From contig OX638316.1 of NCBI GenBank assembly GCA_951812525.1, forward strand, positions 1,128,506-1,192,505: 64,000 nucleotides of DNA, given 5' to 3'. This DNA is from an uncultured Poribacteria bacterium. GTDB lineage: Bacteria; Poribacteria; WGA-4E; WGA-3G. Positions within the stretch are counted from its first letter, which is position 1. The number at the start of each line of letters is the position of its first letter. A program made the position numbers and the translations under genes. Shown here in pieces: positions 1 to 64,000 of the stretch. The notes beneath the pieces were generated by a model that had not been told where the DNA came from, did no database searches, and worked only from the letters and a program-made list of their open reading frames with translations.

Positions 1-180
1 GACCCGTATGAGTTACGGAATCTCATCGGATTGCAATCGCACGAACCTGTAGCGGAGGTAATGCGCGAACGGCTAATTCGGCGGATGCTTGAGGCAGGCG
101 AGGAGAGACCGACGATCGAACCCGCACCCACACAAAGAAGTGGGCAACGCATCGTATCTGAAGCAGAAGCAAGAAGTTGA
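1..180 (+). CDS. Sulfatase, C-terminal fragment (5' end outside window)
   Basis: The frame is open from base 1 to a TGA at 178-180 and encodes 59 residues starting DPYELRNL. In type I sulfatases a DPxExxNL segment followed by a helix rich in E/R/L lies close to the C-terminus of the catalytic domain, so this is probably the tail of a sulfatase that removes sulfate esters from sugars. The catalytic Cys/Ser-x-Pro-x-Arg motif would be upstream and is not visible. The context of sugar-acid dehydratases fits sulfated polysaccharide use. A weak TTGACA overlaps the stop codon (177-182). The assignment rests on one short motif, so it is only moderately safe. Confidence 0.55.
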   Translation, partial: DPYELRNLIGLQSHEPVAEVMRERLIRRMLEAGEERPTIEPAPTQRSGQRIVSEAEARS

Positions 181-201
181 CAAAGTAGCTAAATCTCATT
201 G

Positions 202-272
202 GTATCCGGGTTACAACCCCTCCTACACAAGATAGGCGTATCGGGGTTACAACCCCTTTTATACGAGATAGG
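202..272. repeat. Two tandem 35-bp repeats, each with a small palindrome
   Basis: Bases 202-236 and 238-272 are near-identical copies running from GTATC to GAGATAGG or AAGATAGG. Each carries a dyad: GGGTTACAACCC in the first copy and GGGGTTACAACCCC in the second. They lie in the leader of the enolase-superfamily gene that starts at 325. They read openly in frame with that gene, which makes a false N-terminal extension of 42 residues. Confidence 0.7.
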
Positions 273-324
273 TGTTTTTCTCTATTCTCGAAAAACAGAG
301 CAGAAAGGTAAATATATTAAAAAG

Positions 325-1470
325 ATGAAAATTACAGATGTCAAAACCCTGGTCATGGGGACCAGTTGGCGCAATTTAACATTCGTCAAGGTTGAAACAG
401 ACGAAGGTTTGACCGGTGTCAGCGAGGTGCGGATGAACAACCGCACGGATGCGCTTGTCGCCTATATTGACGGGGCAAAACGACGGCACGTCCTTGGAAG
501 CGATCCATTCAACACGGAAGATCTTTATCAACGTCTGTTCCGCGATGACTACGGTCGTGCCGGTGAAATCGTCGCAACCGGTATTAGCGTTATTGAGATC
601 GCATGCTGGGATATTATCGGCAAAGCACTCAACCAGCCGGTTTACCGCCTGCTCGGCGGTGCCTGTCGCGATAAGATTAAAGCGTATGCCAATGGTTGGT
701 ATCGCGTTGAACGCTCACCCGAAGAGTTTCACGCTGCCGCCAAAAAGGTCCTTGAAAAAGGTTATCGTGCCCTCAAGTTCGATCCGTTCGGTGCAGGTTA
801 TTATGAACTCTCTTATGAAGAGAAACTGAAGTCCGTTGGACTCGTTGAAGCCGTGCGTGATGCTGTCGGACCCGATGTTGAAATTCTCGTTGAGATGCAC
901 GGTAGGTTCAGTCCGTATATGGCGATCGAAATTTCCGCTGAATTGGAAAAATATCAGCCAAGTTGGGTTGAGGAGCCTGTGCCGCCCGATAACATTGCAG
1001 CACTCGCAAAAGCCGCTGAGAAGATTAATCTACCCGTCGCTACCGGCGAACGGCTACACAATAAATATGAGTATCGCGAGTTGATTAACTTACAAGCAGC
1101 AGACATATTACAGCCGGACATTACGCAGACTGGCGGTTTTTTGGAAACCAAGAAAATTGCAGCAATGGGAGACATGTGCTATATGACCGTTGCGCCGCAT
1201 AATGTTGGCGGTCCCGTCTCTACCGCATCCGCTTTGCATTTCGCCGCTTGCACAACCAACTTCAAGATTCAGGAACACTTCAACGATTTCTCCGAGGCAT
1301 GGGTTAAAGAGGCAGCAACAGGATGTCCCGAAGTCATTGACGGCTACTTCAGCCTGCCCAACGGACCTGGGCTCGGTATGGAACTCAATGAGGACCTCAT
1401 CGCCGAACACCCCTATCGTGAAGGTGCGTTCAACCTCTGGGAAGACGATTGGCATAAACGCGAGTATTAG
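325..1470 (+). CDS. Enolase-superfamily sugar-acid dehydratase (galactonate dehydratase-like)
   Basis: A 381-residue mandelate racemase/muconate lactonizing-type enzyme, probably dehydrating a sugar acid in the cytoplasm. Visible are Lys151 (ALKFDP), metal ligands Glu190 (VEMHG), Glu216 (WVEEP) and Glu242 (GERL), and His192 and His292 (APHN). Their spacing (0, +2, +26, +52, +102) is that of the E. coli D-galactonate dehydratase active site, with Glu in place of the first Asp. I chose the ATG at 325 (MKITDVKTLV) because the upstream in-frame extension is encoded by tandem repeats, and family members start at this motif. It follows a sulfatase fragment, consistent with polysaccharide catabolism. 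The substrate is not decided by the sequence; D-galactonate or another acid sugar are both possible. Confidence 0.85.
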   Translation: MKITDVKTLVMGTSWRNLTFVKVETDEGLTGVSEVRMNNRTDALVAYIDGAKRRHVLGSDPFNTEDLYQRLFRDDYGRAGEIVATGISVIEIACWDIIGKALNQPVYRLLGGACRDKIKAYANGWYRVERSPEEFHAAAKKVLEKGYRALKFDPFGAGYYELSYEEKLKSVGLVEAVRDAVGPDVEILVEMHGRFSPYMAIEISAELEKYQPSWVEEPVPPDNIAALAKAAEKINLPVATGERLHNKYEYRELINLQAADILQPDITQTGGFLETKKIAAMGDMCYMTVAPHNVGGPVSTASALHFAACTTNFKIQEHFNDFSEAWVKEAATGCPEVIDGYFSLPNGPGLGMELNEDLIAEHPYREGAFNLWEDDWHKREY

Positions 1471-1497
1471 GTCCGATGTTATTAACTTTTAACTATA

Positions 1498-1518
1498 GGC
1501 GAGGTCCAGTGCCTCGCC
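1498..1518. terminator. GC-rich hairpin after the dehydratase gene
   Basis: GGCGAGG (1498-1504) pairs with CCTCGCC (1512-1518) across a 7-base loop, 28 bases after the stop codon. There is no T-run, so it may be a dispersed palindrome or an RNA-stability element rather than a true intrinsic terminator. The same GGCGAGG stem recurs at 48215-48236. Confidence 0.45.
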
Positions 1519-1537
1519 ATACTATCTAATTCGCTGA

Positions 1538-2824
<1,287 letters not shown>

Positions 2825-2832
2825 ATGTATTT

Positions 2833-2854
2833 GGGCAGGTGCTTATGCCTGCCC
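2833..2854. terminator. Hairpin between convergent genes
   Basis: GGGCAGG (2833-2839) pairs with CCTGCCC (2848-2854). It sits in the 37-bp gap between the converging lysA and esterase stop codons, where a bidirectional terminator is expected. No T-run follows on either strand. Confidence 0.5.
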
Positions 2855-2861
2855 GCTCCTG

Positions 2862-3878
2862 CTACAATCGTTCTTCCAAAAACGCAATACCCGTCTCCAA
2901 ATCAATCTCGTGTTCCCCCTGAAAATGATCCAGGACCAACTGATCACTCCGCCCTGATGCCGCATAGATTTTCTCGAGTTGCTCAAAGGCTTCCAGCGCA
3001 TCAGCCTCAATGAAGCACATATCGTCTGAACCGATCTGTGCCATACACGCCCGCGGTGCTATTAACCCCGCCACGTCAGCGATATCACCTGCCTTCCGAA
3101 GCCCGAACATAAACTGCGAACCGCATGTATTCCCGCGTCCGCGGTCGTTCAATGCGTCCACCAATGTGCTGAGATAACAGACAATAACCGCCGCCTTAAT
3201 CCGCCGATCCAACGCAGAGATATACGTGGTCATCGTACCGCCAAACGAACATCCCATGCACCCCAATCGACGACCATCGACTTCAGGCCGCGATTGGAGA
3301 TAGTCCAAGCACCGCCGTCCATCTGATACATTCAGTTGCAGCAGCTGGTAGCCGAAATACCCGAATGCGAGATAGGCGACGTTACATCCATCGCGGCTAG
3401 GACGACGCACCCATTCATCTCGGTCTTTCCGTTCACCGAAGCATCGCCAATCCGGAGCGATTGTAACGAAACCGCGTTTCGCCAATTCCACAGCATACTG
3501 TTTCTGATAGTCCTCCACAATACCGACTGCACCATCTTTACCGATCCCGTGTCCGTGTGCACACAGGACCGCCGGTGCTGGATTTTCTGCGCTTGCTCCA
3601 TCAGGGATTAAGACGTACGCCGGAATCGAAGAAAACGGGTCTGGATTGAAGATAATCTTCTCCCGCGTGTAGCCATCGTGCTGTGTCTTTTCCAGTGTTT
3701 CAACTTCCAGCGGTATTGCTTCCGGTGAAGGTCCTAAATCCTTAACGAGATTCCGCCGAAACCCCTTTCGCCACGCTTGCCACTCGGCTTTTGTTGTGCC
3801 ATCGAAGTGAAGCGGTGGTGGTACTTTCAAAAGCTCCTCAACACCGTGTTCTGCTGTCAAAAAACGCCGTGCTGCCAT
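2862..3878 (-). CDS. Alpha/beta-hydrolase, acetyl-xylan-esterase-like
   Basis: A 338-residue predicted cytoplasmic serine hydrolase. The nucleophile elbow GCSFGG lies mid-protein, preceded by the oxyanion-side segment LCAHGHGIGKDG. A possible acid sits in GSDDMCF and the likely catalytic His in FQGEHEID near the C-terminus. This arrangement matches the acetyl-xylan esterase/dienelactone hydrolase-like families found in polysaccharide degraders, so it may deacetylate sugars. There is no signal peptide. The start is supported by GAGAGGAG about 9 bases upstream of the ATG. It converges on lysA and is divergent from the ABC ATPase gene. The exact substrate is unknown. Confidence 0.8.
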   Translation of the reverse strand: MAARRFLTAEHGVEELLKVPPPLHFDGTTKAEWQAWRKGFRRNLVKDLGPSPEAIPLEVETLEKTQHDGYTREKIIFNPDPFSSIPAYVLIPDGASAENPAPAVLCAHGHGIGKDGAVGIVEDYQKQYAVELAKRGFVTIAPDWRCFGERKDRDEWVRRPSRDGCNVAYLAFGYFGYQLLQLNVSDGRRCLDYLQSRPEVDGRRLGCMGCSFGGTMTTYISALDRRIKAAVIVCYLSTLVDALNDRGRGNTCGSQFMFGLRKAGDIADVAGLIAPRACMAQIGSDDMCFIEADALEAFEQLEKIYAASGRSDQLVLDHFQGEHEIDLETGIAFLEERL

Positions 3879-4003
3879 AATTGTGTCTCCTCTCGCTCAT
3901 GACCTAATTTCTACGGTAGGCATATCACTTACCTTTTTCTTTCACTATCTATATCTCAATTCAAGGAAAAGATCAACTGTTATTTTCCGTGTACGTATTT
4001 GAC

Positions 4004-4032
4004 TTGACTTTCGCAAGCCGCTGTGCTAAAGT
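4004..4032 (+). promoter_or_regulatory. Sigma-70-like promoter placed for a leaderless mRNA
   Basis: TTGACT (4004-4009), a 17-base spacer and TAAAGT (4027-4032). The -10 hexamer ends 6 bases before the ATG at 4039, so the expected start of transcription falls on the start codon itself. No Shine-Dalgarno sequence is present between them. Confidence 0.6.
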
Positions 4033-4038
4033 AGTGTC

Positions 4039-6081
4039 ATGAACGAAACACTGCTCAGCGTCCAGAATCTCAAAACTTATTTTCGCACGCCAGAAGGGGT
4101 TGCGCGTGCTGTTGACGACATCTCTTTTGACATCAAACCAAATGAGATTTTCGCACTCGTTGGTGAGTCAGGCTGCGGCAAAAGCGTTACTGCCCTTTCC
4201 ATAATCCAACTCGTTGCGAAACCTGCCGGGTTTATCGCCGGCGGTGCCATCTATTACAAAGGACAAGACATTACGCGGCTCTCCGAAATCGAGAAACGGA
4301 AAATCCAGGGCAACGATATCGCCATGATATTCCAAGAGCCGATGACCAGCCTTAATCCGGTTTTTACGATCGGCAACCAGATCTCAGAAGCGATCCGCCA
4401 GCATCAAAATCTTCGCGGGACTGCCGCAAGAAACGCGGCGATCGAGATGCTCGACCTCGTAGGTATCCCGGAACCTAATGCCCGTTACGATGAATACCCG
4501 CACCAGATGTCAGGCGGCATGAAACAGCGCGTCATGATTGCCATGTCACTCTCCTGTCAGCCAGGACTGCTGATTGCTGACGAACCGACGACAGCACTCG
4601 ATGTTACCATCCAAGCACAGATTCTCGAACTCATCGAACGCCTCCAACAGGAGCTGCAGATGGCAGTGCTGTTAATCACACACGATTTGGGGGTTGTTGC
4701 GAACATCGCCGACCGTGTCGCTGTCATGTATGCCGGGAAAATCGCTGAGATGGGGACGTGGGAACAACTCTACAATACACCACAGCATCCGTATACAGTG
4801 AAACTCTTGGAATCAACACCGGCACGTGATAAACGGGGTATGGCACTGCATACAATTACAGGCAGAGTCCCGAAAGCCACCGAGTATAACGACGGTTGCC
4901 GATTCGCTGAGCGGTGTCCGAAAATCATGGACGGATGCGAAAACATCCTCCCTACGTTGCAGACCGTCAACGGAAATGGACATAACGTTGCATGCCACCT
5001 CTATAACCCTGAACCGCCTTTCAACGCGACGGTGACTGCAGCAACAAAACTAGAACTTGAAATAGAGGCGGATAGCGAAAACAGAGAGACTACGACACAA
5101 TCGACAGAAACGCATCCACAACTTCAAGTAAAAAATCTTTGTGTCCACTATCCGATTCAGAAAGGAATTTTGAAACGAACAGTCGGCTACGTTTACGCTG
5201 TCGATGATGTCACACTTGACATTCCGCGCGGTAAAACGCTCGCGCTCGTCGGTGAATCTGGATCGGGCAAAACCTCGCTCGGAAAAGCCGTCCTTCGATT
5301 GGGTGTGCCTGTCAAAGGCGATCTGATTTATGACGGAACTAATATCGCTACCGTGAATCGGGAACAGCTGCATCCCTATCGGCAACGGATGCAAATTATC
5401 TTTCAAGATCCGTATGCGTCCCTTAATCCGCGGATGACCGTAGGTGCTATTATTCAAGAGGGAATGCAGGCACACAACATCGGTGGCTCGATTGACGAAC
5501 GCCACACACGGGTCGCAGAACTGATGCGCCGCGTAGGTTTATCACCGGATATGGTAACGCGCTATCCGCACGAATTCTCTGGAGGGCAAAGGCAGCGCAT
5601 CGGTATCGCACGTTGCCTCGCTATCGATCCGGAATTTATTGTGTGTGACGAGGCAACCAGCGCACTCGACGTGTCTGTGCAAGCACAGATACTGAATCTG
5701 CTGAAATCGCTACAAACGGATTTTAATCTCACCTATCTGTTCATCACACACAACCTTTCCGTGGTTGAATACTTTGCGGATGAAGTAGCGGTGATGTATC
5801 TCGGCAGAATCGTCGAGCGTGGGACAACAGAGGAGATTTTCGATGCACCTAAGCATCCGTACACGCGGGCACTCCTCTCCGCTGTACCGAAGATGGATGC
5901 ACAGACCGGCGTTGAGAAGATTCGATTAGAAGGTGATGTGCCTTCACCAATCAACCGTCCATCTGGGTGCCACTTTCATCCACGTTGCCCAGAAGCAATG
6001 TCTATATGTAAAGACACATATCCAGACGAGACACGTTTCACACAGACGCATTCATGCCACTGTTATCTGTATCAGGAATAG
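4039..6081 (+). CDS. Fused oligopeptide-type ABC transporter ATPase (DppD-DppF / GsiA-like)
   Basis: A 680-residue protein with two complete ABC ATPase domains. The first has Walker A GESGCGKS (about 42-49), signature MSGGMKQR and Walker [13 protein letters not shown]. The second has GESGSGKT (about 405-412), signature FSGGQRQR (about 513) and [12 protein letters not shown]. Each is followed by the oligopeptide/dipeptide C-terminal region with the CRFAERCP or CHFHPRCP cysteine motif typical of Dpp/Opp ATPases. It should energise import of peptides, glutathione or oligosaccharides at the inner membrane. The permeases and binding protein are not in the window, so it works with subunits encoded elsewhere. 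The ATG is only 6 bases from a -10 box, suggesting leaderless translation. Confidence 0.93.
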
Positions 6082-6186
6082 TCGTGAGGGTATAATTGGT
6101 ATCTAATTTAGAAAACAAAAATGGAGCGGGATCAGAACCTCGCCAGTTTGAGAGAGCTACGGCGTAGTAATCCCAGAGTTGAAAAT

Positions 6187-8070
6187 ATGCCAAAAATCAA
6201 AATACTTTCTGCAGATGTTGCCAATAAAATCGCCGCAGGCGAAGTTGTTGAACGTCCCGCCTCAGTCGTTAAAGAATTGATTGAAAACGCCGTAGATGCT
6301 GAAAGCACCTCGATTCGCGTCGAAGTCCGCGCCGGCGGAAAACGCCTTATCCACGTCTCCGATAACGGGAGCGGTATGGAACGCGAGGACGCGCTCCTCG
6401 CCTTAGAACGCCATGCGACGAGCAAAGTGAATCGTATCGAAGACCTCGAACAGATTCAAACCTTCGGATTTCGCGGTGAAGCCTTAGCAAGCATTGCCTC
6501 GGTTTCACAATTTGAACTCCTCACCCGTACGCCTGATGCGCTTATAGGAACGAAGGTGAACGCCGATGGTGGTGGCGTCCGAGCCGTCGAAGAAAGTGGA
6601 TGTTCTCCAGGCACGCACATGTCCGTTAACAATCTCTTTTACAACGTGCCGGCACGCCTGAAATTCCTGAAAACCGATACTACAGAGATGAACCACGTTA
6701 CGAATCAGGTAACATGGACTGCTCTGGCGTATCCGAATATCCAATTCTCGCTGACACACAACAGTAGATCCATTCTCGATGTCCGCGCTTGCGATTCACA
6801 TCTGGAGCGAGTCCGTCTCCTCTACGGCAGAGAATTCGCTGAGAATCTTATCGAGTTTACAGAGGAATTGCCCGACTTGAAAATGTACGGTCTGCTTGGA
6901 AAACCCGAATTTACAAAACCGAATCGAGCGTATCAACTCTTCTTTCTCAATCAACGCCCCATCCGCAGCCACATCATAAGCGCAGCACTCACAGAGGCAT
7001 TCAACGCAATGGTTCCCAAGGACCGGCAACCTGTCGCTCTACTCTTCCTGACACTTGAACCAGAAATGGTGGATGTCAACGTACATCCCGCCAAAATAGA
7101 GGTGCGTTTTCGGAACGAACGCACAATTTACAGTGGCATCGTTCGGATGCTCCGCAACGCTATCCATAAAGCGAAGTATATCCCTAAAATCGAAACACGC
7201 GTGGAACCATCGCAATCCGAAGAAAACGTTGAAAGCCGCGACACCAGCCTATCACAACGGATTTCTACATCGCGCCACACACCTAGGACACCATCCGTTA
7301 CGGGAACAACATCTGCTCCACAAACACAACGCACGCAAACGCCATCTGTCCCACCACATCAAGCAGAGGAAAGCAGCGTGGAAGCTGAAATTACCAAGGC
7401 ACCGGAAGCGCAAACCGCTGTCACGTCTGCTGGTGTTGTCGTGCAGCCACCGCAACAAACTCCTGCCGATGTGAATCTCAGTCTACTCGATTTTGAAGAT
7501 GTCCAACTGAAAACGAACCTCTTTAAAACCTACATTGTCGTTGAGGCAAGAGATAAAATATTCTTCATCGATCAGCACGTCGCCGCCGAGCGTGTACTCT
7601 ACGAACGCTTTGTCAACCAGATGGAAACCGACGGTATCCCTGTGCAAGGGTTGCTACTACCGGTCACCTTGGAAGCCACCCCGCAGCAGCTTGGCACCCT
7701 CAAAATTCACGGCGACATCTTCAAGAAACTCGGTTTCGATTTGGAGGAATTCGGCGGGAATACTATCTTGATTCGGGCGATTCCGTCACCCCTACCGACA
7801 CGTACCGCCGCGCAGACCATCACCGATCTGCTCGACAAACTCCCAGCAGAACCACATACCGAAGTCCAAATCCCGGAAGCGATTGACAACGCCCTGATAA
7901 CCCTCGCATGCAAATCGGCTGTCAAAGCCGGGGACTCCTTGGATACAAAAGAGATGATTAACCTCCTCAAAGAGTTATCCGAGGCAAAGCTCCCATTCAA
8001 TTGCCCGCATTCACGACCCATTATTGTTGAAATGGGACGCGATGAACTGGAACGTCGGTTTCATCGGTAA
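6187..8070 (+). CDS. mutL: DNA mismatch repair protein MutL (endonuclease type)
   Basis: A 627-residue mismatch-repair matchmaker that couples MutS to strand incision. The N-terminal GHKL ATPase shows NKIAAGEVVERP, ELIENAVDA, DNGSGM, RHATSKV and GFRGEALASI. A low-complexity Thr/Pro/Gln linker (about 340-430) leads to the C-terminal domain. That domain has DQHVAAERVLYE (about 461; the nuclease motif DQHA(X)2E(X)4E with Ala to Val), ACKSAVKAGD and CPHSRP (about 605), so it is predicted to nick DNA. I chose the ATG at 6187 (MPKIKIL) because the 22 upstream codons resemble no MutL. mutS is not in the window. Confidence 0.95.
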   Translation: MPKIKILSADVANKIAAGEVVERPASVVKELIENAVDAESTSIRVEVRAGGKRLIHVSDNGSGMEREDALLALERHATSKVNRIEDLEQIQTFGFRGEALASIASVSQFELLTRTPDALIGTKVNADGGGVRAVEESGCSPGTHMSVNNLFYNVPARLKFLKTDTTEMNHVTNQVTWTALAYPNIQFSLTHNSRSILDVRACDSHLERVRLLYGREFAENLIEFTEELPDLKMYGLLGKPEFTKPNRAYQLFFLNQRPIRSHIISAALTEAFNAMVPKDRQPVALLFLTLEPEMVDVNVHPAKIEVRFRNERTIYSGIVRMLRNAIHKAKYIPKIETRVEPSQSEENVESRDTSLSQRISTSRHTPRTPSVTGTTSAPQTQRTQTPSVPPHQAEESSVEAEITKAPEAQTAVTSAGVVVQPPQQTPADVNLSLLDFEDVQLKTNLFKTYIVVEARDKIFFIDQHVAAERVLYERFVNQMETDGIPVQGLLLPVTLEATPQQLGTLKIHGDIFKKLGFDLEEFGGNTILIRAIPSPLPTRTAAQTITDLLDKLPAEPHTEVQIPEAIDNALITLACKSAVKAGDSLDTKEMINLLKELSEAKLPFNCPHSRPIIVEMGRDELERRFHR

Positions 8071-8182
8071 TCTTAAAGTTAACAGTTATTTGTTGAGATA
8101 TTGCTAACGTTCTTTTCTTAAAATCGCAACCAAAGATCTTATTCTGCTGAGAGAAATTAAATATACTTTGAGGTGAAGACCG

Positions 8183-8608
8183 ATGCCAACCAGAACCATT
8201 AACCAAGGATTCATAGATTTTCTCAGTAAACTCACACCTACTTCCGGAGAATCTAAAGCAGCGCAAGATCATAGAGCCTCCATAAAAGCCTGCCTTGAGC
8301 GTAAATTTGGTATGACTCATTTTTTTCAGACAGGTTCTTTCGGAAATGGAACCAGCATTTCAGGACATAGTGATGTTGATCGTTTTGCTGTAATTCCTTC
8401 TCAGAACCTTAATAAGAATTCTGCATACACATTAAATCAAGTGAGAAATGCTTTGAACATTAGTTTTCCCAATACTAATGTTAGTGTGAGTTGTCCTGCT
8501 GTGATTATTCCATTTGGTAGAGATGCGAAAGAAAAAACTGAAGTTACGTCTGGGTATTATATAGAACCAGCCCCACCCGATACTCAAATAAAGCACTACG
8601 TACTTTAG
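8183..8608 (+). CDS. CD-NTase/SMODS-like nucleotidyltransferase, C-terminally truncated
   Basis: A 141-residue protein with a nucleotidyltransferase core: Gly51-Ser52 in QTGSFGNGT and the metal motif Asp64-x-Asp66 in GHSDVD. The order (N-terminal helix, GS, about 12 residues, SDxD, then a strand ending in CPAVIIPF) is that of SMODS/OAS-like enzymes that make cyclic oligonucleotides in CBASS defence. Those enzymes are usually near 300 residues; here the helical C-terminal half is absent. The third acidic residue expected just before the P-A pair is not seen (VSVSCPA). A good GAGGTGA site precedes the ATG. The local sequence is more AT-rich than neighbouring genes. The stop lies 3 bases from the stop of the convergent barrel gene. 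I think it is a remnant, but a short active transferase is possible. Confidence 0.6.
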   Translation: MPTRTINQGFIDFLSKLTPTSGESKAAQDHRASIKACLERKFGMTHFFQTGSFGNGTSISGHSDVDRFAVIPSQNLNKNSAYTLNQVRNALNISFPNTNVSVSCPAVIIPFGRDAKEKTEVTSGYYIEPAPPDTQIKHYVL

Positions 8609-8611
8609 AAC

Positions 8612-9841
8612 CTAAAAATTAGCAGTTGTCATCAGATATACCCACACTGCCATATCGCTATTGTCCTTAAATCGTGATTCCATCAACGCATCCGGTAGAA
8701 ATACCGACAGACCGAGCGTAAAATTGAGTGCTTTGTGATAAGCAGCCGCGAGCGTCAAATCTAACTCTTGACCGTAACTATTCATATTCTCGACTGTTTG
8801 TGCCGATAGGAACTGATGAAAATCCACTTTAAGGGTGACTTTCTTGTGGGGTATTATCTGAAACTTCAGCATCAGGTCTTGTAGGCCAACACCCCCGGTA
8901 TGTACAGGGATATTCAAAAAATAGTCCATAAAGCCGTAAAACTTATGATTTGTGGCAAACAGCGTATCGAAGACTTTGTAATCGGTATCATCAGGTGTCT
9001 GGCCTGATAGATAATCGTATCCAACAGCGATGCGCGGTTTCTGATGAATGTCGAACGTATAGCCGACCGAACCGGTGACCATAAATGCCGAGACATCCTG
9101 CCGTTTCTTAGCATTCGGATTGATCCGCGTGCCGAGTTGGAAGGCTGCCTCAGTTTCATAATCCAGCATGCCGAAACTGCCTTTACGGTATGTGCCAAGC
9201 GTCAGACGCTGTAAATCGTCGCTATCGGCTAATGTCTGATGCCTGTTCATTTCAAGCAGTGCATATACGTCAAAATTGTAAAGTGTCAGATAGAGTCCAC
9301 CCAAATAAGCCGCTGTGTCCCCCGACATCTCCGGGTCGGCTTGCTGGACCAGTTTTGTTGCAAACAGGTCAAACTTCACTTCTTCTTTCAGTTTATAAGC
9401 GACCAGGGTCCCATCAAATGCTCTGCCGACATTGTGCCATCCGACCGCACCAACCAACCGTTGTCCACCATAAACAAGCACCATACGTCCTGCCTTCAAA
9501 CTAAGACCATCTACCAAAAGATCGGTGGTATAGAGATATCCTTGATGCAGATCAACATTGTTAATACTTGACAACGTATTCGGTTCGCTCCCAAAAACCC
9601 GCGAATCCTGCAGCTGAAAAAATCCTGAGATATCCTCCGTTGGTCGGAAATTCGCATTTAACCGCACCCGCATCAGCGTAGACCGGTTTGCAGGTGTCTC
9701 GTTGTTGAAATCTTTAGCATCTAAGATGCCTCGGGTACGGATTTGGGCTGATAACTTTACAGCATCATCTTTAGCATAACAAAAGACAGGTGCTGAAAAC
9801 ATGAAAAGACTCAACACGTACAAAAAAACGTTGGATTTCAT
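8612..9841 (-). CDS. Outer-membrane beta-barrel, alginate-export-domain type
   Basis: A 409-residue exported protein with signal peptide MKSNVFLYVLSLFMFSAPVFCYA followed by a region rich in alternating hydrophobic strands. Segments RVRLNANF, FQLQDSR, KAGRMVLVYGGQRLVGAVGWHNVGR and FDGTLVAY match the pattern of alginate-export-like porins (GR..L.YG.QRL.G...W.N.GR.FDG). The C-terminal residue is Phe, as in many barrel proteins recognised by the BAM machinery. The ATG at 9841 is preferred over a GTG 18 bases upstream because AGGGG lies about 9 bases before it. It probably forms a channel for anionic oligosaccharides or general solutes. Its terminus abuts the CD-NTase fragment. Confidence 0.75.
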   Translation of the reverse strand: MKSNVFLYVLSLFMFSAPVFCYAKDDAVKLSAQIRTRGILDAKDFNNETPANRSTLMRVRLNANFRPTEDISGFFQLQDSRVFGSEPNTLSSINNVDLHQGYLYTTDLLVDGLSLKAGRMVLVYGGQRLVGAVGWHNVGRAFDGTLVAYKLKEEVKFDLFATKLVQQADPEMSGDTAAYLGGLYLTLYNFDVYALLEMNRHQTLADSDDLQRLTLGTYRKGSFGMLDYETEAAFQLGTRINPNAKKRQDVSAFMVTGSVGYTFDIHQKPRIAVGYDYLSGQTPDDTDYKVFDTLFATNHKFYGFMDYFLNIPVHTGGVGLQDLMLKFQIIPHKKVTLKVDFHQFLSAQTVENMNSYGQELDLTLAAAYHKALNFTLGLSVFLPDALMESRFKDNSDMAVWVYLMTTANF

Positions 9842-10268
9842 TGTATTTTTCCCCTTCACATTTTTGTTTTCGTTGTAATAGATTGAGGTTCCGGTTTTTT
9901 ATTGAGGGTGCGTCACTAAAAAAGGCATCGATTCGCTAAAATTTTGCAAATCGACACCTCTGTCGATAGCGGAACCAACGTTGGCTCCACAACTAAGTCG
10001 CGTAGATGTTATGTAGATGTTCTGACAATTTGTAGAAGGTAGTGAAGAACACCCGCCGCATTGTATTTGTCACGTATTAAGCAAAAAATGTGCCAATTCG
10101 GATAAGAATCTGCACAAAGGCTGTGTATATGCGGGTGCATCAAGGAATATGTAAAAACAAGAAAGGGGTTTAGGAAGGAGATGGCGAATTTTTCAGCAGG
10201 ATAGGCACAAATTTCATGCAAAAAAATGGGTGGATTTTAATCCACCCACAGAAAAAGACAAAGAGGAA
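9842..10268. other. Intergenic region, about 430 bp, no gene supported
   Basis: It holds the upstream region of the barrel gene, an imperfect dyad at 9971-9988 (GGAACCAACG/TTGGCTCC), a short direct repeat GTAGATGTT near 10004-10023, and the terminator of the GH127 gene at 10218-10247. The minus-strand reading frame at 10009-10221 has no ribosome site or recognisable motif. Confidence 0.5.
10218..10250 (-). terminator. Intrinsic terminator of the GH127 operon
   Basis: On the minus strand a perfect 8-9 bp stem (GGGTGGAT/ATCCACCC, 10228-10247) is followed by ATTTTTTT. It lies about 20 bases after the GH127 stop codon. Confidence 0.85.
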
Positions 10269-12173
10269 CTACAAAACCCACACTGACATCTGACTCGTAC
10301 CACGATTACACCATGCATAGTAGGGAATCGCTGTAACTTCCAGCTGCCTCATTTTCGGTTTTGTCGGCAGGTAGAGATTATTGTCCCACTCGGAAGCATC
10401 CAACACCGTTCCCATACCACGGATAAGCGTCACACCACCGAGCAATTCGTCATTAAACGTCGTCTCCAATGCCACCTCACCGGAAAGAGACAACGTCTGA
10501 AAAACGCCGTCGGGATTGTCAACATCTTCAAAACAGTAAACAATCGGACCACGGCGCAAAGCGAAGCGTCCAACATTTTCCCTTACAAGTGGGTGGGCAT
10601 AAACACGGGCAACAGGCATATCAAATCGCAGTTCAACACTGTCATCAGCGTGCCACTCCCGCGTAATTGAGAGATAGCCATCGGAATTCGTCTCTGGCTT
10701 GTAGACTCTGCCGTTGACGCGTGCCTCAAATTGTTCACACCAGCCCGGAACCCGCAAGTTCAACGCGAAGGAGACAGGCACTTCGGGATCAATCGTCAAT
10801 GCCACATCGCCTGCCCACGGATAATCGGTCTCTTGTGTTAGTTTCACGGAGACGTTCTGTGCGACAGTTGCCTCGGCAGTGCCGCCAACGTATAGGTTCA
10901 CCCATAAGCCTTCGTCCGATTCAGCGTAGATATATTGTCCAATAGATGCGAGGAGCCGTGCGATATTCGGTGGGCAACATGCGCAGCCAAACCATTCATG
11001 CCGGAATCGGTCGCCGTAACTCGCCAACGGATTCTGATAGAAGAAGCCGGTACCATCAAGCGAAATGCCAGAGAGAGCACCGTTGTAAAGTGCTGTTTCC
11101 AACACATCCACGAAACGCGACGCACCGTGCAACAAGAACATCCGATGCGCCCAGAATATCAGTCCGATTGAAGCACAGGTTTCGGCATAAGCGGAGAAAT
11201 TCGGCAATTCATAATCGTTTGTAAAGCCCTCGTTGTGACCAGAGGGACCCACACCGCCAGTAACATACAGACGTTTCTCTGTCACATTCTTCCAGAGGAT
11301 GTCCAGTGCGTTCAAAATATCGGTATCGCCTGTTTCAGCAGCGATGTCAGCGGCAGCACTGTAGAGATACATAGCACGTACGGCGTGCCCGACGCATTCG
11401 GTTTGTTGCTGTATGGGGAGATGTGCTTGGGCGTAGTGTCCTTCAAACTTGCCGTCCCGCGTGAAGTGATGTCGATACGAGTCAAGTCCGCCTGGAATAT
11501 CAGGATTCTCCAACTCCTTCTCAAAAACCGACGGGGAGTGCCCGCGCCGAGTGACAAAATATTCTGCGAGTGCGGTATAGCGCGGCTCGCCTGTGACACC
11601 TGCCAACTTCACGAGTGCGATCTCAATTCCCTCATGTCCCGGAAGACCGTCCCGTTTGCCAGGTCCAAAGAGGCTATCAATCAGATCAGCAAACCGGCAC
11701 GCAACATCCAATAAGTTTCGCTTTCCGGTCGCTTGATAATGTGCAACTGCTGCCTCAAAGAGATGCCCAGCGCAATACAACTCGTGCATGATGCCGAGAT
11801 TCTGCCACCGCTTCGTCGGCTCAACGAGTGTGAAATAGGTATTCAGATAGCCATCGGGTTGTTGACTGGCAGCGATTTTCGCGATAACCTCATCCAACTC
11901 CGCTTCCCACGCTGGATTCGGGTGTGTCGAGAGCGTATACGATGCCGCCTCCACCCATTTATAGACATCGGAATCGTTGAAGAAAATACCTTCAAACTCT
12001 CCAGACATCAAGCCACCAGCTTTCGCGAAGTTATCTATTCTGCCTGTTTTTTGGCACTGCGCTAATTCGTGCGGAATCGTCGCCTCGGAATTCGTTTTTT
12101 GCCGAGGTGCCCAAAACCCGTCATTAATGGTAACAGCTGTGAACGGAAGTGCTTTCACAATTCGGTCTCTCAT
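10269..12173 (-). CDS. Beta-L-arabinofuranosidase, glycoside hydrolase family 127
   Basis: A 634-residue GH127 (former DUF1680) enzyme. It shows the N-terminal VTINDGFWAPR, NTYFT, MHELYCAGHLFEAAVAHY, HEGIEIALVKL, the TGGVG and NDYELPN loop, and AETCAS with the expected acid/base Glu near residue 330. The cysteine cluster WFGCACCPPNIAR near residue 395 supplies the zinc-bound Cys nucleophile in HypBA1. A C-terminal beta-sandwich follows. It should release terminal beta-L-arabinofuranose from plant or algal glycans. No signal peptide is visible, so it acts on imported oligosaccharides. It is the last gene of a minus-strand run (Gfo oxidoreductase, lipoprotein, GH127) and has a clear terminator. 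Confidence 0.92.
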   Translation of the reverse strand: MRDRIVKALPFTAVTINDGFWAPRQKTNSEATIPHELAQCQKTGRIDNFAKAGGLMSGEFEGIFFNDSDVYKWVEAASYTLSTHPNPAWEAELDEVIAKIAASQQPDGYLNTYFTLVEPTKRWQNLGIMHELYCAGHLFEAAVAHYQATGKRNLLDVACRFADLIDSLFGPGKRDGLPGHEGIEIALVKLAGVTGEPRYTALAEYFVTRRGHSPSVFEKELENPDIPGGLDSYRHHFTRDGKFEGHYAQAHLPIQQQTECVGHAVRAMYLYSAAADIAAETGDTDILNALDILWKNVTEKRLYVTGGVGPSGHNEGFTNDYELPNFSAYAETCASIGLIFWAHRMFLLHGASRFVDVLETALYNGALSGISLDGTGFFYQNPLASYGDRFRHEWFGCACCPPNIARLLASIGQYIYAESDEGLWVNLYVGGTAEATVAQNVSVKLTQETDYPWAGDVALTIDPEVPVSFALNLRVPGWCEQFEARVNGRVYKPETNSDGYLSITREWHADDSVELRFDMPVARVYAHPLVRENVGRFALRRGPIVYCFEDVDNPDGVFQTLSLSGEVALETTFNDELLGGVTLIRGMGTVLDASEWDNNLYLPTKPKMRQLEVTAIPYYAWCNRGTSQMSVWVL

Positions 12174-12199
12174 TCTAGTTAATGTAATGAAGTGTAGTA

Positions 12200-12898
12200 T
12201 TAGCGTCTTCTGATGCTAATCTCCTGGAACGCTTCAGTAGGCAAATATTTTCCCAACACATTCTGAACAGTTACTTCGTTGAGTGCCTGTGGTGTGATTA
12301 AAACACATTTATTCCGCGAGTTCTTGCTCCAAGCCGTCTCAAACTCCTCGTAACTCAAGCGACGCTTGCCAAAATTGGTAGGATTTTGAAGATATACTTC
12401 TTTCATTTGGTCGTTATAGTCGGACACAGGCAAGATTTCCGGGGTGCGTCCTTGAAATTGAATCATTACAATAGGAGCCCATCCTTTGGCAATAAACGCC
12501 TTGAGGATATCAAAAGACGCGCCAGAGATAATAGTGACGTGCTGCACCTTTCCACGCGTTCTTGCATAAAAATCATCAAGCCCGGTTCTACTGGCACGTA
12601 TAGGTTCCCTGAAAGCATTTTTGAAAGCGTTTCTCAGGTAAGGTTGCTCCTCCAAACGGACTACAGCACTCTCAGGTAAACTGACCTGCTCGCTCTGCTT
12701 CGCTCGCTCTGGCACGTTCCTCTCAGCAGCCTTGATCGCTGTTTCAGGGACATAGTACTGCCCTTGAGGGGGCGGACCGCAATTGATCGCTAAAAGGGCG
12801 AAAACAAGCAAGACAACACAAGCCCGTACAGTTGAATACGAAGTATCAGTAAGCAATGATTGACGAACTTCTCGTAAAAAAAACAGATAGCGTTTCAT
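12200..12898 (-). CDS. Lipoprotein with C39-peptidase-like domain lacking catalytic residues
   Basis: A 232-residue predicted lipoprotein with a long basic n-region, hydrophobic stretch and lipobox LLAINC (Cys40). The C-terminal part (GWAPIVMIQFQG, DYNDQMKEVYLQNPTNFGKRRLSYEEFETAW) resembles the second half of C39-like cysteine peptidases, where a Gly-His and a YD..NP..G...LsyeeF..xW pattern are usual. Here the position of the catalytic His reads PEILPVSDY, and no QxxxxxCG motif precedes it, so peptidase activity looks lost. A GGAGGAG lies 6-8 bases before the ATG. It is sandwiched in the GH127 operon with gaps of 58 and 26 bases. Function unknown; it could be a binding protein or an enzyme using a different mechanism. 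Confidence 0.6.
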   Translation of the reverse strand: MKRYLFFLREVRQSLLTDTSYSTVRACVVLLVFALLAINCGPPPQGQYYVPETAIKAAERNVPERAKQSEQVSLPESAVVRLEEQPYLRNAFKNAFREPIRASRTGLDDFYARTRGKVQHVTIISGASFDILKAFIAKGWAPIVMIQFQGRTPEILPVSDYNDQMKEVYLQNPTNFGKRRLSYEEFETAWSKNSRNKCVLITPQALNEVTVQNVLGKYLPTEAFQEISIRRR

Positions 12899-12956
12899 GA
12901 TTCACTCCTCCATGCGTATAGAAACAGTCTGCGCCGAAAACGGTTTACTGCCGTTA

Positions 12957-13976
12957 TTAATCAATCTGAACCGCTACCTCACGTTTTTCTTTCCACGATT
13001 CCACAATAGCTTCGGTAATCCGTAGGGCTTGCAAGCCGTCTTTTCCTGTTGGTGCGGGTGATCGGTCGGCGAGCAAATCATCAACGAGTGCCGCCATTCG
13101 TAGTGCAAATGTTCTATCAAATGCAAGTTGGTCCTCTCTAAAAATGGAGGGGCGGTATTCTTCGACTACCTGATTATTACGTTTCATTAAGGTTGCGCGT
13201 GTGAGGACATTATCAACGACAATCTCGCCATCGGACCCACAGATTTCGAGGTGCTCAATCGGATGAATGAAATCGCTATCCCAACTTGCCAAGAGCGTTG
13301 CAACTACCTCTGTCTCATAACGAAACGAGATAGCCATACTGGTATAGCACGCATCCTCGCCTTCACGGGCTTCATGCTCTCGTGGCTTCGCCATTTGTGC
13401 ACAAACAGCAACAATTTCGCCGCCAAACCACCGGAGCAGGTCAATGGCGTGGGTCTCAAGTTCATAGAGTAGATAATATTCGCCCTTCCACGTTGAGGCG
13501 GGTCCACCTTGAGATAATTTCATATCCAAATAGTAAGTCTGTCCGATCTCCCCAGCATCGAACCATTTCCGCGCTTGTACGTATCCGGGTGCGAACCGAC
13601 GGTTGTAATCAATGGCGAGATGGACACCCTTCTCCTCCGCCTTCGCGACCATCTGTTCTGCCTCGCTGATGTAAAGCGACAGCGGTTTTTCGGAGATAAC
13701 ATGTTTGCCCGCTTCAAGACATTCCATTACTGGCTCAAAGTGCAAATAGTCGGCGGTTACAACGTCCACCAAATCGCATTCCTCATGCGCGAGCATCTCT
13801 TTGATGGAAGGGTACCACTTAGGAACACCGAGTTCTTCAGCACGTGCTTTCGCCTTAGCGGTATCCATATCGCACACAGCCACCAATTCCGCCCCCGGAT
13901 GTTGAAGATAGCCGAGTTGATGTCGGCGCCCGATACCACCGCACCCAACTGCTGCTACTTTTAGTTTCCCTGCCAT
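12957..13976 (-). CDS. Gfo/Idh/MocA family oxidoreductase (GH127 operon)
   Basis: A 339-residue NAD(P)-dependent sugar or inositol dehydrogenase. The N-terminal Rossmann loop is VGCGGIGRRH. The catalytic-site motif is VISEKPLSLY, with DYNRRFAPG in the substrate side and the usual beta-sheet C-terminal domain. I set the start at MAGKLKVAAV (13976), since AAAGGAG lies 9 bases upstream and the 19 codons before it do not match the family. It is the first gene of the run ending in GH127, so it may oxidise a sugar released from arabinosides or related glycans. It is one of four members of the family in this window. Confidence 0.88.
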   Translation of the reverse strand: MAGKLKVAAVGCGGIGRRHQLGYLQHPGAELVAVCDMDTAKAKARAEELGVPKWYPSIKEMLAHEECDLVDVVTADYLHFEPVMECLEAGKHVISEKPLSLYISEAEQMVAKAEEKGVHLAIDYNRRFAPGYVQARKWFDAGEIGQTYYLDMKLSQGGPASTWKGEYYLLYELETHAIDLLRWFGGEIVAVCAQMAKPREHEAREGEDACYTSMAISFRYETEVVATLLASWDSDFIHPIEHLEICGSDGEIVVDNVLTRATLMKRNNQVVEEYRPSIFREDQLAFDRTFALRMAALVDDLLADRSPAPTGKDGLQALRITEAIVESWKEKREVAVQID

Positions 13977-14182
13977 GATTGCATTCTCCTTTACGCGCTG
14001 GACGCGTCGCGAGCACCGTGTGCTCCTACTCAAGTCCCAATCGAGCCTGACAGCCTGTTTTAAAATCTACTTTCCGCTTGTAATATTAACTTATAAATTC
14101 TACATCGAAAATATAATATATCATGCAGAGTAAAAATAGCAAGTGAAAATTTTCTGGAGGCATCTCTGTTTGTAAGTAATAC

Positions 14183-14211
14183 TTTACATTTGTTAATAAA
14201 AATAGTATAAT
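14183..14211 (+). promoter_or_regulatory. Strong sigma-70-like promoter with no adjacent gene
   Basis: TTTACA (14183-14188), 17 bases, TATAAT (14206-14211). The nearest start codon is 300 bases away, and a terminator-like hairpin lies between, which raises the possibility of a small RNA. Confidence 0.55.
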
Positions 14212-14350
14212 ATATTATAAATCCTTATCAGTGGAGAAAACACTACGCCAATCTTAAAAAAACCGAATATTTCAGCAAATTTTTCGCAGCGGAAAATCGC
14301 ACAAAAAACACGAATGACTTCAGACAACCACTGGATTTTCAACAAAACTT

Positions 14351-14387
14351 AAAAAGTTACCAAAAAGTTACCATTTGGTAACTTTTT
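14351..14387. promoter_or_regulatory. Inverted repeat, terminator-like hairpin or operator
   Basis: AAAAAGTTACC occurs twice in tandem (14351-14361, 14362-14372). The second copy forms a perfect 12-bp inverted repeat with TGGTAACTTTTT (14376-14387) around two T bases. As RNA it is a GTTACCA/TGGTAAC stem followed by five U, so it could end a transcript. As DNA it could bind the HTH protein encoded next. Confidence 0.6.
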
Positions 14388-14443
14388 AACTGGAAATGCT
14401 ACACGGAAGAAACTCTGTGTTCGTAGACCAGAAACCGAGCATA

Positions 14444-14472
14444 TTGCGTAGGAACAATTTTTATGTTATACT
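14444..14472 (+). promoter_or_regulatory. Promoter of the zinc-ribbon HTH gene
   Basis: TTGCGT (14444-14449), 17 bases, TATACT (14467-14472), 38 bases before the ATG at 14510. Confidence 0.6.
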
Positions 14473-14509
14473 TTCTCTCATCAGATTTTATGTAGAGGGG
14501 TGTACCGGG

Positions 14510-14926
14510 ATGAACTGTCCACGCTGCAAAGGGGAAGATGCCGTCAAAAACGGGAAAGCTCGAGGAAACCAACGCTACAAGTGTAAAGCCTGTGGCTTTC
14601 AGTTTACCCGCCTAACGACCCGCGGGAGACCCCCATGGCAGAGAGCTTTGGCGGTTTTTTTATACTGTCGCGGCGTTTCTATAAGTACAGTTGCCCGGAT
14701 GTTCTCGGTGTCACCGAGTACTATCTTCAAATGGATACGAAAGTTTGGCTCCGAACGGACACCGCTGCCTGAATCCACCGCAGATGGTGCAGTGCTTCTC
14801 GATGAGAACGAAATTGCACAGTATCTGGAAAAACAGAGTGGAAGTTCTGAATCCGGAAAGATCTTCGTCGTCATACCGGAGGATGTGTTATCCGAAAATG
14901 TAATCGTGGGAATCAAGCGGGATTGA
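14510..14926 (+). CDS. IS1 InsA-like zinc-ribbon/HTH protein, orphan
   Basis: A 138-residue protein. Residues 1-35 form a zinc ribbon with CPRC...CKAC pairs, as in the N-terminus of IS1-family InsA. A helix-turn-helix follows (ISTVARMFSVSPSTIFKWIRKFG). The last 50 residues (LLDENEIAQYLEK, FVVIPEDVLSENVIVG) are acidic and not transposase-like. No DDE catalytic gene follows, and no insertion-sequence ends or target duplication are obvious. I start at MNCPRC because the frame upstream overlaps the promoter. It may be a domesticated transposase-derived regulator or a decayed insertion sequence; the upstream inverted repeat is a candidate binding site. Confidence 0.7.
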   Translation: MNCPRCKGEDAVKNGKARGNQRYKCKACGFQFTRLTTRGRPPWQRALAVFLYCRGVSISTVARMFSVSPSTIFKWIRKFGSERTPLPESTADGAVLLDENEIAQYLEKQSGSSESGKIFVVIPEDVLSENVIVGIKRD

Positions 14927-14950
14927 CTGTTCCGCAGAATTTGATTCACA

Positions 14951-14979
14951 TTGACAACTCTGACAATTTGTTTTAAAAT
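14951..14979 (+). promoter_or_regulatory. Promoter of the secreted lamin-G-like gene
   Basis: TTGACA (14951-14956), 17 bases, TAAAAT (14974-14979), 28 bases before the ATG at 15007; GGAGG at 14987-14991 is the likely ribosome site. Confidence 0.65.
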
Positions 14980-15006
14980 TGAAAGTGGAGGTTATAAAAC
15001 AGACTT

Positions 15007-15777
15007 ATGAAAACTCGATATTTAACATTAGACTTTAGCCAAATTATCAAGTATAGTTTGAGCGTATGTGCACTTATGCTTCTTTTCGGCGGTGTTGCAG
15101 TCGCCCAAGATTCATTCGGTGACCCGTTTGAAAAAGGTAAATTACAGAATCCCAACTGGGAATGGCAAAACGAACCACCAAAATGGGATGTTGGCGAAAC
15201 ACGCGATAATTTTCTGTATATTGACAGCGAACCCAATCGAAATCTCTGGGCAAACGATATGTCTCATTTTCTCTATCAGGAAACTGACACAGATATATTC
15301 GATGTCGAAACCCACTTTTTTGCCAGATGGGACACTGATTCTGGTGTCAATGGACTCGTCGTGAAAAGTCCAAAGGACGACAATTGGGTCACCATTAAAT
15401 TCTGGTCCCGCGATGCAGCGGCGAAAGGGCAGATCCAATATCAGACGAAACAGAATGAAGGCGGTGGCGGTCTAACAGGAAATGCAGGATTCACCCCTGA
15501 ATTCGGTGAAACCGAACTCTTCCTCCGACTTGCCAAGGATGGAGATGAATACAGTGCTTGGTATAAAACCAAGGAAAATGAGGATTGGCTCGAAATTGGT
15601 GTAACAGAATTCGAACTCACGCCACCCTTATGGCTCGGTGTTTATGCCGGTGTTGCTGCAGGTGCTGGAAGTTTAGAGGTCGAATACGAATATTTTAACG
15701 ACAATTTGAACCCTTTCCCTGTTGAACCCGGCGGAAAAGCAACAACAACTTGGGCAGCAGTGAAAAGGCAATATTAG
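15007..15777 (+). CDS. Secreted DUF1349/concanavalin-A-like protein
   Basis: A 256-residue exported protein with a signal peptide ending GGVAVAQ (about residue 36). The rest is predicted beta-sandwich: FARWDTDSGVNGLVVKSPKDDNWVTIKFW, LFLRLAKDGDEYSAWYKTKENEDWLEIG and LWLGVYAGVAAG. This resembles DUF1349/beta-xylosidase C-terminal lectin-like folds (regain of mass, xxRDGDxYxxxYS, GLxA). It ends in VEPGGKATTTWAAVK, a tail shared with two other secreted proteins here. It may bind carbohydrate at the cell surface. The following FG-GAP gene begins 15 bases after its stop, so the two are probably co-transcribed. Confidence 0.7.
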   Translation: MKTRYLTLDFSQIIKYSLSVCALMLLFGGVAVAQDSFGDPFEKGKLQNPNWEWQNEPPKWDVGETRDNFLYIDSEPNRNLWANDMSHFLYQETDTDIFDVETHFFARWDTDSGVNGLVVKSPKDDNWVTIKFWSRDAAAKGQIQYQTKQNEGGGGLTGNAGFTPEFGETELFLRLAKDGDEYSAWYKTKENEDWLEIGVTEFELTPPLWLGVYAGVAAGAGSLEVEYEYFNDNLNPFPVEPGGKATTTWAAVKRQY

Positions 15778-15792
15778 GGACGGGTAACGTTT

Positions 15793-17625
15793 ATGCAGTA
15801 CCGCCTGATTATTTTTATGACGCTCTTCGCGGTCTCTACTTTAGGGGCGTCTACCTTCACAGATATCAGTCTCACTGCAAACGTCCATCAACGTGAAGTT
15901 CCTGTCGACGCGGAATCCGGGGCTTGGTTAGGTCCCGGGACCGCTGCTGCAGACTACGATGACGATGGTTGCTGGCTCGATATTTTTGTTGTCGGCGATG
16001 GCGGCTTGCCCAACGCGCTTTATCACAATAATGGCGACGGCACATTCACAGATGTCGCAGCAAAAGCAGGCGTCGCAAATACGCCAAGGGGACGCGGATG
16101 CGTCTGGTTTGACTACAACAATGACGGGTGGAGCGATCTCTACGTAACTTGTGCCGGTCCAAACTACCTCTTTGAGAACAACGGTGATGGCACATTCACT
16201 GACGTGACACTACTGGCACGGGTCGCCGACGAGAAACACGGCACTAACCCCGCTATCGCCGATTATGACCATGACGGTTGGTTAGACATCTATATCGCAA
16301 ATTGGGGACGAGCACCATCCCTCTTAAATCCAAACCCCGCCCCAAAAACCAACATTCTCTACCGAAATCAAGGGGACGGCACCTTTGAAGAAACCACTGA
16401 CACTGCCGGTGTCGCAGACGATGGAATCGCTTGGGGTGCTATTTTCTTTGACTACGATGGCGATACATGGGCTGACCTCTTTGTTGCAAACGACCACGGA
16501 CCTGATAAACTCTATCGCAACAGCGGTGATGGAACATTTCAAGACGTCTCAGAGCAATCCGGTATTGTGACCCAAATCAACGGAAAACCGACAGGTGCAA
16601 TGGGACTCTGTGTCGGAGATTATGATAACGACACAGACCTAGATCTCTTCATCACGAATTATGATGCCGATCTTCTCTGGCGCAATAATGGCGATGGAAC
16701 ATTCACGAACGTTGCCGAAACCGTCGGAGTTGCGAACGAAGGCGTAGGTTGGTACGCCAGCTTTATTGACTACGACAACGATGGTTGGCGCGATCTTTAC
16801 GTTGTTAACGGCGATGTTGATAACTCCCAGAAAACCAATCGCAACCGTCTTTATCACAACCAGAACGGACAATTCGTAGATCGTGCCGATGCACTCAACG
16901 TCACAATCAATGCTGTCGGACGCGGCGCAACTGCTGGTGATTTTGATAACGATGGTGATGTAGATTTTTATATCGTCAACAACACCAGCAACACTCTCCT
17001 TCAGAACGATGTCAACGCTGACAATCGAAGCATCAAAATTCGGCTCCGCGGCACAGAAAGCAACCGCGACGGGGTTGGGACACGAGTATCAGTCGCAATA
17101 GGTGATCATGTTCAGACCCAAGAATTGATCTGTGGTACTGGGTTTTTGGGTAGTGATAGTCCAGAACTTGAATTTGGTATCCCCCGTGACTATCAGAAAG
17201 GCACTGTAACCTTGACCTGGCCCTCTGGAATTGTCGAAACTTACGAAATCAACTTTCACGGAGATGCCTACATCTTTACCGAGGCAGAGCAGTTAACAGT
17301 AGCAGTTGAACCCCACGAAAAGCAGTACACAACATGGGGAAAGATAAAAGCTGCCGAGGTCTTTCAGAACTATCCGAATCCGTTTAATCCAGAAACATGG
17401 ATCCCATACCGCCTTTTCGAATCCAGTGATGTCTCAATCTCAATCTATGCACAAAACGGTGTCCTGATCCGAGAATTTAACCTCGGACACCAACCTCGCG
17501 GTGAAAGAACGCTCCATTGGGACGGCAAAAACCGAGATGGGGAAACCGTCGCCAGTGGTATCTACTTCTACGAGTTCCGAGCCGGTGATACCTATACTGT
17601 CCGGAAAATGTGGTTAATGAAGTAG
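15793..17625 (+). CDS. Secreted FG-GAP/ASPIC-UnbV (CRTAC1-like) protein with sorting domain
   Basis: A 610-residue exported protein with signal peptide (MQYRLIIFMTLFAVSTLGAS). It has about seven FG-GAP/VCBS repeats with calcium-binding DxDxDG-like loops (DYDDDG, DYNNDG, DYDHDG, DYDGD, DYDNDT, DYDNDG, DFDNDG), predicting a beta-propeller. An ASPIC/UnbV segment follows (NRDGVGTRVSVAIGDHVQTQEL, LTWPSGIVETYE). The linker VEPHEKQYTTWGKIK leads to a FlgD-like Ig C-terminal domain that begins NYPNPFNPETWIPY and ends GIYFYEFRAGDTYTVRKMWLMK, as in type IX-like secretion substrates. Likely surface-located; the ligand is unknown. Confidence 0.9.
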   Translation: MQYRLIIFMTLFAVSTLGASTFTDISLTANVHQREVPVDAESGAWLGPGTAAADYDDDGCWLDIFVVGDGGLPNALYHNNGDGTFTDVAAKAGVANTPRGRGCVWFDYNNDGWSDLYVTCAGPNYLFENNGDGTFTDVTLLARVADEKHGTNPAIADYDHDGWLDIYIANWGRAPSLLNPNPAPKTNILYRNQGDGTFEETTDTAGVADDGIAWGAIFFDYDGDTWADLFVANDHGPDKLYRNSGDGTFQDVSEQSGIVTQINGKPTGAMGLCVGDYDNDTDLDLFITNYDADLLWRNNGDGTFTNVAETVGVANEGVGWYASFIDYDNDGWRDLYVVNGDVDNSQKTNRNRLYHNQNGQFVDRADALNVTINAVGRGATAGDFDNDGDVDFYIVNNTSNTLLQNDVNADNRSIKIRLRGTESNRDGVGTRVSVAIGDHVQTQELICGTGFLGSDSPELEFGIPRDYQKGTVTLTWPSGIVETYEINFHGDAYIFTEAEQLTVAVEPHEKQYTTWGKIKAAEVFQNYPNPFNPETWIPYRLFESSDVSISIYAQNGVLIREFNLGHQPRGERTLHWDGKNRDGETVASGIYFYEFRAGDTYTVRKMWLMK

Positions 17626-17752
17626 ACCGAATTCTGCTATGTCAAGGTTTAATCAGAACGGAATAGGGTCCGAACCGGAGAGAAATAGGAGGAATGGCAG
17701 TCAATAGTCGGCATTCAGTAAAAGGTTTCAGACTAAACCAAGCGTCCTTTGG

Positions 17753-17784
17753 CCGACAACCGATAGCCAATAACTGATAGCCAA
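17753..17784. repeat. Degenerate 10-11-bp periodic repeat before a start codon
   Basis: The stretch directly before the ATG at 17785 consists of variants of AACCGATAGCCAAT in tandem. A related run lies at 22582-22620 just before purH. Confidence 0.55.
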
Positions 17785-18678
17785 ATGGATAATATATTTT
17801 TGCGATGGTGGGGATGCGGTGCGTTTGACGTGCGCTTTGGGGACATCAACATAGCGTTTGACCCATATCTGTTCAATGAAAACTTGGCAAATGCTGAACC
17901 GATATACGACTATATCTTTATCTCTCACGAACACTTTGATCACTGCCATCCCGTAACCTTGCGGAAGTTGTGCTGTGGCGAGCGTTTTAAAAAGTTAATC
18001 GTCAACTCCGGTTGCATGACACCAGCAGAACCCATCGCTGAGAAATACGGCGATGCCGCATTTGAACGCGACCTACCGATAACTAAGCACATCCCCGCTG
18101 ACAAGGTCCAAGTCCTTTATCCCAAACATCTCAACGAAAAGCAAGGGACATCGCGAGCGTTTCAAGGTTCCGACACACTGGATCTTGGGGATATTCGGGT
18201 CGAGACAGTTGAAAGCGGCGAAAACCAAACGCCAGACATCCCAACAAACGGCTATCTAATAACACATACCGCAAAGAACGTCTCCGTTTTCCACACCGGC
18301 GACTTGCACGAACCCTATCCAGCCTTGGTAAATCTCCAAGGCAAAGTAGATTTCCTGATTCACATGAAACTCGGTCTCGGTGAAGGACTTGCATCTCGAC
18401 TCATCGAACTCTTAGAACTAACCCAACCGCGCTTCATGATACCAACGCATTATCGAACCGATCGAAAATCCGATCCGATACCCGCCGGGCATTGGCCACC
18501 AAATGTTACCGATGAAATGGCGTTTATTGAAGCAATCCGTGAAATAGTAGGAGACAGAACACACCTTCTGCCGTTCACTGCCGGTGTAGAGTATGAAGTA
18601 GAAATGCCAGAAAAACAGGTGCTCTGGAAATGGGAATGGTTCAATACCTGGGACGTTCCACCGTGGCGTGAAGGATAA
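17785..18678 (+). CDS. Metallo-beta-lactamase fold hydrolase (UlaG-like)
   Basis: A 297-residue cytoplasmic protein with the MBL metal motif SHEHFDHCH near residues 46-54 (HxHxDH), an upstream FDPYL strand, FHTGDLH (His/Asp ligand) and the late IPTHYRTD His. It lacks the Cys/Lys features of class B lactamases and is closest in pattern to UlaG-type lactonases and related phosphodiesterases. Immediately downstream is a Gfo oxidoreductase, so hydrolysis of a sugar lactone or related ester is a reasonable guess. No clear ribosome site lies in the repeat-derived leader. Confidence 0.8.
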   Translation: MDNIFLRWWGCGAFDVRFGDINIAFDPYLFNENLANAEPIYDYIFISHEHFDHCHPVTLRKLCCGERFKKLIVNSGCMTPAEPIAEKYGDAAFERDLPITKHIPADKVQVLYPKHLNEKQGTSRAFQGSDTLDLGDIRVETVESGENQTPDIPTNGYLITHTAKNVSVFHTGDLHEPYPALVNLQGKVDFLIHMKLGLGEGLASRLIELLELTQPRFMIPTHYRTDRKSDPIPAGHWPPNVTDEMAFIEAIREIVGDRTHLLPFTAGVEYEVEMPEKQVLWKWEWFNTWDVPPWREG

Positions 18679-18729
18679 CCAGATTTAACTTAAGATGTCT
18701 CTCTATAACTGATTTGGAGATTATTTATT

Positions 18730-19740
18730 GTGTCAACCACATCACGTGTGCGCGTCGCCTTCTACGGTTGTGGAAACTTCGCGAACCGAACCCGAATTCC
18801 AAATGTATTGCAGACGAATTCGGTAGATATCGTCGCTGTGTGTGATAGCAACGGATCAGCAGCGCAGGAAACAGCGACTCGCTTCAAGATTCCGCGTGTC
18901 TACCAAGACGCATACGAAATGCTTGACACCGAAACAATCGACGTGTTATACTCTATCGTACCGGCATACGTGCGAACCGACGTCGAAGTAACCGCCGCGC
19001 AAAAAGGCATTCACATCTTCAGTGAAAAACCACAAGCACTCACGATGCAGGTTGCCCACCGAATCAACAATGCCATTCAGCAAGCGGGAGTTATCAGCAC
19101 CGTTGGGTTTCGCGAACGGTATCGTCCGATCTTCCAAGAAGCCCGTCAATACTTGACCGATAAGGAAATTGTACATGTCCGATTTCAGGGCTTTGGAGGT
19201 CTACCACCTTCAACAGAGGGTGGACCTAAAACATGGTGGGAAGAGATGGATAAATCTGGGGGGCAAGCCCTGGATTGGGGTGTACATGCAACGGATTACA
19301 CCCGCTTTATGACAGGGTTGAACGTTGTCAAATCCCAAGCATTTTATTGTGAACGTCCGGCTTACGCGAACGCGTTGTCTACCAGTTTCAATTACTGCTT
19401 TGAGAACGGAGCCACGATGACACTCAACTTTGTGGCAGCAGGTTCGGGTCCGAAAAACGAGCCACGGTTCACCATCTTCTACGAAGGCGGTTGTCTTGAA
19501 ATTCATGGATACGACAAGATTGTGGTAAATGGTGAGGTGCTTTATGAAGCGGACGAATTCGATCCGTGGTTGGAACAAGACAAAACTTTTATCCGCGCCG
19601 TTCAGTCTGGAAATGCCAGCCTTCTGCTAAGTGATTATCACGATGGACTTTTTTCTTTAGCCCCTATTTTAGCAGGTTGGGAGTCTTCCCGACGCGGCGG
19701 AGAATGCATGGATATGGCGTCATTTATGGATGACGCATAA
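18730..19740 (+). CDS. Gfo/Idh/MocA family oxidoreductase
   Basis: A 336-residue dinucleotide-dependent dehydrogenase. The Rossmann loop is FYGCGNFANRTR, the active-site motif HIFSEKPQALT, and GFRERYRP lines the substrate side. Translation starts at a GTG with GGAG 10 bases upstream. It follows the metallo-hydrolase by 51 bases and precedes a small protein and a class V aminotransferase, so this run may oxidise and then transaminate a sugar-derived compound. The substrate cannot be inferred from sequence alone. Confidence 0.87.
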   Translation: MSTTSRVRVAFYGCGNFANRTRIPNVLQTNSVDIVAVCDSNGSAAQETATRFKIPRVYQDAYEMLDTETIDVLYSIVPAYVRTDVEVTAAQKGIHIFSEKPQALTMQVAHRINNAIQQAGVISTVGFRERYRPIFQEARQYLTDKEIVHVRFQGFGGLPPSTEGGPKTWWEEMDKSGGQALDWGVHATDYTRFMTGLNVVKSQAFYCERPAYANALSTSFNYCFENGATMTLNFVAAGSGPKNEPRFTIFYEGGCLEIHGYDKIVVNGEVLYEADEFDPWLEQDKTFIRAVQSGNASLLLSDYHDGLFSLAPILAGWESSRRGGECMDMASFMDDA

Positions 19741-19764
19741 TTTACGTGAAAGAAAGGAAAAAAT

Positions 19765-19980
19765 ATGGATGCAAAATTGAAAAAGATTCAGATTACACCA
19801 ATGAAATTCGACAAAGAAGGCGAAATACAAAAAGAAGAATTCGCCACACTCACGATTGAAGTGCCAATGGATAGCACAACGCAACGCGCCGCAGTTATAA
19901 ATCTGTGCGAGCTTCTCGACCAAGAGTGGGTTGTTGTTAACGTTGAAGGCAAAACGGTTGTAGCTGTCAACACCGCCTAA
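19765..19980 (+). CDS. Small conserved-looking protein of unknown function
   Basis: A 71-residue acidic/basic soluble protein (MDAKLKKIQITPMKF... ending VEGKTVVAVNTA). AGGAAA 6 bases before the ATG and close packing, 24 bases after the Gfo gene and 60 bases before the aminotransferase start, make it a credible gene. It has no signal peptide, membrane span or cysteine motif; the only Cys is in INLCELLDQEW. The pattern of alternating strands suggests a small beta-rich fold. I do not recognise the family. Confidence 0.65.
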   Translation: MDAKLKKIQITPMKFDKEGEIQKEEFATLTIEVPMDSTTQRAAVINLCELLDQEWVVVNVEGKTVVAVNTA

Positions 19981-20040
19981 GTGGTAGGTGTAGTTATAAC
20001 CGCACTTCCCAATCCAGACAAAACCCAACAAAAAAACTAC

Positions 20041-21174
20041 ATGAAAAAAAATCTGCTTTTTACACCCGGTCCCACGCCAATCCCCCCTGAATCGTTGTTA
20101 GCGATGGCACAACCGATTGATTACCACCGCAGCAACGCTACTGCATCCTTAATTAAAGATGTACTCGAAAAACTCAAACACGTCTTCCAGACCGAAAATG
20201 ATGTCCTTTTCCTAACATCATCTGGAACCGGTGCTATGGAAGGTGCTATCGTCAATCTTTTGTCTCGTGGAGATAAGGCAATCGTAATTCGGAGCGGTAA
20301 ATTCGGGGAACGGTGGGGTGAAATTTGTACCGCCTACGGCGTTGAAGTTATTCCAATTGATGTAACATGGGGAAATTCCGTCGAACCCCACACAGTGGAA
20401 TCTGCCTTAGCAGCACACACTGATGTGAGCGCAGTTTTCGCAACGCTCTGCGAGACATCAACGGGTGTTCTGCACGACATTGAAGCGTTGGCACGTCTGA
20501 CCCGAATTCGTCCAACGCTCTTGGTCGTTGATGCTGTCAGCGCACTCGGTGCAGACGATCTACAAATGGGCAATTGGGGTGTGGACGTTGTTGTTTCCTG
20601 TTCTCAAAAAGGGTTGATGACCCCGCCCGGTCTGGCGTTTGCTGCGCTCAATCAGCGCGCATGGAACGCAGTTGAGCATTCTGACCTTCCGAAATACTAC
20701 TTGGACTTCCGCAAGGCATACGAGAGTGGATTGGAAGGATCTGTCCCATATACACCGGCGGTGACACTGCTTACGGCACTGCAGCACGCTTTGGATCGCA
20801 TCTGTTCGGAGGGCATTCAGAACACGATCGCTCGACACAACCGTTTGGCACTCGCAACGCGAAGTGCGATTAAGGCATTAGGGCTACCGCTGTTCGCGGC
20901 ATCTCCGGCGAACACCCTGACCTCAATCCGGTTGCCGGACGAGATTGATGGAAAGGCACTTATCAACCTGATGCGCGACAAATACGGTATCACCTATGCC
21001 GGAGGCCAGAGTCAATTAAGTGGAAAAATTGTCCGAATCGCACACCTCGGTTGGATGAACGAAAACGATGTTATCGTCGCTATTTCTGCCTTCGAGCGAG
21101 GTTTAGTGGAAATCGGTCACGATATTCCACTCGGGGCAGGCGTTAGTGCCGCTCAGGAAGTTTTTGCACAGTAA
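20041..21174 (+). CDS. Class V aminotransferase (alanine-glyoxylate/serine-pyruvate type)
   Basis: A 377-residue PLP enzyme. It opens with LLFTPGPTPIPP, as alanine-glyoxylate aminotransferases and small phosphonoacetaldehyde-type transaminases do. It shows SSGTGAMEGAIVNL, the PLP Asp in VVDAVSALGADD, and the Schiff-base Lys190 in SCSQKGLMTPPGL, with C-terminal YGITYAGGQSQLSGKIVRIAHLG. The start at ATG 20041 is preferred over an upstream GTG in the same frame. It probably moves an amino group between serine or alanine and a keto acid. The serine-acetyltransferase-like gene downstream hints at serine or cysteine metabolism. Confidence 0.9.
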   Translation: MKKNLLFTPGPTPIPPESLLAMAQPIDYHRSNATASLIKDVLEKLKHVFQTENDVLFLTSSGTGAMEGAIVNLLSRGDKAIVIRSGKFGERWGEICTAYGVEVIPIDVTWGNSVEPHTVESALAAHTDVSAVFATLCETSTGVLHDIEALARLTRIRPTLLVVDAVSALGADDLQMGNWGVDVVVSCSQKGLMTPPGLAFAALNQRAWNAVEHSDLPKYYLDFRKAYESGLEGSVPYTPAVTLLTALQHALDRICSEGIQNTIARHNRLALATRSAIKALGLPLFAASPANTLTSIRLPDEIDGKALINLMRDKYGITYAGGQSQLSGKIVRIAHLGWMNENDVIVAISAFERGLVEIGHDIPLGAGVSAAQEVFAQ

Positions 21175-21249
21175 GTAAAACCACGGAAGACTGAAAAACA
21201 GAGCGGTGGACGGATACGCTCTTCTACTTCCAAATTTTTGTGAAAAAAT

Positions 21250-22524
21250 ATGACTGAAACCACACTTTTTGACATCTCGTATGAAGAGCGAAAGAAGCCA
21301 CTGTTGAACCAAACATTGGAGCGGCTTCAACCTATCTATAGTAAAGCGGAACTGAACGTTCTCCGTATTGACCGCACAAGCCGTGAAGGCTTGGCGCAAC
21401 GGTCTGGACGCGGGTTTGTCAACAGAGACATCCTCGAAACTGTGCTCGGCAATCTGTTAGAATGTGTGGCACCCGGATCGCACAATGCACCCCATCTCCA
21501 TCACCAGAATCAAGGGCTCTCAGAAGCGATTGAAGAGGTGGCGGATCAGTTGTACGCTATGGTAGCACAATCGTTTCTAGCTGTTACGGACGAAACACAT
21601 CTCGGTGCCGCCCTTGAAACCGCATTTTCACTCCTCTGGGAACTGCCACGGTTTAAAAGTCGAGCACTCTGGAACCGCTTTGCCTCGCTCAAAGACCCAG
21701 CCGTCTGGGATGCATACCTCCTCCACACCGGCATCTCGCGAGAAAAAATCGCCGCCTTGGATTTTCGTTCCCAAATTGACAACGCAATTCAGGAGCGGAC
21801 TTTTGAACCGTACCAAGATTTCCTTGGCACTTTGAATCTCGCTTCTGTCTTAGACTATCAACTCCAACTGGTGGGTAGTACCTATCCCGGTTGGCGGGTG
21901 CTCTTCTATCACGATGTGGCGCACGCCTTAACGCAAAACGAACCGCTTGAGGAGAGTCCAGACATCCAGAGAGTACCTGTTCCACTGTTGCCGCGCGCCA
22001 TTTCGGAACTCGGTGGACGCTACTATCAAGCCGATTTGCATCCAGAGACCCAGATAGGCGATGCCAATTTCTTAGAACATCCACATCGCGGTGTAACTAC
22101 TGGACAAACAGGAATTATAGGTTGTGGATGTGTTATCTACCCTTGCACGCTCGGCGGTTTGAGCGTCAAAGTCAAACAACGGCACCCTGTCATTGGCAAT
22201 TTTGTTGAGATCGGTACAGATACCAGTCTGCTCGGTCCCGTTCAGATCGCTGATTACTCTACTGTCGGTACGAATACCGAAATTTATGGATTTGTTGAAA
22301 TTGAACAACGATGTCGCATCGGGTCGTCAGTCGTTATCGGGACTATCCGCGGTGCCGCGGCACATCCCGGAAAAATCTATATCAGTGATGAGGTCCGCAT
22401 TGGAGACGGCACCGTTATTGAAAACACTTCAGAGATGGATTTGATTATACCGAACCGCTCGCAGATCCCAGCGCGAAGCCACGTCGCAAATGACGGATTT
22501 GGATTCCCCCGATACGTTACCTAG
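21250..22524 (+). CDS. Serine O-acetyltransferase-like hexapeptide protein with long N-terminal region
   Basis: A 424-residue protein. Residues 1-260 are mostly helical and unlike standard CysE. The C-terminal part is a left-handed beta-helix with LHPETQIGD, FLEHPHRGVTTGQTGIIG (about 273), CTLGG and KQRHPVIG (about 311). These align with the CysE landmarks IDH-GVVIGETA-TLGG-RHP. The catalytic His residues are retained, but the Asp of the DH pair is Glu and the GET triplet is GQT. It probably acetylates serine or a related amino alcohol for cysteine synthesis or modification. It follows the aminotransferase by 75 bases and precedes purH. Confidence 0.7.
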   Translation: MTETTLFDISYEERKKPLLNQTLERLQPIYSKAELNVLRIDRTSREGLAQRSGRGFVNRDILETVLGNLLECVAPGSHNAPHLHHQNQGLSEAIEEVADQLYAMVAQSFLAVTDETHLGAALETAFSLLWELPRFKSRALWNRFASLKDPAVWDAYLLHTGISREKIAALDFRSQIDNAIQERTFEPYQDFLGTLNLASVLDYQLQLVGSTYPGWRVLFYHDVAHALTQNEPLEESPDIQRVPVPLLPRAISELGGRYYQADLHPETQIGDANFLEHPHRGVTTGQTGIIGCGCVIYPCTLGGLSVKVKQRHPVIGNFVEIGTDTSLLGPVQIADYSTVGTNTEIYGFVEIEQRCRIGSSVVIGTIRGAAAHPGKIYISDEVRIGDGTVIENTSEMDLIIPNRSQIPARSHVANDGFGFPRYVT

Positions 22525-22545
22525 GACTATCGGCAGCCAGCAACC

Positions 22546-22620
22546 GGTTAAGAGATAGCTTGCGTAAGCCAAAATCTCTTTAACCAACAATCGATAACCA
22601 ATAGCCAATAACCGAAAGTC
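22546..22620. repeat. Inverted repeat and periodic repeat before purH
   Basis: GGTTAAGAGAT (22546-22556) pairs with AATCTCTTTAACC (22573-22585) with one bulge. It is followed by tandem variants of CGATAACCAATAGCCAATAACC, similar to 17753-17784. No T-run follows the hairpin. Confidence 0.5.
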
Positions 22621-22630
22621 GAAAACAAAA

Positions 22631-24196
22631 ATGAGAAAAATACAACGTGCGCTTATCAGCGTCTACGACAAAACCGACATTTTAGAAATAGCAAACGCTC
22701 TTGTACAGCGCGGCGTAGAAATCCTCTCGACCGGTGGCACAGCCCAACACCTTCGAGATGCTGGAATTGACATCCTCGATGTCTCTGACTACACGGGTTT
22801 CCCTGAAATGCTGGACGGTCGGGTTAAGACTCTGCATCCGAAAATTCACGGTGGTCTTCTCGCCGAATGGGATAATGCAGAACACAGTACGCAAACGGAA
22901 GCACACGGCATAAATCCTATCGACATGGTGATATGTAATCTCTATCCCTTTGAAGCGACCGTCGCTAAACCCGACGTGACACTTCCTGAAGCGATTGAGA
23001 ACATCGATATCGGCGGTCCAACGATGATTCGCGCAGCAGCGAAAAATCATCGACATACCGCCGTTCTTACAGATCCAAGTCAATATCCACAGATCATCGC
23101 CGACTTAGACGCTAACGATGGTTGCCTTTCGGAAGAGAGACGATTTGAGCTTGCCAGCGTTGCGTTTGCGCATACAGCACAATATGACACCGCAATTTCC
23201 ACCTATCTTGCTAACGTGGGTTCGGAATCAGAGGAATTCGCACCCGATCTGACACTCCGCTTCAAGAAAGAGCGGACACTCCGCTACGGCGAAAACCCAC
23301 ATCAACGCGCCGCTTTCTACAAAACTGAAACCACACCAGGGGCATGCGCCGCATGGGCGAATCAACTGAGTGGACAACCGCTCTCCTTCAACAACCTCCT
23401 CGATTTGGAAGCCGCTTTAGAAATCGTCAAGGACTTCGCGCAACCTGCGTGCGCCATCATCAAACACAACAATCCGTGTGGACTCGCGATCGGCGACAAC
23501 TTACAAGATGCCTTCACAAAGGCTCTAGAATGTGATCGAACCTCTGCTTTCGGTTCGATTGTCGGGCTAAACCGCAGAGTGACAATTCAGACCGCCAACA
23601 CGATTCGAGAAGCGGCGAGGGAAGGCGTGAAAATCGACGCAATTATAGCACCGAGTTACACTGAAAAGGCGTTGCGTACCTTATCTCGCGTTAAACGCCG
23701 TCCGATCCTAGAAACAGGACCGCTCTCGTCTGCAGAACCAGTCTTACAAGTTCGCAACGTCACGGGTGGTGTGTTGGTTCAAGACCCGGATGTTCACGAG
23801 TTGAGTGCCGACGCATTAGAGGTTGCCACCCAACGTGCACCAACAGAAGTAGAGATAGAATCTCTACTTTTCGCGTGGAAGGCGTGTAAACACGTCAAAT
23901 CCAACTGCATCCTGTTGGCACAAGGGGCACAAAGCGTCGGTATCGGTGCAGGACAGATGAGCCGAGTGGATTCTACCATCATCGCTATCCGAAAGGCAGG
24001 AGACAAGGCGAAAGGTGCGGTGTTAGCCTCGGATGCCTATTTTCCATTCCCAGACGGTGTTGAGATTGCCGGTGAAGCAGGCATCAGTGCCATTATTCAG
24101 CCCGGTGGTTCTGTCAATGACGCGCCTGTGATTGAAGCTGCGGACACCTACGACATGGCGATGGTGCTGACAGGTGTGCGCCATTTCCGGCATTAA
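22631..24196 (+). CDS. purH: Bifunctional AICAR formyltransferase/IMP cyclohydrolase
   Basis: A 521-residue protein for the last two steps of IMP synthesis. The N-terminal MGS-like cyclohydrolase domain shows ALISVYDKTDI, LSTGGTAQHLRDAG, TGFPEMLDGRVKTLHPKIHGGLLA and ICNLYPFEATV. The C-terminal transformylase shows LRYGENPHQRA, SFNNLLDLEAAL, IIKHNNPCG, DRTSAFGSIVG and, at the end, the GEAGISAIIQPGGS and DDxVI-like segment. The length is normal for the family. It is an isolated purine gene here, between the acetyltransferase-like gene and a secreted WD40 protein, and has an ordinary cytoplasmic role. Confidence 0.97.
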   Translation: MRKIQRALISVYDKTDILEIANALVQRGVEILSTGGTAQHLRDAGIDILDVSDYTGFPEMLDGRVKTLHPKIHGGLLAEWDNAEHSTQTEAHGINPIDMVICNLYPFEATVAKPDVTLPEAIENIDIGGPTMIRAAAKNHRHTAVLTDPSQYPQIIADLDANDGCLSEERRFELASVAFAHTAQYDTAISTYLANVGSESEEFAPDLTLRFKKERTLRYGENPHQRAAFYKTETTPGACAAWANQLSGQPLSFNNLLDLEAALEIVKDFAQPACAIIKHNNPCGLAIGDNLQDAFTKALECDRTSAFGSIVGLNRRVTIQTANTIREAAREGVKIDAIIAPSYTEKALRTLSRVKRRPILETGPLSSAEPVLQVRNVTGGVLVQDPDVHELSADALEVATQRAPTEVEIESLLFAWKACKHVKSNCILLAQGAQSVGIGAGQMSRVDSTIIAIRKAGDKAKGAVLASDAYFPFPDGVEIAGEAGISAIIQPGGSVNDAPVIEAADTYDMAMVLTGVRHFRH

Positions 24197-24232
24197 TGCC
24201 AATCACAGAAATTCAGTAAGAAGAAAACTTTT

Positions 24233-26218
24233 ATGAAAAAGATTACGTTTTTAAAATTTATTCTATTGTTCTTCTCTGTTGTATTCTCACAGGACGGGTT
24301 TGCCCAAGATTACACACAGTTAGGTTTACCCGAAGGTGCTATAGCCCGTCTTGGCAAGGGTGGTGCAGTAACAGCTGTGGCTTATTCCCCAGATGGTAAG
24401 ACAATCGCGAGCGGGAGTTCTGGTGAGATTCATCTATGGAATGCCGTGACCGGAGAACACAAGCTAGCTATTTGGGGTGGTGGTCAGTCAGTTGTGTATT
24501 CTCCAGATGGAAGTACCCTCTCAAGTGGAGATTCTGTGTGGAATGCAGAAACCGGACAACATAAGTTGACCCTTACTGACTCTTGGGGTTACACCGATTC
24601 GGTTGTGTATTCTCCTGATGGCAATACATTAGCAGGTGGTGGTTCCAATGGAATACGCTTATGGGATGCTGAAACAGGAAAACACAAGCTAACTCTTGAT
24701 AGACCCGTTCCGGGCATACGCACGGTTGCGTATTCACCCAACGGTGACCAACTTGCCGTAGGAAACAACCTTGGTATTTGGCTTTATAACCTACGATCGG
24801 ATACCGAAGCCGGATTACTCACAGGTCATACGCGCGAAGTTTTATCAGTAAGGTATTCTCCTGATGGTAGCACCTTAGCAAGTGGTGGAGCTTGGGGTGA
24901 CAATACAATTCGGTTATGGGATGCGAAAACCGGAAAATACCAGCAGACCCTTCCTGGAACTGATTCCAGAATCCATTCCATTGCGTATTCTTCTAATTGT
25001 GATATGATGGCGAGCGGCGAAGGATGGTCAAGTAACACAATTCGTCTATGGGATGTGAAAACTGGCGAACACATTCAGACTTTTTCAGGACATAACGGTG
25101 ATGTCCATTCTATCGCCTTTTCTCCAGACGGTAAGACACTCGTGAGTGGAAGTAGCGACGAAACTATCCTACTATGGGATCTCACCCCTTTCGTCAATGC
25201 TAATGGCTCTGTCAGTATCTTGCCTTCTCCTGTGGAGTCTCCCACTCTTGGATCGCAATTAACGCTTTCTCTCAACATCTCTGATGCCGAAAATGTGGCA
25301 GGTTATCAGGCAACTGTAACGTTTGATGCCACCTCGCTCCGTTACATCTCAAGTAAGAATGGAGAGTATCTCTCTGCAAATGTTATTGCCGTGCCTCCAG
25401 TTGTCACAGAGGACACTGTAACGCTGGCAGCAGCTTCTCTTGCAGGTGAGCATCAAGGTGGCGGCACACTTGCCACACTGACTTTTGAAGTTGTCGATGC
25501 CAGAGCCTCCACGTTGAGGTTATCTAAGGTCCTACTAACCGATGTCACAGGTGAAAATTCATGCCCTCAGATTCAAAACGGACAGATAACAGAACCACAG
25601 ATTTTAAAAGAGGATGTGACCGGCGATAGTACTGTAAATATCCAAGATTTGGTATTAATTGCTTCAAATTTCGGGAAGCTTGGAGAAAGTTCGTCAGATG
25701 TTAACGGGGACGGAATTGTCAATATCGTGGATATGATTTTGGTTGCAGCCGCCTTAGGTCAAAATGCGGGCGCTCCTTCAACTTGGCACAGTATCTCGGA
25801 GATTGCTCCAACAAGTGCTGAGGTACAACAATGGTTGCAGGAAGCACGTCAGGTTAATCTAACAGATCCTATTTTTCAGCGCGGTATTTTGATGCTGGAG
25901 CAACTTCTTACCTCGCTGCTCCCCAAAGAGACGGTACTCCTGTCGAACTACCCGAATCCGTTCAATCCGGAAACATGGATACCCTATCTATTGGCAGAAC
26001 CGACGGATGTCACTGTCTCTATCCACTCCGCTGACGGAAAACTGATTCGGATGTTGGCATTGGGAAATCAGGCTGCAGGCATCTATGAATCTCGGAACCG
26101 TGCTGCGTACTGGGATGGGAAAAACAAAGTTGGTGAGTCTGTGGCAAGTGGAGTGTATTTTTACACGTTGACAGCTGGAGACTTCACTATGACGCGAAAA
26201 ATGCTGATTCGGAAGTAA
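24233..26218 (+). CDS. Secreted WD40-cohesin-dockerin protein with sorting domain
   Basis: A 661-residue exported protein (signal peptide ending DGFAQ). Residues about 45-320 hold seven WD40 blades (AYSPDGKTIASG...LWNA repeats). Residues about 330-455 form a cohesin-like sandwich (LTLSLNISDAENVAGYQATVTFD, GGGTLATLTFEV). A dockerin type I pair follows: DVTGDSTVNIQDLVLIASNF and DVNGDGIVNIVDMILVAAAL. The last 90 residues are a FlgD-like domain starting NYPNPFNPETWIPY. The propeller start (LPEGAIARL..) resembles that of the exported caspase at 43090-45693. Likely a surface scaffold or adhesion protein. Confidence 0.9.
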   Translation: MKKITFLKFILLFFSVVFSQDGFAQDYTQLGLPEGAIARLGKGGAVTAVAYSPDGKTIASGSSGEIHLWNAVTGEHKLAIWGGGQSVVYSPDGSTLSSGDSVWNAETGQHKLTLTDSWGYTDSVVYSPDGNTLAGGGSNGIRLWDAETGKHKLTLDRPVPGIRTVAYSPNGDQLAVGNNLGIWLYNLRSDTEAGLLTGHTREVLSVRYSPDGSTLASGGAWGDNTIRLWDAKTGKYQQTLPGTDSRIHSIAYSSNCDMMASGEGWSSNTIRLWDVKTGEHIQTFSGHNGDVHSIAFSPDGKTLVSGSSDETILLWDLTPFVNANGSVSILPSPVESPTLGSQLTLSLNISDAENVAGYQATVTFDATSLRYISSKNGEYLSANVIAVPPVVTEDTVTLAAASLAGEHQGGGTLATLTFEVVDARASTLRLSKVLLTDVTGENSCPQIQNGQITEPQILKEDVTGDSTVNIQDLVLIASNFGKLGESSSDVNGDGIVNIVDMILVAAALGQNAGAPSTWHSISEIAPTSAEVQQWLQEARQVNLTDPIFQRGILMLEQLLTSLLPKETVLLSNYPNPFNPETWIPYLLAEPTDVTVSIHSADGKLIRMLALGNQAAGIYESRNRAAYWDGKNKVGESVASGVYFYTLTAGDFTMTRKMLIRK

Positions 26219-26282
26219 GATATTTTATCACACAAAAAAGAGACAGACGCCAATCTACCTTCACAATTTTTCCTCAAAAAAC

Positions 26283-26311
26283 TGGACATCTGGCAATTTT
26301 TATGATATTCT
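26283..26311 (+). promoter_or_regulatory. Possible promoter upstream of the Fe-ADH gene
   Basis: TGGACA (26283-26288), 17 bases, TATTCT (26306-26311). It would give a leader of about 425 bases containing the paired palindromes. Confidence 0.4.
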
Positions 26312-26584
26312 ATGGCAAGAAAAATACCGCAACTCATCTGTCAATTCAGTGAACCGGTATGTCTACAGTACCTTTCTTTTATCGTAGGACAAACACATGA
26401 AAATGACAAGGAACACGCCAAACTTTTCGCAAAAATGAACGCATCTGGCTGAAAAATAGGGTTCGTGACCTAAAATCACATACGTAGCAAGTTGAGTTAT
26501 AAAAAGACATTGACATTTCAATGAATCAGAAAAGCATATTTGTAAATATACTAACACCTCTATACAGACAAGACAGCCTCTTGA

Positions 26585-26645
26585 GTCCCGTAGGGACGTT
26601 ATGTCAGAAAATCCTGATCGCCAATCTCTTGAACCCCGTAGGGGT
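26585..26645. repeat. Pair of 13-bp palindromes, 48-bp pitch
   Basis: GTCCCGTAGGGAC at 26585-26597 and ACCCCGTAGGGGT at 26633-26645, the second followed by GATATATG. A second such pair is at 38591-38653. Confidence 0.75.
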
Positions 26646-26742
26646 GATATATGTAAAACTTTCCACTTGCTAGTCCGTTTCATAGTGTCAAAGTAATTCT
26701 AAAATCTACCATAAACAGTAAATTTTTACAGGAAATTGAAAC

Positions 26743-27903
26743 TTGCCTACATCATTAATACTCCCACCCACGATAATTACAGGCGCAGGTGCATCCGCGA
26801 ACGTCGGTGAGCAGGCGAAACGGCTTGGTGCAACCAACGCGCTTATCGTCACTGATCCGGGTATCGCCAAAATCGGATACGCTGATAAGATTGCCCAAAA
26901 TTTACACGCTGCTGGCATAGGCAGTACCTGCTTCTCTGATGTCACACCCGATCCAACCTTACAAAACGTACAGGACGGCTTAAAGCAATACACTGACGAA
27001 GCCTGCGACGTGATTGTGAGCATCGGTGGCGGCAGTGCTATCGACTGCGGAAAAGGCATCGCTATGAAACTGGCAAACGACGGAGATTTTGCCGATTACA
27101 TGGGTGTGGATAAGATCCCGAATCCGGGGACACCCTTTATCGCTATACCTACGACAGGTGGCACAGGCAGTGAGGTCTCTAAAGTTACCGTCATCACCGA
27201 CACCGAACGGAATGTCAAGATGATGCTCAGTAGTCCTTGTCTACTCGCATCTGTCGCCCTCGTGGATCCGTTGTTATCCCTGACAACCCCACCACACTTG
27301 ACCGCAGCAGTCGGCGTTGATGCCTTGACCCACGCAATAGAGGCTTATATCTCCAAACGCGCCCAGCCGATAACGGACGCCCTCGCCTTGAAAGCAGTTG
27401 AGATGATTTCGGGTTCACTCCGGCAAGCGTGGGCGGATGGCGAAAATGTTTCCGCGCGAACCGATATGATGATTGGGGCATCTATCGCAGGCATGGCATT
27501 CAGCAATTCATCTGTGGCTTTAGTCCACGGAATGTCCCGCCCGATTGGGGCATATTTCCACGTTCATCACGGACTATCAAATTCAGTGCTATTGTGTGAT
27601 GTAATGGCGTTCAGCGTCGTCGGTGCCCCTGCTCGTTTTGCCGATATTGCGCGCGCCATGGGTGAACCCATAGATGGATTATCTCCTATGCATCAAGCGG
27701 ACGCAGCGGTTTCTGCTGTCGAACGGCTTGTCACTGATATTCAGATGCCACGACTCGGCGAAATCGATAAGATTGACAAAGAAAAATTCGAGACTGTTGT
27801 TGAACAGATGGCAGTTGATGCCATCGCAAGTGGGAGCCCGGCTAACAACCCGAGACAGGCTACGGCGGAAGAGATTGTTTCGCTGTATTGGGAGTGTTTT
27901 TAA
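26743..27903 (+). CDS. Iron-containing alcohol dehydrogenase
   Basis: A 386-residue group III alcohol dehydrogenase. NAD-binding GGGSAIDCGKG and TTGGTGSEV are followed by metal ligands Asp193 and His197 (GVDALTHAIEAY), His262 (LVHGMSRP) and His276 (YFHVHHG). This is the same spacing as in lactaldehyde reductase FucO. The start is a TTG with AGGAA about 9 bases upstream; no ATG fits the family's N-terminus. It should reduce an aldehyde or oxidise an alcohol, plausibly from deoxy-sugar breakdown. It heads a run with a 2-hydroxyacid dehydrogenase 22 bases downstream and hydantoinase A. Confidence 0.93.
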   Translation: MPTSLILPPTIITGAGASANVGEQAKRLGATNALIVTDPGIAKIGYADKIAQNLHAAGIGSTCFSDVTPDPTLQNVQDGLKQYTDEACDVIVSIGGGSAIDCGKGIAMKLANDGDFADYMGVDKIPNPGTPFIAIPTTGGTGSEVSKVTVITDTERNVKMMLSSPCLLASVALVDPLLSLTTPPHLTAAVGVDALTHAIEAYISKRAQPITDALALKAVEMISGSLRQAWADGENVSARTDMMIGASIAGMAFSNSSVALVHGMSRPIGAYFHVHHGLSNSVLLCDVMAFSVVGAPARFADIARAMGEPIDGLSPMHQADAAVSAVERLVTDIQMPRLGEIDKIDKEKFETVVEQMAVDAIASGSPANNPRQATAEEIVSLYWECF

Positions 27904-27925
27904 AGAGCAGAAGGAATAAAAAATT

Positions 27926-28885
27926 GTGAACAGACTCAAAATTGTTGTCCCCGGTGATTCACCCCCGCAAATCCAAGGCTCACCACATCTGGAACGCCTG
28001 AAACCCCACGGCGATGTCGTTGTCTACACTGACCGGCCCGAAACTGGCGAAGAACAGATTCGTCGCGCTGCAGATGCGGATATTCTCATCAATTCGCGTG
28101 GACTCGTCAAGTGGCCAGCAGAATTGCTTCAGCAACTCCCTCAACTTAAGTTAATCTCGCTCTGCTCCATCGGTACCGATATGATTGGACTTGATGAGGC
28201 GGAGAAGCGTGGCATTACCGTTTGCAACCAACCCGGACGGACTGCTCCCGTTGTCGCCGAACACGGATTCGGACTGATGTTTGGGCTTGCTAAACGATCA
28301 GCATTCCTGACGGCATCTATGAAAGCAGGCGGCTGGCCCCGCATGGACAATGTCTACCTTCAGGGAAAAACCTTAGGGATTATAGGCACTGGACACATCG
28401 GTGCTGAGATGGCACGTCTTGGTCGAGCAATCGGAATGAATGTTATCGCCTGGACGTATCATCCATCAGAAGCACGCGCACAGGAATTAGGGGTTCAGTT
28501 TGTTTCTCTGGACGAATTGCTTCAAACTGCTGATGTCGTCAGTCTCCACGTCAGGCTGACTGAGGAAAGTCATCACCTTATCGGTGAACGCCAACTCACC
28601 GCAATGAAACCCGGCGCGCTTCTAATCAATGTCGCACGCGGTGGTGTGATCGATACCGATGCGTTGATTGGTGCCTTGAACAGCGGACACCTCGGCGGTG
28701 CTGCTATTGATGTCTATGATCAAGAACCACTCCCTGCAGACCATCCGCTTTTAATGTGCGAACAGGTAATTCTAACACCGCATTGTGCCGATATGACCCC
28801 CGAAGGTGTTGAACTCCTTAACGAAGGTGCTGTTGACAATATTATCGCCTTCTTGGAAGGTGCTCCCCAAAACGTAGTCGTTTAA
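27926..28885 (+). CDS. D-2-hydroxyacid dehydrogenase (NAD-binding)
   Basis: A 319-residue D-isomer-specific 2-hydroxyacid dehydrogenase. The nucleotide loop is GIIGTGHIGAEMARLG near 150. The catalytic Arg lies in NVARGGVID near 238, Glu in DQEPLP near 267 and His in LTPHCADM near 286. The N-terminal domain resembles that of phosphoglycerate or glyoxylate reductases but lacks the ACT domain of SerA. The start is GTG with AAGGA 10 bases upstream. It is co-oriented with the Fe-alcohol dehydrogenase and may reduce a keto acid such as glyoxylate or hydroxypyruvate. Confidence 0.9.
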   Translation: MNRLKIVVPGDSPPQIQGSPHLERLKPHGDVVVYTDRPETGEEQIRRAADADILINSRGLVKWPAELLQQLPQLKLISLCSIGTDMIGLDEAEKRGITVCNQPGRTAPVVAEHGFGLMFGLAKRSAFLTASMKAGGWPRMDNVYLQGKTLGIIGTGHIGAEMARLGRAIGMNVIAWTYHPSEARAQELGVQFVSLDELLQTADVVSLHVRLTEESHHLIGERQLTAMKPGALLINVARGGVIDTDALIGALNSGHLGGAAIDVYDQEPLPADHPLLMCEQVILTPHCADMTPEGVELLNEGAVDNIIAFLEGAPQNVVV

Positions 28886-28921
28886 ACTGCAAATATACAT
28901 CCACTGCTCTCAACGAAAAAG

Positions 28922-30985
28922 ATGCCCAAACAGGAAGTCATTGCAAAAACAGCGAAAAAAATTGGTGTTGATACCGGTGGCACCTTCACCGATATCGTGA
29001 TGCAGACTAACGGCACGTTGCTCACGCACAAAGTCCTGTCCACACCCCGAAATCCTGCACACGCCGTTATACAAGGTGTAGGTGAAATTTTGCGGATGCA
29101 TAACACCGATACTGAACAGGTGGAGATTGTCCACGGGTCAACGGTAGCGACGAACGCCCTTCTCGAACGTAGGGGTGCGCGTATCGCCCTCGTCACAACG
29201 AAAGGCTTTGAAGACATCTTGGAGATCGGTAGACAGGCACGTCCAAATCTTTACGATTTCTTCGTGGAACGTCCAGCACCGCTCGTTCCCGCTGACAGAC
29301 GCTTCGGTATCTCAGAACGGACACTGCATACAGGTGAGATCCAAACTGAAATCGAATTAAGCGAGTTGGATGCACTCGCCAGACAACTCGCCACGTTGGA
29401 ACTTGATGCTATCGCAATCTGTTTCCTTTTTGCCTACGTCAACCCACAAAACGAACAGATTGTTGCGGAACACCTCATATCACGACTGGAGATACCAGTT
29501 TCTTGCTCACACGATGTCCTACCGGAATACCGAGAGTATGCCCGTTTCAGCACTACTGTTGCGAACGCTTACATCCGCCCCACCTTGGAGCGACATCTCT
29601 CTACACTGATAGAATCGAAACAATTCCCAGCGTCGTTCCGCTTGATGCTATCCAACGGAGGCAGTGTTTCCGCGAGGTATTTTGAATCCGCCGGCATCCG
29701 CACTGTGCTTTCGGGTCCCGCTGGCGGTGTTCTCGGCGCGTATCAGATCGCCAAAACCGCAGACTATGATCAGATCATCACATTTGATATGGGTGGCACT
29801 TCAACAGATGTGAGCCTCTGCAATAACGGTATCTCGCTCACAACGGAAAGCACGATTAGCGGACTCCCGATTAAGGTGCCACTGATCGACATCCACACCG
29901 TCGGCGCAGGTGGAGGCTCGATAGCAACTGTTGATACTGGTGGTGCGCTACGCGTGGGACCGGAGAGTGCTGGAGCAGATCCGGGTCCAATCTGTTACGG
30001 AAATAATGGTGAGGACATCACAGTAACCGATGCAAACCTGTTCTTAGGACGTATCGCGGCGACACAGTTCTTGGACGGTGCAATGTCTCTCGACACCTAT
30101 AAACCTCGCATACACATTGAAAAATTCGCAGCGCATCTCGGTATCTCACCTTTACAAGCCGCAGACGGTATACTCAAAGTCGCCAATGCAGCCATGGAAC
30201 GCGCCATTAAAGTCATCTCCGTCGAACGCGGGTTTGATACGCGTGATTTCACGCTCGTCTCCTTCGGCGGTGCGGGTGGCTTACACGCCGCATTTATGGC
30301 AGAGAACCTCGGCATTGAAACAATCCTGATTCCACCAAACGGCGGTCTACTCTCTGCCCACGGAATGCTGTTTGCAGACGTCATCAAAGACTACTCGCAG
30401 ACAGTGCTATGGCAGCTTGAGAAACGCAGCGACGAAAATCTTGTCCAAGCGTTAAACGCCGGATTCGACGCGCTCCTAACTCGCGCTGAAAACGAGATGA
30501 AACCAGAAGGATTCATGCCAGATCAACTTAAAGTCAATCGCTCACTCGATATGCGGTATGCGGGGCAATCTTATGAGTTAAATATCCCTTATGGTGTGGC
30601 AACGAACGCTTCTGGAGGCGAGATACAGACGCTTGTTGAGAAATTCCACGCCGCGCATGCCCAACGATTCGGGTACGCCCGAACCGATGCCCCAGTGGAG
30701 GTGGTGAACCTCCGTCTCACAACCACCGGGGAAACCGATAAACCTCCCATCCAACCGATGCCGCTTTCTGATGCCGACGCTTCCGAGGCATGTGTCGCCC
30801 AAACCCCTGTTATCTTTGAGAACGAAGCACTCCCCACCGATTTCTACCGTCGCGAAGCGTTGCGTCCGGGCAATCGAATTGCCGGGCCTGCGATTGTCAC
30901 AGAATTTAGCGCGACGACTGTAATACCTCCGAATTTCTCCGCCGTTGTTGATGCTTATCAGAATCTTATCTTGACGCAAAAATAA
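28922..30985 (+). CDS. hyuA: Hydantoinase/oxoprolinase subunit A
   Basis: A 687-residue ATP-dependent amidohydrolase subunit of the N-methylhydantoinase A/5-oxoprolinase family. The N-terminal actin-like phosphate motif is GVDTGGTFTDIV, followed by VHGSTVATNALLERRGA. The second ATPase part shows FDMGGTSTDVSL and the metal-rich HTVGAGGGSIA and GPESAGADPGPICYG. The C-terminal part includes FGGAGGLHA and PPNGGLLSAHGM. It would open a cyclic amide such as a hydantoin or 5-oxoproline. The usual partner hyuB is absent from the neighbourhood; after the stop come a promoter and a dehydratase gene. Confidence 0.92.
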   Translation: MPKQEVIAKTAKKIGVDTGGTFTDIVMQTNGTLLTHKVLSTPRNPAHAVIQGVGEILRMHNTDTEQVEIVHGSTVATNALLERRGARIALVTTKGFEDILEIGRQARPNLYDFFVERPAPLVPADRRFGISERTLHTGEIQTEIELSELDALARQLATLELDAIAICFLFAYVNPQNEQIVAEHLISRLEIPVSCSHDVLPEYREYARFSTTVANAYIRPTLERHLSTLIESKQFPASFRLMLSNGGSVSARYFESAGIRTVLSGPAGGVLGAYQIAKTADYDQIITFDMGGTSTDVSLCNNGISLTTESTISGLPIKVPLIDIHTVGAGGGSIATVDTGGALRVGPESAGADPGPICYGNNGEDITVTDANLFLGRIAATQFLDGAMSLDTYKPRIHIEKFAAHLGISPLQAADGILKVANAAMERAIKVISVERGFDTRDFTLVSFGGAGGLHAAFMAENLGIETILIPPNGGLLSAHGMLFADVIKDYSQTVLWQLEKRSDENLVQALNAGFDALLTRAENEMKPEGFMPDQLKVNRSLDMRYAGQSYELNIPYGVATNASGGEIQTLVEKFHAAHAQRFGYARTDAPVEVVNLRLTTTGETDKPPIQPMPLSDADASEACVAQTPVIFENEALPTDFYRREALRPGNRIAGPAIVTEFSATTVIPPNFSAVVDAYQNLILTQK

Positions 30986-31001
30986 CCAATCCCAAATTCT
31001 T

Positions 31002-31030
31002 TTGACACGTCACACTCGGTTTGCTATACT
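31002..31030 (+). promoter_or_regulatory. Strong sigma-70-like promoter
   Basis: TTGACA (31002-31007), 17 bases, TATACT (31025-31030). It lies 17 bases after the hyuA stop and should serve the mannonate-dehydratase-like gene through a leader of about 240 bases. Confidence 0.75.
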
Positions 31031-31107
31031 TTCAACATTGCAAAATTGTCGGTAGACGCGTCCTGAGTCGTAAGACCATCCGATGACCTGAGCATGTACT
31101 GAGTATT

Positions 31108-31233
31108 TATGGTAAAACCTACAAATAAATGGACATCTTTGTAGCATAAACTGTTAGTTTCTGCCAGTGTGAATGCTCATTAGTGGCATTCACACTCTTT
31201 AAGAATGTCCAATTAATTCTAATATCTACCATA
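31108..31233. repeat. Imperfect palindromic element in a leader (MITE-like)
   Basis: The left end TATGGTA...AATGGACAT (about 31108-31136) matches the reverse complement of the right end (about 31205-31233) at 22 of 29 positions. A perfect 10-bp hairpin, GTGTGAATGC/GCATTCACAC (31167-31176, 31186-31195), followed by TCTTT, lies inside. It may be a small mobile element or a leader attenuator. Confidence 0.55.
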
Positions 31234-31279
31234 GATGGTTTTCGCGTTAAATTATTTCGGAACACAAGACAGGAGAATT

Positions 31280-32479
31280 ATGGCTTTGAAAATTACAGAC
31301 GTTAAAACTATCCTGACAGCACCTAATGGCACTCGGCTCGTCGTTGTTAAGATTGAAACGAGTGAACCGGGCTTATACGGAATCGGTTGTGCTACATTCA
31401 CACAACGTCCGCTCGCCGTGGCAACAGCAGTTGATGAATATCTCAAACCTTTCCTCGTCGGAAAAGACCCAGCGAACATAGAGGACATCTTCCAGACCAG
31501 TTTTGTCAGTTCCTATTGGCGGAACGGACCCGTGCTGAACAATGCCCTCAGTGGCGTGGATATTGCGCTATGGGACATCATGGGCAAACGCGCCAATATG
31601 CCGGTCTATCAACTGCTCGGTGGCAAATGCCGTGAAGCTGCAACGCTCTACGCACACGCAGGTGGAAACACTTTCGAGGAGGTAGAGGAAAATATCCGTC
31701 GTTATATGGAACAAGGTTATCGCTATGTCCGATCACAGGTAGCGATACCGGGCTACTCGACTTATGGTGCTGGTCGCGGAAGGCGGAGTTCTCCTGCTTT
31801 TGAACCGACCCCTTATGTTAACACCGTCATCAAACTTTTCGAGCATCTACGGACACAACTCGGGGATGAGGTAGAACTCCTCCACGACGTGCATGAACGC
31901 ATCCCACCTATACAGGCGATTAATCTCGCCAAAGGACTGGAGCCGTATAACCTTTTCTTCCTTGAAGACCCGTTCGCACCAGAGGACGTTGATTATTTCC
32001 AACTGATGCGCCAGCAGACAAGCATTCCTATCGCGATGGGAGAATTGTTCAATAACCCCAATGAGTACGTCCACCTTATTAAGGACCGACTCATCGACTT
32101 CATCCGAGTGCATATCTCGCAAATCGGTGGCATCAGCCCTGCGCGTAAACTCGCCGCGTTCTGCGAATTCTTCGGCATCCGCACCGCCTGGCACGGACCT
32201 GGTGATGTTTCTCCAGTCGGGCATGCTGCCAACGTTGCTTTGGATCTGGCGTGCTACAACTTCGGCATTCAAGAGCAACACGTCTTCGGTGAGAACACTA
32301 AAGAGGTTTTCCCCGGTTGTCCTGAAATTCGAGACGGCTGTTTTTGGGCAACTGAGGCACCTGGACTCGGTATCGATATAAACGAAGAACTCGCCGCAAG
32401 ATTCCCGTTTCCAGAAGATCCGCTCAACGGTGGTTGGGCACCCGTGCGTCGGATGGACGGCACGGTTATCCGACCTTAG
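31280..32479 (+). CDS. D-mannonate dehydratase/RspA-type enolase-superfamily enzyme
   Basis: A 399-residue enzyme. Metal and acid-base residues are visible as Asp203 and His205 (HDVHER), Glu229 (FLEDPF), Glu255 (MGELFNNP), His305 and Asp309 (AWHGPGDVSP) and Glu332 (FGIQEQ). Arg151 and Tyr159 are in the VRSQVAIPGYS segment. This pattern is typical of the ManD/RspA group, which dehydrates D-mannonate or other sugar acids and includes low-activity members. The C-terminal GGWAPVRRMDGTVIRP also fits. The start is ATG 31280 with AGGAG 4 bases upstream; a 15-codon upstream extension is repeat-derived. Likely part of uronate breakdown. Confidence 0.9.
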   Translation: MALKITDVKTILTAPNGTRLVVVKIETSEPGLYGIGCATFTQRPLAVATAVDEYLKPFLVGKDPANIEDIFQTSFVSSYWRNGPVLNNALSGVDIALWDIMGKRANMPVYQLLGGKCREAATLYAHAGGNTFEEVEENIRRYMEQGYRYVRSQVAIPGYSTYGAGRGRRSSPAFEPTPYVNTVIKLFEHLRTQLGDEVELLHDVHERIPPIQAINLAKGLEPYNLFFLEDPFAPEDVDYFQLMRQQTSIPIAMGELFNNPNEYVHLIKDRLIDFIRVHISQIGGISPARKLAAFCEFFGIRTAWHGPGDVSPVGHAANVALDLACYNFGIQEQHVFGENTKEVFPGCPEIRDGCFWATEAPGLGIDINEELAARFPFPEDPLNGGWAPVRRMDGTVIRP

Positions 32480-32519
32480 TCAGGAACTAATAAAGCTGTC
32501 TCTTGTAGTTGTTAAAAAT

Positions 32520-34208
32520 ATGAAACGTATCGTTTGTGTCGCTTTCGCACTCTGGACAAACTTCATACACGCAGAGATTCAGTTTACACGTGTGACTGAC
32601 GAAACCGGTATCCAATTCCGCCACTTTAGCGGCGCGACCGGTGCAAAGTACCTCCCTGAGACGATGGGCGGTGGTGCTGCCTTCTTCGATTACGATAACG
32701 ATAATGCTCCCGATCTTTATTTCGTCAACGGGGCACCTCTCACTGAAAACACAAAAGACGTGCAGCCCACAAATCGGCTCTATCGGAATAGTGGGAAAGG
32801 CACCTTCGTCGATGTAACAGAAGAAGCAGGCGTCGGTAATACTGACTATGGCATCGGCTGTTGTGTCGCAGATTACAACAACGACGGCAACCGAGATCTG
32901 TTTATCACCAACTTCGGGCATAATGTTCTCTACCGAAACAACGGCGACGGCTCCTTTACCAACGTAACACACGCTACCGGCACTATCGACGAACCGTGCT
33001 TCTCAACCGGTTGTGCTTTTGCTGATTACAATAATGACGGTTGGTTGGATCTGGTTGTTGTGAACTATGTCCTAACCGACTTAGAGACAACACCTGATTG
33101 CACACAAAACGGGATACCGGCGTATTGCCGTCCAGAAGATTTTGCTCCAGCACCGGATGTATTTTATGAAAATAATGGTGACGGCACGTTCACCGATGTA
33201 ACCCAGAAGGCTGGAATCACTGCACTCGGCAGAGGGCTTGGCGCAATCTGGACGGATGTTGATAACGACGGTTGGGTTGACCTTTACATCGCTAACGATC
33301 GCGAAGCCAATTTTCTGTATCATAACAACGGCGACGGCACATTTACGGAAGTTGGCGAATTGCACGGGATCGCACGTAATGAACACGGCGACACAGAGAG
33401 CAGCATGGGTATCGATACCGCAGATTACGATAACGATGGTGATTTTGATGTAATCCTCACCCACTATCAAGCCGAAACAAATACGCTCTACCAGAACGAC
33501 GGCAACGGTATTTTCTGGGATGTCACTGCACAAAGTCGTTTGAGTGAACCGACGCTCCTACCGTTGGCATGGGGCACTGGCTTTGTCGATTTGGATAACG
33601 ACGGTTGGCTTGACCTGTTTTTTGCTAACGGCCACCTCCACGATAATATCGAAGCACTCGAAGAGGTCGGAACCTACAAACAACGGAACCAACTCTTTCA
33701 TAACCAACGGAACGGCGCATATACTGATATTTCTGATATATCTGGCGAAGGTATGTTAATTGAGAAATCCAGCCGCGGTGCGGTTTTTGGGGATTACGAT
33801 AACGATGGGGACCTTGACATTCTCGTGATGAATATTGACGATACACCCGACCTACTCAGGAACGACACGCCATCGGTTCATCACTGGTTACGCATTAATC
33901 TCATCGGGTCTTTTAATACCAAGTTTACGGTTGGCAAGTTCCACCGAAAAGGATCAAATCGCGATGGACTCGGTGCAAGGGTGATACTCCAGCTCGGTGA
34001 CACACGTCTACTCAGAGAAATAAAAAGTGGGGCGAGTTATCTTTCTCAAAATTCAAATCAACTCTTGATTGGGTTAGGTGCAGCAGACAAGGTTGACCGA
34101 CTCGTTATCCACTGGCAGAACGGCGTTCAGGACGAAATCGAAAACGTTCAATGTAATCAATGGTTGACAATTCAAGAAGGAAAGGGTATTATATCGCGCA
34201 AACGCTAA
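32520..34208 (+). CDS. Secreted FG-GAP/ASPIC-UnbV (CRTAC1-like) protein
   Basis: A 562-residue exported protein with signal peptide MKRIVCVAFALWTNFIHA. It carries about seven FG-GAP repeats with calcium loops (DYDNDNAPDLYF, DYNNDGNRDLF, DYNNDGWLDLV, DVDNDGWVDLY, DYDNDGDFD, DLDNDGWLDLF, DYDNDGDLD). An ASPIC/UnbV C-terminus (NRDGLGARVILQLG, LVIHWQNGVQDE) follows. Unlike the homologue at 15793-17625 it has no FlgD-like sorting domain. The 30 codons before the chosen ATG overlap the preceding gene and do not look like a leader peptide. Probably periplasmic or released; the ligand is unknown. Confidence 0.87.
   Translation: MKRIVCVAFALWTNFIHAEIQFTRVTDETGIQFRHFSGATGAKYLPETMGGGAAFFDYDNDNAPDLYFVNGAPLTENTKDVQPTNRLYRNSGKGTFVDVTEEAGVGNTDYGIGCCVADYNNDGNRDLFITNFGHNVLYRNNGDGSFTNVTHATGTIDEPCFSTGCAFADYNNDGWLDLVVVNYVLTDLETTPDCTQNGIPAYCRPEDFAPAPDVFYENNGDGTFTDVTQKAGITALGRGLGAIWTDVDNDGWVDLYIANDREANFLYHNNGDGTFTEVGELHGIARNEHGDTESSMGIDTADYDNDGDFDVILTHYQAETNTLYQNDGNGIFWDVTAQSRLSEPTLLPLAWGTGFVDLDNDGWLDLFFANGHLHDNIEALEEVGTYKQRNQLFHNQRNGAYTDISDISGEGMLIEKSSRGAVFGDYDNDGDLDILVMNIDDTPDLLRNDTPSVHHWLRINLIGSFNTKFTVGKFHRKGSNRDGLGARVILQLGDTRLLREIKSGASYLSQNSNQLLIGLGAADKVDRLVIHWQNGVQDEIENVQCNQWLTIQEGKGIISRKR
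34164..34192 (+). promoter_or_regulatory. Promoter inside the FG-GAP gene's 3' end
   Basis: TTGACA (34164-34169), 17 bases, TATTAT (34187-34192), about 60 bases before the LamG gene start. Confidence 0.6.
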
Positions 34209-34251
34209 GTGTTCTGGCATAGTTCAGTCTGTTTCATTTGGAGGAAACTCA

Positions 34252-35052
34252 ATGAATAAAAGACTTGTTATTGCTATTTTTAGTCTTGCAGCAGTAATTG
34301 TGCTTGTTGCAAGCCCGTATACATCGGCGAAAATTGATCCAGAAACCGTTGTTGGAATGTGGCTATTTGAAGAGGGCGCTGGCGATGTCGCTAAAGACAC
34401 TTCCGAGGCTGGAAACGATGGTGACATTGTGGGACCCAAGAAGTGGAAAGATGGAAAATTCGGGAAGGCACTGGAATTTGACGGCAATAGTGTCTATGTA
34501 CAGGTAGAAGCCAACGACAGCATTATTCTCGAAGAGCTAACGATCGTTGCATGGGCAAACTTAGAGCCATCCCAAGGCACGCGTTGGCAGTCGATTATGA
34601 TGCGTGGTCAGAACCCACGTAATTATTTATTGTGTGTGGATAGGGACAGTCAAAAACTTCAGCTGAGCATTACCAAAGGCGCACCTGGGGCATGGGGAGG
34701 TCCGATTGAAGGTCCTGTCATCACAGGTGACGGATGGCATCACCTCGCCGGGGTTATCGGCGAAAAAGCGGGGCTCGCTATCTACACCGATGGTGAGGCA
34801 GTCGGTAAACAACCCTATGCTAAGCCGAGCCTTGATGCTGTCCCTACTCGGATGCGGATTGGCGACGGATCAGATGGTGGACATCAGTGTGAAGGCTTGC
34901 TTGATGAAGTGGCACTGTTCAACGTTGCCCTTGAACAGGACGACATCAAAACCATCATGGAAGATGGTCTTGAAAGCGCAACTGGCTTGTTGGCAGTGGA
35001 ACCCGAAAGTAAGTTGACAACAGTATGGGGGAAACTGAAAATCGGCTTATAG
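34252..35052 (+). CDS. Secreted LamG-domain protein
   Basis: A 266-residue exported protein with signal peptide ending PYTSA. Residues about 35-225 are a concanavalin-A/LamG sandwich (GMWLFEEGAGDVAKDTSEAGNDG, GKFGKALEFDG, ELTIVAWAN, DGWHHLAGVI, YTDGEAVG, LLDEVALFNVAL). This fold is common in surface carbohydrate-binding proteins. It ends with VEPESKLTTVWGKLK plus IGL, the tail also seen at the end of 15007-15777 and before the sorting domain of 15793-17625. GGAGG lies 6 bases before the ATG. The gene converges with a TPR gene 4 bases beyond its stop. Confidence 0.85.
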   Translation: MNKRLVIAIFSLAAVIVLVASPYTSAKIDPETVVGMWLFEEGAGDVAKDTSEAGNDGDIVGPKKWKDGKFGKALEFDGNSVYVQVEANDSIILEELTIVAWANLEPSQGTRWQSIMMRGQNPRNYLLCVDRDSQKLQLSITKGAPGAWGGPIEGPVITGDGWHHLAGVIGEKAGLAIYTDGEAVGKQPYAKPSLDAVPTRMRIGDGSDGGHQCEGLLDEVALFNVALEQDDIKTIMEDGLESATGLLAVEPESKLTTVWGKLKIGL

Positions 35053-35056
35053 TGTC

Positions 35057-36484
35057 CTATTTCTCGCGCTGTCGGATTTCCTCCAAACCCTCTCGATAAA
35101 GTGGATTGTCGGGCGCGAGTTCAATCGCCTTTAAAATCGCGATTACTGCTTCTTCGTATTTTCCAACCTTGTAACACAACCACGATAAGGTGTTGTGATA
35201 GGTAGCAGAATGCGGAGATAATTCTGCGGCGTGGCGTGCCAATTTGATCGCTTCTTCCAAATTACGATCGTGTTTTCCATACAGGTACGCCAGCCCATGA
35301 TACGCCATTGCTGTTTCCGGTGCCAGTGCAATAGCTTGTTGATAATGTGTCTCTGATGCCTCAAATTTATTGTTTGCGGCATAGAGTGTACCCAGCATCG
35401 TCAGTGACTCTGGCAAATCCGGGTCAATTTCAAGCGCGCCGTGAAACTGCTTTAAAGCATTTTTCCCATCACGATTTTGCATATAGGCGATGCCGAGATC
35501 GTGGTAAATCTCTGCCGTCTTTAAGCCAAGTTGAATTGCCCGTTTATATGATGCAATCGCTTGCGTTACATCCCCCTGCTCCAACGCGATTTTAGCGAGC
35601 CCAGCGGCAACCTCGGCAGCATGGACATCCGATGTACTGTATTTGTGAACACGTTCAAACTCACGAATAGCCGCTTCGTATCTCTCGTGCTTGACATAGA
35701 TATTCGCGAGTTTAAGCAAAATCTCAACTTTTTCGTCGGCATCAGCGATGAATACCGCCTCAATGTGTCTCTGAATTTCCGCATCTTCGGACTTTAAGGC
35801 ACGAAATCGCTGCATGGCTTTTTCGGCTTCCGATGTATCCCCGGTCTGCTGATAGCACCGGGCAAGCTGGTAATAGACATTCGGCATCGTCGGTGCTAAT
35901 GCAACAGTTTTCTGATACGCACCAATCGCCGCATGCCAATCCCGTTCTCGACTGTAAAGCACACCGAGGTGATAATGCGCATCGGCAAAGTCGGATTTTT
36001 TCGAGATGGCTTGCTGTTGTGCAACGATTGCCTTCTCAATTCCCCCACGTTCCGCATAAATCCGACCAAGGTTGTGATACGCTTCAGCAACACCTGCCAT
36101 ATCTCGCTTCACTACTTCCATATACACCCGGATTGCCTCATCAAACCTTCCCTGTTGGTAAGCGATGTAACCTAACCCTAACAGTGCTTGTGACGCTGCA
36201 ATCTCGGCTTCCAAGCTGCGTTCTTCGCCTGCATCCGAGCGGAGTACATTCTGATACGCGCCGGTAGCGTCTGCGTAGCGACCAAGTTGAGAATAGGCGT
36301 ACCCTAAACGGGCAAGCGTGCTTTCATTTATCTTGGCGTTGGTGAAATGTTGAATAGCCTCTTCATAGTCGCCACGCTGAAGTGCCGCTTCACCCAATTC
36401 GTAAAGGTTTTGGGCGACAGCAAAGTGTCCGCCTAAGACATAGAAACATAATGTGATAGGTAACCAACAAAGTGCAGTTTTCAT
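35057..36484 (-). CDS. Exported TPR-repeat protein
   Basis: A 475-residue protein with a signal peptide ending GGHFAVAQ. The remainder is about eleven or twelve tetratricopeptide repeats (for example EAALQRGDYEEAIQHFTNA, YHNLGRIYAERGGIEKAIVAQQQA, YHDLGIAYMQNRDGKNALKQFHGALEIDPD). It has no enzyme domain, so it is probably a periplasmic scaffold for protein-protein contacts. It converges with the LamG gene. The murB stop codon is only 32 bases upstream of its start, so the pair may share the murB promoter. Confidence 0.88.
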   Translation of the reverse strand: MKTALCWLPITLCFYVLGGHFAVAQNLYELGEAALQRGDYEEAIQHFTNAKINESTLARLGYAYSQLGRYADATGAYQNVLRSDAGEERSLEAEIAASQALLGLGYIAYQQGRFDEAIRVYMEVVKRDMAGVAEAYHNLGRIYAERGGIEKAIVAQQQAISKKSDFADAHYHLGVLYSRERDWHAAIGAYQKTVALAPTMPNVYYQLARCYQQTGDTSEAEKAMQRFRALKSEDAEIQRHIEAVFIADADEKVEILLKLANIYVKHERYEAAIREFERVHKYSTSDVHAAEVAAGLAKIALEQGDVTQAIASYKRAIQLGLKTAEIYHDLGIAYMQNRDGKNALKQFHGALEIDPDLPESLTMLGTLYAANNKFEASETHYQQAIALAPETAMAYHGLAYLYGKHDRNLEEAIKLARHAAELSPHSATYHNTLSWLCYKVGKYEEAVIAILKAIELAPDNPLYREGLEEIRQREK

Positions 36485-36516
36485 TTCGATTTTTCGGGTT
36501 GGAGAGGTAGGTGGAC

Positions 36517-37425
36517 TTAGTCAAACCCCAATCGTTTTACCTCTGTTTGGAGGGAGATTCCCGTCTTTTCTTGGACCTGCTGTTGGATGTATGCGACTAA
36601 ATTCAGAACATCCGTTGCCGTTGCATTGTCGATATTGAGAATAAAATTTCCGTGTACCGTAGATACCTCTGCACCACCGATACGACAGCCTTTCAATCCA
36701 CTGATGTCGATAAGCCGACCCGCGGAATCCCCGGGCGGGTTTTTGAACATGCATCCAGCATTCTCCTCAGCAAACGGCTGAGTTTCGACTTTCTGCTTGT
36801 AGAAGGTTTGCATGCGTTCTGTGATTGTCTCAACGTCTCCCGGTTCAAGCCTGAGCGTCGCCCCTGTAACACAGAAATAGGTATTCAGACCGCTGTGTCG
36901 ATATTCAAAGTTTGCTTCGGCGTGGGTTAATTCGATCACCTCACCGGCATCATTCATGACCGCAACGTTTGTGACAACATCTCCGAAACTACTCCCCCAT
37001 GCCCCAGCGTTCATGATCAGCGCACCACCAACGGAGCCAGGAATACCGAGAGCGAATTCTACACCGCTCAAACCGCGTCGCGACATCGCTTTTGAGAGTC
37101 GTGGCAGTGAAAGCCCCGCACCGACCGAAACGACATTCCCGTCTACTTCTAATTTCGCTAACTCACCCACCAACCTGACCCCGATACCTTTGAAACCAGT
37201 ATCGCTTACCAGTAGATTTGACCCGCGACCTATGACCGCAATTGGGACATCCCACTGCTTGTGGAAGCGTGCCAATGCTGCGAGTTCAGATACCGTGCTG
37301 ATTTCAATGTAAGCGGTCGCTTCACCACCGATGCCGAAGTAGGTATGTCTTGCGAGTGGCTCTCCAAATCGGAGTCGTGAGCTAGGTTGCGTTACAATGT
37401 TCGGCAGTGCGTCTTTCCAATCCAT
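36517..37425 (-). CDS. murB: UDP-N-acetylenolpyruvoylglucosamine reductase
   Basis: A 302-residue FAD-dependent enzyme making UDP-N-acetylmuramate for peptidoglycan. It shows the FAD-binding GRGSNLLVSD, GIPGSVGGALIMNAGAWG, YRHSGLN, AGCMFKNPPGDSAGRLID and HGNFILNID, and the C-terminal Glu in LQTEVKRLGF. The residue donating a proton, usually Ser in G-S-x-F-K-N-P, is Cys near position 224, a change known in some bacterial MurBs. The length indicates the type II form. Start and promoter are clear: AGAGGAG before the ATG and TTGACT-N17-TATAAT upstream. Its presence implies a peptidoglycan wall. Confidence 0.95.
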   Translation of the reverse strand: MDWKDALPNIVTQPSSRLRFGEPLARHTYFGIGGEATAYIEISTVSELAALARFHKQWDVPIAVIGRGSNLLVSDTGFKGIGVRLVGELAKLEVDGNVVSVGAGLSLPRLSKAMSRRGLSGVEFALGIPGSVGGALIMNAGAWGSSFGDVVTNVAVMNDAGEVIELTHAEANFEYRHSGLNTYFCVTGATLRLEPGDVETITERMQTFYKQKVETQPFAEENAGCMFKNPPGDSAGRLIDISGLKGCRIGGAEVSTVHGNFILNIDNATATDVLNLVAYIQQQVQEKTGISLQTEVKRLGFD

Positions 37426-37893
37426 GGGACTCTCCTCTTTTTTATTATATCATATACAATACGGTGAGTCAAGACGCACTACGGGCTACCCAGTGTCATT
37501 CAGCTTTCCAATAATTTATATCTGGACGCCCGAACTTGTTCGGGACAAGGCACGTAACCCGAATAAATTCAGGCATTCGTCAACAGGAATCCTTCACATA
37601 GGTAAACTTATTTCTTAAAACTAAATGACCATGCGGGCTACCAGAAACATGCCGATCTCCTGTAGAAGGGATCTCCGAATCCCGACTGCTTCCGTATAGA
37701 AACTCGCTCCTACAGGAAATCTCGCCTATTGATATTAAGTCACTACAAACACATCTTTCCATCTGCAGGAAAAATTAAAAAAACGAACCTTTTTTCAACA
37801 GATCCGACTAAAGAAGCGAAACCAAAATGTGAACGCCTTTGAAAAAACAGTTGAGGTATTCACACAACCAAAATCTTAATGGGAGAAATGAAA
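37426..37893. other. Intergenic region with hairpins, about 470 bp
   Basis: It holds the murB promoter (37444-37472), a CCCGAAC/GTTCGGG hairpin at 37529-37544, and an inverted pair TCCTGTAG/CTACAGGA (37658-37665, 37710-37717) around a GATCTCCGAATCCC segment. No protein gene is supported. Confidence 0.55.
37444..37472 (-). promoter_or_regulatory. Promoter of murB
   Basis: On the minus strand TTGACT (37467-37472), 17 bases, TATAAT (37444-37449), about 20 bases before the ATG. Confidence 0.8.
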
Positions 37894-38409
37894 ATGAAGC
37901 AGAAATTTTTTGTAATGGGCGCCATCGCAGTTATCGCAATCGCAGGTTTTTTCGTTTTTGAGCAGGCAACGTCAGCACAGCGACCGGATCGGAACGCACA
38001 AGGCGGAAATCAAGCGCGTCCCGGCGGAAATCGTGGTGGAATGGGAATGATAAATCCGACCTCCTTGGTTGAGAACTCTTGGGTCGATTTGACGTTCGTT
38101 CTGAAAGTGGATGATGATACACTCGTGAAGGCACGTCCCATCTACCAGGCAAGCCGTGATAAATTCGAGGCGAAGATGACAGAACTACGGGCATCCGGTG
38201 ATATGCGGTCAGCTATGACAGAGATGCAGAGTTATGCCGCAACCGTTGGCAAAGAGTTCCAAATGGGTCTGAAAGATGTTTTGACTGAAGAACAGATGAT
38301 GAAACTCAACGAATTAACAAAGGAACGTCAGACAGCACAGGCCGAGCGTACGAACCGTTGGCGCGGTGAAGGTGGTCGTCGTGGCGGCGGTGGCGGCGGT
38401 AGCAGGTAA
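37894..38409 (+). CDS. Small exported Gly/Arg-rich protein (Spy-like pattern)
   Basis: A 171-residue protein with a signal peptide (MKQKFFVMGAIAVIAIAGFFVFEQATSAQ). An RPGGN/GGNRGG low-complexity stretch is followed by a helical core of about 90 residues rich in Met, Lys and Glu (DKFEAKMTELRASGDMRSAMTEMQ, LTEEQMMKLNELTKERQ). The tail is RGEGGRRGGGGGGSR. The core has the LTxEQxxKL style of Spy/CpxP-type periplasmic chaperones, but that is only a resemblance. GGGAG lies 8 bases before the ATG at 37894, which I prefer to the two upstream in-frame ATGs. A strong terminator follows, so it is probably a single-gene transcript. Confidence 0.75.
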   Translation: MKQKFFVMGAIAVIAIAGFFVFEQATSAQRPDRNAQGGNQARPGGNRGGMGMINPTSLVENSWVDLTFVLKVDDDTLVKARPIYQASRDKFEAKMTELRASGDMRSAMTEMQSYAATVGKEFQMGLKDVLTEEQMMKLNELTKERQTAQAERTNRWRGEGGRRGGGGGGSR

Positions 38410-38454
38410 TCGCAGCACAGCAGAATCCACACGTTTTATTCGTTATTACCCTCG

Positions 38455-38486
38455 GGTCGGGCATGTTCGCCCGACCTCTTCTTTTT
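38455..38486 (+). terminator. Intrinsic terminator of the Gly/Arg-rich protein gene
   Basis: Stem GGTCGGGC (38455-38462) with GCCCGACC (38469-38476), six-base loop, then TCTTCTTTTT. Confidence 0.88.
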
Positions 38487-38531
38487 AAACGCGAGAGGGT
38501 ACAAATATTTAGTAAACCGACTGATTAGTAT

Positions 38532-38685
38532 AACCCAAGTTGCTACCAAGAAATTTTGAACGATCTACAAAGTTTTCAGGCACTTTCTCCACTCCGTAGG
38601 AGTGATATGTCTATAGATAAATATGTGTTGAAGGCTCTGCACTCCAGAGGAGTGCTATGTGTATAAAAAGGTGGTAACTTGGGTT
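38532..38685. mobile_element. MITE-like element with 16-bp terminal inverted repeats
   Basis: Left end AACCCAAGTTGCTACC (38532-38547) and right end GGTGGTAACTTGGGTT (38670-38685) are inverted copies at 14 of 16 positions. Inside are two 13-bp palindromes, ACTCCGTAGGAGT (38591-38603) and ACTCCAGAGGAGT (38641-38653), each followed by a TATGTxTATA-like sequence. It has no coding capacity. No target duplication could be fixed by eye. Confidence 0.6.
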
Positions 38686-38699
38686 AATATAAGGAAAGG

Positions 38700-41108
38700 T
38701 TAAAATCGTTTTTTACTGCGCTCTTGGACCCAGCGGAGAACTATCTCGCGGTTTTCGGTGTCGCCGTACTGCTGGAACTGATTGGCAAGCTGCTTTCCCG
38801 TTTCGATGAGAAGCGGATTTAACATTTCAGACTTAGATTTCAGGGCGAGTTCATACTTTTGCATAGCGGCAGTCAGTTGCTTCCGCTTCACCAAGCCAAC
38901 TGCGAGACCGCAACGGACTTTAACGAGTGTATCATCTCTCATCTTATCGGAACGTCGTCGAATCAGTTGGGATTCCAGTGATAACAGGTTCCTGAATGCT
39001 GACATGTTAATCGGATCTTTCTGAAGGACGGTTTCAAAAGCCGTAAATGCTTTCTGGTGTTCACCTTGGACGAGACAGAGGTAACCAATGGTATTGTAAA
39101 TCTGAATATCTCGTTTGGATTTGGGAATCGCCTCGAATTCAGTGAGGGCAGCGGCGTATTCCCGTTTTCTCATGAGCGCATTTCCGTGTCGGATTCTCAG
39201 GTTAACCTGCTCCTCTTTTGCCTGCGGATTTTCTGGCGATTCTGCCAAGACGCGCGATAATTCAATGGACGCACGTTCATAGTTCCCCGCACCCTGATAG
39301 GCATTCGCTAAACTCAAACGTAAATTCAGATCGGTAGATGTAAGTCGGAGTGCCTCCTCAAGGAGCTGAATTGCTGTTACGTAGTCTTCTGCATCGCTGA
39401 GGCTTCGCGCATAGTGATGATAGGCTGCGATAAGATTATGCAAAGCGTGAGCAGCCTTCGGATTGGCGTTGTAAACGTGTTGGAATGCCGATAGCGCCTC
39501 CGCATAGTCGCCCTTTTTGAGATGTAACTCTCCAAGTAAATTGCGAATGTGCATATCATGAGGGTGGAGTTTCTGTAATTCAAGATATGCCTGTACCGCT
39601 TCGTCTAACTCACCCGCCTCGCTATGCGCCTTCGCTTTTCGGGTAAAGGCATCACTCAGATTTGTGTGTGCTATATGGAGTGTTGGCATCAACCGCAAAG
39701 CGTTCCGATACGCATCAATCGCCTCATCCCATTCTTCACGATTTCGCAAGCTCACACCGTAGTTATTATAGCATTGGGCGAGGTTTTGCCGTGTCAGCGC
39801 ATCGACGGGGTTAATATCAACAGCCTTCAGGTAGTAAGCAATCGCAGTCTCAAATTTCCCCGCCTGTGCGTAACCATTGCCCATGAGTTGGTACGTAGGA
39901 GCGTCAAGTGGCTCCATGTGCAGCACTCTTTCAAAAGTAGCAGTGGCGGTATCAAAGTCTTCCGCCGCCAATGCCTTGAAGCCCTTTGCCCTGAGAAGTT
40001 GATGCAGGTTTCGCCGAGCGGCTTTGTGATAGGGAGCGATGTGAAGTGCCTTCTCAAACACTTGTATCGCCTTTTCAACCTCCTGTTTCTCATAGTAGAA
40101 GATACCGAGTGTGTTGTAATCTGCTGGCGACGGTTTCGCCGCGACCCGTTCTTCAACAAGCGCGATCGCTTGATCGGTCTTCCCTGTTTCGTGGTAGATT
40201 TGGATGAGTTTCTCTATTGCGGGCTGAAATTTTGGATTTAGTTCTCTGCAGGCTTGGAAGGTAGCAATTGCAGCCGGTATATCGCCTTTGTCGAAGTAGA
40301 TAGCTCCGAGGAGATAGTGTGCCCGAAGTTGTGTCTGAGGATCAGCGTAGGGTTTCAGTTCAATCTCGGTTTTCAGGACCTTGATAGCGATATCGTGTTG
40401 TGCTGTATTAAGCGGCGTGTTATAAAGCTTATGCAGTGTGGCTATATCGCGGTCGGACGGCTGTTGTGCGGTCGCTGTCGGATAACAGATGTCTCCCGGA
40501 TGCGGACTGTGACCCCACAACCCGATCGCATGTCCGAATTCATGGACGCACACCGTTCGCATCTCTTCCTGGGATAAGCCACCGATCGTCCCGTAGCCTT
40601 CTAACATGAGGATAACTTCTACTGTAAAACTGATTTCATGTTCTGATTCGGTTTCCCGGTCTTCAACTGCAGTGATAGGACCTACATCTAATCCGTTAGA
40701 AAAGGTGCCGATTTGGACGCTATCTTTGAGACGTGTTAGTTCTGCACTGCCGAGTCTGGTATCCTGAAAGTCAGCGAGGAAACCGGTATACCCCCAGCTG
40801 ACGCGGATGTCCGCATCCTGAGGAACATCGGTCTCTTCAAAACGGATGTCGCCGTCACTGGCGTTGTGCCACCCTTGCATGGCATATCGGATTTCGGGTA
40901 AGTATGGACTGTCTTTTAAAACAGGCGAGATGTATACCCGGATCGGCATCTGTGTGAAACGGGTGATTCTGCCTTGAGAGAAGAGCGTGATGTGATCGAA
41001 ATAGTCCGCATTCGGTGACAGGGAAGGTTGCTGCGCTATAGCGTTGAGTATGAAAATGAAGGTTATGAGGATAACAGCGGAAAAATGTTTTAAGGTTCTC
41101 GTTGACAC
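38700..41108 (-). CDS. Exported matrixin-like metalloprotease fused to TPR repeats
   Basis: An 802-residue protein with a signal peptide ending NAIAQ. Residues about 35-240 form a metzincin-type protease domain: TVCVHEFGHAIGLWGHS holds the zinc site (HExxHxxGxxxHS, one residue longer than the canonical motif) and GDICY replaces the usual Met-turn. About 12 TPR repeats fill the rest. It would act in the periplasm or outside, with the TPR part binding partners or substrates. The start is GTG 41108 with GGAG 7 bases upstream; the 13 codons before it are unlike a signal peptide. It is downstream of the caspase/LPP20 cluster. Confidence 0.82.
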   Translation of the reverse strand: MSTRTLKHFSAVILITFIFILNAIAQQPSLSPNADYFDHITLFSQGRITRFTQMPIRVYISPVLKDSPYLPEIRYAMQGWHNASDGDIRFEETDVPQDADIRVSWGYTGFLADFQDTRLGSAELTRLKDSVQIGTFSNGLDVGPITAVEDRETESEHEISFTVEVILMLEGYGTIGGLSQEEMRTVCVHEFGHAIGLWGHSPHPGDICYPTATAQQPSDRDIATLHKLYNTPLNTAQHDIAIKVLKTEIELKPYADPQTQLRAHYLLGAIYFDKGDIPAAIATFQACRELNPKFQPAIEKLIQIYHETGKTDQAIALVEERVAAKPSPADYNTLGIFYYEKQEVEKAIQVFEKALHIAPYHKAARRNLHQLLRAKGFKALAAEDFDTATATFERVLHMEPLDAPTYQLMGNGYAQAGKFETAIAYYLKAVDINPVDALTRQNLAQCYNNYGVSLRNREEWDEAIDAYRNALRLMPTLHIAHTNLSDAFTRKAKAHSEAGELDEAVQAYLELQKLHPHDMHIRNLLGELHLKKGDYAEALSAFQHVYNANPKAAHALHNLIAAYHHYARSLSDAEDYVTAIQLLEEALRLTSTDLNLRLSLANAYQGAGNYERASIELSRVLAESPENPQAKEEQVNLRIRHGNALMRKREYAAALTEFEAIPKSKRDIQIYNTIGYLCLVQGEHQKAFTAFETVLQKDPINMSAFRNLLSLESQLIRRRSDKMRDDTLVKVRCGLAVGLVKRKQLTAAMQKYELALKSKSEMLNPLLIETGKQLANQFQQYGDTENREIVLRWVQERSKKRF

Positions 41109-41306
41109 AAAAAGACTCCTATTTTTTTCCCAATCGACGCTGAGCACACGCGTAGCACTCAGCAGGCATTATTTTTAAACACGCTTTGGTAAGCTCATAG
41201 CAGAGCAATTCATCGCACACACCTAGGCAGACAGGTAGTAAATTACTCTACTATAAACATCTGATAGATAACCCACCTACAGTTTCAAGACGATCTTACA
41301 CTCGTT

Positions 41307-43055
41307 TCATCTTTCCATTGTCATGACTGTAACTTCCATTTCGTTATATTGAAAATCAGTGTGATTTTCATCAGGTGTTCGCTTCATTCCTCGATCATCC
41401 TCTCCCCGAAAAGCTCGAGCAGCTAACCTCGGATCTTGATCTATCAAGAAGAGATATCCCCCGTCTATATAAGTCTGAATAGGTGGAAATTTCTCTGTTC
41501 GTGCCCCAACAACCAAGATTTCCGCACCAAACGGTGGGGCACACACAAATGTGCCAATCTCCACGTCACTGTCGACTCGTGACGAATCAATATAGTAGTT
41601 ATCTTGGAGAAGCGTGTATTTCCTATCATCAGCAAGAATATAGAGCAACCTGAGATAAGCGGGTCGATTCACACGTCCAAAAACTGTCATTGTCTCATCT
41701 ATGTAATACTCAGGGCTTCGTCCTCTGTCTGTCCATACCTCAACCTCTAAGCCACCAACCGGAGAAAGCCGAGACTCAATGCGTTCATTGGGTGTGATGA
41801 CCTCGGGATCCTTCGAATTGGATACAACATATTGACGCTTGAAAACATTTTTATTTTTGCGGAATGGCTCATAATTGGGAGGCACGAGGACAAGTGGCGG
41901 ACGAAGCTGCGAATTCAAGAAACTCACCACACTGCTTGCTAGAAATTCACCCGTCTGTAGATCTCGCAGTGTTTTCCGAATTGTAATTTCGTCGCCGTTT
42001 TCCCAACACGAACCAGAAAGTCGATATCCTTTTTCTTCATTCGTTCTACTGTAGTCAAAGTTTGTCGCCATGAAGCCACGCCCACGATGGACAAAATTCC
42101 ATCCAAGCTGTTTCTCTATCGCTTTACCAAAATCTCGGGAAAATTGACAAATCAGCCCATCATGCTTGTAGGTAAGAGGCTCAAGCTGGACTTTGGCAAC
42201 AGGGGTACTAATCAGTTGTGTCACAAGTTGAAATGCAGTGGCATAAACAATATCACCAACAGTGACAATAACATCGGAATCAAGTTCTTTAACACGCTTA
42301 ATCACTTGCCTGTGTGACATCATAAGGACATCACTGCCAGCAGTAACCGTTGCAGCATTCTCTAATCGCGTGAGTGCTTCGCTAAAATTGGGAGCGTATT
42401 CAGCTCCAATCTGAATAATCTCTGCTTCTTTCAATGCTTCGTAAAGCGGATAGGTTTGCAGATATATTTCCTCTGCACTTTTTATATCCAATGTCTTTTC
42501 TGCATTTTGAGCATGCTCTAGCATACGGTCAATCTCTCGATGCAGTTTCTGCTCTTGTTCAGCATAGAGATGCTTGAGTTCATCTCGTCTGATATAGACG
42601 AGCGCATACGTATATTGGCCTTCATTTACCGCATTGATAGACAGATTCTGTTCGCTAAGCCCTCCCAACTGTAAAGCTGGAAATTTCTGGGATTCTAGAC
42701 AATAATGTTCCAATACCGCGCTATAGTGTTCACGTACCATGTCGTACTGCACCGAATCATTTGCAAGAATAATAGCCTGTACGCTCAAAAGAATCCGAGT
42801 AGCAATTCTATTCCGAGCACGCACCAAGGCATTTTCAAAGGCTTCTTTACCGGTTCCACGGCTCTTCCCTACCTCAAAAAGGAACGTTTCAATCGGATAT
42901 TTTTTTAGTTCACGTAGAACCCAACTTGGCAAAGGGTCGGATTCCAAAGCATGGGCGTGGTTTGCCGTGTGGAAGCCTGTGCTTTCCATGAGTTCCGGTA
43001 CGGCGCAGCCAATTGCCGCACACACAATTAAAAAACAAAAAACTAGTTTTCGCAT
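41307..43055 (-). CDS. Lipoprotein with LPP20-like and DUF4384-like domains
   Basis: A 582-residue lipoprotein with lipobox AAIGC (Cys17). The N-terminal part (LPSWVLRELKKYP, VGKSRGTGKEAFENALVRARNRIATRI) resembles LPP20-family lipoproteins. A helical middle section and a beta-rich segment follow. The C-terminal 160 residues (EVEVWTDRG, YYIDETMTVFGRVNRPAYLRLLYILADD, LLQDNYYID, APPFGAEILVVGARTEKFPP) match the DUF4384 pattern. DUF4384 is often linked to caspase-like peptidases, and this gene starts 34 bases after the stop of the exported caspase, so the two are almost certainly an operon. I use ATG 43055 because GGAG lies upstream and the signal peptide starts there. Confidence 0.78.
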   Translation of the reverse strand: MRKLVFCFLIVCAAIGCAVPELMESTGFHTANHAHALESDPLPSWVLRELKKYPIETFLFEVGKSRGTGKEAFENALVRARNRIATRILLSVQAIILANDSVQYDMVREHYSAVLEHYCLESQKFPALQLGGLSEQNLSINAVNEGQYTYALVYIRRDELKHLYAEQEQKLHREIDRMLEHAQNAEKTLDIKSAEEIYLQTYPLYEALKEAEIIQIGAEYAPNFSEALTRLENAATVTAGSDVLMMSHRQVIKRVKELDSDVIVTVGDIVYATAFQLVTQLISTPVAKVQLEPLTYKHDGLICQFSRDFGKAIEKQLGWNFVHRGRGFMATNFDYSRTNEEKGYRLSGSCWENGDEITIRKTLRDLQTGEFLASSVVSFLNSQLRPPLVLVPPNYEPFRKNKNVFKRQYVVSNSKDPEVITPNERIESRLSPVGGLEVEVWTDRGRSPEYYIDETMTVFGRVNRPAYLRLLYILADDRKYTLLQDNYYIDSSRVDSDVEIGTFVCAPPFGAEILVVGARTEKFPPIQTYIDGGYLFLIDQDPRLAARAFRGEDDRGMKRTPDENHTDFQYNEMEVTVMTMER

Positions 43056-43089
43056 GGTTAGGTGTTTCTCCATTTAAGAATTGATTGTC

Positions 43090-45693
43090 TCATTCTGCAA
43101 TAAACAGAAAATCGCTTCCTGGCTCATTCCGACCAAATTCATCAAAACAGGGTGTAGGATCATTGAGATTCCTAAGGTAAGTTAAAATTTCCTTTATGGT
43201 CAGGATGTTGTCGTGACCACCCTTGCTCCGCAAAGCACCAAGCAAGGCACGAACAAACTTGGAGTTGTCAGGCACTCGCTCATTAGCTCCTGATGTCAAA
43301 TACCACCGAGTCGTGTATGTCATTATCCGATCAATATCTGCCTGTGAGAGGACGTCGGAAACACTGTCTGCTTCGCCACGCGGAATAAGTCGTTCATCAA
43401 AAGTTCCACTATAGCAGGTATCCATCAGCAAAAAAATGTGTTTACACGACATCCTGTCAATAAAATCGCGGAAATAGGAATGGGAAAAGTAACTTTCCCT
43501 GTAATTGTCATGCTCAGGACCTTCTGTGTCTCGACAAACAAGAGACCCCATATTGGCTACCTTATTAAAATCTCCATGCCCCGCAAAGAAGATTAACAGT
43601 TGGTCTTCAGGTGCATATTCCTTCTGTGCATATTTGTGTAGTTCGCGAAGAATATCTGCCTTCGTTGGGTTCTGAATCAACTCAGTTTGAAAACCATAAA
43701 TGCTTTCCAAATCATGCTTGATGTCCCGGGCGTCAGCGATGGGATACCGGAGATTGGGCCAGTGGTCATAGGTATTCACAGCAAACAACAACGCGTAATT
43801 TTTCCGTGGTGGAGATGGGATCGGATCAATAATTACATCCTTGAATGCCTGATTACCCAATGTGTCTGTTGCTGTCACGCGAATTAGGTAATCCTCATAA
43901 ACCAACGGAACTGTTGCTTCAAACCTGCCTTCCGTAATCTGTACTTCTATGCCTTTAACCTTAACTTCAGCAACTCCACTTGGATCGGTAACTGTGCCTG
44001 AAATAAGGACAGACTCTGTAGATAAGAAGTCTGGAGATTGAAATCCACGCTCTGTCCTGCTCGCTGGAGAGGAGATACTAATATTAGGTCCAGTAGTGTC
44101 CCGGACGATAGTGAGTTGGTCTGTACCCACATTACCGCTCGTGTCTGTCGCCGTGACACGGATCAGATTCTCACCTTCAAATAACTGGACTATTGTAGTA
44201 AAAGCACCATTCGCCGAGATCGTCGTTCCTACGTCATCTACTCTGACTTCGTTAACACCATTGTCATCAGTGGCACTGCCTTCAATAGTAAACTGCCTCG
44301 CAGCCACACGAGCATCACGCGATGCAGGTGAGTGAATAAAAATCTCCGGTGGTGTCGGGTCCTCGAGAATAGAATGAGGCTTTTCGACAATGAACTGGTG
44401 TGTACCCATGTTACCATACACATCTGTTGCAATAATACGAATCTCATTTTTCTCCTGATTGAGCGGGATTGTCGCTCTGAATACATCCTCCTCTAAAACA
44501 AAAGTTTCCCTACCGTTGATCCGAACTTCGGCAACTCTGCTGTCATCAGAAACGCTGACCTCAACAGGAATCTGTCTAACACTTGAGTCTACGACCCGTT
44601 CCATAGGTGAGCGAATAACAATTTCGGGTGGGATCGTGTCTTGATCATGCGGTATACCCTCATTCTTGACCGTTCTATCATCAATTGGAGGCGGTTCAAC
44701 CCCGAAATAGGAGAGATCCCAGAGTAAAACAGTACGGTCTCGGCTACCGCTGGCGAGTAGCAGCCCATCCGGTGAAAATGCAACAGAAGTTACCCCACCG
44801 TGATGTCCCGTAAGCGTGTTAATTTCGCGACGCTCCACAACATCCCACAATCTAACAGTGTAATCAACACAAGCAGAAGCAAGAAACTTTCCATCGGGCG
44901 AAAACGCTATTGCTTCGGCGTAAGCATAGAGACTATTCCTAATTTCAAAAGTAGCAAAGTTTTCTCCAGAAGAGACATCCCAGAGTCTGATAGTGTTATC
45001 ACGACTACTACTTGCAAGCATCTCACCATCGGGCGAAAATACAACAGCGTGCACAACGCTCCTATGTCCGGCGAGGGTTTTGAGCATGTGCTGATTGGCA
45101 ACATCCCAAATTTTGATAGTCCCATCGCGACTTGCCGAGGCGAGTAACCTTCCATCTCGAGAAAACGTAACTGATTCAACGAGGGCATCATGGCTGGAAA
45201 AAGTGGCAATGGAACGACTTTGAAGGACATTCCACAACCTAACGGAGCCCTCCTGATCTCCGCCACCGCTCGCAAGCATTTTTCCATCGGGTGAAAACGC
45301 AATCGACTCTACCCAACCACCATGTCTAAGAGAGACACGGCTGTGTTCAGAAGAGACATGCCACAGTCTCACATAGCCATCAAGACTTGCTGAGGCAAGC
45401 AACTGTCCTGTGGGCGAAAAGGCAATCGACATCACCGATTTGCCGTGCTCAATAAAAGACTCACGCTTGCTTCTGTCGGCAACATCCCATAATATGACAG
45501 CGTTATCATCACCACCGCTTGCGAGTAACTCGCCATCAGGAGAAAAAGCGACGGTGTACACCGAAGCACCAGGACTAAATCGTTCTATCACGCCATCAGG
45601 AAGGCGATCGGTGGACGACTGTCCATTTGCAACGGTTAAACTCACTAAATAGGTGAGGAGCATTACATTAAAGAGGAAAATTTTGCGTTTCAT
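43090..45693 (-). CDS. Exported WD40 propeller-Ig-caspase (peptidase C14) protein
   Basis: An 867-residue protein with an N-terminal signal peptide ending VANGQ. Seven WD40 blades (about 40-335, FSPDG..LASG...LWDV) are followed by three Ig-like modules of about 90 residues, each starting PPEI or GPNI and containing RVTATD. The C-terminal caspase fold is NYALLFAVNTYDHWPNLRYPIADARDI, with His near 704 in FFAGHGDF and Cys near 758 in LLMDTCYSG. The catalytic pair is intact, so it should be a metacaspase-like protease active outside the cytoplasm. It has its own promoter (45763-45791) and is followed by the LPP20/DUF4384 lipoprotein. Confidence 0.9.
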   Translation of the reverse strand: MKRKIFLFNVMLLTYLVSLTVANGQSSTDRLPDGVIERFSPGASVYTVAFSPDGELLASGGDDNAVILWDVADRSKRESFIEHGKSVMSIAFSPTGQLLASASLDGYVRLWHVSSEHSRVSLRHGGWVESIAFSPDGKMLASGGGDQEGSVRLWNVLQSRSIATFSSHDALVESVTFSRDGRLLASASRDGTIKIWDVANQHMLKTLAGHRSVVHAVVFSPDGEMLASSSRDNTIRLWDVSSGENFATFEIRNSLYAYAEAIAFSPDGKFLASACVDYTVRLWDVVERREINTLTGHHGGVTSVAFSPDGLLLASGSRDRTVLLWDLSYFGVEPPPIDDRTVKNEGIPHDQDTIPPEIVIRSPMERVVDSSVRQIPVEVSVSDDSRVAEVRINGRETFVLEEDVFRATIPLNQEKNEIRIIATDVYGNMGTHQFIVEKPHSILEDPTPPEIFIHSPASRDARVAARQFTIEGSATDDNGVNEVRVDDVGTTISANGAFTTIVQLFEGENLIRVTATDTSGNVGTDQLTIVRDTTGPNISISSPASRTERGFQSPDFLSTESVLISGTVTDPSGVAEVKVKGIEVQITEGRFEATVPLVYEDYLIRVTATDTLGNQAFKDVIIDPIPSPPRKNYALLFAVNTYDHWPNLRYPIADARDIKHDLESIYGFQTELIQNPTKADILRELHKYAQKEYAPEDQLLIFFAGHGDFNKVANMGSLVCRDTEGPEHDNYRESYFSHSYFRDFIDRMSCKHIFLLMDTCYSGTFDERLIPRGEADSVSDVLSQADIDRIMTYTTRWYLTSGANERVPDNSKFVRALLGALRSKGGHDNILTIKEILTYLRNLNDPTPCFDEFGRNEPGSDFLFIAE

Positions 45694-45762
45694 TCGACCA
45701 ACGTATTTCTACTAATCTACGTATACACAGAGTAACCTTGCACCATATCAACAGATTGTCTC

Positions 45763-45791
45763 ATTATAGACAAATGACACATTATCTACAA
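45763..45791 (-). promoter_or_regulatory. Promoter of the exported caspase operon
   Basis: On the minus strand TTGTAG (45786-45791), 17 bases, TATAAT (45763-45768), about 70 bases before the ATG at 45693. Confidence 0.65.
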
Positions 45792-45844
45792 TTATTATAC
45801 ATAAAAAGGGCGATAAATCAAGGCTTTTCGCGCGAGACAGTATC

Positions 45845-46882
45845 TTATTCTACGATGTGAAGGACTTTCTCAATTTCCGGATGGGTGAAATCGCTGGCTG
45901 CTTCAAAACGAAGATGGACTGATACATTTTGAGGGGACATCTCTGAGTCTGTACTGAAACCTAATGATTTAGTCTCTGATGTTTCTGGTTCAATGTTACC
46001 AAATTTTAATTTCCAATTGTCGAAGTGAGGATTATTAGGACTAATTGTTATCATGGTGAATTCCCTAAGCATAGTCTGGGCAGCGTTTTTCACAGTAACT
46101 TTTAATATCGCTTTTTCACCAGCACGCACCCTGTTTTCTACCCACTCTGTTTTTATTCCAACTTGTGGACGAGGCAGAGGATCTGGTATAGGATCTGGTA
46201 TAGGATCTGGACTCGGTATAATTCCCGATACAGTATAATTCCTTCTGTATTGCTTTTCACTAACGACCGTAGAAGCCCGAAACTTCAGCGATTCAAGGTT
46301 TCTGAGGTATGGTGGATATCCCAGTTCAGACAGAAATTCCCTGATTTCAATACGCTCAGTCCCAGTTGTTGTCCGGTAATCTATACCGATATTGCCGTGG
46401 TCGGGAAGTTCAATACGATATGGATGATCTGTTAGCGGTTCCTTTTGGTCTTCTACCAACTTACGATCAAACGGATATGCGAACGCCCAGTAAAGTAGGA
46501 TGTCCGCTGGCACCCCTATCATCACCGCTTTTTCCCACGGCTCTGAATCGTACCAGTCAAATGTATCATCGAGAAAAGTAAAAGTATAGTCGTGATCCCA
46601 ATTATCGTAGAGCACCTTTCCCAAAAGACCTAAGGATACGAGCCCAACACCGAGGTCAGTGAGAGTTATCCGGGGTTTGCGTATGCTATAAGGCTGATAT
46701 GCCAACGTCACAATCAGACTGCTGTCTGTTTCCCTAAATCCGAGTTGGAAATCCCTCTTGGTTTTATTCGCTAGCTTGAGTCCGTACTCCATACGAGTTT
46801 CTGCGAAGCGTACGACTGAGCACCCCGTAATATTTATTAAAATCACAACCATAAGCGTAAACACGGTTAAATTCTGTTTCAT
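45845..46882 (-). CDS. Lipoprotein with two hydrophobic spans and a Pro-Asp linker
   Basis: A 345-residue protein with lipobox NITGC (Cys21). Hydrophobic stretches near residues 75-95 (DLGVGLVSLGLLGKVL) and 120-138 (VMIGVPADILLYWAFAYP) could be membrane spans. A PDPIPDPIPDPLPRP linker near 225 is encoded by 12-bp tandem repeats (46179-46214). The C-terminal 110 residues (RAGEKAILKVTVKNAAQTMLREF, LKFGNIEPETSETKSL) look like an Ig-type module related to CARDB-like domains. ATG 46882 is preferred because GAGG lies 5 bases upstream. It follows the channel gene by 24 bases. The family is not recognised; I infer a partner of the envelope cluster. Confidence 0.7.
   Translation of the reverse strand: MKQNLTVFTLMVVILINITGCSVVRFAETRMEYGLKLANKTKRDFQLGFRETDSSLIVTLAYQPYSIRKPRITLTDLGVGLVSLGLLGKVLYDNWDHDYTFTFLDDTFDWYDSEPWEKAVMIGVPADILLYWAFAYPFDRKLVEDQKEPLTDHPYRIELPDHGNIGIDYRTTTGTERIEIREFLSELGYPPYLRNLESLKFRASTVVSEKQYRRNYTVSGIIPSPDPIPDPIPDPLPRPQVGIKTEWVENRVRAGEKAILKVTVKNAAQTMLREFTMITISPNNPHFDNWKLKFGNIEPETSETKSLGFSTDSEMSPQNVSVHLRFEAASDFTHPEIEKVLHIVE
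46179..46214. repeat. 12-bp tandem repeats encoding Pro-Asp-Pro-Ile linker
   Basis: Three near-perfect copies of ATAGGATCTGGT (plus-strand sense) encode the PDPI repeats of the lipoprotein on the minus strand. The copy number may vary. Confidence 0.8.
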
Positions 46883-46906
46883 AAACGCCTCATTTTTCTC
46901 CGCCAA

Positions 46907-48064
46907 CTAACTCCGGCTCGCCAGTTTATTTGAGAAAATACTGATTAACCCGCCCAACATCATATACCCAAAAATTACCTCCAGTGTGACGAAGAAACGC
47001 GCGGCGGCGTTGTCGGCTACAATATCTCCGAAACCGAGCGTCGTAAAGGTGACAACACTAAAGTAGAAGCAATGCCAAAAAGTTAGCGGTTCATCACTAT
47101 ACATACCCGTGCTTTGATGGAACTGCGGTGCGAAACTTTGCATCCAAGTCGGTGCCCACGTCGGAAGTGGCATGTACGCCAAGGCAAAAAGAAACGCAAA
47201 GAAAAGCGACCAGAATGCCCAAAGCCCCAGACTCCGTCCATAATCGGAACTCCACCGCCATAACCCCGCTAATACAGGATTCGCCTGATTGAAGGCACGA
47301 ATGAACTGCTGGTCGGCGACGTAGCGTTTAAAAAAAGGGTTCGTTACACCGTCTACTTGTTGGCTATCCAAATAAAATTCGGTGGGACGATGCTGCTCTC
47401 TGCTCAGTTTCGCTTTCCCCGCCTGAAAGAGTGTGTCCGGGATATAGTGAGCATCCCGAAAGGTAGCGACAGAAATGAACCGTGCTGCAGCAAAGTTTGT
47501 AGGACCGAGAAATGTAGCGTTATTGAACGTAGTGGTTTCAGGAAACAATGTTCCCGTACAATCAAGTGTGCCTTGAAATAGGGCGCGACGAAAATTGACT
47601 TCATTATGGAAATTAGCTTCGTGGAAAACGGCGTTCTCCCGAAATTGGACCCCATGGAAATCAGCAACGTTGTTAAATCTTGCCCGCCAAAAACTGGCAC
47701 TTTTGCGGAACATTGCACTATGAAAATCAGCGCGTCTCTGAAAGATCGCTTCACGGAATGCACACGGACCGTATAAGACAGCTTCATCTAAGTCAAGAAT
47801 CCCCTCAAAGAGCGTACGCCGAAAGTCAACCTCCTGGTGAAAAACGACTGCCCGAAAATTGACGATGTTTCTAAACGTGCATCCGATGCAAGCGAGTGAT
47901 TTTTTGAGAAGAATCCGGTCGTGTTCATCCCGTTCCAATTCGGTGGAAAAGATATCGACAACCCCTTCAATAATGCAATTCGTAAGGACAACACGACCAG
48001 TATCGGCTTGTAACGCCTCAAGGAAGGTGCGTGCACTGATCGTTTCGCCATGCTTCTCGTACAT
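46907..48064 (-). CDS. Pentapeptide-repeat ion channel (K+ channel type)
   Basis: A 385-residue protein. Residues about 60-220 form pentapeptide repeats (cFRNIVNFRAVVF, FREAIFQRRADFHSAMF, NFRRALFQG). The C-terminal membrane part has one span near 280-300 (LWAFWSLFFAFLFALAYM), a pore loop with the selectivity filter TTLGFGD near 343 and a last span (LEVIFGYMMLGGLISIF). The arrangement, a two-span potassium-type channel after a pentapeptide solenoid, is known in bacteria. It is the first gene of the minus-strand run leading to the lipoprotein and caspase genes. It may set membrane potential in response to a signal sensed by the solenoid. Confidence 0.9.
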   Translation of the reverse strand: MYEKHGETISARTFLEALQADTGRVVLTNCIIEGVVDIFSTELERDEHDRILLKKSLACIGCTFRNIVNFRAVVFHQEVDFRRTLFEGILDLDEAVLYGPCAFREAIFQRRADFHSAMFRKSASFWRARFNNVADFHGVQFRENAVFHEANFHNEVNFRRALFQGTLDCTGTLFPETTTFNNATFLGPTNFAAARFISVATFRDAHYIPDTLFQAGKAKLSREQHRPTEFYLDSQQVDGVTNPFFKRYVADQQFIRAFNQANPVLAGLWRWSSDYGRSLGLWAFWSLFFAFLFALAYMPLPTWAPTWMQSFAPQFHQSTGMYSDEPLTFWHCFYFSVVTFTTLGFGDIVADNAAARFFVTLEVIFGYMMLGGLISIFSNKLASRS

Positions 48065-48214
48065 CTCGTCTACCTCAAAATTCTTCTATAGTAGATTCTA
48101 CAATTAACAGCATACTATTGACAGGTGTGGGTGAAAACTCCCATATCAATCTCTTCAGTAAAGAGTACGGACCTGCCCCTTCCCAGTAACACGTGGGGAC
48201 CCGGACCGAAAACC

Positions 48215-48236
48215 GGCGAGGTTAAAATACCTCGCC
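48215..48236 (-). terminator. Hairpin after the Gfo oxidoreductase gene
   Basis: GGCGAGGT (48215-48222) pairs with ACCTCGCC (48229-48236) around TAAAAT. On the minus strand it follows the oxidoreductase stop by 28 bases, with a short GGTTTTC after it. It is in the same stem family as 1498-1518. Confidence 0.5.
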
Positions 48237-48264
48237 TACCAATTCTAAGGGAAAAGTGGAGAGG

Positions 48265-49425
48265 TTAGCAAGGAAGCTGCGTCCATCCCTGACCTGTTCG
48301 GATCGCGTCAATAGCAACTTGGTAACGCCAGCCGTCTTGAAAAGTCAGGTACGGTTCGTATGGACGGTTCTGAATATCGGCGAGGAAATCCCGAACGAGC
48401 GCGACCCATTTGTTTTGTATGTCGTCACCAATGCGAGGCAATGCATCTGAGAACCGTTGCGGCACGGATAACGCCTCACCCACATCGCTCATATTGTAGA
48501 GCGTGAGAGGACCCAATATACGCCTACCCCCTACGTGGAGCGTTCCGCTCCTGCCGTAGAAAAACAACCCACCGGTAGGCGTATTCGCCAGCATGTCTGG
48601 GTCTGTCCGTATCGTCACAAAAATCGAATTTTCATTATCAGACACCGAACGCGCCAACTTGAAGAGCGCCGAGAATTCGTTCTCAGCGTCGCATACACGC
48701 CACTCAAATTTGGATGCCTCTTCGGGTGTGAGTTCTTTACGCATCCATACCCGAAAGTCGCGAATCTCCGGCACGACAGGTGCTTCCCAAGGAACAGCTC
48801 TGGCTTCACCAACAGCAGCGACAACTTTCATACCCGTCATCCGTTCCAGCATACCGAGTTGATGCGTGAGTCCATTGTTCAATACACCTCCGCCGTATGC
48901 CAAAGCGTTCATCCAATTCCACGGCTTTACTGTCTTTGAAGGCGTACCGTTTGACATTCGACGGGCAGATCTGATATCGGCTGCCTTTAATTCGCCAATG
49001 ACACGCTGCTGAGTTAGAAGCTCACGTACATAAAATACACCAGGCTCATAAAGGTGTGTTGCGGCGAAAGCATGTTTTAATCCCGTGTCTTTAACGAGAT
49101 TGTAGATATGTCCTGCGTCCGCTGCGGTAAGTGCCAACGGTTTTTCGCTAATGATATGACATCCGAGTTCCACCGCTAACTCGATGACCTCGGTCCGCAA
49201 AGTCGCTGGTGTTGTGAGCGCGACGATGTCCGGTTTGTGTTTCAAAAGGCTCTTTCGCCAATCGGTTGAAGCCTCCGGCACTCCTAACCCAGTAGCGACT
49301 TTTTGAACGACATCTGGTTTGCGGGCACAAATTGCCAGCACTTCAACACCGTAGTGTTGAAACGCTTTCGTGTGCCCTTCAGCCGACCAGCCTGCCCCAA
49401 TGACGACTGCTCTTAACTTTTTCAT
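48265..49425 (-). CDS. Gfo/Idh/MocA family oxidoreductase (DUF1501 operon)
   Basis: A 386-residue dinucleotide-dependent dehydrogenase: Rossmann start VVIGAGWSAEGHTKAFQHYG, active-site motif HIISEKPLALTAADAG, then the sheet domain with AFAATHLYEPG. It begins 45 bases after the stop of the DUF1501 gene and is in the same orientation as the preceding PSD1-DUF1501 pair, so it is probably the third gene of that operon. It may work on a sugar or cyclitol. The substrate is unknown. Confidence 0.86.
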   Translation of the reverse strand: MKKLRAVVIGAGWSAEGHTKAFQHYGVEVLAICARKPDVVQKVATGLGVPEASTDWRKSLLKHKPDIVALTTPATLRTEVIELAVELGCHIISEKPLALTAADAGHIYNLVKDTGLKHAFAATHLYEPGVFYVRELLTQQRVIGELKAADIRSARRMSNGTPSKTVKPWNWMNALAYGGGVLNNGLTHQLGMLERMTGMKVVAAVGEARAVPWEAPVVPEIRDFRVWMRKELTPEEASKFEWRVCDAENEFSALFKLARSVSDNENSIFVTIRTDPDMLANTPTGGLFFYGRSGTLHVGGRRILGPLTLYNMSDVGEALSVPQRFSDALPRIGDDIQNKWVALVRDFLADIQNRPYEPYLTFQDGWRYQVAIDAIRTGQGWTQLPC

Positions 49426-49470
49426 CCAATACCCAAGTCCTAATAGGTGCGCTTACAAATCCACCCATTA

Positions 49471-50949
49471 TTACGCCAAAATCTCACTGACAATCCGCGC
49501 TTCTTCCTCAACCCCTGTCAGACGATGGTCAAGTCCTTGGAACTTAAAGGTTAACCGCTCGTGATCAATGCCGAGTCGATTGAGAATCGTAGCATTTATA
49601 TCCCGAACGTGGACAGGGTCGCGGACGATATTGTAACTAAAATCATCCGTTTCACCATGAACGACTCCACCTTTGATTCCACCGCCAGCCATCCAGCGTG
49701 TAAAGCATTTAGGATGATGGTCGCGTCCGTAGTTATCCGGGCTGAGTTTGCCTTGGCAATAAACGGTTCGCCCGAATTCGCCACCCCAGACAACTAAGGT
49801 ATCGTCCAGCATACCACGTTGTTTGAGGTCTTTGACGAGCGCTGCCGAAGGTTGGTCAATGTCGCGAGCCTGATTTCGGATGTTCTTCGGGAGATCGCCG
49901 TGCTGATCCCATCCGCGATGGAAAACTTGGACGAGACGAACATCGCGCTCCATCATCCGACGTGCGAGGATACAACAGTTGGCAAATGTGCCAGGGACCT
50001 TGACCTCAGGACCATACATCTCCAAAACATGGTCTGGCTCTTTCGACAGGTCTGTAAGTTCGGGGACACTTGTCTGCATGCGGAATGCCATTTCATACTG
50101 AGAGATACGGGCGTGGGTTTCCGGATCGCCGATCTCTTCGTAGAGCTCCTTGTTCAACTCAACAAGGGTATCCAGCATCTGTTTTCTTGCTTTCTCACTG
50201 ACACCTTCCGGATTTGAAAGGAATAGAACAGGATCGCCTTGGCTGCGGAGGAGTACGCCTTGATGTTCTGACGGGAGGAACCCAGATCCCCAGAGACGAT
50301 TATAAAGTGCCTGCGCGCCTTTCGGACCACTCCATGTGGCGTTCATTACAATGAAAGCAGGCAGATTTTCATTCTCACTACCGAGCCCGTAACTCAGCCA
50401 AGCACCGAGACTCGGTTTTCCGGGACTTTCATCGCCAGTACAGAAGAAAGTGATTGCTGGATCGTGGTTAATCGCTTCGGTGTGTACCGTTTTGATAATC
50501 GCGAGGTCCTTCGCTATGCTTCCGGTATGCGGTAGTAACTCGCTCATCCACGCACCATCCCCGCCGTTGTCGTACTTTTTGAACTCAAATATGGAAGGGG
50601 CAATCGGAAATTTATCCTGTCCAGAGGTCATCGTGGTGAGGCGCTGTCCCATCCGGACAGATTCTGGAAGATCCGTATCGAACCATTTCCCCATATTCGG
50701 TTTATAGTCATACAGATCAAGCTGCGAGGGGGCACCAGACATAAAGAGGTAGATAGCCTGTTTCGCTTTCGGTGCGAAATGTGGTAACTCTGGTAGCCCT
50801 CCGAATCTCGGTTTTACTTGGCTCTCCAGCGCATTAACAACAGTGTTCGGCAGCAGTGATGCGAGTGCCGCCGCACCGAGCCCCGACGCACATTTACTAA
50901 AGAATTGGCGACGCGTTTCAAGTTTCAGATATTCTTGAATCGGATCCAT
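49471..50949 (-). CDS. DUF1501 protein with Tat-type signal
   Basis: A 492-residue secreted protein of the DUF1501 (alkaline-phosphatase-like superfamily) group found with PSD1 proteins in Planctomycetes. The N-terminus carries a twin-arginine motif (TRRQFF) followed by a hydrophobic segment. Family landmarks are [76 protein letters not shown]-like and VWGGEFGRT. The enzyme role is not established; metal-dependent hydrolysis of a sulfate or phosphate ester is a family-based guess. It starts 65 bases after the stop of the large PSD1 gene and is followed by a Gfo oxidoreductase. Confidence 0.9.
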
Positions 50950-50963
50950 TTATAACTCCTTGC

Positions 50964-51018
50964 ACGGTCGCAAACCGTGCCTGCGAGGGTAGCAGGACAA
51001 GCAGTGTGTCTCGCTACC
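50964..51018. repeat. Two hairpins between the PSD1 and DUF1501 genes
   Basis: GCACGGT/ACCGTGC (about 50964-50982) and GGGTAGC/GCTACCC (about 50988-51018, the latter reaching into the PSD1 stop region). They are likely mRNA structures in the operon. Confidence 0.45.
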
Positions 51019-54000
51019 CTTTATTCAGGACTTCATCCAAATTGAGAATCAGGTTTGCAATCATTGTCCATGCCGCGACTTCGACTGTATCTAAGGTCTC
51101 ATCAGGTGCTGATTCGCCGACAGTAATAAGTGCCTTTGCTGCATCGGGATCAGCTGCTAACTCCTGATAATGCGTTTGGAACGTCTTTAATAATAGTTCT
51201 TTCTCAACGGGCTTCGGTAAACGTGCAGTTGCCATCTCAAAGATATAGGCGATACGCGCCTCCGGCGTTTCGCCACCTTCCTTAATGGTACGCTCTGCGA
51301 AAGCACGTGCCGCTTCAAAGAACTGCGGATCGTTCATCAACATTAGTGCCTGCATCGGCGTATTCGTACGCTCACGACGAATTGTGCAGGCTTCACGCGA
51401 CGGTGCGTCCAAAATATTCATCTGTGGCGGTGGTGCGGTGCGTTTCCAGAACGTATAAAGGCTTCGGCGATAGACTTTATCGGCACCGGTATCTTGAACA
51501 AACGTGTCGGTATTAGATCCGGTGAACCCGACGGCTTTCCAGAGCCCATCCGGTTGTGGCGGTTTGACACTCGGACCACCAATCTTGGTATACAACAAGC
51601 CGCTGAGAGCAAGGGCATTATCACGCACAATCTCGGCATCAAGCCGGTACCTTGGAGCGCGGGAGAGGAGTATGTTATCTGCATCACGCTCCAATTTCTC
51701 AGGCGTAACCTGGGCACTCTGACGATATGTTGCCGAGGTGAGCATCAATTTGAGCATTTTTTGTACATCCCACCCAGATGCGATAAATTCAGTCGCAAGC
51801 CAATCAAGGAGTTCTGGATGCACGGGCGGTGTGCCTTGTGTGCCGAAGTCCTCCGCCGTTTCCACAATACCCACACCGAAGACATCCTGCCAGAATCTGT
51901 TAATCGCGACACGAGCCGTAAGCGGGTGTTCAGGCGAAAGCAGCCATTGGGCAAAACCGAGACGATTTGGCATCACATCCTCTGGCATCTCGGGAAGAAC
52001 GGCAGGCGTTTGTGGATAGACCTGCTCGCGTCGATTCTGATACTCACCACGCGCCAAGACGTATGCCCCTCTCGGTTCCTCTCGCTCCTCCATCACCAGT
52101 GTCGTCGTTAGTTCAGCGTCCAGTGTATCTCGTTTCTGTTGGACTTCCGCTAAGTCAGCAAAAAGTGCCTTCAAATCCGCGAATGCGCGCTGGCTGTTTT
52201 CATTCAGGGTCTTATCGAGCCTGAGGTTTTGTCGATAGTAATCCCGAATTTTTGCCTGCTGCTCAGTCTCGCGTTCGCCGCGAGGCATACCAGCAATCTC
52301 GACAACGTCTGCTGGTGTCATCGGTGCCTCGGTTTCAATGCGAAAATAAAAACCAGAGAGACCTGAATAGTTAACGACTTTCAGGAGCAGCGTATTATTA
52401 CCCGGTTTGAGTTGGACTTGGAATTGTTCCTGATCGGCACCAGCATCCCGTTGAACATTTTTGGAGAGGAGTTCAGCACCGTTCACCCAAACTTTGAGTG
52501 CGTCGTTGCTCCCGATAGACAACTGTGCTTTCTGTTGCGTAACGGAGGCTATGTTGCGGAAAAGGTAAGTAGCACTGTTTTCACCAACGATGTCGTTATG
52601 TACCTGTCCGTCAACCCAATGCGTCTGCTTCTCCCATTTGATGGTTTTACCGTTCACCTCAAATGTATCGTTCGTGTTGACGTTTTTTGTTTCAGGTTCA
52701 TAGACTTGGTAGAAAGCGACGTTACCGTGTTCGGCTGTAAATGGACCGGCGGAATGCCAGTCTCCTAATGTCATTTTGGAACCGATGGGATAAATAGTAG
52801 GTGCATCTGTCAGTGCAAGTCGGAATCGTCCCAAGCTCTTCTGTCGTAAGTCATACTCATGCTTGAGACGGATTTTCAACTGACCACCCTCCATCCCAAA
52901 GGGAGCAGCAACAAGGAAGATAGCCTGTCGATTCTCGCTCCTTCTATCAAGTGCCCATCCCGTTTCCGGCTTGTCGTCAATCGCATTTGCGACGATACCA
53001 GCAAGCCCATCTTCTCCGAGTGCTTGTTCATGGTCAGCCCATGCCTGCACGATCGGCACACGTGTCCACGGGTCGTCCGGATTAGTATCAGCAGTCTCAT
53101 TTTCGGCATTTACTTCGTCCCCTGGTGCGTCTTCTACTTCTAACTCCGTGTTGGTATTAGTGGCAGGTGTACTTCCGGCTTCGACCTCGACATCAGTATC
53201 TACGGTGGTTTTGCTCTCCGCCTGCGTTTCAATTTCAGTGTCGATATGGGCGACATCCTCTGCTGGAGACGCATCACTATCTGCTGCAGACGGGGCAATA
53301 AAGACCGCAAAATCGGTTAAGACGACGTTGCTGTTATCACTTCTGCCGACCCCGGCTTTCGGTAAGGATTCGTGTGTAATACCTTCTAATCGGACAGCAC
53401 TCCATTTGCCGGGTGGCAGTTCTGCAATAACCTCGTAAACTTCCTGCTCAGGGTTGGTGCCGCTGGCTAATACAGAGTAATCCTCCAAGATTTCGAGTGT
53501 CGCGCCTCCCTTGGAGTAGAGAGAAGCCGGTTTCACTGTCGTCCAGCGTGGCATCCTATTTTCCCAAGCGATTTGCGTCGCATCTATTTCAAGGATAGGA
53601 GCTTTCGTCTGCGCATCGAAGTCTGCAATCTGCTCATCAAATGCTGCGAGTTCCGCTTCCTGTTCCGGAGTTGGCAGCTTCACAACAGGCGGAGAATCCT
53701 TGCGATTGCCGTCCATAGCCTTCTCGGTGATATTGTTGAAAAAAGCGTAAAGTTGATAGAATTCCTTCTGTGTAATCGGATCGTACTTGTGGTCGTGGCA
53801 TTGGGCGCACCCCACCGTTAAACCCATCCAAACGGTCGAGGTGGTATCGGCTCTGTCAATGGCGTATTGGACGTAGTATTCCTCATCAATGGAACCGCCT
53901 TCGCTTGTCGTGACGTGGCATCGATTGAAACCAGTGGCGATTTGCTGTTCAAGCGTTGGCTCCGGCAAGAGGTCACCTGCCAACTGCTCAATCGTAAACT

Positions 54001-54829
54001 TGTCGAATGGCATATTTTTATTGAACGCTTCAATTACCCAATCGCGGTAGGGCCACATTTCACGGTAGTTATCTAAGTGGAGTCCATGGGTATCCCCGTA
54101 GCGCGCGACATCTAACCAGAACCGTCCGAGATGTTCCCCGTATTCAGGCTTTGTCATGAAAGCATCAATCATCTTCTCATAAGCATCTGGTGAATCATCT
54201 TCGAGGAATTTGTGGATCTCTTCGCGCGTCGGCGGCAAGCCGGTGAGATCAAAACTTAAACGTCGAATCAGGGTTCGTTTGTCGGCTTCGCTCGCGGGAC
54301 TTAGTTTCTCTTTTTCAAGACGTGAGAGTATGAACGCGTCAATGGGATTTCGGACCCAGTCTGGATTTTTAACATCAGGTAGGGTTGGACGGACTGGTAC
54401 GGTGAACGCCCAGTGCTCTTCCCATTTCGCGCCTTCGCGAATCCATTGGGTGACGACTTCAATCTGTTCGGACGTCAGAGTCTTATTGAAGTCTGCTGGT
54501 GGCATACGGTAGTGGTCATCATTAGAGGCGATACGCAGATGCAACTCACTCTCTTCGGGTTTACCGGGAACGATTACCGGGTACCCGCTCGGTTCAGAGA
54601 ACGCACCTGCTTTTGTGTCAAGCCGTAGATCAGCCTGCCGAGCCTTCGCATCCGGTCCGTGGCAGGCGAAGCAATTATCCGCAAGAATAGGTCGAACATC
54701 AAGATTGTAATTAACCGTCGCTTGTGCGGATTCGCTCTGCTCCGCAGATACCGAGGAAAGCCCGAGCACAGCAAGACAGAAACACACCAACATCATCGTT
54801 AGTGGAATCGTATTGTTAACAGTCTTCAC
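51014..54829 (-). CDS. Planctomycete-type cytochrome c with DUF1549 and DUF1553 (PSD1)
   Basis: A 1271-residue exported protein (signal peptide ending SSVSAEQ). The haem c site Cys53-Phe-Ala-Cys56-His57 comes with a distal MPP near 109. DUF1549 follows (DAFILSRLEKEKLSPASEADKRTLIRRLSFDLTGLPPT; DVARYGDTHGLH; GCAQCHDHKYDP). Around 510-590 is an acidic stretch of D/E/T/A repeats. A LamG-like region (720-860) precedes DUF1553 (NRFWQDVFGVGIVETAEDFGTQG). The DUF1549 region contains a second CxxCH. The role is unknown. It is paired with DUF1501 as usual and has its own promoter at 54968-54996. Confidence 0.9.
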   Translation of the reverse strand: MKTVNNTIPLTMMLVCFCLAVLGLSSVSAEQSESAQATVNYNLDVRPILADNCFACHGPDAKARQADLRLDTKAGAFSEPSGYPVIVPGKPEESELHLRIASNDDHYRMPPADFNKTLTSEQIEVVTQWIREGAKWEEHWAFTVPVRPTLPDVKNPDWVRNPIDAFILSRLEKEKLSPASEADKRTLIRRLSFDLTGLPPTREEIHKFLEDDSPDAYEKMIDAFMTKPEYGEHLGRFWLDVARYGDTHGLHLDNYREMWPYRDWVIEAFNKNMPFDKFTIEQLAGDLLPEPTLEQQIATGFNRCHVTTSEGGSIDEEYYVQYAIDRADTTSTVWMGLTVGCAQCHDHKYDPITQKEFYQLYAFFNNITEKAMDGNRKDSPPVVKLPTPEQEAELAAFDEQIADFDAQTKAPILEIDATQIAWENRMPRWTTVKPASLYSKGGATLEILEDYSVLASGTNPEQEVYEVIAELPPGKWSAVRLEGITHESLPKAGVGRSDNSNVVLTDFAVFIAPSAADSDASPAEDVAHIDTEIETQAESKTTVDTDVEVEAGSTPATNTNTELEVEDAPGDEVNAENETADTNPDDPWTRVPIVQAWADHEQALGEDGLAGIVANAIDDKPETGWALDRRSENRQAIFLVAAPFGMEGGQLKIRLKHEYDLRQKSLGRFRLALTDAPTIYPIGSKMTLGDWHSAGPFTAEHGNVAFYQVYEPETKNVNTNDTFEVNGKTIKWEKQTHWVDGQVHNDIVGENSATYLFRNIASVTQQKAQLSIGSNDALKVWVNGAELLSKNVQRDAGADQEQFQVQLKPGNNTLLLKVVNYSGLSGFYFRIETEAPMTPADVVEIAGMPRGERETEQQAKIRDYYRQNLRLDKTLNENSQRAFADLKALFADLAEVQQKRDTLDAELTTTLVMEEREEPRGAYVLARGEYQNRREQVYPQTPAVLPEMPEDVMPNRLGFAQWLLSPEHPLTARVAINRFWQDVFGVGIVETAEDFGTQGTPPVHPELLDWLATEFIASGWDVQKMLKLMLTSATYRQSAQVTPEKLERDADNILLSRAPRYRLDAEIVRDNALALSGLLYTKIGGPSVKPPQPDGLWKAVGFTGSNTDTFVQDTGADKVYRRSLYTFWKRTAPPPQMNILDAPSREACTIRRERTNTPMQALMLMNDPQFFEAARAFAERTIKEGGETPEARIAYIFEMATARLPKPVEKELLLKTFQTHYQELAADPDAAKALITVGESAPDETLDTVEVAAWTMIANLILNLDEVLNKG

Positions 54830-54967
54830 TAGAATCCTCTCCCTTTTAAGCGCTTAGGACGCAGCTTAGCACGCTTCCCATAATAAAAAAGCGTGAGATG
54901 CAATTTACTACTATAAAATTAGCAATTGTGACGCTTAGTTAATCAAAAGGTTTAGCAATATTGCCAT

Positions 54968-54996
54968 ATTTTAAGATGAGATTGCCTTTTTGTCAA
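54968..54996 (-). promoter_or_regulatory. Promoter of the PSD1-DUF1501 operon
   Basis: On the minus strand TTGACA (54991-54996), 17 bases, TAAAAT (54968-54973). The expected leader before the ATG at 54829 is about 130 bases. Confidence 0.75.
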
Positions 54997-55054
54997 ATAC
55001 TTCCGTTCTGATTGTCAGCATCTTGTCTATGCTGAACGAGACAGAAAAGGTCTT

Positions 55055-55825
55055 CTACTGTATCGCAATTTTCTCAAAAATGATAACATGCTGCCACGGC
55101 AAGTCATCAAGCGTTTCTACCCAAACAAGCGGATGCGGCGTCGCCTCTTTAATCACCTGCAACTCACTCATCTTGTGCAAACGTTTGATTGGCACACCCG
55201 GATCCTCAGCGCGGTATTCAACGAAAGCAACCCTACCACCAATTTTGAGTCCACGACAAATGTTCTGTATCATCTCATACGGATGCGAAAACTCGTGGTA
55301 GACATCTACCATAATTGTCAAATCTACCGATTCAGGCGGCAATTTCGGGTCGGTAATAGTCCCCAAGATCCCTTTGACGTTCGTGATACCCGCCTCTGTC
55401 ATTTTTTTACCAAGCAACTCAAGCATTTCAGGTTGTATGTCAACGCCGTAGACAGTGCCAGTGTCGCCGATTTTCGGTGCGATACGTCGGGCGATGTAGC
55501 CTGTCCCCACACCAATATCTGCCACGACATCCCCCTCTTTCAGTTTTAATAACTCAACAAGGAGATTTGGCATCTCTTCACGTTCACGTTCAGGACGCTC
55601 CAACCATTCCGCCCCTTGATGCCCCATCACGCGAGAGATTTCGCGTCCCATGTAGAATTTACCGATACCGCTTCGACTTGGCTTTCGCTGTTCGTAGCGT
55701 GTGCTCGCTGGACGCGTAGCATCGGTTTCTGAGTGTTGCTCGCCGTTGGACAGCATTGTTACACAGCTCAACAGGAATAACAGAGCGATAATGCTTCCAA
55801 AGTGCTTGGTGGTTTTCGGTTTCAC
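55055..55825 (-). CDS. Class I SAM-dependent methyltransferase with lipoprotein-type signal
   Basis: A 256-residue protein. The catalytic half has the SAM loop VVADIGVGTGYIARR (about 100-114), the acidic strand end YGVDIQPEML, and VDLTIMVDVYHEFSHP. Before it, residues 1-30 look like a signal sequence (GSIIALLFLLSC, Cys21 as a possible lipobox) followed by a charged linker. A SAM enzyme outside the cytoplasm would be odd, so the N-terminus may instead be a membrane anchor with an unusual topology. It starts at GTG three bases after the stop of the Gfo gene (TAA gca GTG), indicating translational coupling in the PhyH operon. Confidence 0.8.
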   Translation of the reverse strand: MKPKTTKHFGSIIALLFLLSCVTMLSNGEQHSETDATRPASTRYEQRKPSRSGIGKFYMGREISRVMGHQGAEWLERPEREREEMPNLLVELLKLKEGDVVADIGVGTGYIARRIAPKIGDTGTVYGVDIQPEMLELLGKKMTEAGITNVKGILGTITDPKLPPESVDLTIMVDVYHEFSHPYEMIQNICRGLKIGGRVAFVEYRAEDPGVPIKRLHKMSELQVIKEATPHPLVWVETLDDLPWQHVIIFEKIAIQ

Positions 55826-55828
55826 TGC

Positions 55829-56872
55829 TTACCACCTTCCGAGGTAAAGCCCACGGTTTTTCATCGGCATTGGCACCCGCTTTCCTTGTTGCCGTTGTGA
55901 GTCAACGATCGCGAAAACCATCTCGGTGCTTCGGTGCGCGAGTTGAATGTTGCCCTGCGTCTCAGTATCGGTGTCAATTGCATCGACAATATCCTCAATG
56001 CAACCGACAGTGCCACTTTTCCGTTCAAAAGCTGGAAACGGAACATCTAAAATCTCATCAAATTGCCCTTGCCGTTTGCGGAGTTGAAAACCGAGTCCAT
56101 TGTTGAGCGAACGGACCGTACCTTCGCTACAATTCACCTCAAATTCGTAAGCCGTACCCGGAACACTGATGCCGTTAATACCGTTCTCAAAACGGATGAA
56201 TCCCATTACAATACCCGGATCGGTCTCAGTGCGGTTATCCTCAAAGTCGGCATCGTCAACGGCGACATTGCCCTGCACGTATTCTATCGGTGAATCGCTC
56301 GCCAAGAATAGGAGAAGATCCGCAGCATGCGTATAGCCCCAGAGCGCAGCACCACCGGTATACGCAATAATAGAACGCCTGTCGCCGAGTGTGCCGCTTT
56401 CGAGAATCTCACGCATTTTGATATATCCCGGCGTGAAACGACGCTGCGTACCGAGGTTGAACTTGATGTTATACTTTTCGCACACCTCAAGCATAGCATC
56501 CGCCTCTTCCATAGATGCGCAAAGCGGTTTGTCGCAATAGATGCCTTTCACCCCGTTTTCTGCGGCGAATTGCGTGATGTCCGCGTGGTTGCCGGGACGT
56601 GTAGCAATACTAATAATATCCGGTTTCTCTTGGACTATCATCTCACGATAGTCTAAGTAATACTTCGGGATATCCCATTTGTTGCAGACGTACTGCGCTT
56701 TCTCCTCGACCACGTCCGCAGCAGCGATGAGATCTGTCCGTTCAAAAGCGGTATACCCTGAGGCGTGCGAATACGGCAGCGCACCGAACGGTGTTGCGCG
56801 AACTTCTTCATCAATTGTACCACCCATTCTGCCACAGCCAACGATGCAAACACGGTATTGATTCGCTCCCAT
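55829..56872 (-). CDS. Gfo/Idh/MocA family oxidoreductase (PhyH operon)
   Basis: A 347-residue dehydrogenase. Rossmann start CIVGCGRMGGTIDEEV, active-site motif GIYCDKPLCASMEEA (Asp-Lys-Pro in place of Glu-Lys-Pro) and NLGTQRRFTPG. The start at MGANQYRV is supported by GGGAGG 7 bases upstream; eleven upstream codons were dropped. It lies between a phytanoyl-CoA dioxygenase-type gene and a methyltransferase in one transcription direction, so it probably acts on a product of the same pathway. Confidence 0.86.
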   Translation of the reverse strand: MGANQYRVCIVGCGRMGGTIDEEVRATPFGALPYSHASGYTAFERTDLIAAADVVEEKAQYVCNKWDIPKYYLDYREMIVQEKPDIISIATRPGNHADITQFAAENGVKGIYCDKPLCASMEEADAMLEVCEKYNIKFNLGTQRRFTPGYIKMREILESGTLGDRRSIIAYTGGAALWGYTHAADLLLFLASDSPIEYVQGNVAVDDADFEDNRTETDPGIVMGFIRFENGINGISVPGTAYEFEVNCSEGTVRSLNNGLGFQLRKRQGQFDEILDVPFPAFERKSGTVGCIEDIVDAIDTDTETQGNIQLAHRSTEMVFAIVDSQRQQGKRVPMPMKNRGLYLGRW

Positions 56873-56941
56873 TGGATTTGCCTCCCTTTTCGGTGCAGCT
56901 TGCAAACTGAAAACTTGCTATACAAAAAGTCTAATACCACC

Positions 56942-57781
56942 TTAAACACTTAACTCTACAACATCCTGTTTGACAATCTCTTTTGTATGCTGATAAGATG
57001 CCGTTTGCACCAGTTCCTGAACTTCCGGGGTTAACCGGTTGATGATTGTCTCTGGCAAACTGGGTTTCCCCTCATATTGCGGACGATACCGCAGAATAAG
57101 AAAGCGTCTATCTCGGTCCTTTGGCTTCCACTGCAAAACCCCGTGGGTTAGCAACTCAGAAATAACGACAAAATCTCCCGCTTTAGGTGTAATACTTGTG
57201 AAAACATCATCCGGTTCAGGGTCAATACCATCGGGTCCCGGCGTCAGAAGATCTTCGGGTCTCTCAAATTTGCTCTTATGCGAACCCGGGATGACAATCA
57301 GTCCACCATCCCCCGGTTGTACGTCTGTCAAATAAAAGAACGCCACGAAATCGTTGCAGTAGATATAGCTATCCTTAACTTCGTAACGGGTCAGCCAGTG
57401 CCGTCCTTCACGCGCACAGTGTAAACCCGCCGGATTTGTCCCCATCGGCTGCCGATCTGGATTGTGCTGTTCAAGTGTAAGTGTACCCGTAACAAAGCGC
57501 GGTTTATTGAAGGTGAACTCTTTAATGAGAGGCCAAATAGCCGGATGCACCGTCATCGCCTCAAGCGATCGATCAAAGGCAAATCCGTGTTCATACCTAC
57601 CACCTTTGCCCGGATCCAATTCACGGGGACGCGTTGTAAACCCCTCGGGACGCTCGTCAAGCGGTGTATGAATATACTGGTCTACAGCCTCTTGTGCTGC
57701 CTTCAGCGCATCGCCCTTGACGGCTCCCTCAATGTGTAAGTAGCCCGTAACGTCAAACAGATAGCGTTGTTCGGGGGTCAT
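56942..57781 (-). CDS. Phytanoyl-CoA dioxygenase (PhyH) family protein with HxA
   Basis: A 279-residue member of the Fe(II)/2-oxoglutarate PhyH family. It shows DVTGYLHIEG, PAGLHCAREGRHWL, CNDFVAFFYLTDVQPGDGGLIVIPGSHKS and LLTHGVLQWKPKDRDRRFLILRY. In human PhyH the iron ligands are His-x-Asp and a His 89 residues later, with an Arg 11 residues on. Here His121-Cys-Ala123 and His213 (92 later), with Arg225/226, take these places, so the carboxylate ligand is missing. Halogenases of the wider superfamily have HxA or HxG here. Start codon and TTACAT-N17-TACAAT promoter are clear. It heads an operon with Gfo and methyltransferase. Confidence 0.85.
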   Translation of the reverse strand: MTPEQRYLFDVTGYLHIEGAVKGDALKAAQEAVDQYIHTPLDERPEGFTTRPRELDPGKGGRYEHGFAFDRSLEAMTVHPAIWPLIKEFTFNKPRFVTGTLTLEQHNPDRQPMGTNPAGLHCAREGRHWLTRYEVKDSYIYCNDFVAFFYLTDVQPGDGGLIVIPGSHKSKFERPEDLLTPGPDGIDPEPDDVFTSITPKAGDFVVISELLTHGVLQWKPKDRDRRFLILRYRPQYEGKPSLPETIINRLTPEVQELVQTASYQHTKEIVKQDVVELSV

Positions 57782-57842
57782 TTTTCACTCCTTCTCTGCC
57801 TGCTAATCGTAGAATCAAGATTTAGAAACGATTGTGCAGTGA

Positions 57843-57871
57843 ATTGTATCACACTTTGCAATTTTATGTAA
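57843..57871 (-). promoter_or_regulatory. Promoter of the PhyH operon
   Basis: On the minus strand TTACAT (57866-57871), 17 bases, TACAAT (57843-57848), about 60 bases before the ATG at 57781. Confidence 0.6.
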
Positions 57872-57934
57872 TCCATTCCAATACATTTAGTTGTCAGTTA
57901 GCAGTTTTCAGTTAACGGACATGTTAATACGCGC

Positions 57935-57963
57935 TTGCAACCCGTGCCTTTCTGTAGTAGAAT
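57935..57963 (+). promoter_or_regulatory. Divergent promoter of the sugar epimerase gene
   Basis: TTGCAA (57935-57940), 17 bases, TAGAAT (57958-57963), 27 bases before the ATG at 57991. Confidence 0.6.
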
Positions 57964-57990
57964 ATCTAAAAATGCAACAGAGGTTAAATA

Positions 57991-58905
57991 ATGAAACTCG
58001 GATTTGTAAGCGCAATTTTACCAGAACAGACGTTGACAGAAGTCATTCAATTCGCCGCAGGCACTGGCTTCGATTGTGTCGAATTAATGTGCTGGCCCAA
58101 AGGAAAAGCGGAACGGCGTTATGCCGGTGTCACGCACGTTGATGTAGCGGCACTTTCTGATAGAGCAGCAGACGAAATTCTGCAATGCGTCTCGGACGCA
58201 CGGATAACAATCAGCGGTTTGGGTTATTACCCCAATCCATTAACACCCAACGAAACTGAAGCCGCTATCTATAGCGAACACCTCAAAAAACTGATCCTGG
58301 CGGCAGAAAGATTATCAGTAGACATTGTAAATACGTTCATCGGTAGGGATCAGACACGTACGATAGATGAGAATTGGGACCGTTTTAAACAGGTATGGAA
58401 ACCGCTCATCCAATTCGCTGCCGACCACGGCATTCGCATCGGTATCGAGAATTGTCCTATGTTCTTCACAGAAGACGAGTGGCCCGCCGGACAAAACCTC
58501 GCATATTGTCCCGCGGTTTGGGAACGGATGTTTGAGGAAATTCCTTCCCCAAATTTCGGACTCAATTTCGACCCATCCCACTTTATATGGCTCCAGATGG
58601 ACTATTTGAAACCGCTCGTAACCTTTGCGGATCGCATCTTCCACGTGCACGCAAAAGATGTCCGGTTAGATAGAGCGAAACTTGACGAGGTCGGCATCCT
58701 CGCAACGCCTCTGTCATATCACACGCCAAAACTGCCAGGGCTTGGCGATGTCAATTGGGGCAGCTTCTTCTCCGTCTTAAGCGATACCGGTTATGACGGG
58801 GCAGTCTGTGTTGAGGTAGAGGATCGGGCTTATGAAGAGACGTTGGAGATGCGACAACGTTCCCTACGTCAGAGTCATATCTTTCTAAGACAGTTCACCG
58901 GATGA
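57991..58905 (+). CDS. Sugar phosphate isomerase/epimerase (TIM barrel)
   Basis: A 304-residue AP-endonuclease-2-type TIM barrel. It shows strand ends [58 protein letters not shown] and [11 protein letters not shown], which give the Glu/Asp/His/Glu metal site of xylose-isomerase-like epimerases. It should interconvert sugar or inositol derivatives, often together with Gfo oxidoreductases. A divergent promoter separates it from the PhyH operon, and a bioF-like gene follows after 18 bases. The exact substrate is unknown. Confidence 0.88.
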
Positions 58906-58923
58906 GATGGAGCGACATCTCTG

Positions 58924-60087
58924 ATGAGTAGTTACGACTGGCTGAACACAGAATACGCAGCAATAGAACAAGCGGGTTTACGCCGCCATCTCCGCACCGT
59001 CATGACCGCACCAACGGGAACGATTAACCTTGATGGACGCGATGTAGTATTGCTCGGCTCAAACAACTATTTGGGATTAAGCACACACCCGCAAGTCATC
59101 GCCGCTGCAGTCGAGGCGACGCAAACCTTTGGCACAGGGGCAAGCGGCTCTCGCTTGATTTCGGGAAACAGTGAACTCTACACGACCTTGGAGACCAATC
59201 TTGCGAAGACGAAAGGCACTGAAGCCGCACTTGTTTTCAGTTCAGGCTATGCCGCCAATACAAGCATCATCCCTGTGCTTGCCGGTGAAGATGACCTTAT
59301 TTTAAGCGATGCACTCAATCATGCCAGTATCATAGACGGGTGCCGACTTAGTCGTGCTACTAAAAAAGTCTATCGACATTGCGATGCGGAGCACCTCAAG
59401 ATTTTGCTTTCAGAGTCCACGACATTTCGACGGAAACTCATCGTGACAGACAGCGTTTTCAGTATGGATGGCGACATCGCATCCTTACCTGACATCTGTG
59501 ATCTTGCTGCACAACACAATGCGATGGTTTTGGTAGATGACGCTCATGGATTCGGCGTATTGGGGAAAGACGGTAGCGGCACCGTTTCGCATTTCGGTTT
59601 GGAAGGACAAGAGATTATTCAGATGGGAACACTCAGCAAGGCGGTTGGTGCACTTGGTGGGTATATCGCGGGAAGTCGTACGCTGATTGAGATGCTTATT
59701 AATCAGGCACGTGGCTTTATCTTCACAACGGGATTACCACCAGCGACGTTGGCAGCGGCGAATGCTGCGCTTGATGTGATACGATCTTCACCGGAATTAC
59801 AGCAACGCTTATTCTCGCATGCGAAACACCTCAAAACAGCGTTGATTGACTTAGGGTATACCGTATTACCGAGCGAAACACAGATTCTCGCGGTGCTATT
59901 AGGGAATCCGCAACGGGCAACACGCGTAGCAGAAACACTACTTACCGAGGGTATATACGCACCAGCCATCCGTCCACCAGCCGTACCAAGCGGAACAAGC
60001 CGTTTAAGACTCACCGTCATGGCAACACACACAGAAGCAGAGATACAAAAGGCAATTGCTGGATTTGCCAAAGCAAAGGATTTATAG
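58924..60087 (+). CDS. Alpha-oxoamine synthase (8-amino-7-oxononanoate synthase or glycine C-acetyltransferase)
   Basis: A 387-residue PLP enzyme that condenses an acyl-CoA with an amino acid. Landmarks are LGSNNYLGLSTHP, GTGASGSRLISGN, FSSGYAANTSII, DALNHASIIDGCRLS, TDSVFSMDGDIA, VDDAHGFGVLG and the Schiff-base Lys239 in MGTLSKAVGALGGY. The length suits BioF (L-alanine plus pimeloyl-CoA or -ACP) and Kbl (glycine plus acetyl-CoA) alike, and no other biotin genes are nearby, so I leave the choice open. It is probably co-transcribed with the epimerase. It converges with the LRR gene. Confidence 0.88.
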   Translation: MSSYDWLNTEYAAIEQAGLRRHLRTVMTAPTGTINLDGRDVVLLGSNNYLGLSTHPQVIAAAVEATQTFGTGASGSRLISGNSELYTTLETNLAKTKGTEAALVFSSGYAANTSIIPVLAGEDDLILSDALNHASIIDGCRLSRATKKVYRHCDAEHLKILLSESTTFRRKLIVTDSVFSMDGDIASLPDICDLAAQHNAMVLVDDAHGFGVLGKDGSGTVSHFGLEGQEIIQMGTLSKAVGALGGYIAGSRTLIEMLINQARGFIFTTGLPPATLAAANAALDVIRSSPELQQRLFSHAKHLKTALIDLGYTVLPSETQILAVLLGNPQRATRVAETLLTEGIYAPAIRPPAVPSGTSRLRLTVMATHTEAEIQKAIAGFAKAKDL

Positions 60088-60119
60088 ACGCTGAGTGTTT
60101 CCGTATAAAACTCTTAATT

Positions 60120-63100
60120 TTACTTCAAAATCACCATCTTTCGCAGGAGCGATACATCGTCCGTTTCCAGTTGGTAGAAGTAGATACCACTCGCAACACG
60201 CTCACCAACATTATTCCTACCATCCCAATGTGCCGCACGACCTCGCGTCGTGTAATAGCCTTCGGAACGATAACCGAGTTCTAAACGCCGGACAATCGCA
60301 CCTTGCGTGTCGTAAATCGTAATTCGCACATGGCTATCCCGTGCCAAGGCATAAGGAATCCACGTCTCAGGATTGAACGGATTTGGATAGTTCGCCAAGA
60401 GTAAGGTCTGATTCGGTTGAATCACTGCGAGAATCGCCTGCAGGAATATCAGTGTCTGTCGGTAGTTCTGAGAACCATCCTCGGTCATACGTAGCACTTG
60501 AAGCTGCACACGCACACCATCTGCCTCCATCCGCTCAAGCATATTTGCCTCCAAGGGAGCAGTCTCTGCCGTGAGTAGCGGTGCGCCAAGTCTCACAGGA
60601 CTATCAAGATGGTTAAACACAAGTCGCAGATCGTTTATATCACGAGATCCGTCAAGATTGACATCTACCGCTGCCTCATCATCGGCATCCACATTACCGT
60701 CATCATCGATATCTGGCGTTGAACCCGTTATTGATAAGGTAATGAGATAGAGATCGACTTTATTCACACGACCATCCTGGTTGACATCCCACGAGGGATA
60801 GCGATATATCTCAATATCAATGTTGGTTCCGCGTCGCTCCAACTCTCGAAGCACAGAGGTATCAAAAATTGTATTACCTGCTAACATCAACGTCTCCAGC
60901 GAATATAATCTCGACAGCGGCGACACGTCTGTTATCTGATTGTTCCGCAGATCCAGGTCCGTCAACTCTGTCATGTACTCACATCCAGTCAAGTCGGCTA
61001 TGTTTCTATTCGATGCGGTTAGCGACGTTAGGCTTTCGAGAAGCTCCTCAGACATCGGTAAAGTCGCAGAAACCGTCTGTCCCGCTGCTCTAAGTGCGTT
61101 TCGCACAACAGTATCCAAGTTTGTATCTGGAATACGGACGACATCTGGAAGACTAATATCCGATGATCGCAGATTTGCGAGCGCACCCAGCCATTCCAGA
61201 TTGGTGAGGTTCTCATTGCCACGCAGATAGATATAGAGTAGACTCGTCAGATCTTTGAGAGGTTCAACATCCATCACATCGTTATCTTTCGCATCCGAGC
61301 TACTATTATCTCGCAAATCCAACGTCTTGAGACCACGCAAACCCGATAGCGATGACACATTCTCAATATTATTATCCGCTAAATCCAAGTTCGTCAGAGT
61401 TGTTAAATTCTGTAGCGGTCCCAGATTCTCTATCGCGTTATTTCCCAAATCCAAGTTCGTCAAACTCGTCAAATTCTGTAGCGGTCCCAGATTCTCTATC
61501 GCGTTATTTCCCAAATTCAACGTCGTCAATGCCGAAGCACCTTCAAGCCCCGTCAGATTATCTATCTGCTTAGACGTCGCTGTGAGACGCGTCAACGTGT
61601 CAAGTCCCTTTTCACCAGACGGAAAAATCGGGTGCCCCGTCGATATACGCAACGCACTTCGAACCGCTGTTTCCAAAGCCGTATTCGTGAATACCACCAC
61701 TTCCCCAGGCTCAGGAACCGTAATGTCTGGCGGCAATATTATAGTCGTCCTCGGTCTGAGTCTATACAGCACATCTGCATTCGTTATACCCGTATTTCCT
61801 GAGAGATCCAACGTCCTAAGACTACTCAAATCTTGCAACGGCAATACATTTGTTATACGATTATCTGATAAATCCAAATCCGTCAGATTGATTAGACTTT
61901 TTAAGGTAGTTACACTCGATATATTATTCCCCGAAAGATCCAAATCCGTCAGACCCGTCAGACGGGACAACGAGCTTACACTTGATATCCTATTACCCGA
62001 GAGATCCAAATCCGTCAGACTCGTCAAACCCGACAGTGAACTTATACTCGATATCACATTAGACGAGAGATTCAGCGTTTCAAGACGCGTCAGACGCGAG
62101 AGTGGACTCAGACTCGCTATCTGATTACCTGAAAGCGTCAAACTCGTCAAATTCTCGGCTTTCTCAAGACCCGTGAGGGTAACAATACTTTGATTCGGTG
62201 CAGTGAAGGTCCTTAGTCGTGCCATATCTTCTGGAAAGATTGGATCTCCAAGCTCCAGGTTGAGATTTGGAAGATCATTAAGCGCCGTCCTGAGCGCTGC
62301 CACTAAGTTATCATCTCGGAAGGTCACTAATCCTGGAAGTGTTATATCGATACTCGTCCGTGCGACCGTCTTGAGTTTTAAGAGCACTCTGACGTTCTCC
62401 AACTGTCCAGACTGCGTAAGGTCACTGATCAGGTTGTCATTACCACGGAGATACAACGTCTTCAACTCCAAACCTGACAGGGGCGTAACATCTGTCACGT
62501 CGTTATCTTTCGCATCCAATTTACTACTATCTCGCAGATCCAACGTCTTGAGACCACGCAAACCCGATAGCGATGACACATTCTTAATATTATTATCCGC
62601 TAAATCCAACCACTCAAGACTACTCAAGCCCGACAACGGATCGATATTGACAATCACATTCTGACCCAAATCTAACGACTTAAGACTACTCAAGCCCCGC
62701 AGATTCTGTGGCAGGTTCCCAATCGTATTACCTGCTAAATCCAACGACTCAAGACTACTCAAACTCGACAGCGGATTGATATTCTCAATCGCATTCTGTC
62801 CCAAATCCAACACCGTCAATCCAGTTGCTGCTTCAAGTCCTGTCAAATCGTCTATCTGCTTACTGGTGGCTGTGAGACGCGTCAGGTCGGTTAGGTCCGG
62901 CATATCGGCTATCGGTCCCCTTAAAATAGGATAACCTCTGGGGATTCGGAGCACACTTCGCACTGACGCTGCTAAGTTAGCATTATTGAAGACTACGATA
63001 TCCGACAGGTTTGGAAGTGTAATCCCCGCAGGCAAAGTTATAGTTGTAGGCGGATCCTTCTGACGGAGGGTATACAGCACTGACGCTTTCGCCATCGTTA

Positions 63101-64000
63101 GACCCGTATTCCCGGAGAGATCCAACGTCCTCAAGGCACGCAACCCCTGTAATGCCAAGACATCTGTTATCCGGTTATTAGAGAAGTCTAAACTCGTCAG
63201 ACTTGTGAGATTTGACAGAGTCGTCAGACTCGATATACTATTATTGGCGAGATTCAGCGTTTCAAGTGCTGTCAACTTCGCCAGGGAGCTGACACTTGAT
63301 ATTTTATTACCCGAAAGATACAAATCCGTCAGACCCGTCAAGCCCGATAACGCACTTATACTCGATATATTCTTATTACCCGAGAGATCCAGATCCGTCA
63401 GACCCGTCAGTTTTGATAGCGGGGTCAGACTCGTTATTGTATTACCCGAGAGATTCAAATCCGTCAAGCCCGTCGCCGTCTCAAGACCCGTGATGTTGAC
63501 TATACTCTTACTCGGCGCAGTGAATGTCCTTAGTCGTGCCATATCTTCTGAAAAGATTGGATCTCCAAGCTCCAGGTTGAGATTTGGAAGGGCGTTGAGC
63601 GAACTTCGGAGTGCTGCCACTAAGTTATCATCTTGGAACGTCACTAATCTCGGAAGTGTTATATCGATACTCGTCCGTGCGACCGTCTTGAGTTTTAAGA
63701 GCACTCTGACGTTCTCCAGTTGTTCAGACTGCGTAAGATCACTGATAAGGTTATCATTACCACGGAGATACAACGCCTTCAACTCCAAACCTGACAGGGG
63801 CGTAACATCTGTCACATCGTTATCTTTCGCATCCAATTTACTACTATCTCGCAGATCCAACGTCTTGAGACCACGCAAACCCGATAGCGATGACACACTC
63901 TCAATATTATTATCCGCTAAATCCAACTTCTCAAGACTACTCAAACCCGACAACAGACCGATATTTACAATCACATTCTGACCCAAATCCAACGACTCAA
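60120..64000 (-). CDS. Giant secreted leucine-rich-repeat protein, N-terminus beyond window
   Basis: At least 1293 residues; the frame remains open to the right edge. It consists of LRRs of about 22 residues (LTDLDLSGNxISSVSSLSxLTG) grouped in blocks that start ITLP..V.F.DDNL.AALR...N and end in a disordered SKLDAKDNDVTDV segment. The blocks recur every 1317 and 1221 bases. Near the C-terminus a dockerin-like pair (DVNQDGRVNKVDLYLITLSI, DIDDDGNVDADDEAAVDVNLDG) is followed by the FlgD-like sorting domain starting NYPNPFNPETWIPY. Likely surface-exposed for adhesion or binding, possibly anchored or exported by a type IX-like system. Confidence 0.9.
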   Translation of the reverse strand, partial: ESLDLGQNVIVNIGLLSGLSSLEKLDLADNNIESVSSLSGLRGLKTLDLRDSSKLDAKDNDVTDVTPLSGLELKALYLRGNDNLISDLTQSEQLENVRVLLKLKTVARTSIDITLPRLVTFQDDNLVAALRSSLNALPNLNLELGDPIFSEDMARLRTFTAPSKSIVNITGLETATGLTDLNLSGNTITSLTPLSKLTGLTDLDLSGNKNISSISALSGLTGLTDLYLSGNKISSVSSLAKLTALETLNLANNSISSLTTLSNLTSLTSLDFSNNRITDVLALQGLRALRTLDLSGNTGLTMAKASVLYTLRQKDPPTTITLPAGITLPNLSDIVVFNNANLAASVRSVLRIPRGYPILRGPIADMPDLTDLTRLTATSKQIDDLTGLEAATGLTVLDLGQNAIENINPLSSLSSLESLDLAGNTIGNLPQNLRGLSSLKSLDLGQNVIVNIDPLSGLSSLEWLDLADNNIKNVSSLSGLRGLKTLDLRDSSKLDAKDNDVTDVTPLSGLELKTLYLRGNDNLISDLTQSGQLENVRVLLKLKTVARTSIDITLPGLVTFRDDNLVAALRTALNDLPNLNLELGDPIFPEDMARLRTFTAPNQSIVTLTGLEKAENLTSLTLSGNQIASLSPLSRLTRLETLNLSSNVISSISSLSGLTSLTDLDLSGNRISSVSSLSRLTGLTDLDLSGNNISSVTTLKSLINLTDLDLSDNRITNVLPLQDLSSLRTLDLSGNTGITNADVLYRLRPRTTIILPPDITVPEPGEVVVFTNTALETAVRSALRISTGHPIFPSGEKGLDTLTRLTATSKQIDNLTGLEGASALTTLNLGNNAIENLGPLQNLTSLTNLDLGNNAIENLGPLQNLTTLTNLDLADNNIENVSSLSGLRGLKTLDLRDNSSSDAKDNDVMDVEPLKDLTSLLYIYLRGNENLTNLEWLGALANLRSSDISLPDVVRIPDTNLDTVVRNALRAAGQTVSATLPMSEELLESLTSLTASNRNIADLTGCEYMTELTDLDLRNNQITDVSPLSRLYSLETLMLAGNTIFDTSVLRELERRGTNIDIEIYRYPSWDVNQDGRVNKVDLYLITLSITGSTPDIDDDGNVDADDEAAVDVNLDGSRDINDLRLVFNHLDSPVRLGAPLLTAETAPLEANMLERMEADGVRVQLQVLRMTEDGSQNYRQTLIFLQAILAVIQPNQTLLLANYPNPFNPETWIPYALARDSHVRITIYDTQGAIVRRLELGYRSEGYYTTRGRAAHWDGRNNVGERVASGIYFYQLETDDVSLLRKMVILK
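62190..64000. repeat. Near-identical 1317-bp repeat units within the LRR gene
   Basis: The segment around 62190-62670 (ITLPGLVTF..., LDAKDNDVTDVTPLSG) is repeated almost base for base at 63500-63990, with a pitch of exactly 1317 bases. A third, more diverged block lies 1221 bases further at about 61290. The difference is small, so the duplication looks recent. Confidence 0.8.

Follow-up and report, generated by a model that had tools for sequence, protein, structure and literature searches.

The window, a 64,000-nucleotide stretch of DNA from an uncultured Poribacteria bacterium, carries on its minus strand a cassette of three genes that lies between two backbone genes. The original prediction had grouped the cassette with the upstream backbone gene, and four intact open reading frames were indeed found in the predicted order of channel, lipoprotein (LP2), WD40-Ig-caspase and DUF4384 protein. 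From upstream to downstream, the features of the region are:

46907..48064, minus strand: pentapeptide-repeat K+-type channel; upstream backbone gene, outside the cassette
45845..46882, minus strand: LP2 lipoprotein, 345 aa; cassette gene
45794..45821, minus strand: putative caspase promoter, TTGATT-N16-TATAAT; best promoter-like site of the region, kept in 6 genomes
43090..45693, minus strand: WD40-Ig-caspase, 867 aa; cassette gene (PF00400, PF09136, PF00656)
43414..43578, minus strand: caspase catalytic stretch from the His706 to the Cys760 codon, motif DTCYSG (sequence and alignments)
41307..43055, minus strand: DUF4384 protein, 582 aa; cassette gene (PF14326 homologues, AF2, Foldseek)
38700..41147, minus strand: TPR protein with a matrixin-type metalloprotease; downstream backbone gene, outside the cassette (PF00413 and TPR)

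Each of the four genes had been expected to encode a signal peptide, a lipobox or membrane spans. This was borne out by the two spans of the channel, the lipoboxes of LP2 and the DUF4384 protein, and the signal peptide of the caspase, and an envelope location of the module is well supported. The functional unit is the three genes for LP2, the exported WD40-Ig-caspase and the exported DUF4384 protein, with the channel outside.

LP2 most likely starts at ATG 46882, since the relatives show a Shine-Dalgarno-like GGAGG at a position favouring this codon over TTG 46906. An N-terminal hydrophobic segment precedes the lipobox (ITGC), as in bacterial lipoproteins, and the lipidation residue Cys21 (codon 46822-46820) is invariant in all 17 aligned sequences, six of which are fused forms. 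No family matched LP2 above cut-off, and LP2 appears to represent a new lipoprotein family. Its homologues gave weak CARDB/ASH matches, and an Ig-type, CARDB/ASH-like fold is expected for its C-terminal part. The AF2 model of LP2 (pLDDT 73) predicts a two-helix membrane hairpin (residues 74-93 and 115-138) and two beta-sandwich domains; a structure search with the model returned only generic Ig-like matches.

The caspase protein, a protease of the family responsible for cell killing in animals, consists of a signal peptide (residues 1-25), a seven-bladed WD40 domain (26-330), a linker with Ig-like domains of the Glucodextran_B/Big families (331-630), and a caspase domain (631-867) that matches Peptidase_C14 (PF00656) with an E value of 2e-19 and 70.6 bits against a cut-off of 21.4. 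The catalytic His706 (codon 43578-43576) and Cys760 (codon 43416-43414), predicted to be intact, are invariant together with Asp758 in 11 caspase orthologues, and the catalytic His and Cys are also invariant in the aligned fused caspases. A sequence search for a solved structure close to the caspase found none. Mean identity to the window over the orthologues was 69% for the WD40 domain, 68% for the caspase domain and 49% for the Ig region, which thus evolves fastest. Signal peptides, judged by eye and hydropathy, are conserved in all unfused caspase orthologues, suggesting that the unfused caspases are exported. The DTCYSG motif resembles that of metacaspases/orthocaspases, and judging from this motif the enzyme probably cleaves after basic residues (Arg/Lys), as orthocaspases are described to cut after positively charged residues (PMC6426788). 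Other caspase genes were seen in the course of the analysis. The window's own genome encodes another exported caspase, FGE-sulfatase-like in its C-terminal part (L175:4852-7467), close homologues of which adjoin DUF4384 genes in G077 and G081 but not in the own genome, and G048 has a caspase-DUF4384 fusion. In G020, a frame change splits the caspase gene in the linker after the WD40 domain (L049:1040-1060), through either decay or an assembly error.

The product of the last cassette gene had been labelled an LPP20/DUF4384 lipoprotein. The LPP20 label (PF02169) was abandoned, as the window protein has no match and only one of 13 homologues has one (9e-4). For DUF4384 (PF14326), the window protein itself stays under the Pfam cut-off (21 against 27 bits), but all 13 scanned homologues match and several orthologues pass. 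The protein starts at ATG 43055 and has a lipobox (AIGC, Cys17, codon 43007-43005); it is a lipoprotein in the window's allele group only, whereas G001, G013, G035 and others have a plain signal peptide. Its layout comprises a helical N-terminal half, an LpoB/CsgG-like middle domain and a C-terminal DUF4384 beta domain. A Foldseek search of the AF2 model (pTM 0.79) against the PDB gave LpoB first (E 8.7e-5, prob 1.0), followed by GNA1162 and PelC. From the order of secondary structures, we read the LpoB/GNA1162/PelC fold as belonging to the middle domain, and the likeness of the model to LpoB is one of fold rather than of family membership. In some related loci, small related lipoproteins that share a GSWExVSI motif and are weakly lipocalin-like lie between the caspase and DUF4384 genes (L055:3980-4552, L167:2230-2841 and L067:2249-2869), and they are a possible further component of these loci.

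The claim that the caspase gene has its own promoter held up. Taken together, promoter-like sites are about as frequent in the region as expected by chance (12 found against 10.8 expected), but the best of them, TTGATT-N16-TATAAT at 45821-45794, lies inside the 151-bp gap between LP2 and the caspase gene, and six genomes conserve both of its hexamers and the 16-bp spacer between them. The site is a putative promoter of the caspase-DUF4384 pair. Because the caspase and DUF4384 genes are only 34 bp apart, they are probably on one transcript; LP2, being 24 bp behind the channel gene, may share the transcript of the channel.

Such tight spacing would fit a four-gene module in which a potassium channel and the caspase act together. 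The channel does have the features of its class: pentapeptide repeats, an Ion_trans_2 pore domain (PF07885, 49.6 bits), two membrane spans, no signal peptide, and a filter sequence (TTLGFGD) that fits the TxGxGD pattern of K+ channels. When the cassette and its flanking genes were sought in 60 relatives, however, the channel and the downstream gene, which encodes an exported TPR protein with a matrixin-type HExxHxxGxxH domain (HEFGHAIGLWGHS), proved to be core or near-core genes of the genus, and the TPR-metalloprotease gene was present in every same-genus genome searched. In 27 same-genus genomes the site is empty, with the channel and TPR-metalloprotease genes as immediate neighbours (gaps of about 13-212 bp between matches), and the 3' end of the channel gene passes unchanged into either the empty or the occupied arrangement. 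The triplet LP2-caspase-DUF4384 was found in 12 genomes. It occupies the site in eight, on one contig in G000, G001, G030, G033 and G084, and as pieces consistent across contig ends in G009, G013 and G020; contig ends interrupt the region in G002 and G015, which are therefore uninformative for occupancy. In the other four (G035, G077, G067 and G076) the triplet has no channel beside it, and in G035 the main site is empty while a different triplet lies elsewhere. Thus, the neighbourhood is conserved in relatives for three of the four predicted genes but not for the channel, and joint action of channel and caspase is largely refuted and scarcely credible.

The cassette of G076, a member of another genus, adjoins a 51% identical TPR-metalloprotease gene without the channel (L172:359-9055), which suggests that on the metalloprotease side the site may predate the genus. 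No target-site duplication or transposon was noticed by eye at the insertion junctions. Carriage by plasmids or phages was considered and set aside, with no LP2 found among 72,556 plasmid records and no match to the caspase domain among 50,697 phage records. Two further variations of the backbone were seen: in G018 an insertion with a 373-aa ORF interrupts the channel gene (L119:3543-6078), and in many relatives a gene for an AAA_15/AriA-like ATPase, missing in the window, lies just upstream of the channel (L041:5819-7426 and equivalents).

The predicted functional link between the exported caspase and the lipoproteins was strengthened by the distribution of LP2. A profile search across the phylum gave matches in 18 of 85 genomes, and 17 were left after exclusion of G061, where the match is confined to the generic C-terminal domain. 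In 15 of these 17, LP2 immediately precedes a caspase or is fused to it; in the remaining two (G013 and G020) it runs to the contig end, which is consistent with caspase linkage. In G035 and G077 the LP2 gene overlaps the caspase gene by 4 bp, and LP2::caspase fusions, all without the WD40 domain, are present in G006 (two tandem copies), G022, G047, G064, G080 and G084. Since the fused forms keep the lipobox, the fused caspase must lie on whichever side of the membrane receives exported lipoproteins. The adjacency or fusion of the two genes and the invariant lipidation cysteine in both forms are strong evidence that LP2 would serve as a membrane tether that keeps the caspase on the export side. 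The fused genes are flanked by a shared lipoprotein family without a Pfam match in G080 (L168:2675-11586), G006 (L057:12516-17225) and G047 (L058:9202-10260); Hsp70-type genes then follow in G006 and G080, one with a VWA domain in G080.

An exported protein with eukaryote-like repeats and a caspase domain could also act on proteins of the sponge host. The nearest named genomes are Poribacteria MAGs, and signal-peptide-bearing eukaryote-like repeat proteins are described as abundant in Poribacteria (PMC3909097). Anchoring through the lipobox, the patchy occurrence among close relatives, and a search of the caspase that found no surface-sorting domain argue against host interaction, which we regard as highly unlikely.

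The distribution of the cassette is insertion-like, and its sequences appear to reject simple vertical inheritance. On the tree of the TPR-metalloprotease, 8 changes are required to explain site occupancy, whose clustering is no stronger than that of shuffled labels (with G002 and G015 scored as empty). The core tree places G000 and G035 as sisters (100/100), yet the caspase data reject this pair (dlnL 120, p-AU 2e-63) and also the core pair of G001 and G009 (p 2e-4), p-values that are indicative, with several of the tested clades picked after the trees were seen. The caspase of G035 groups instead with that of G077, from another genus. The DUF4384 proteins of G001 and G013 are a different allele, with about 48-51% identity to the window compared with about 70% for G030 and G033. 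The caspase clade is in turn rejected by the DUF4384 data (dlnL 92), which means that single genes of the cassette have been exchanged independently and that the partner has been swapped. Transfer and recombination, rather than simple descent, are the plainest reading for the cassette. Repeated loss may add to the patchiness, which could alternatively come from repeated loss plus recombination.

The allele-like replacement of DUF4384, the fast Ig region and the export of the caspase are what would be expected if a tethered, surface-exposed caspase acted on neighbouring cells with the DUF4384 allele serving in self-recognition, and Asplund-Samuelsson et al. proposed a fratricidal use of extracellular metacaspases (PMC3501461). 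Anchoring on the producer's own membrane speaks against release, however, and no delivery machinery or immunity gene was recognised beside the cassette, so that we find fratricide or competition quite improbable.

The flanks of the cassettes were scanned selectively for known defence genes. In G077 the cassette has a type II methyltransferase on one side and DruF4-DruE4 with PDC-S11 on the other, every gene sharing the same strand (L170:5239-18001, L176:1-7265); at the threshold used, the genome contains one DruE. DruE and DruF without DruM and DruG are the pattern of Druantia IV (PMC8565338), and the G077 locus is a candidate Druantia IV-like defence locus holding the cassette. In G035 two PDC-S35/CAP12 TIR genes, the genome's only ones at the threshold used, immediately precede the cassette, and the other surrounding genes are of the housekeeping kind. 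No adjacent caspase was found at ten other TIR loci of the phylum (one caspase is ~8 kb away in G077), which argues that the TIR genes are not a fixed partner, and they were rejected as a general fourth component. Of the 85 phylum genomes, 39 have PDC-S35/CAP12 TIR genes, often two or three in tandem. The window's own site is flanked by ordinary genes, not defence genes, and inspection of the off-site cassettes of G067 and G076 gave no clear defence neighbour (the G067 contig is only 8.5 kb, and flanks were partly scanned). PADLOC found no complete known system in the cassette and no match for LP2 or the DUF4384 protein; the caspase matched the generic caspase model (8e-12) and a WD40-type model, and marginally AriB (0.037). 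Given this selective scan, the defence-type neighbourhoods in two genomes are suggestive but fall short of proof.

The ordinary neighbours at the main site, the conserved sigma-70-like promoter, the LpoB-like fold of the DUF4384 protein and the periplasmic parts would also suit a protease of envelope stress or quality control, in which LP2 and the DUF4384 protein sense damaged or misfolded envelope components and the caspase carries out regulated processing without death or conflict. For such a function, horizontal exchange, partner swapping and two defence-type neighbourhoods would be unusual, and the cassette is absent from most relatives, with a scattered presence that takes 8 changes on the core tree. 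We consider quality control unlikely. The patchy distribution, discordant trees, partner swapping and defence-type neighbourhoods point to conflict or immunity rather than general stress, and the function of envelope stress or cell death originally suggested for these genes may be narrowed in this direction.

In sponge-associated Poribacteria, the triplet is an optional, exchangeable cassette that resembles a conflict or self-destruct device outside the cell membrane more than a housekeeping operon. We propose that LP2, lipidated and inserted in the membrane, would keep the caspase at the periplasmic (or outer) face, by binding in the window type or by fusion in the LP2::caspase type. Sensing or docking would probably fall to the WD40 propeller and the Ig domains, and the caspase would cut after basic residues. 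The DUF4384 protein, made from the caspase promoter, may be an exchangeable envelope partner, most likely a regulator or a target linking the protease with the outer membrane or the cell wall; its middle domain folds like LpoB. A trigger such as envelope attack would free the tethered caspase from inhibition, and the freed caspase would damage the cell's own envelope or the components of an intruder in a conflict, immune or abortive response. We hold the case for a three-gene accessory cassette serving a membrane-tethered exported caspase in such a response to be evenly balanced, and that for a conflict or immune role of the accessory caspase effector to fall slightly short of this. A bolder version is put forward as a tentative and rather doubtful possibility: the cassette would be a new envelope-side immune system, in which a lipoprotein-tethered caspase beyond the cytoplasmic membrane senses surface attack and brings about self-destruction or intruder cleavage, with the DUF4384 partner as sensor or target. 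The three genes are a defined, testable unit, and the natural fusions name LP2 and the caspase as the probable interacting pair.

Searches of the open-licence literature turned up nothing on an LP2-like tether, on Poribacteria caspases, or on the cassette behaviour and defence context, which is weak evidence of novelty. The best named caspase subfamily by profile is the EACC1-associated caspase (NF047832), of which the window caspase is no member (60.5 bits, far under the cut-off of 140). LpoB/GNA1162/PelC/CsgG-type envelope lipoproteins share the fold of the DUF4384 middle domain but lack a sequence-family match with it and have other neighbours and another domain context. The Druantia type IV and CAP12/PDC-S35 TIR genes adjoin the cassette in G077 and G035, respectively, but they are not homologous to cassette genes and are not beside the window cassette. 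The linkage of caspase and DUF4384 in other bacteria is, as the original prediction stated, already known: fusions are reported in cyanobacteria (PMC8283722) and the combination in an alphaproteobacterial clade with a QC dyad (PMC6426788). The cassette shares this linkage, but here DUF4384 is part of a separate exported protein with an LpoB-like domain. Prokaryotic metacaspases/orthocaspases (PF00656) are alike in the p20 His-Cys dyad, the DTCYSG motif and the common WD40 accessory domains; possible signal peptides are also described for them, and an extracellular or fratricidal role has been suggested (PMC3501461). Unlike them, the cassette caspase is exported with a lipoprotein tether upstream or fused, and belongs to an exchangeable three-gene cassette. 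To our knowledge, the caspase effectors of described bacterial immune systems act inside the cell, and a tethered export-side caspase in an exchangeable cassette, seen twice in a defence neighbourhood, would broaden caspase-based conflict to include the envelope.
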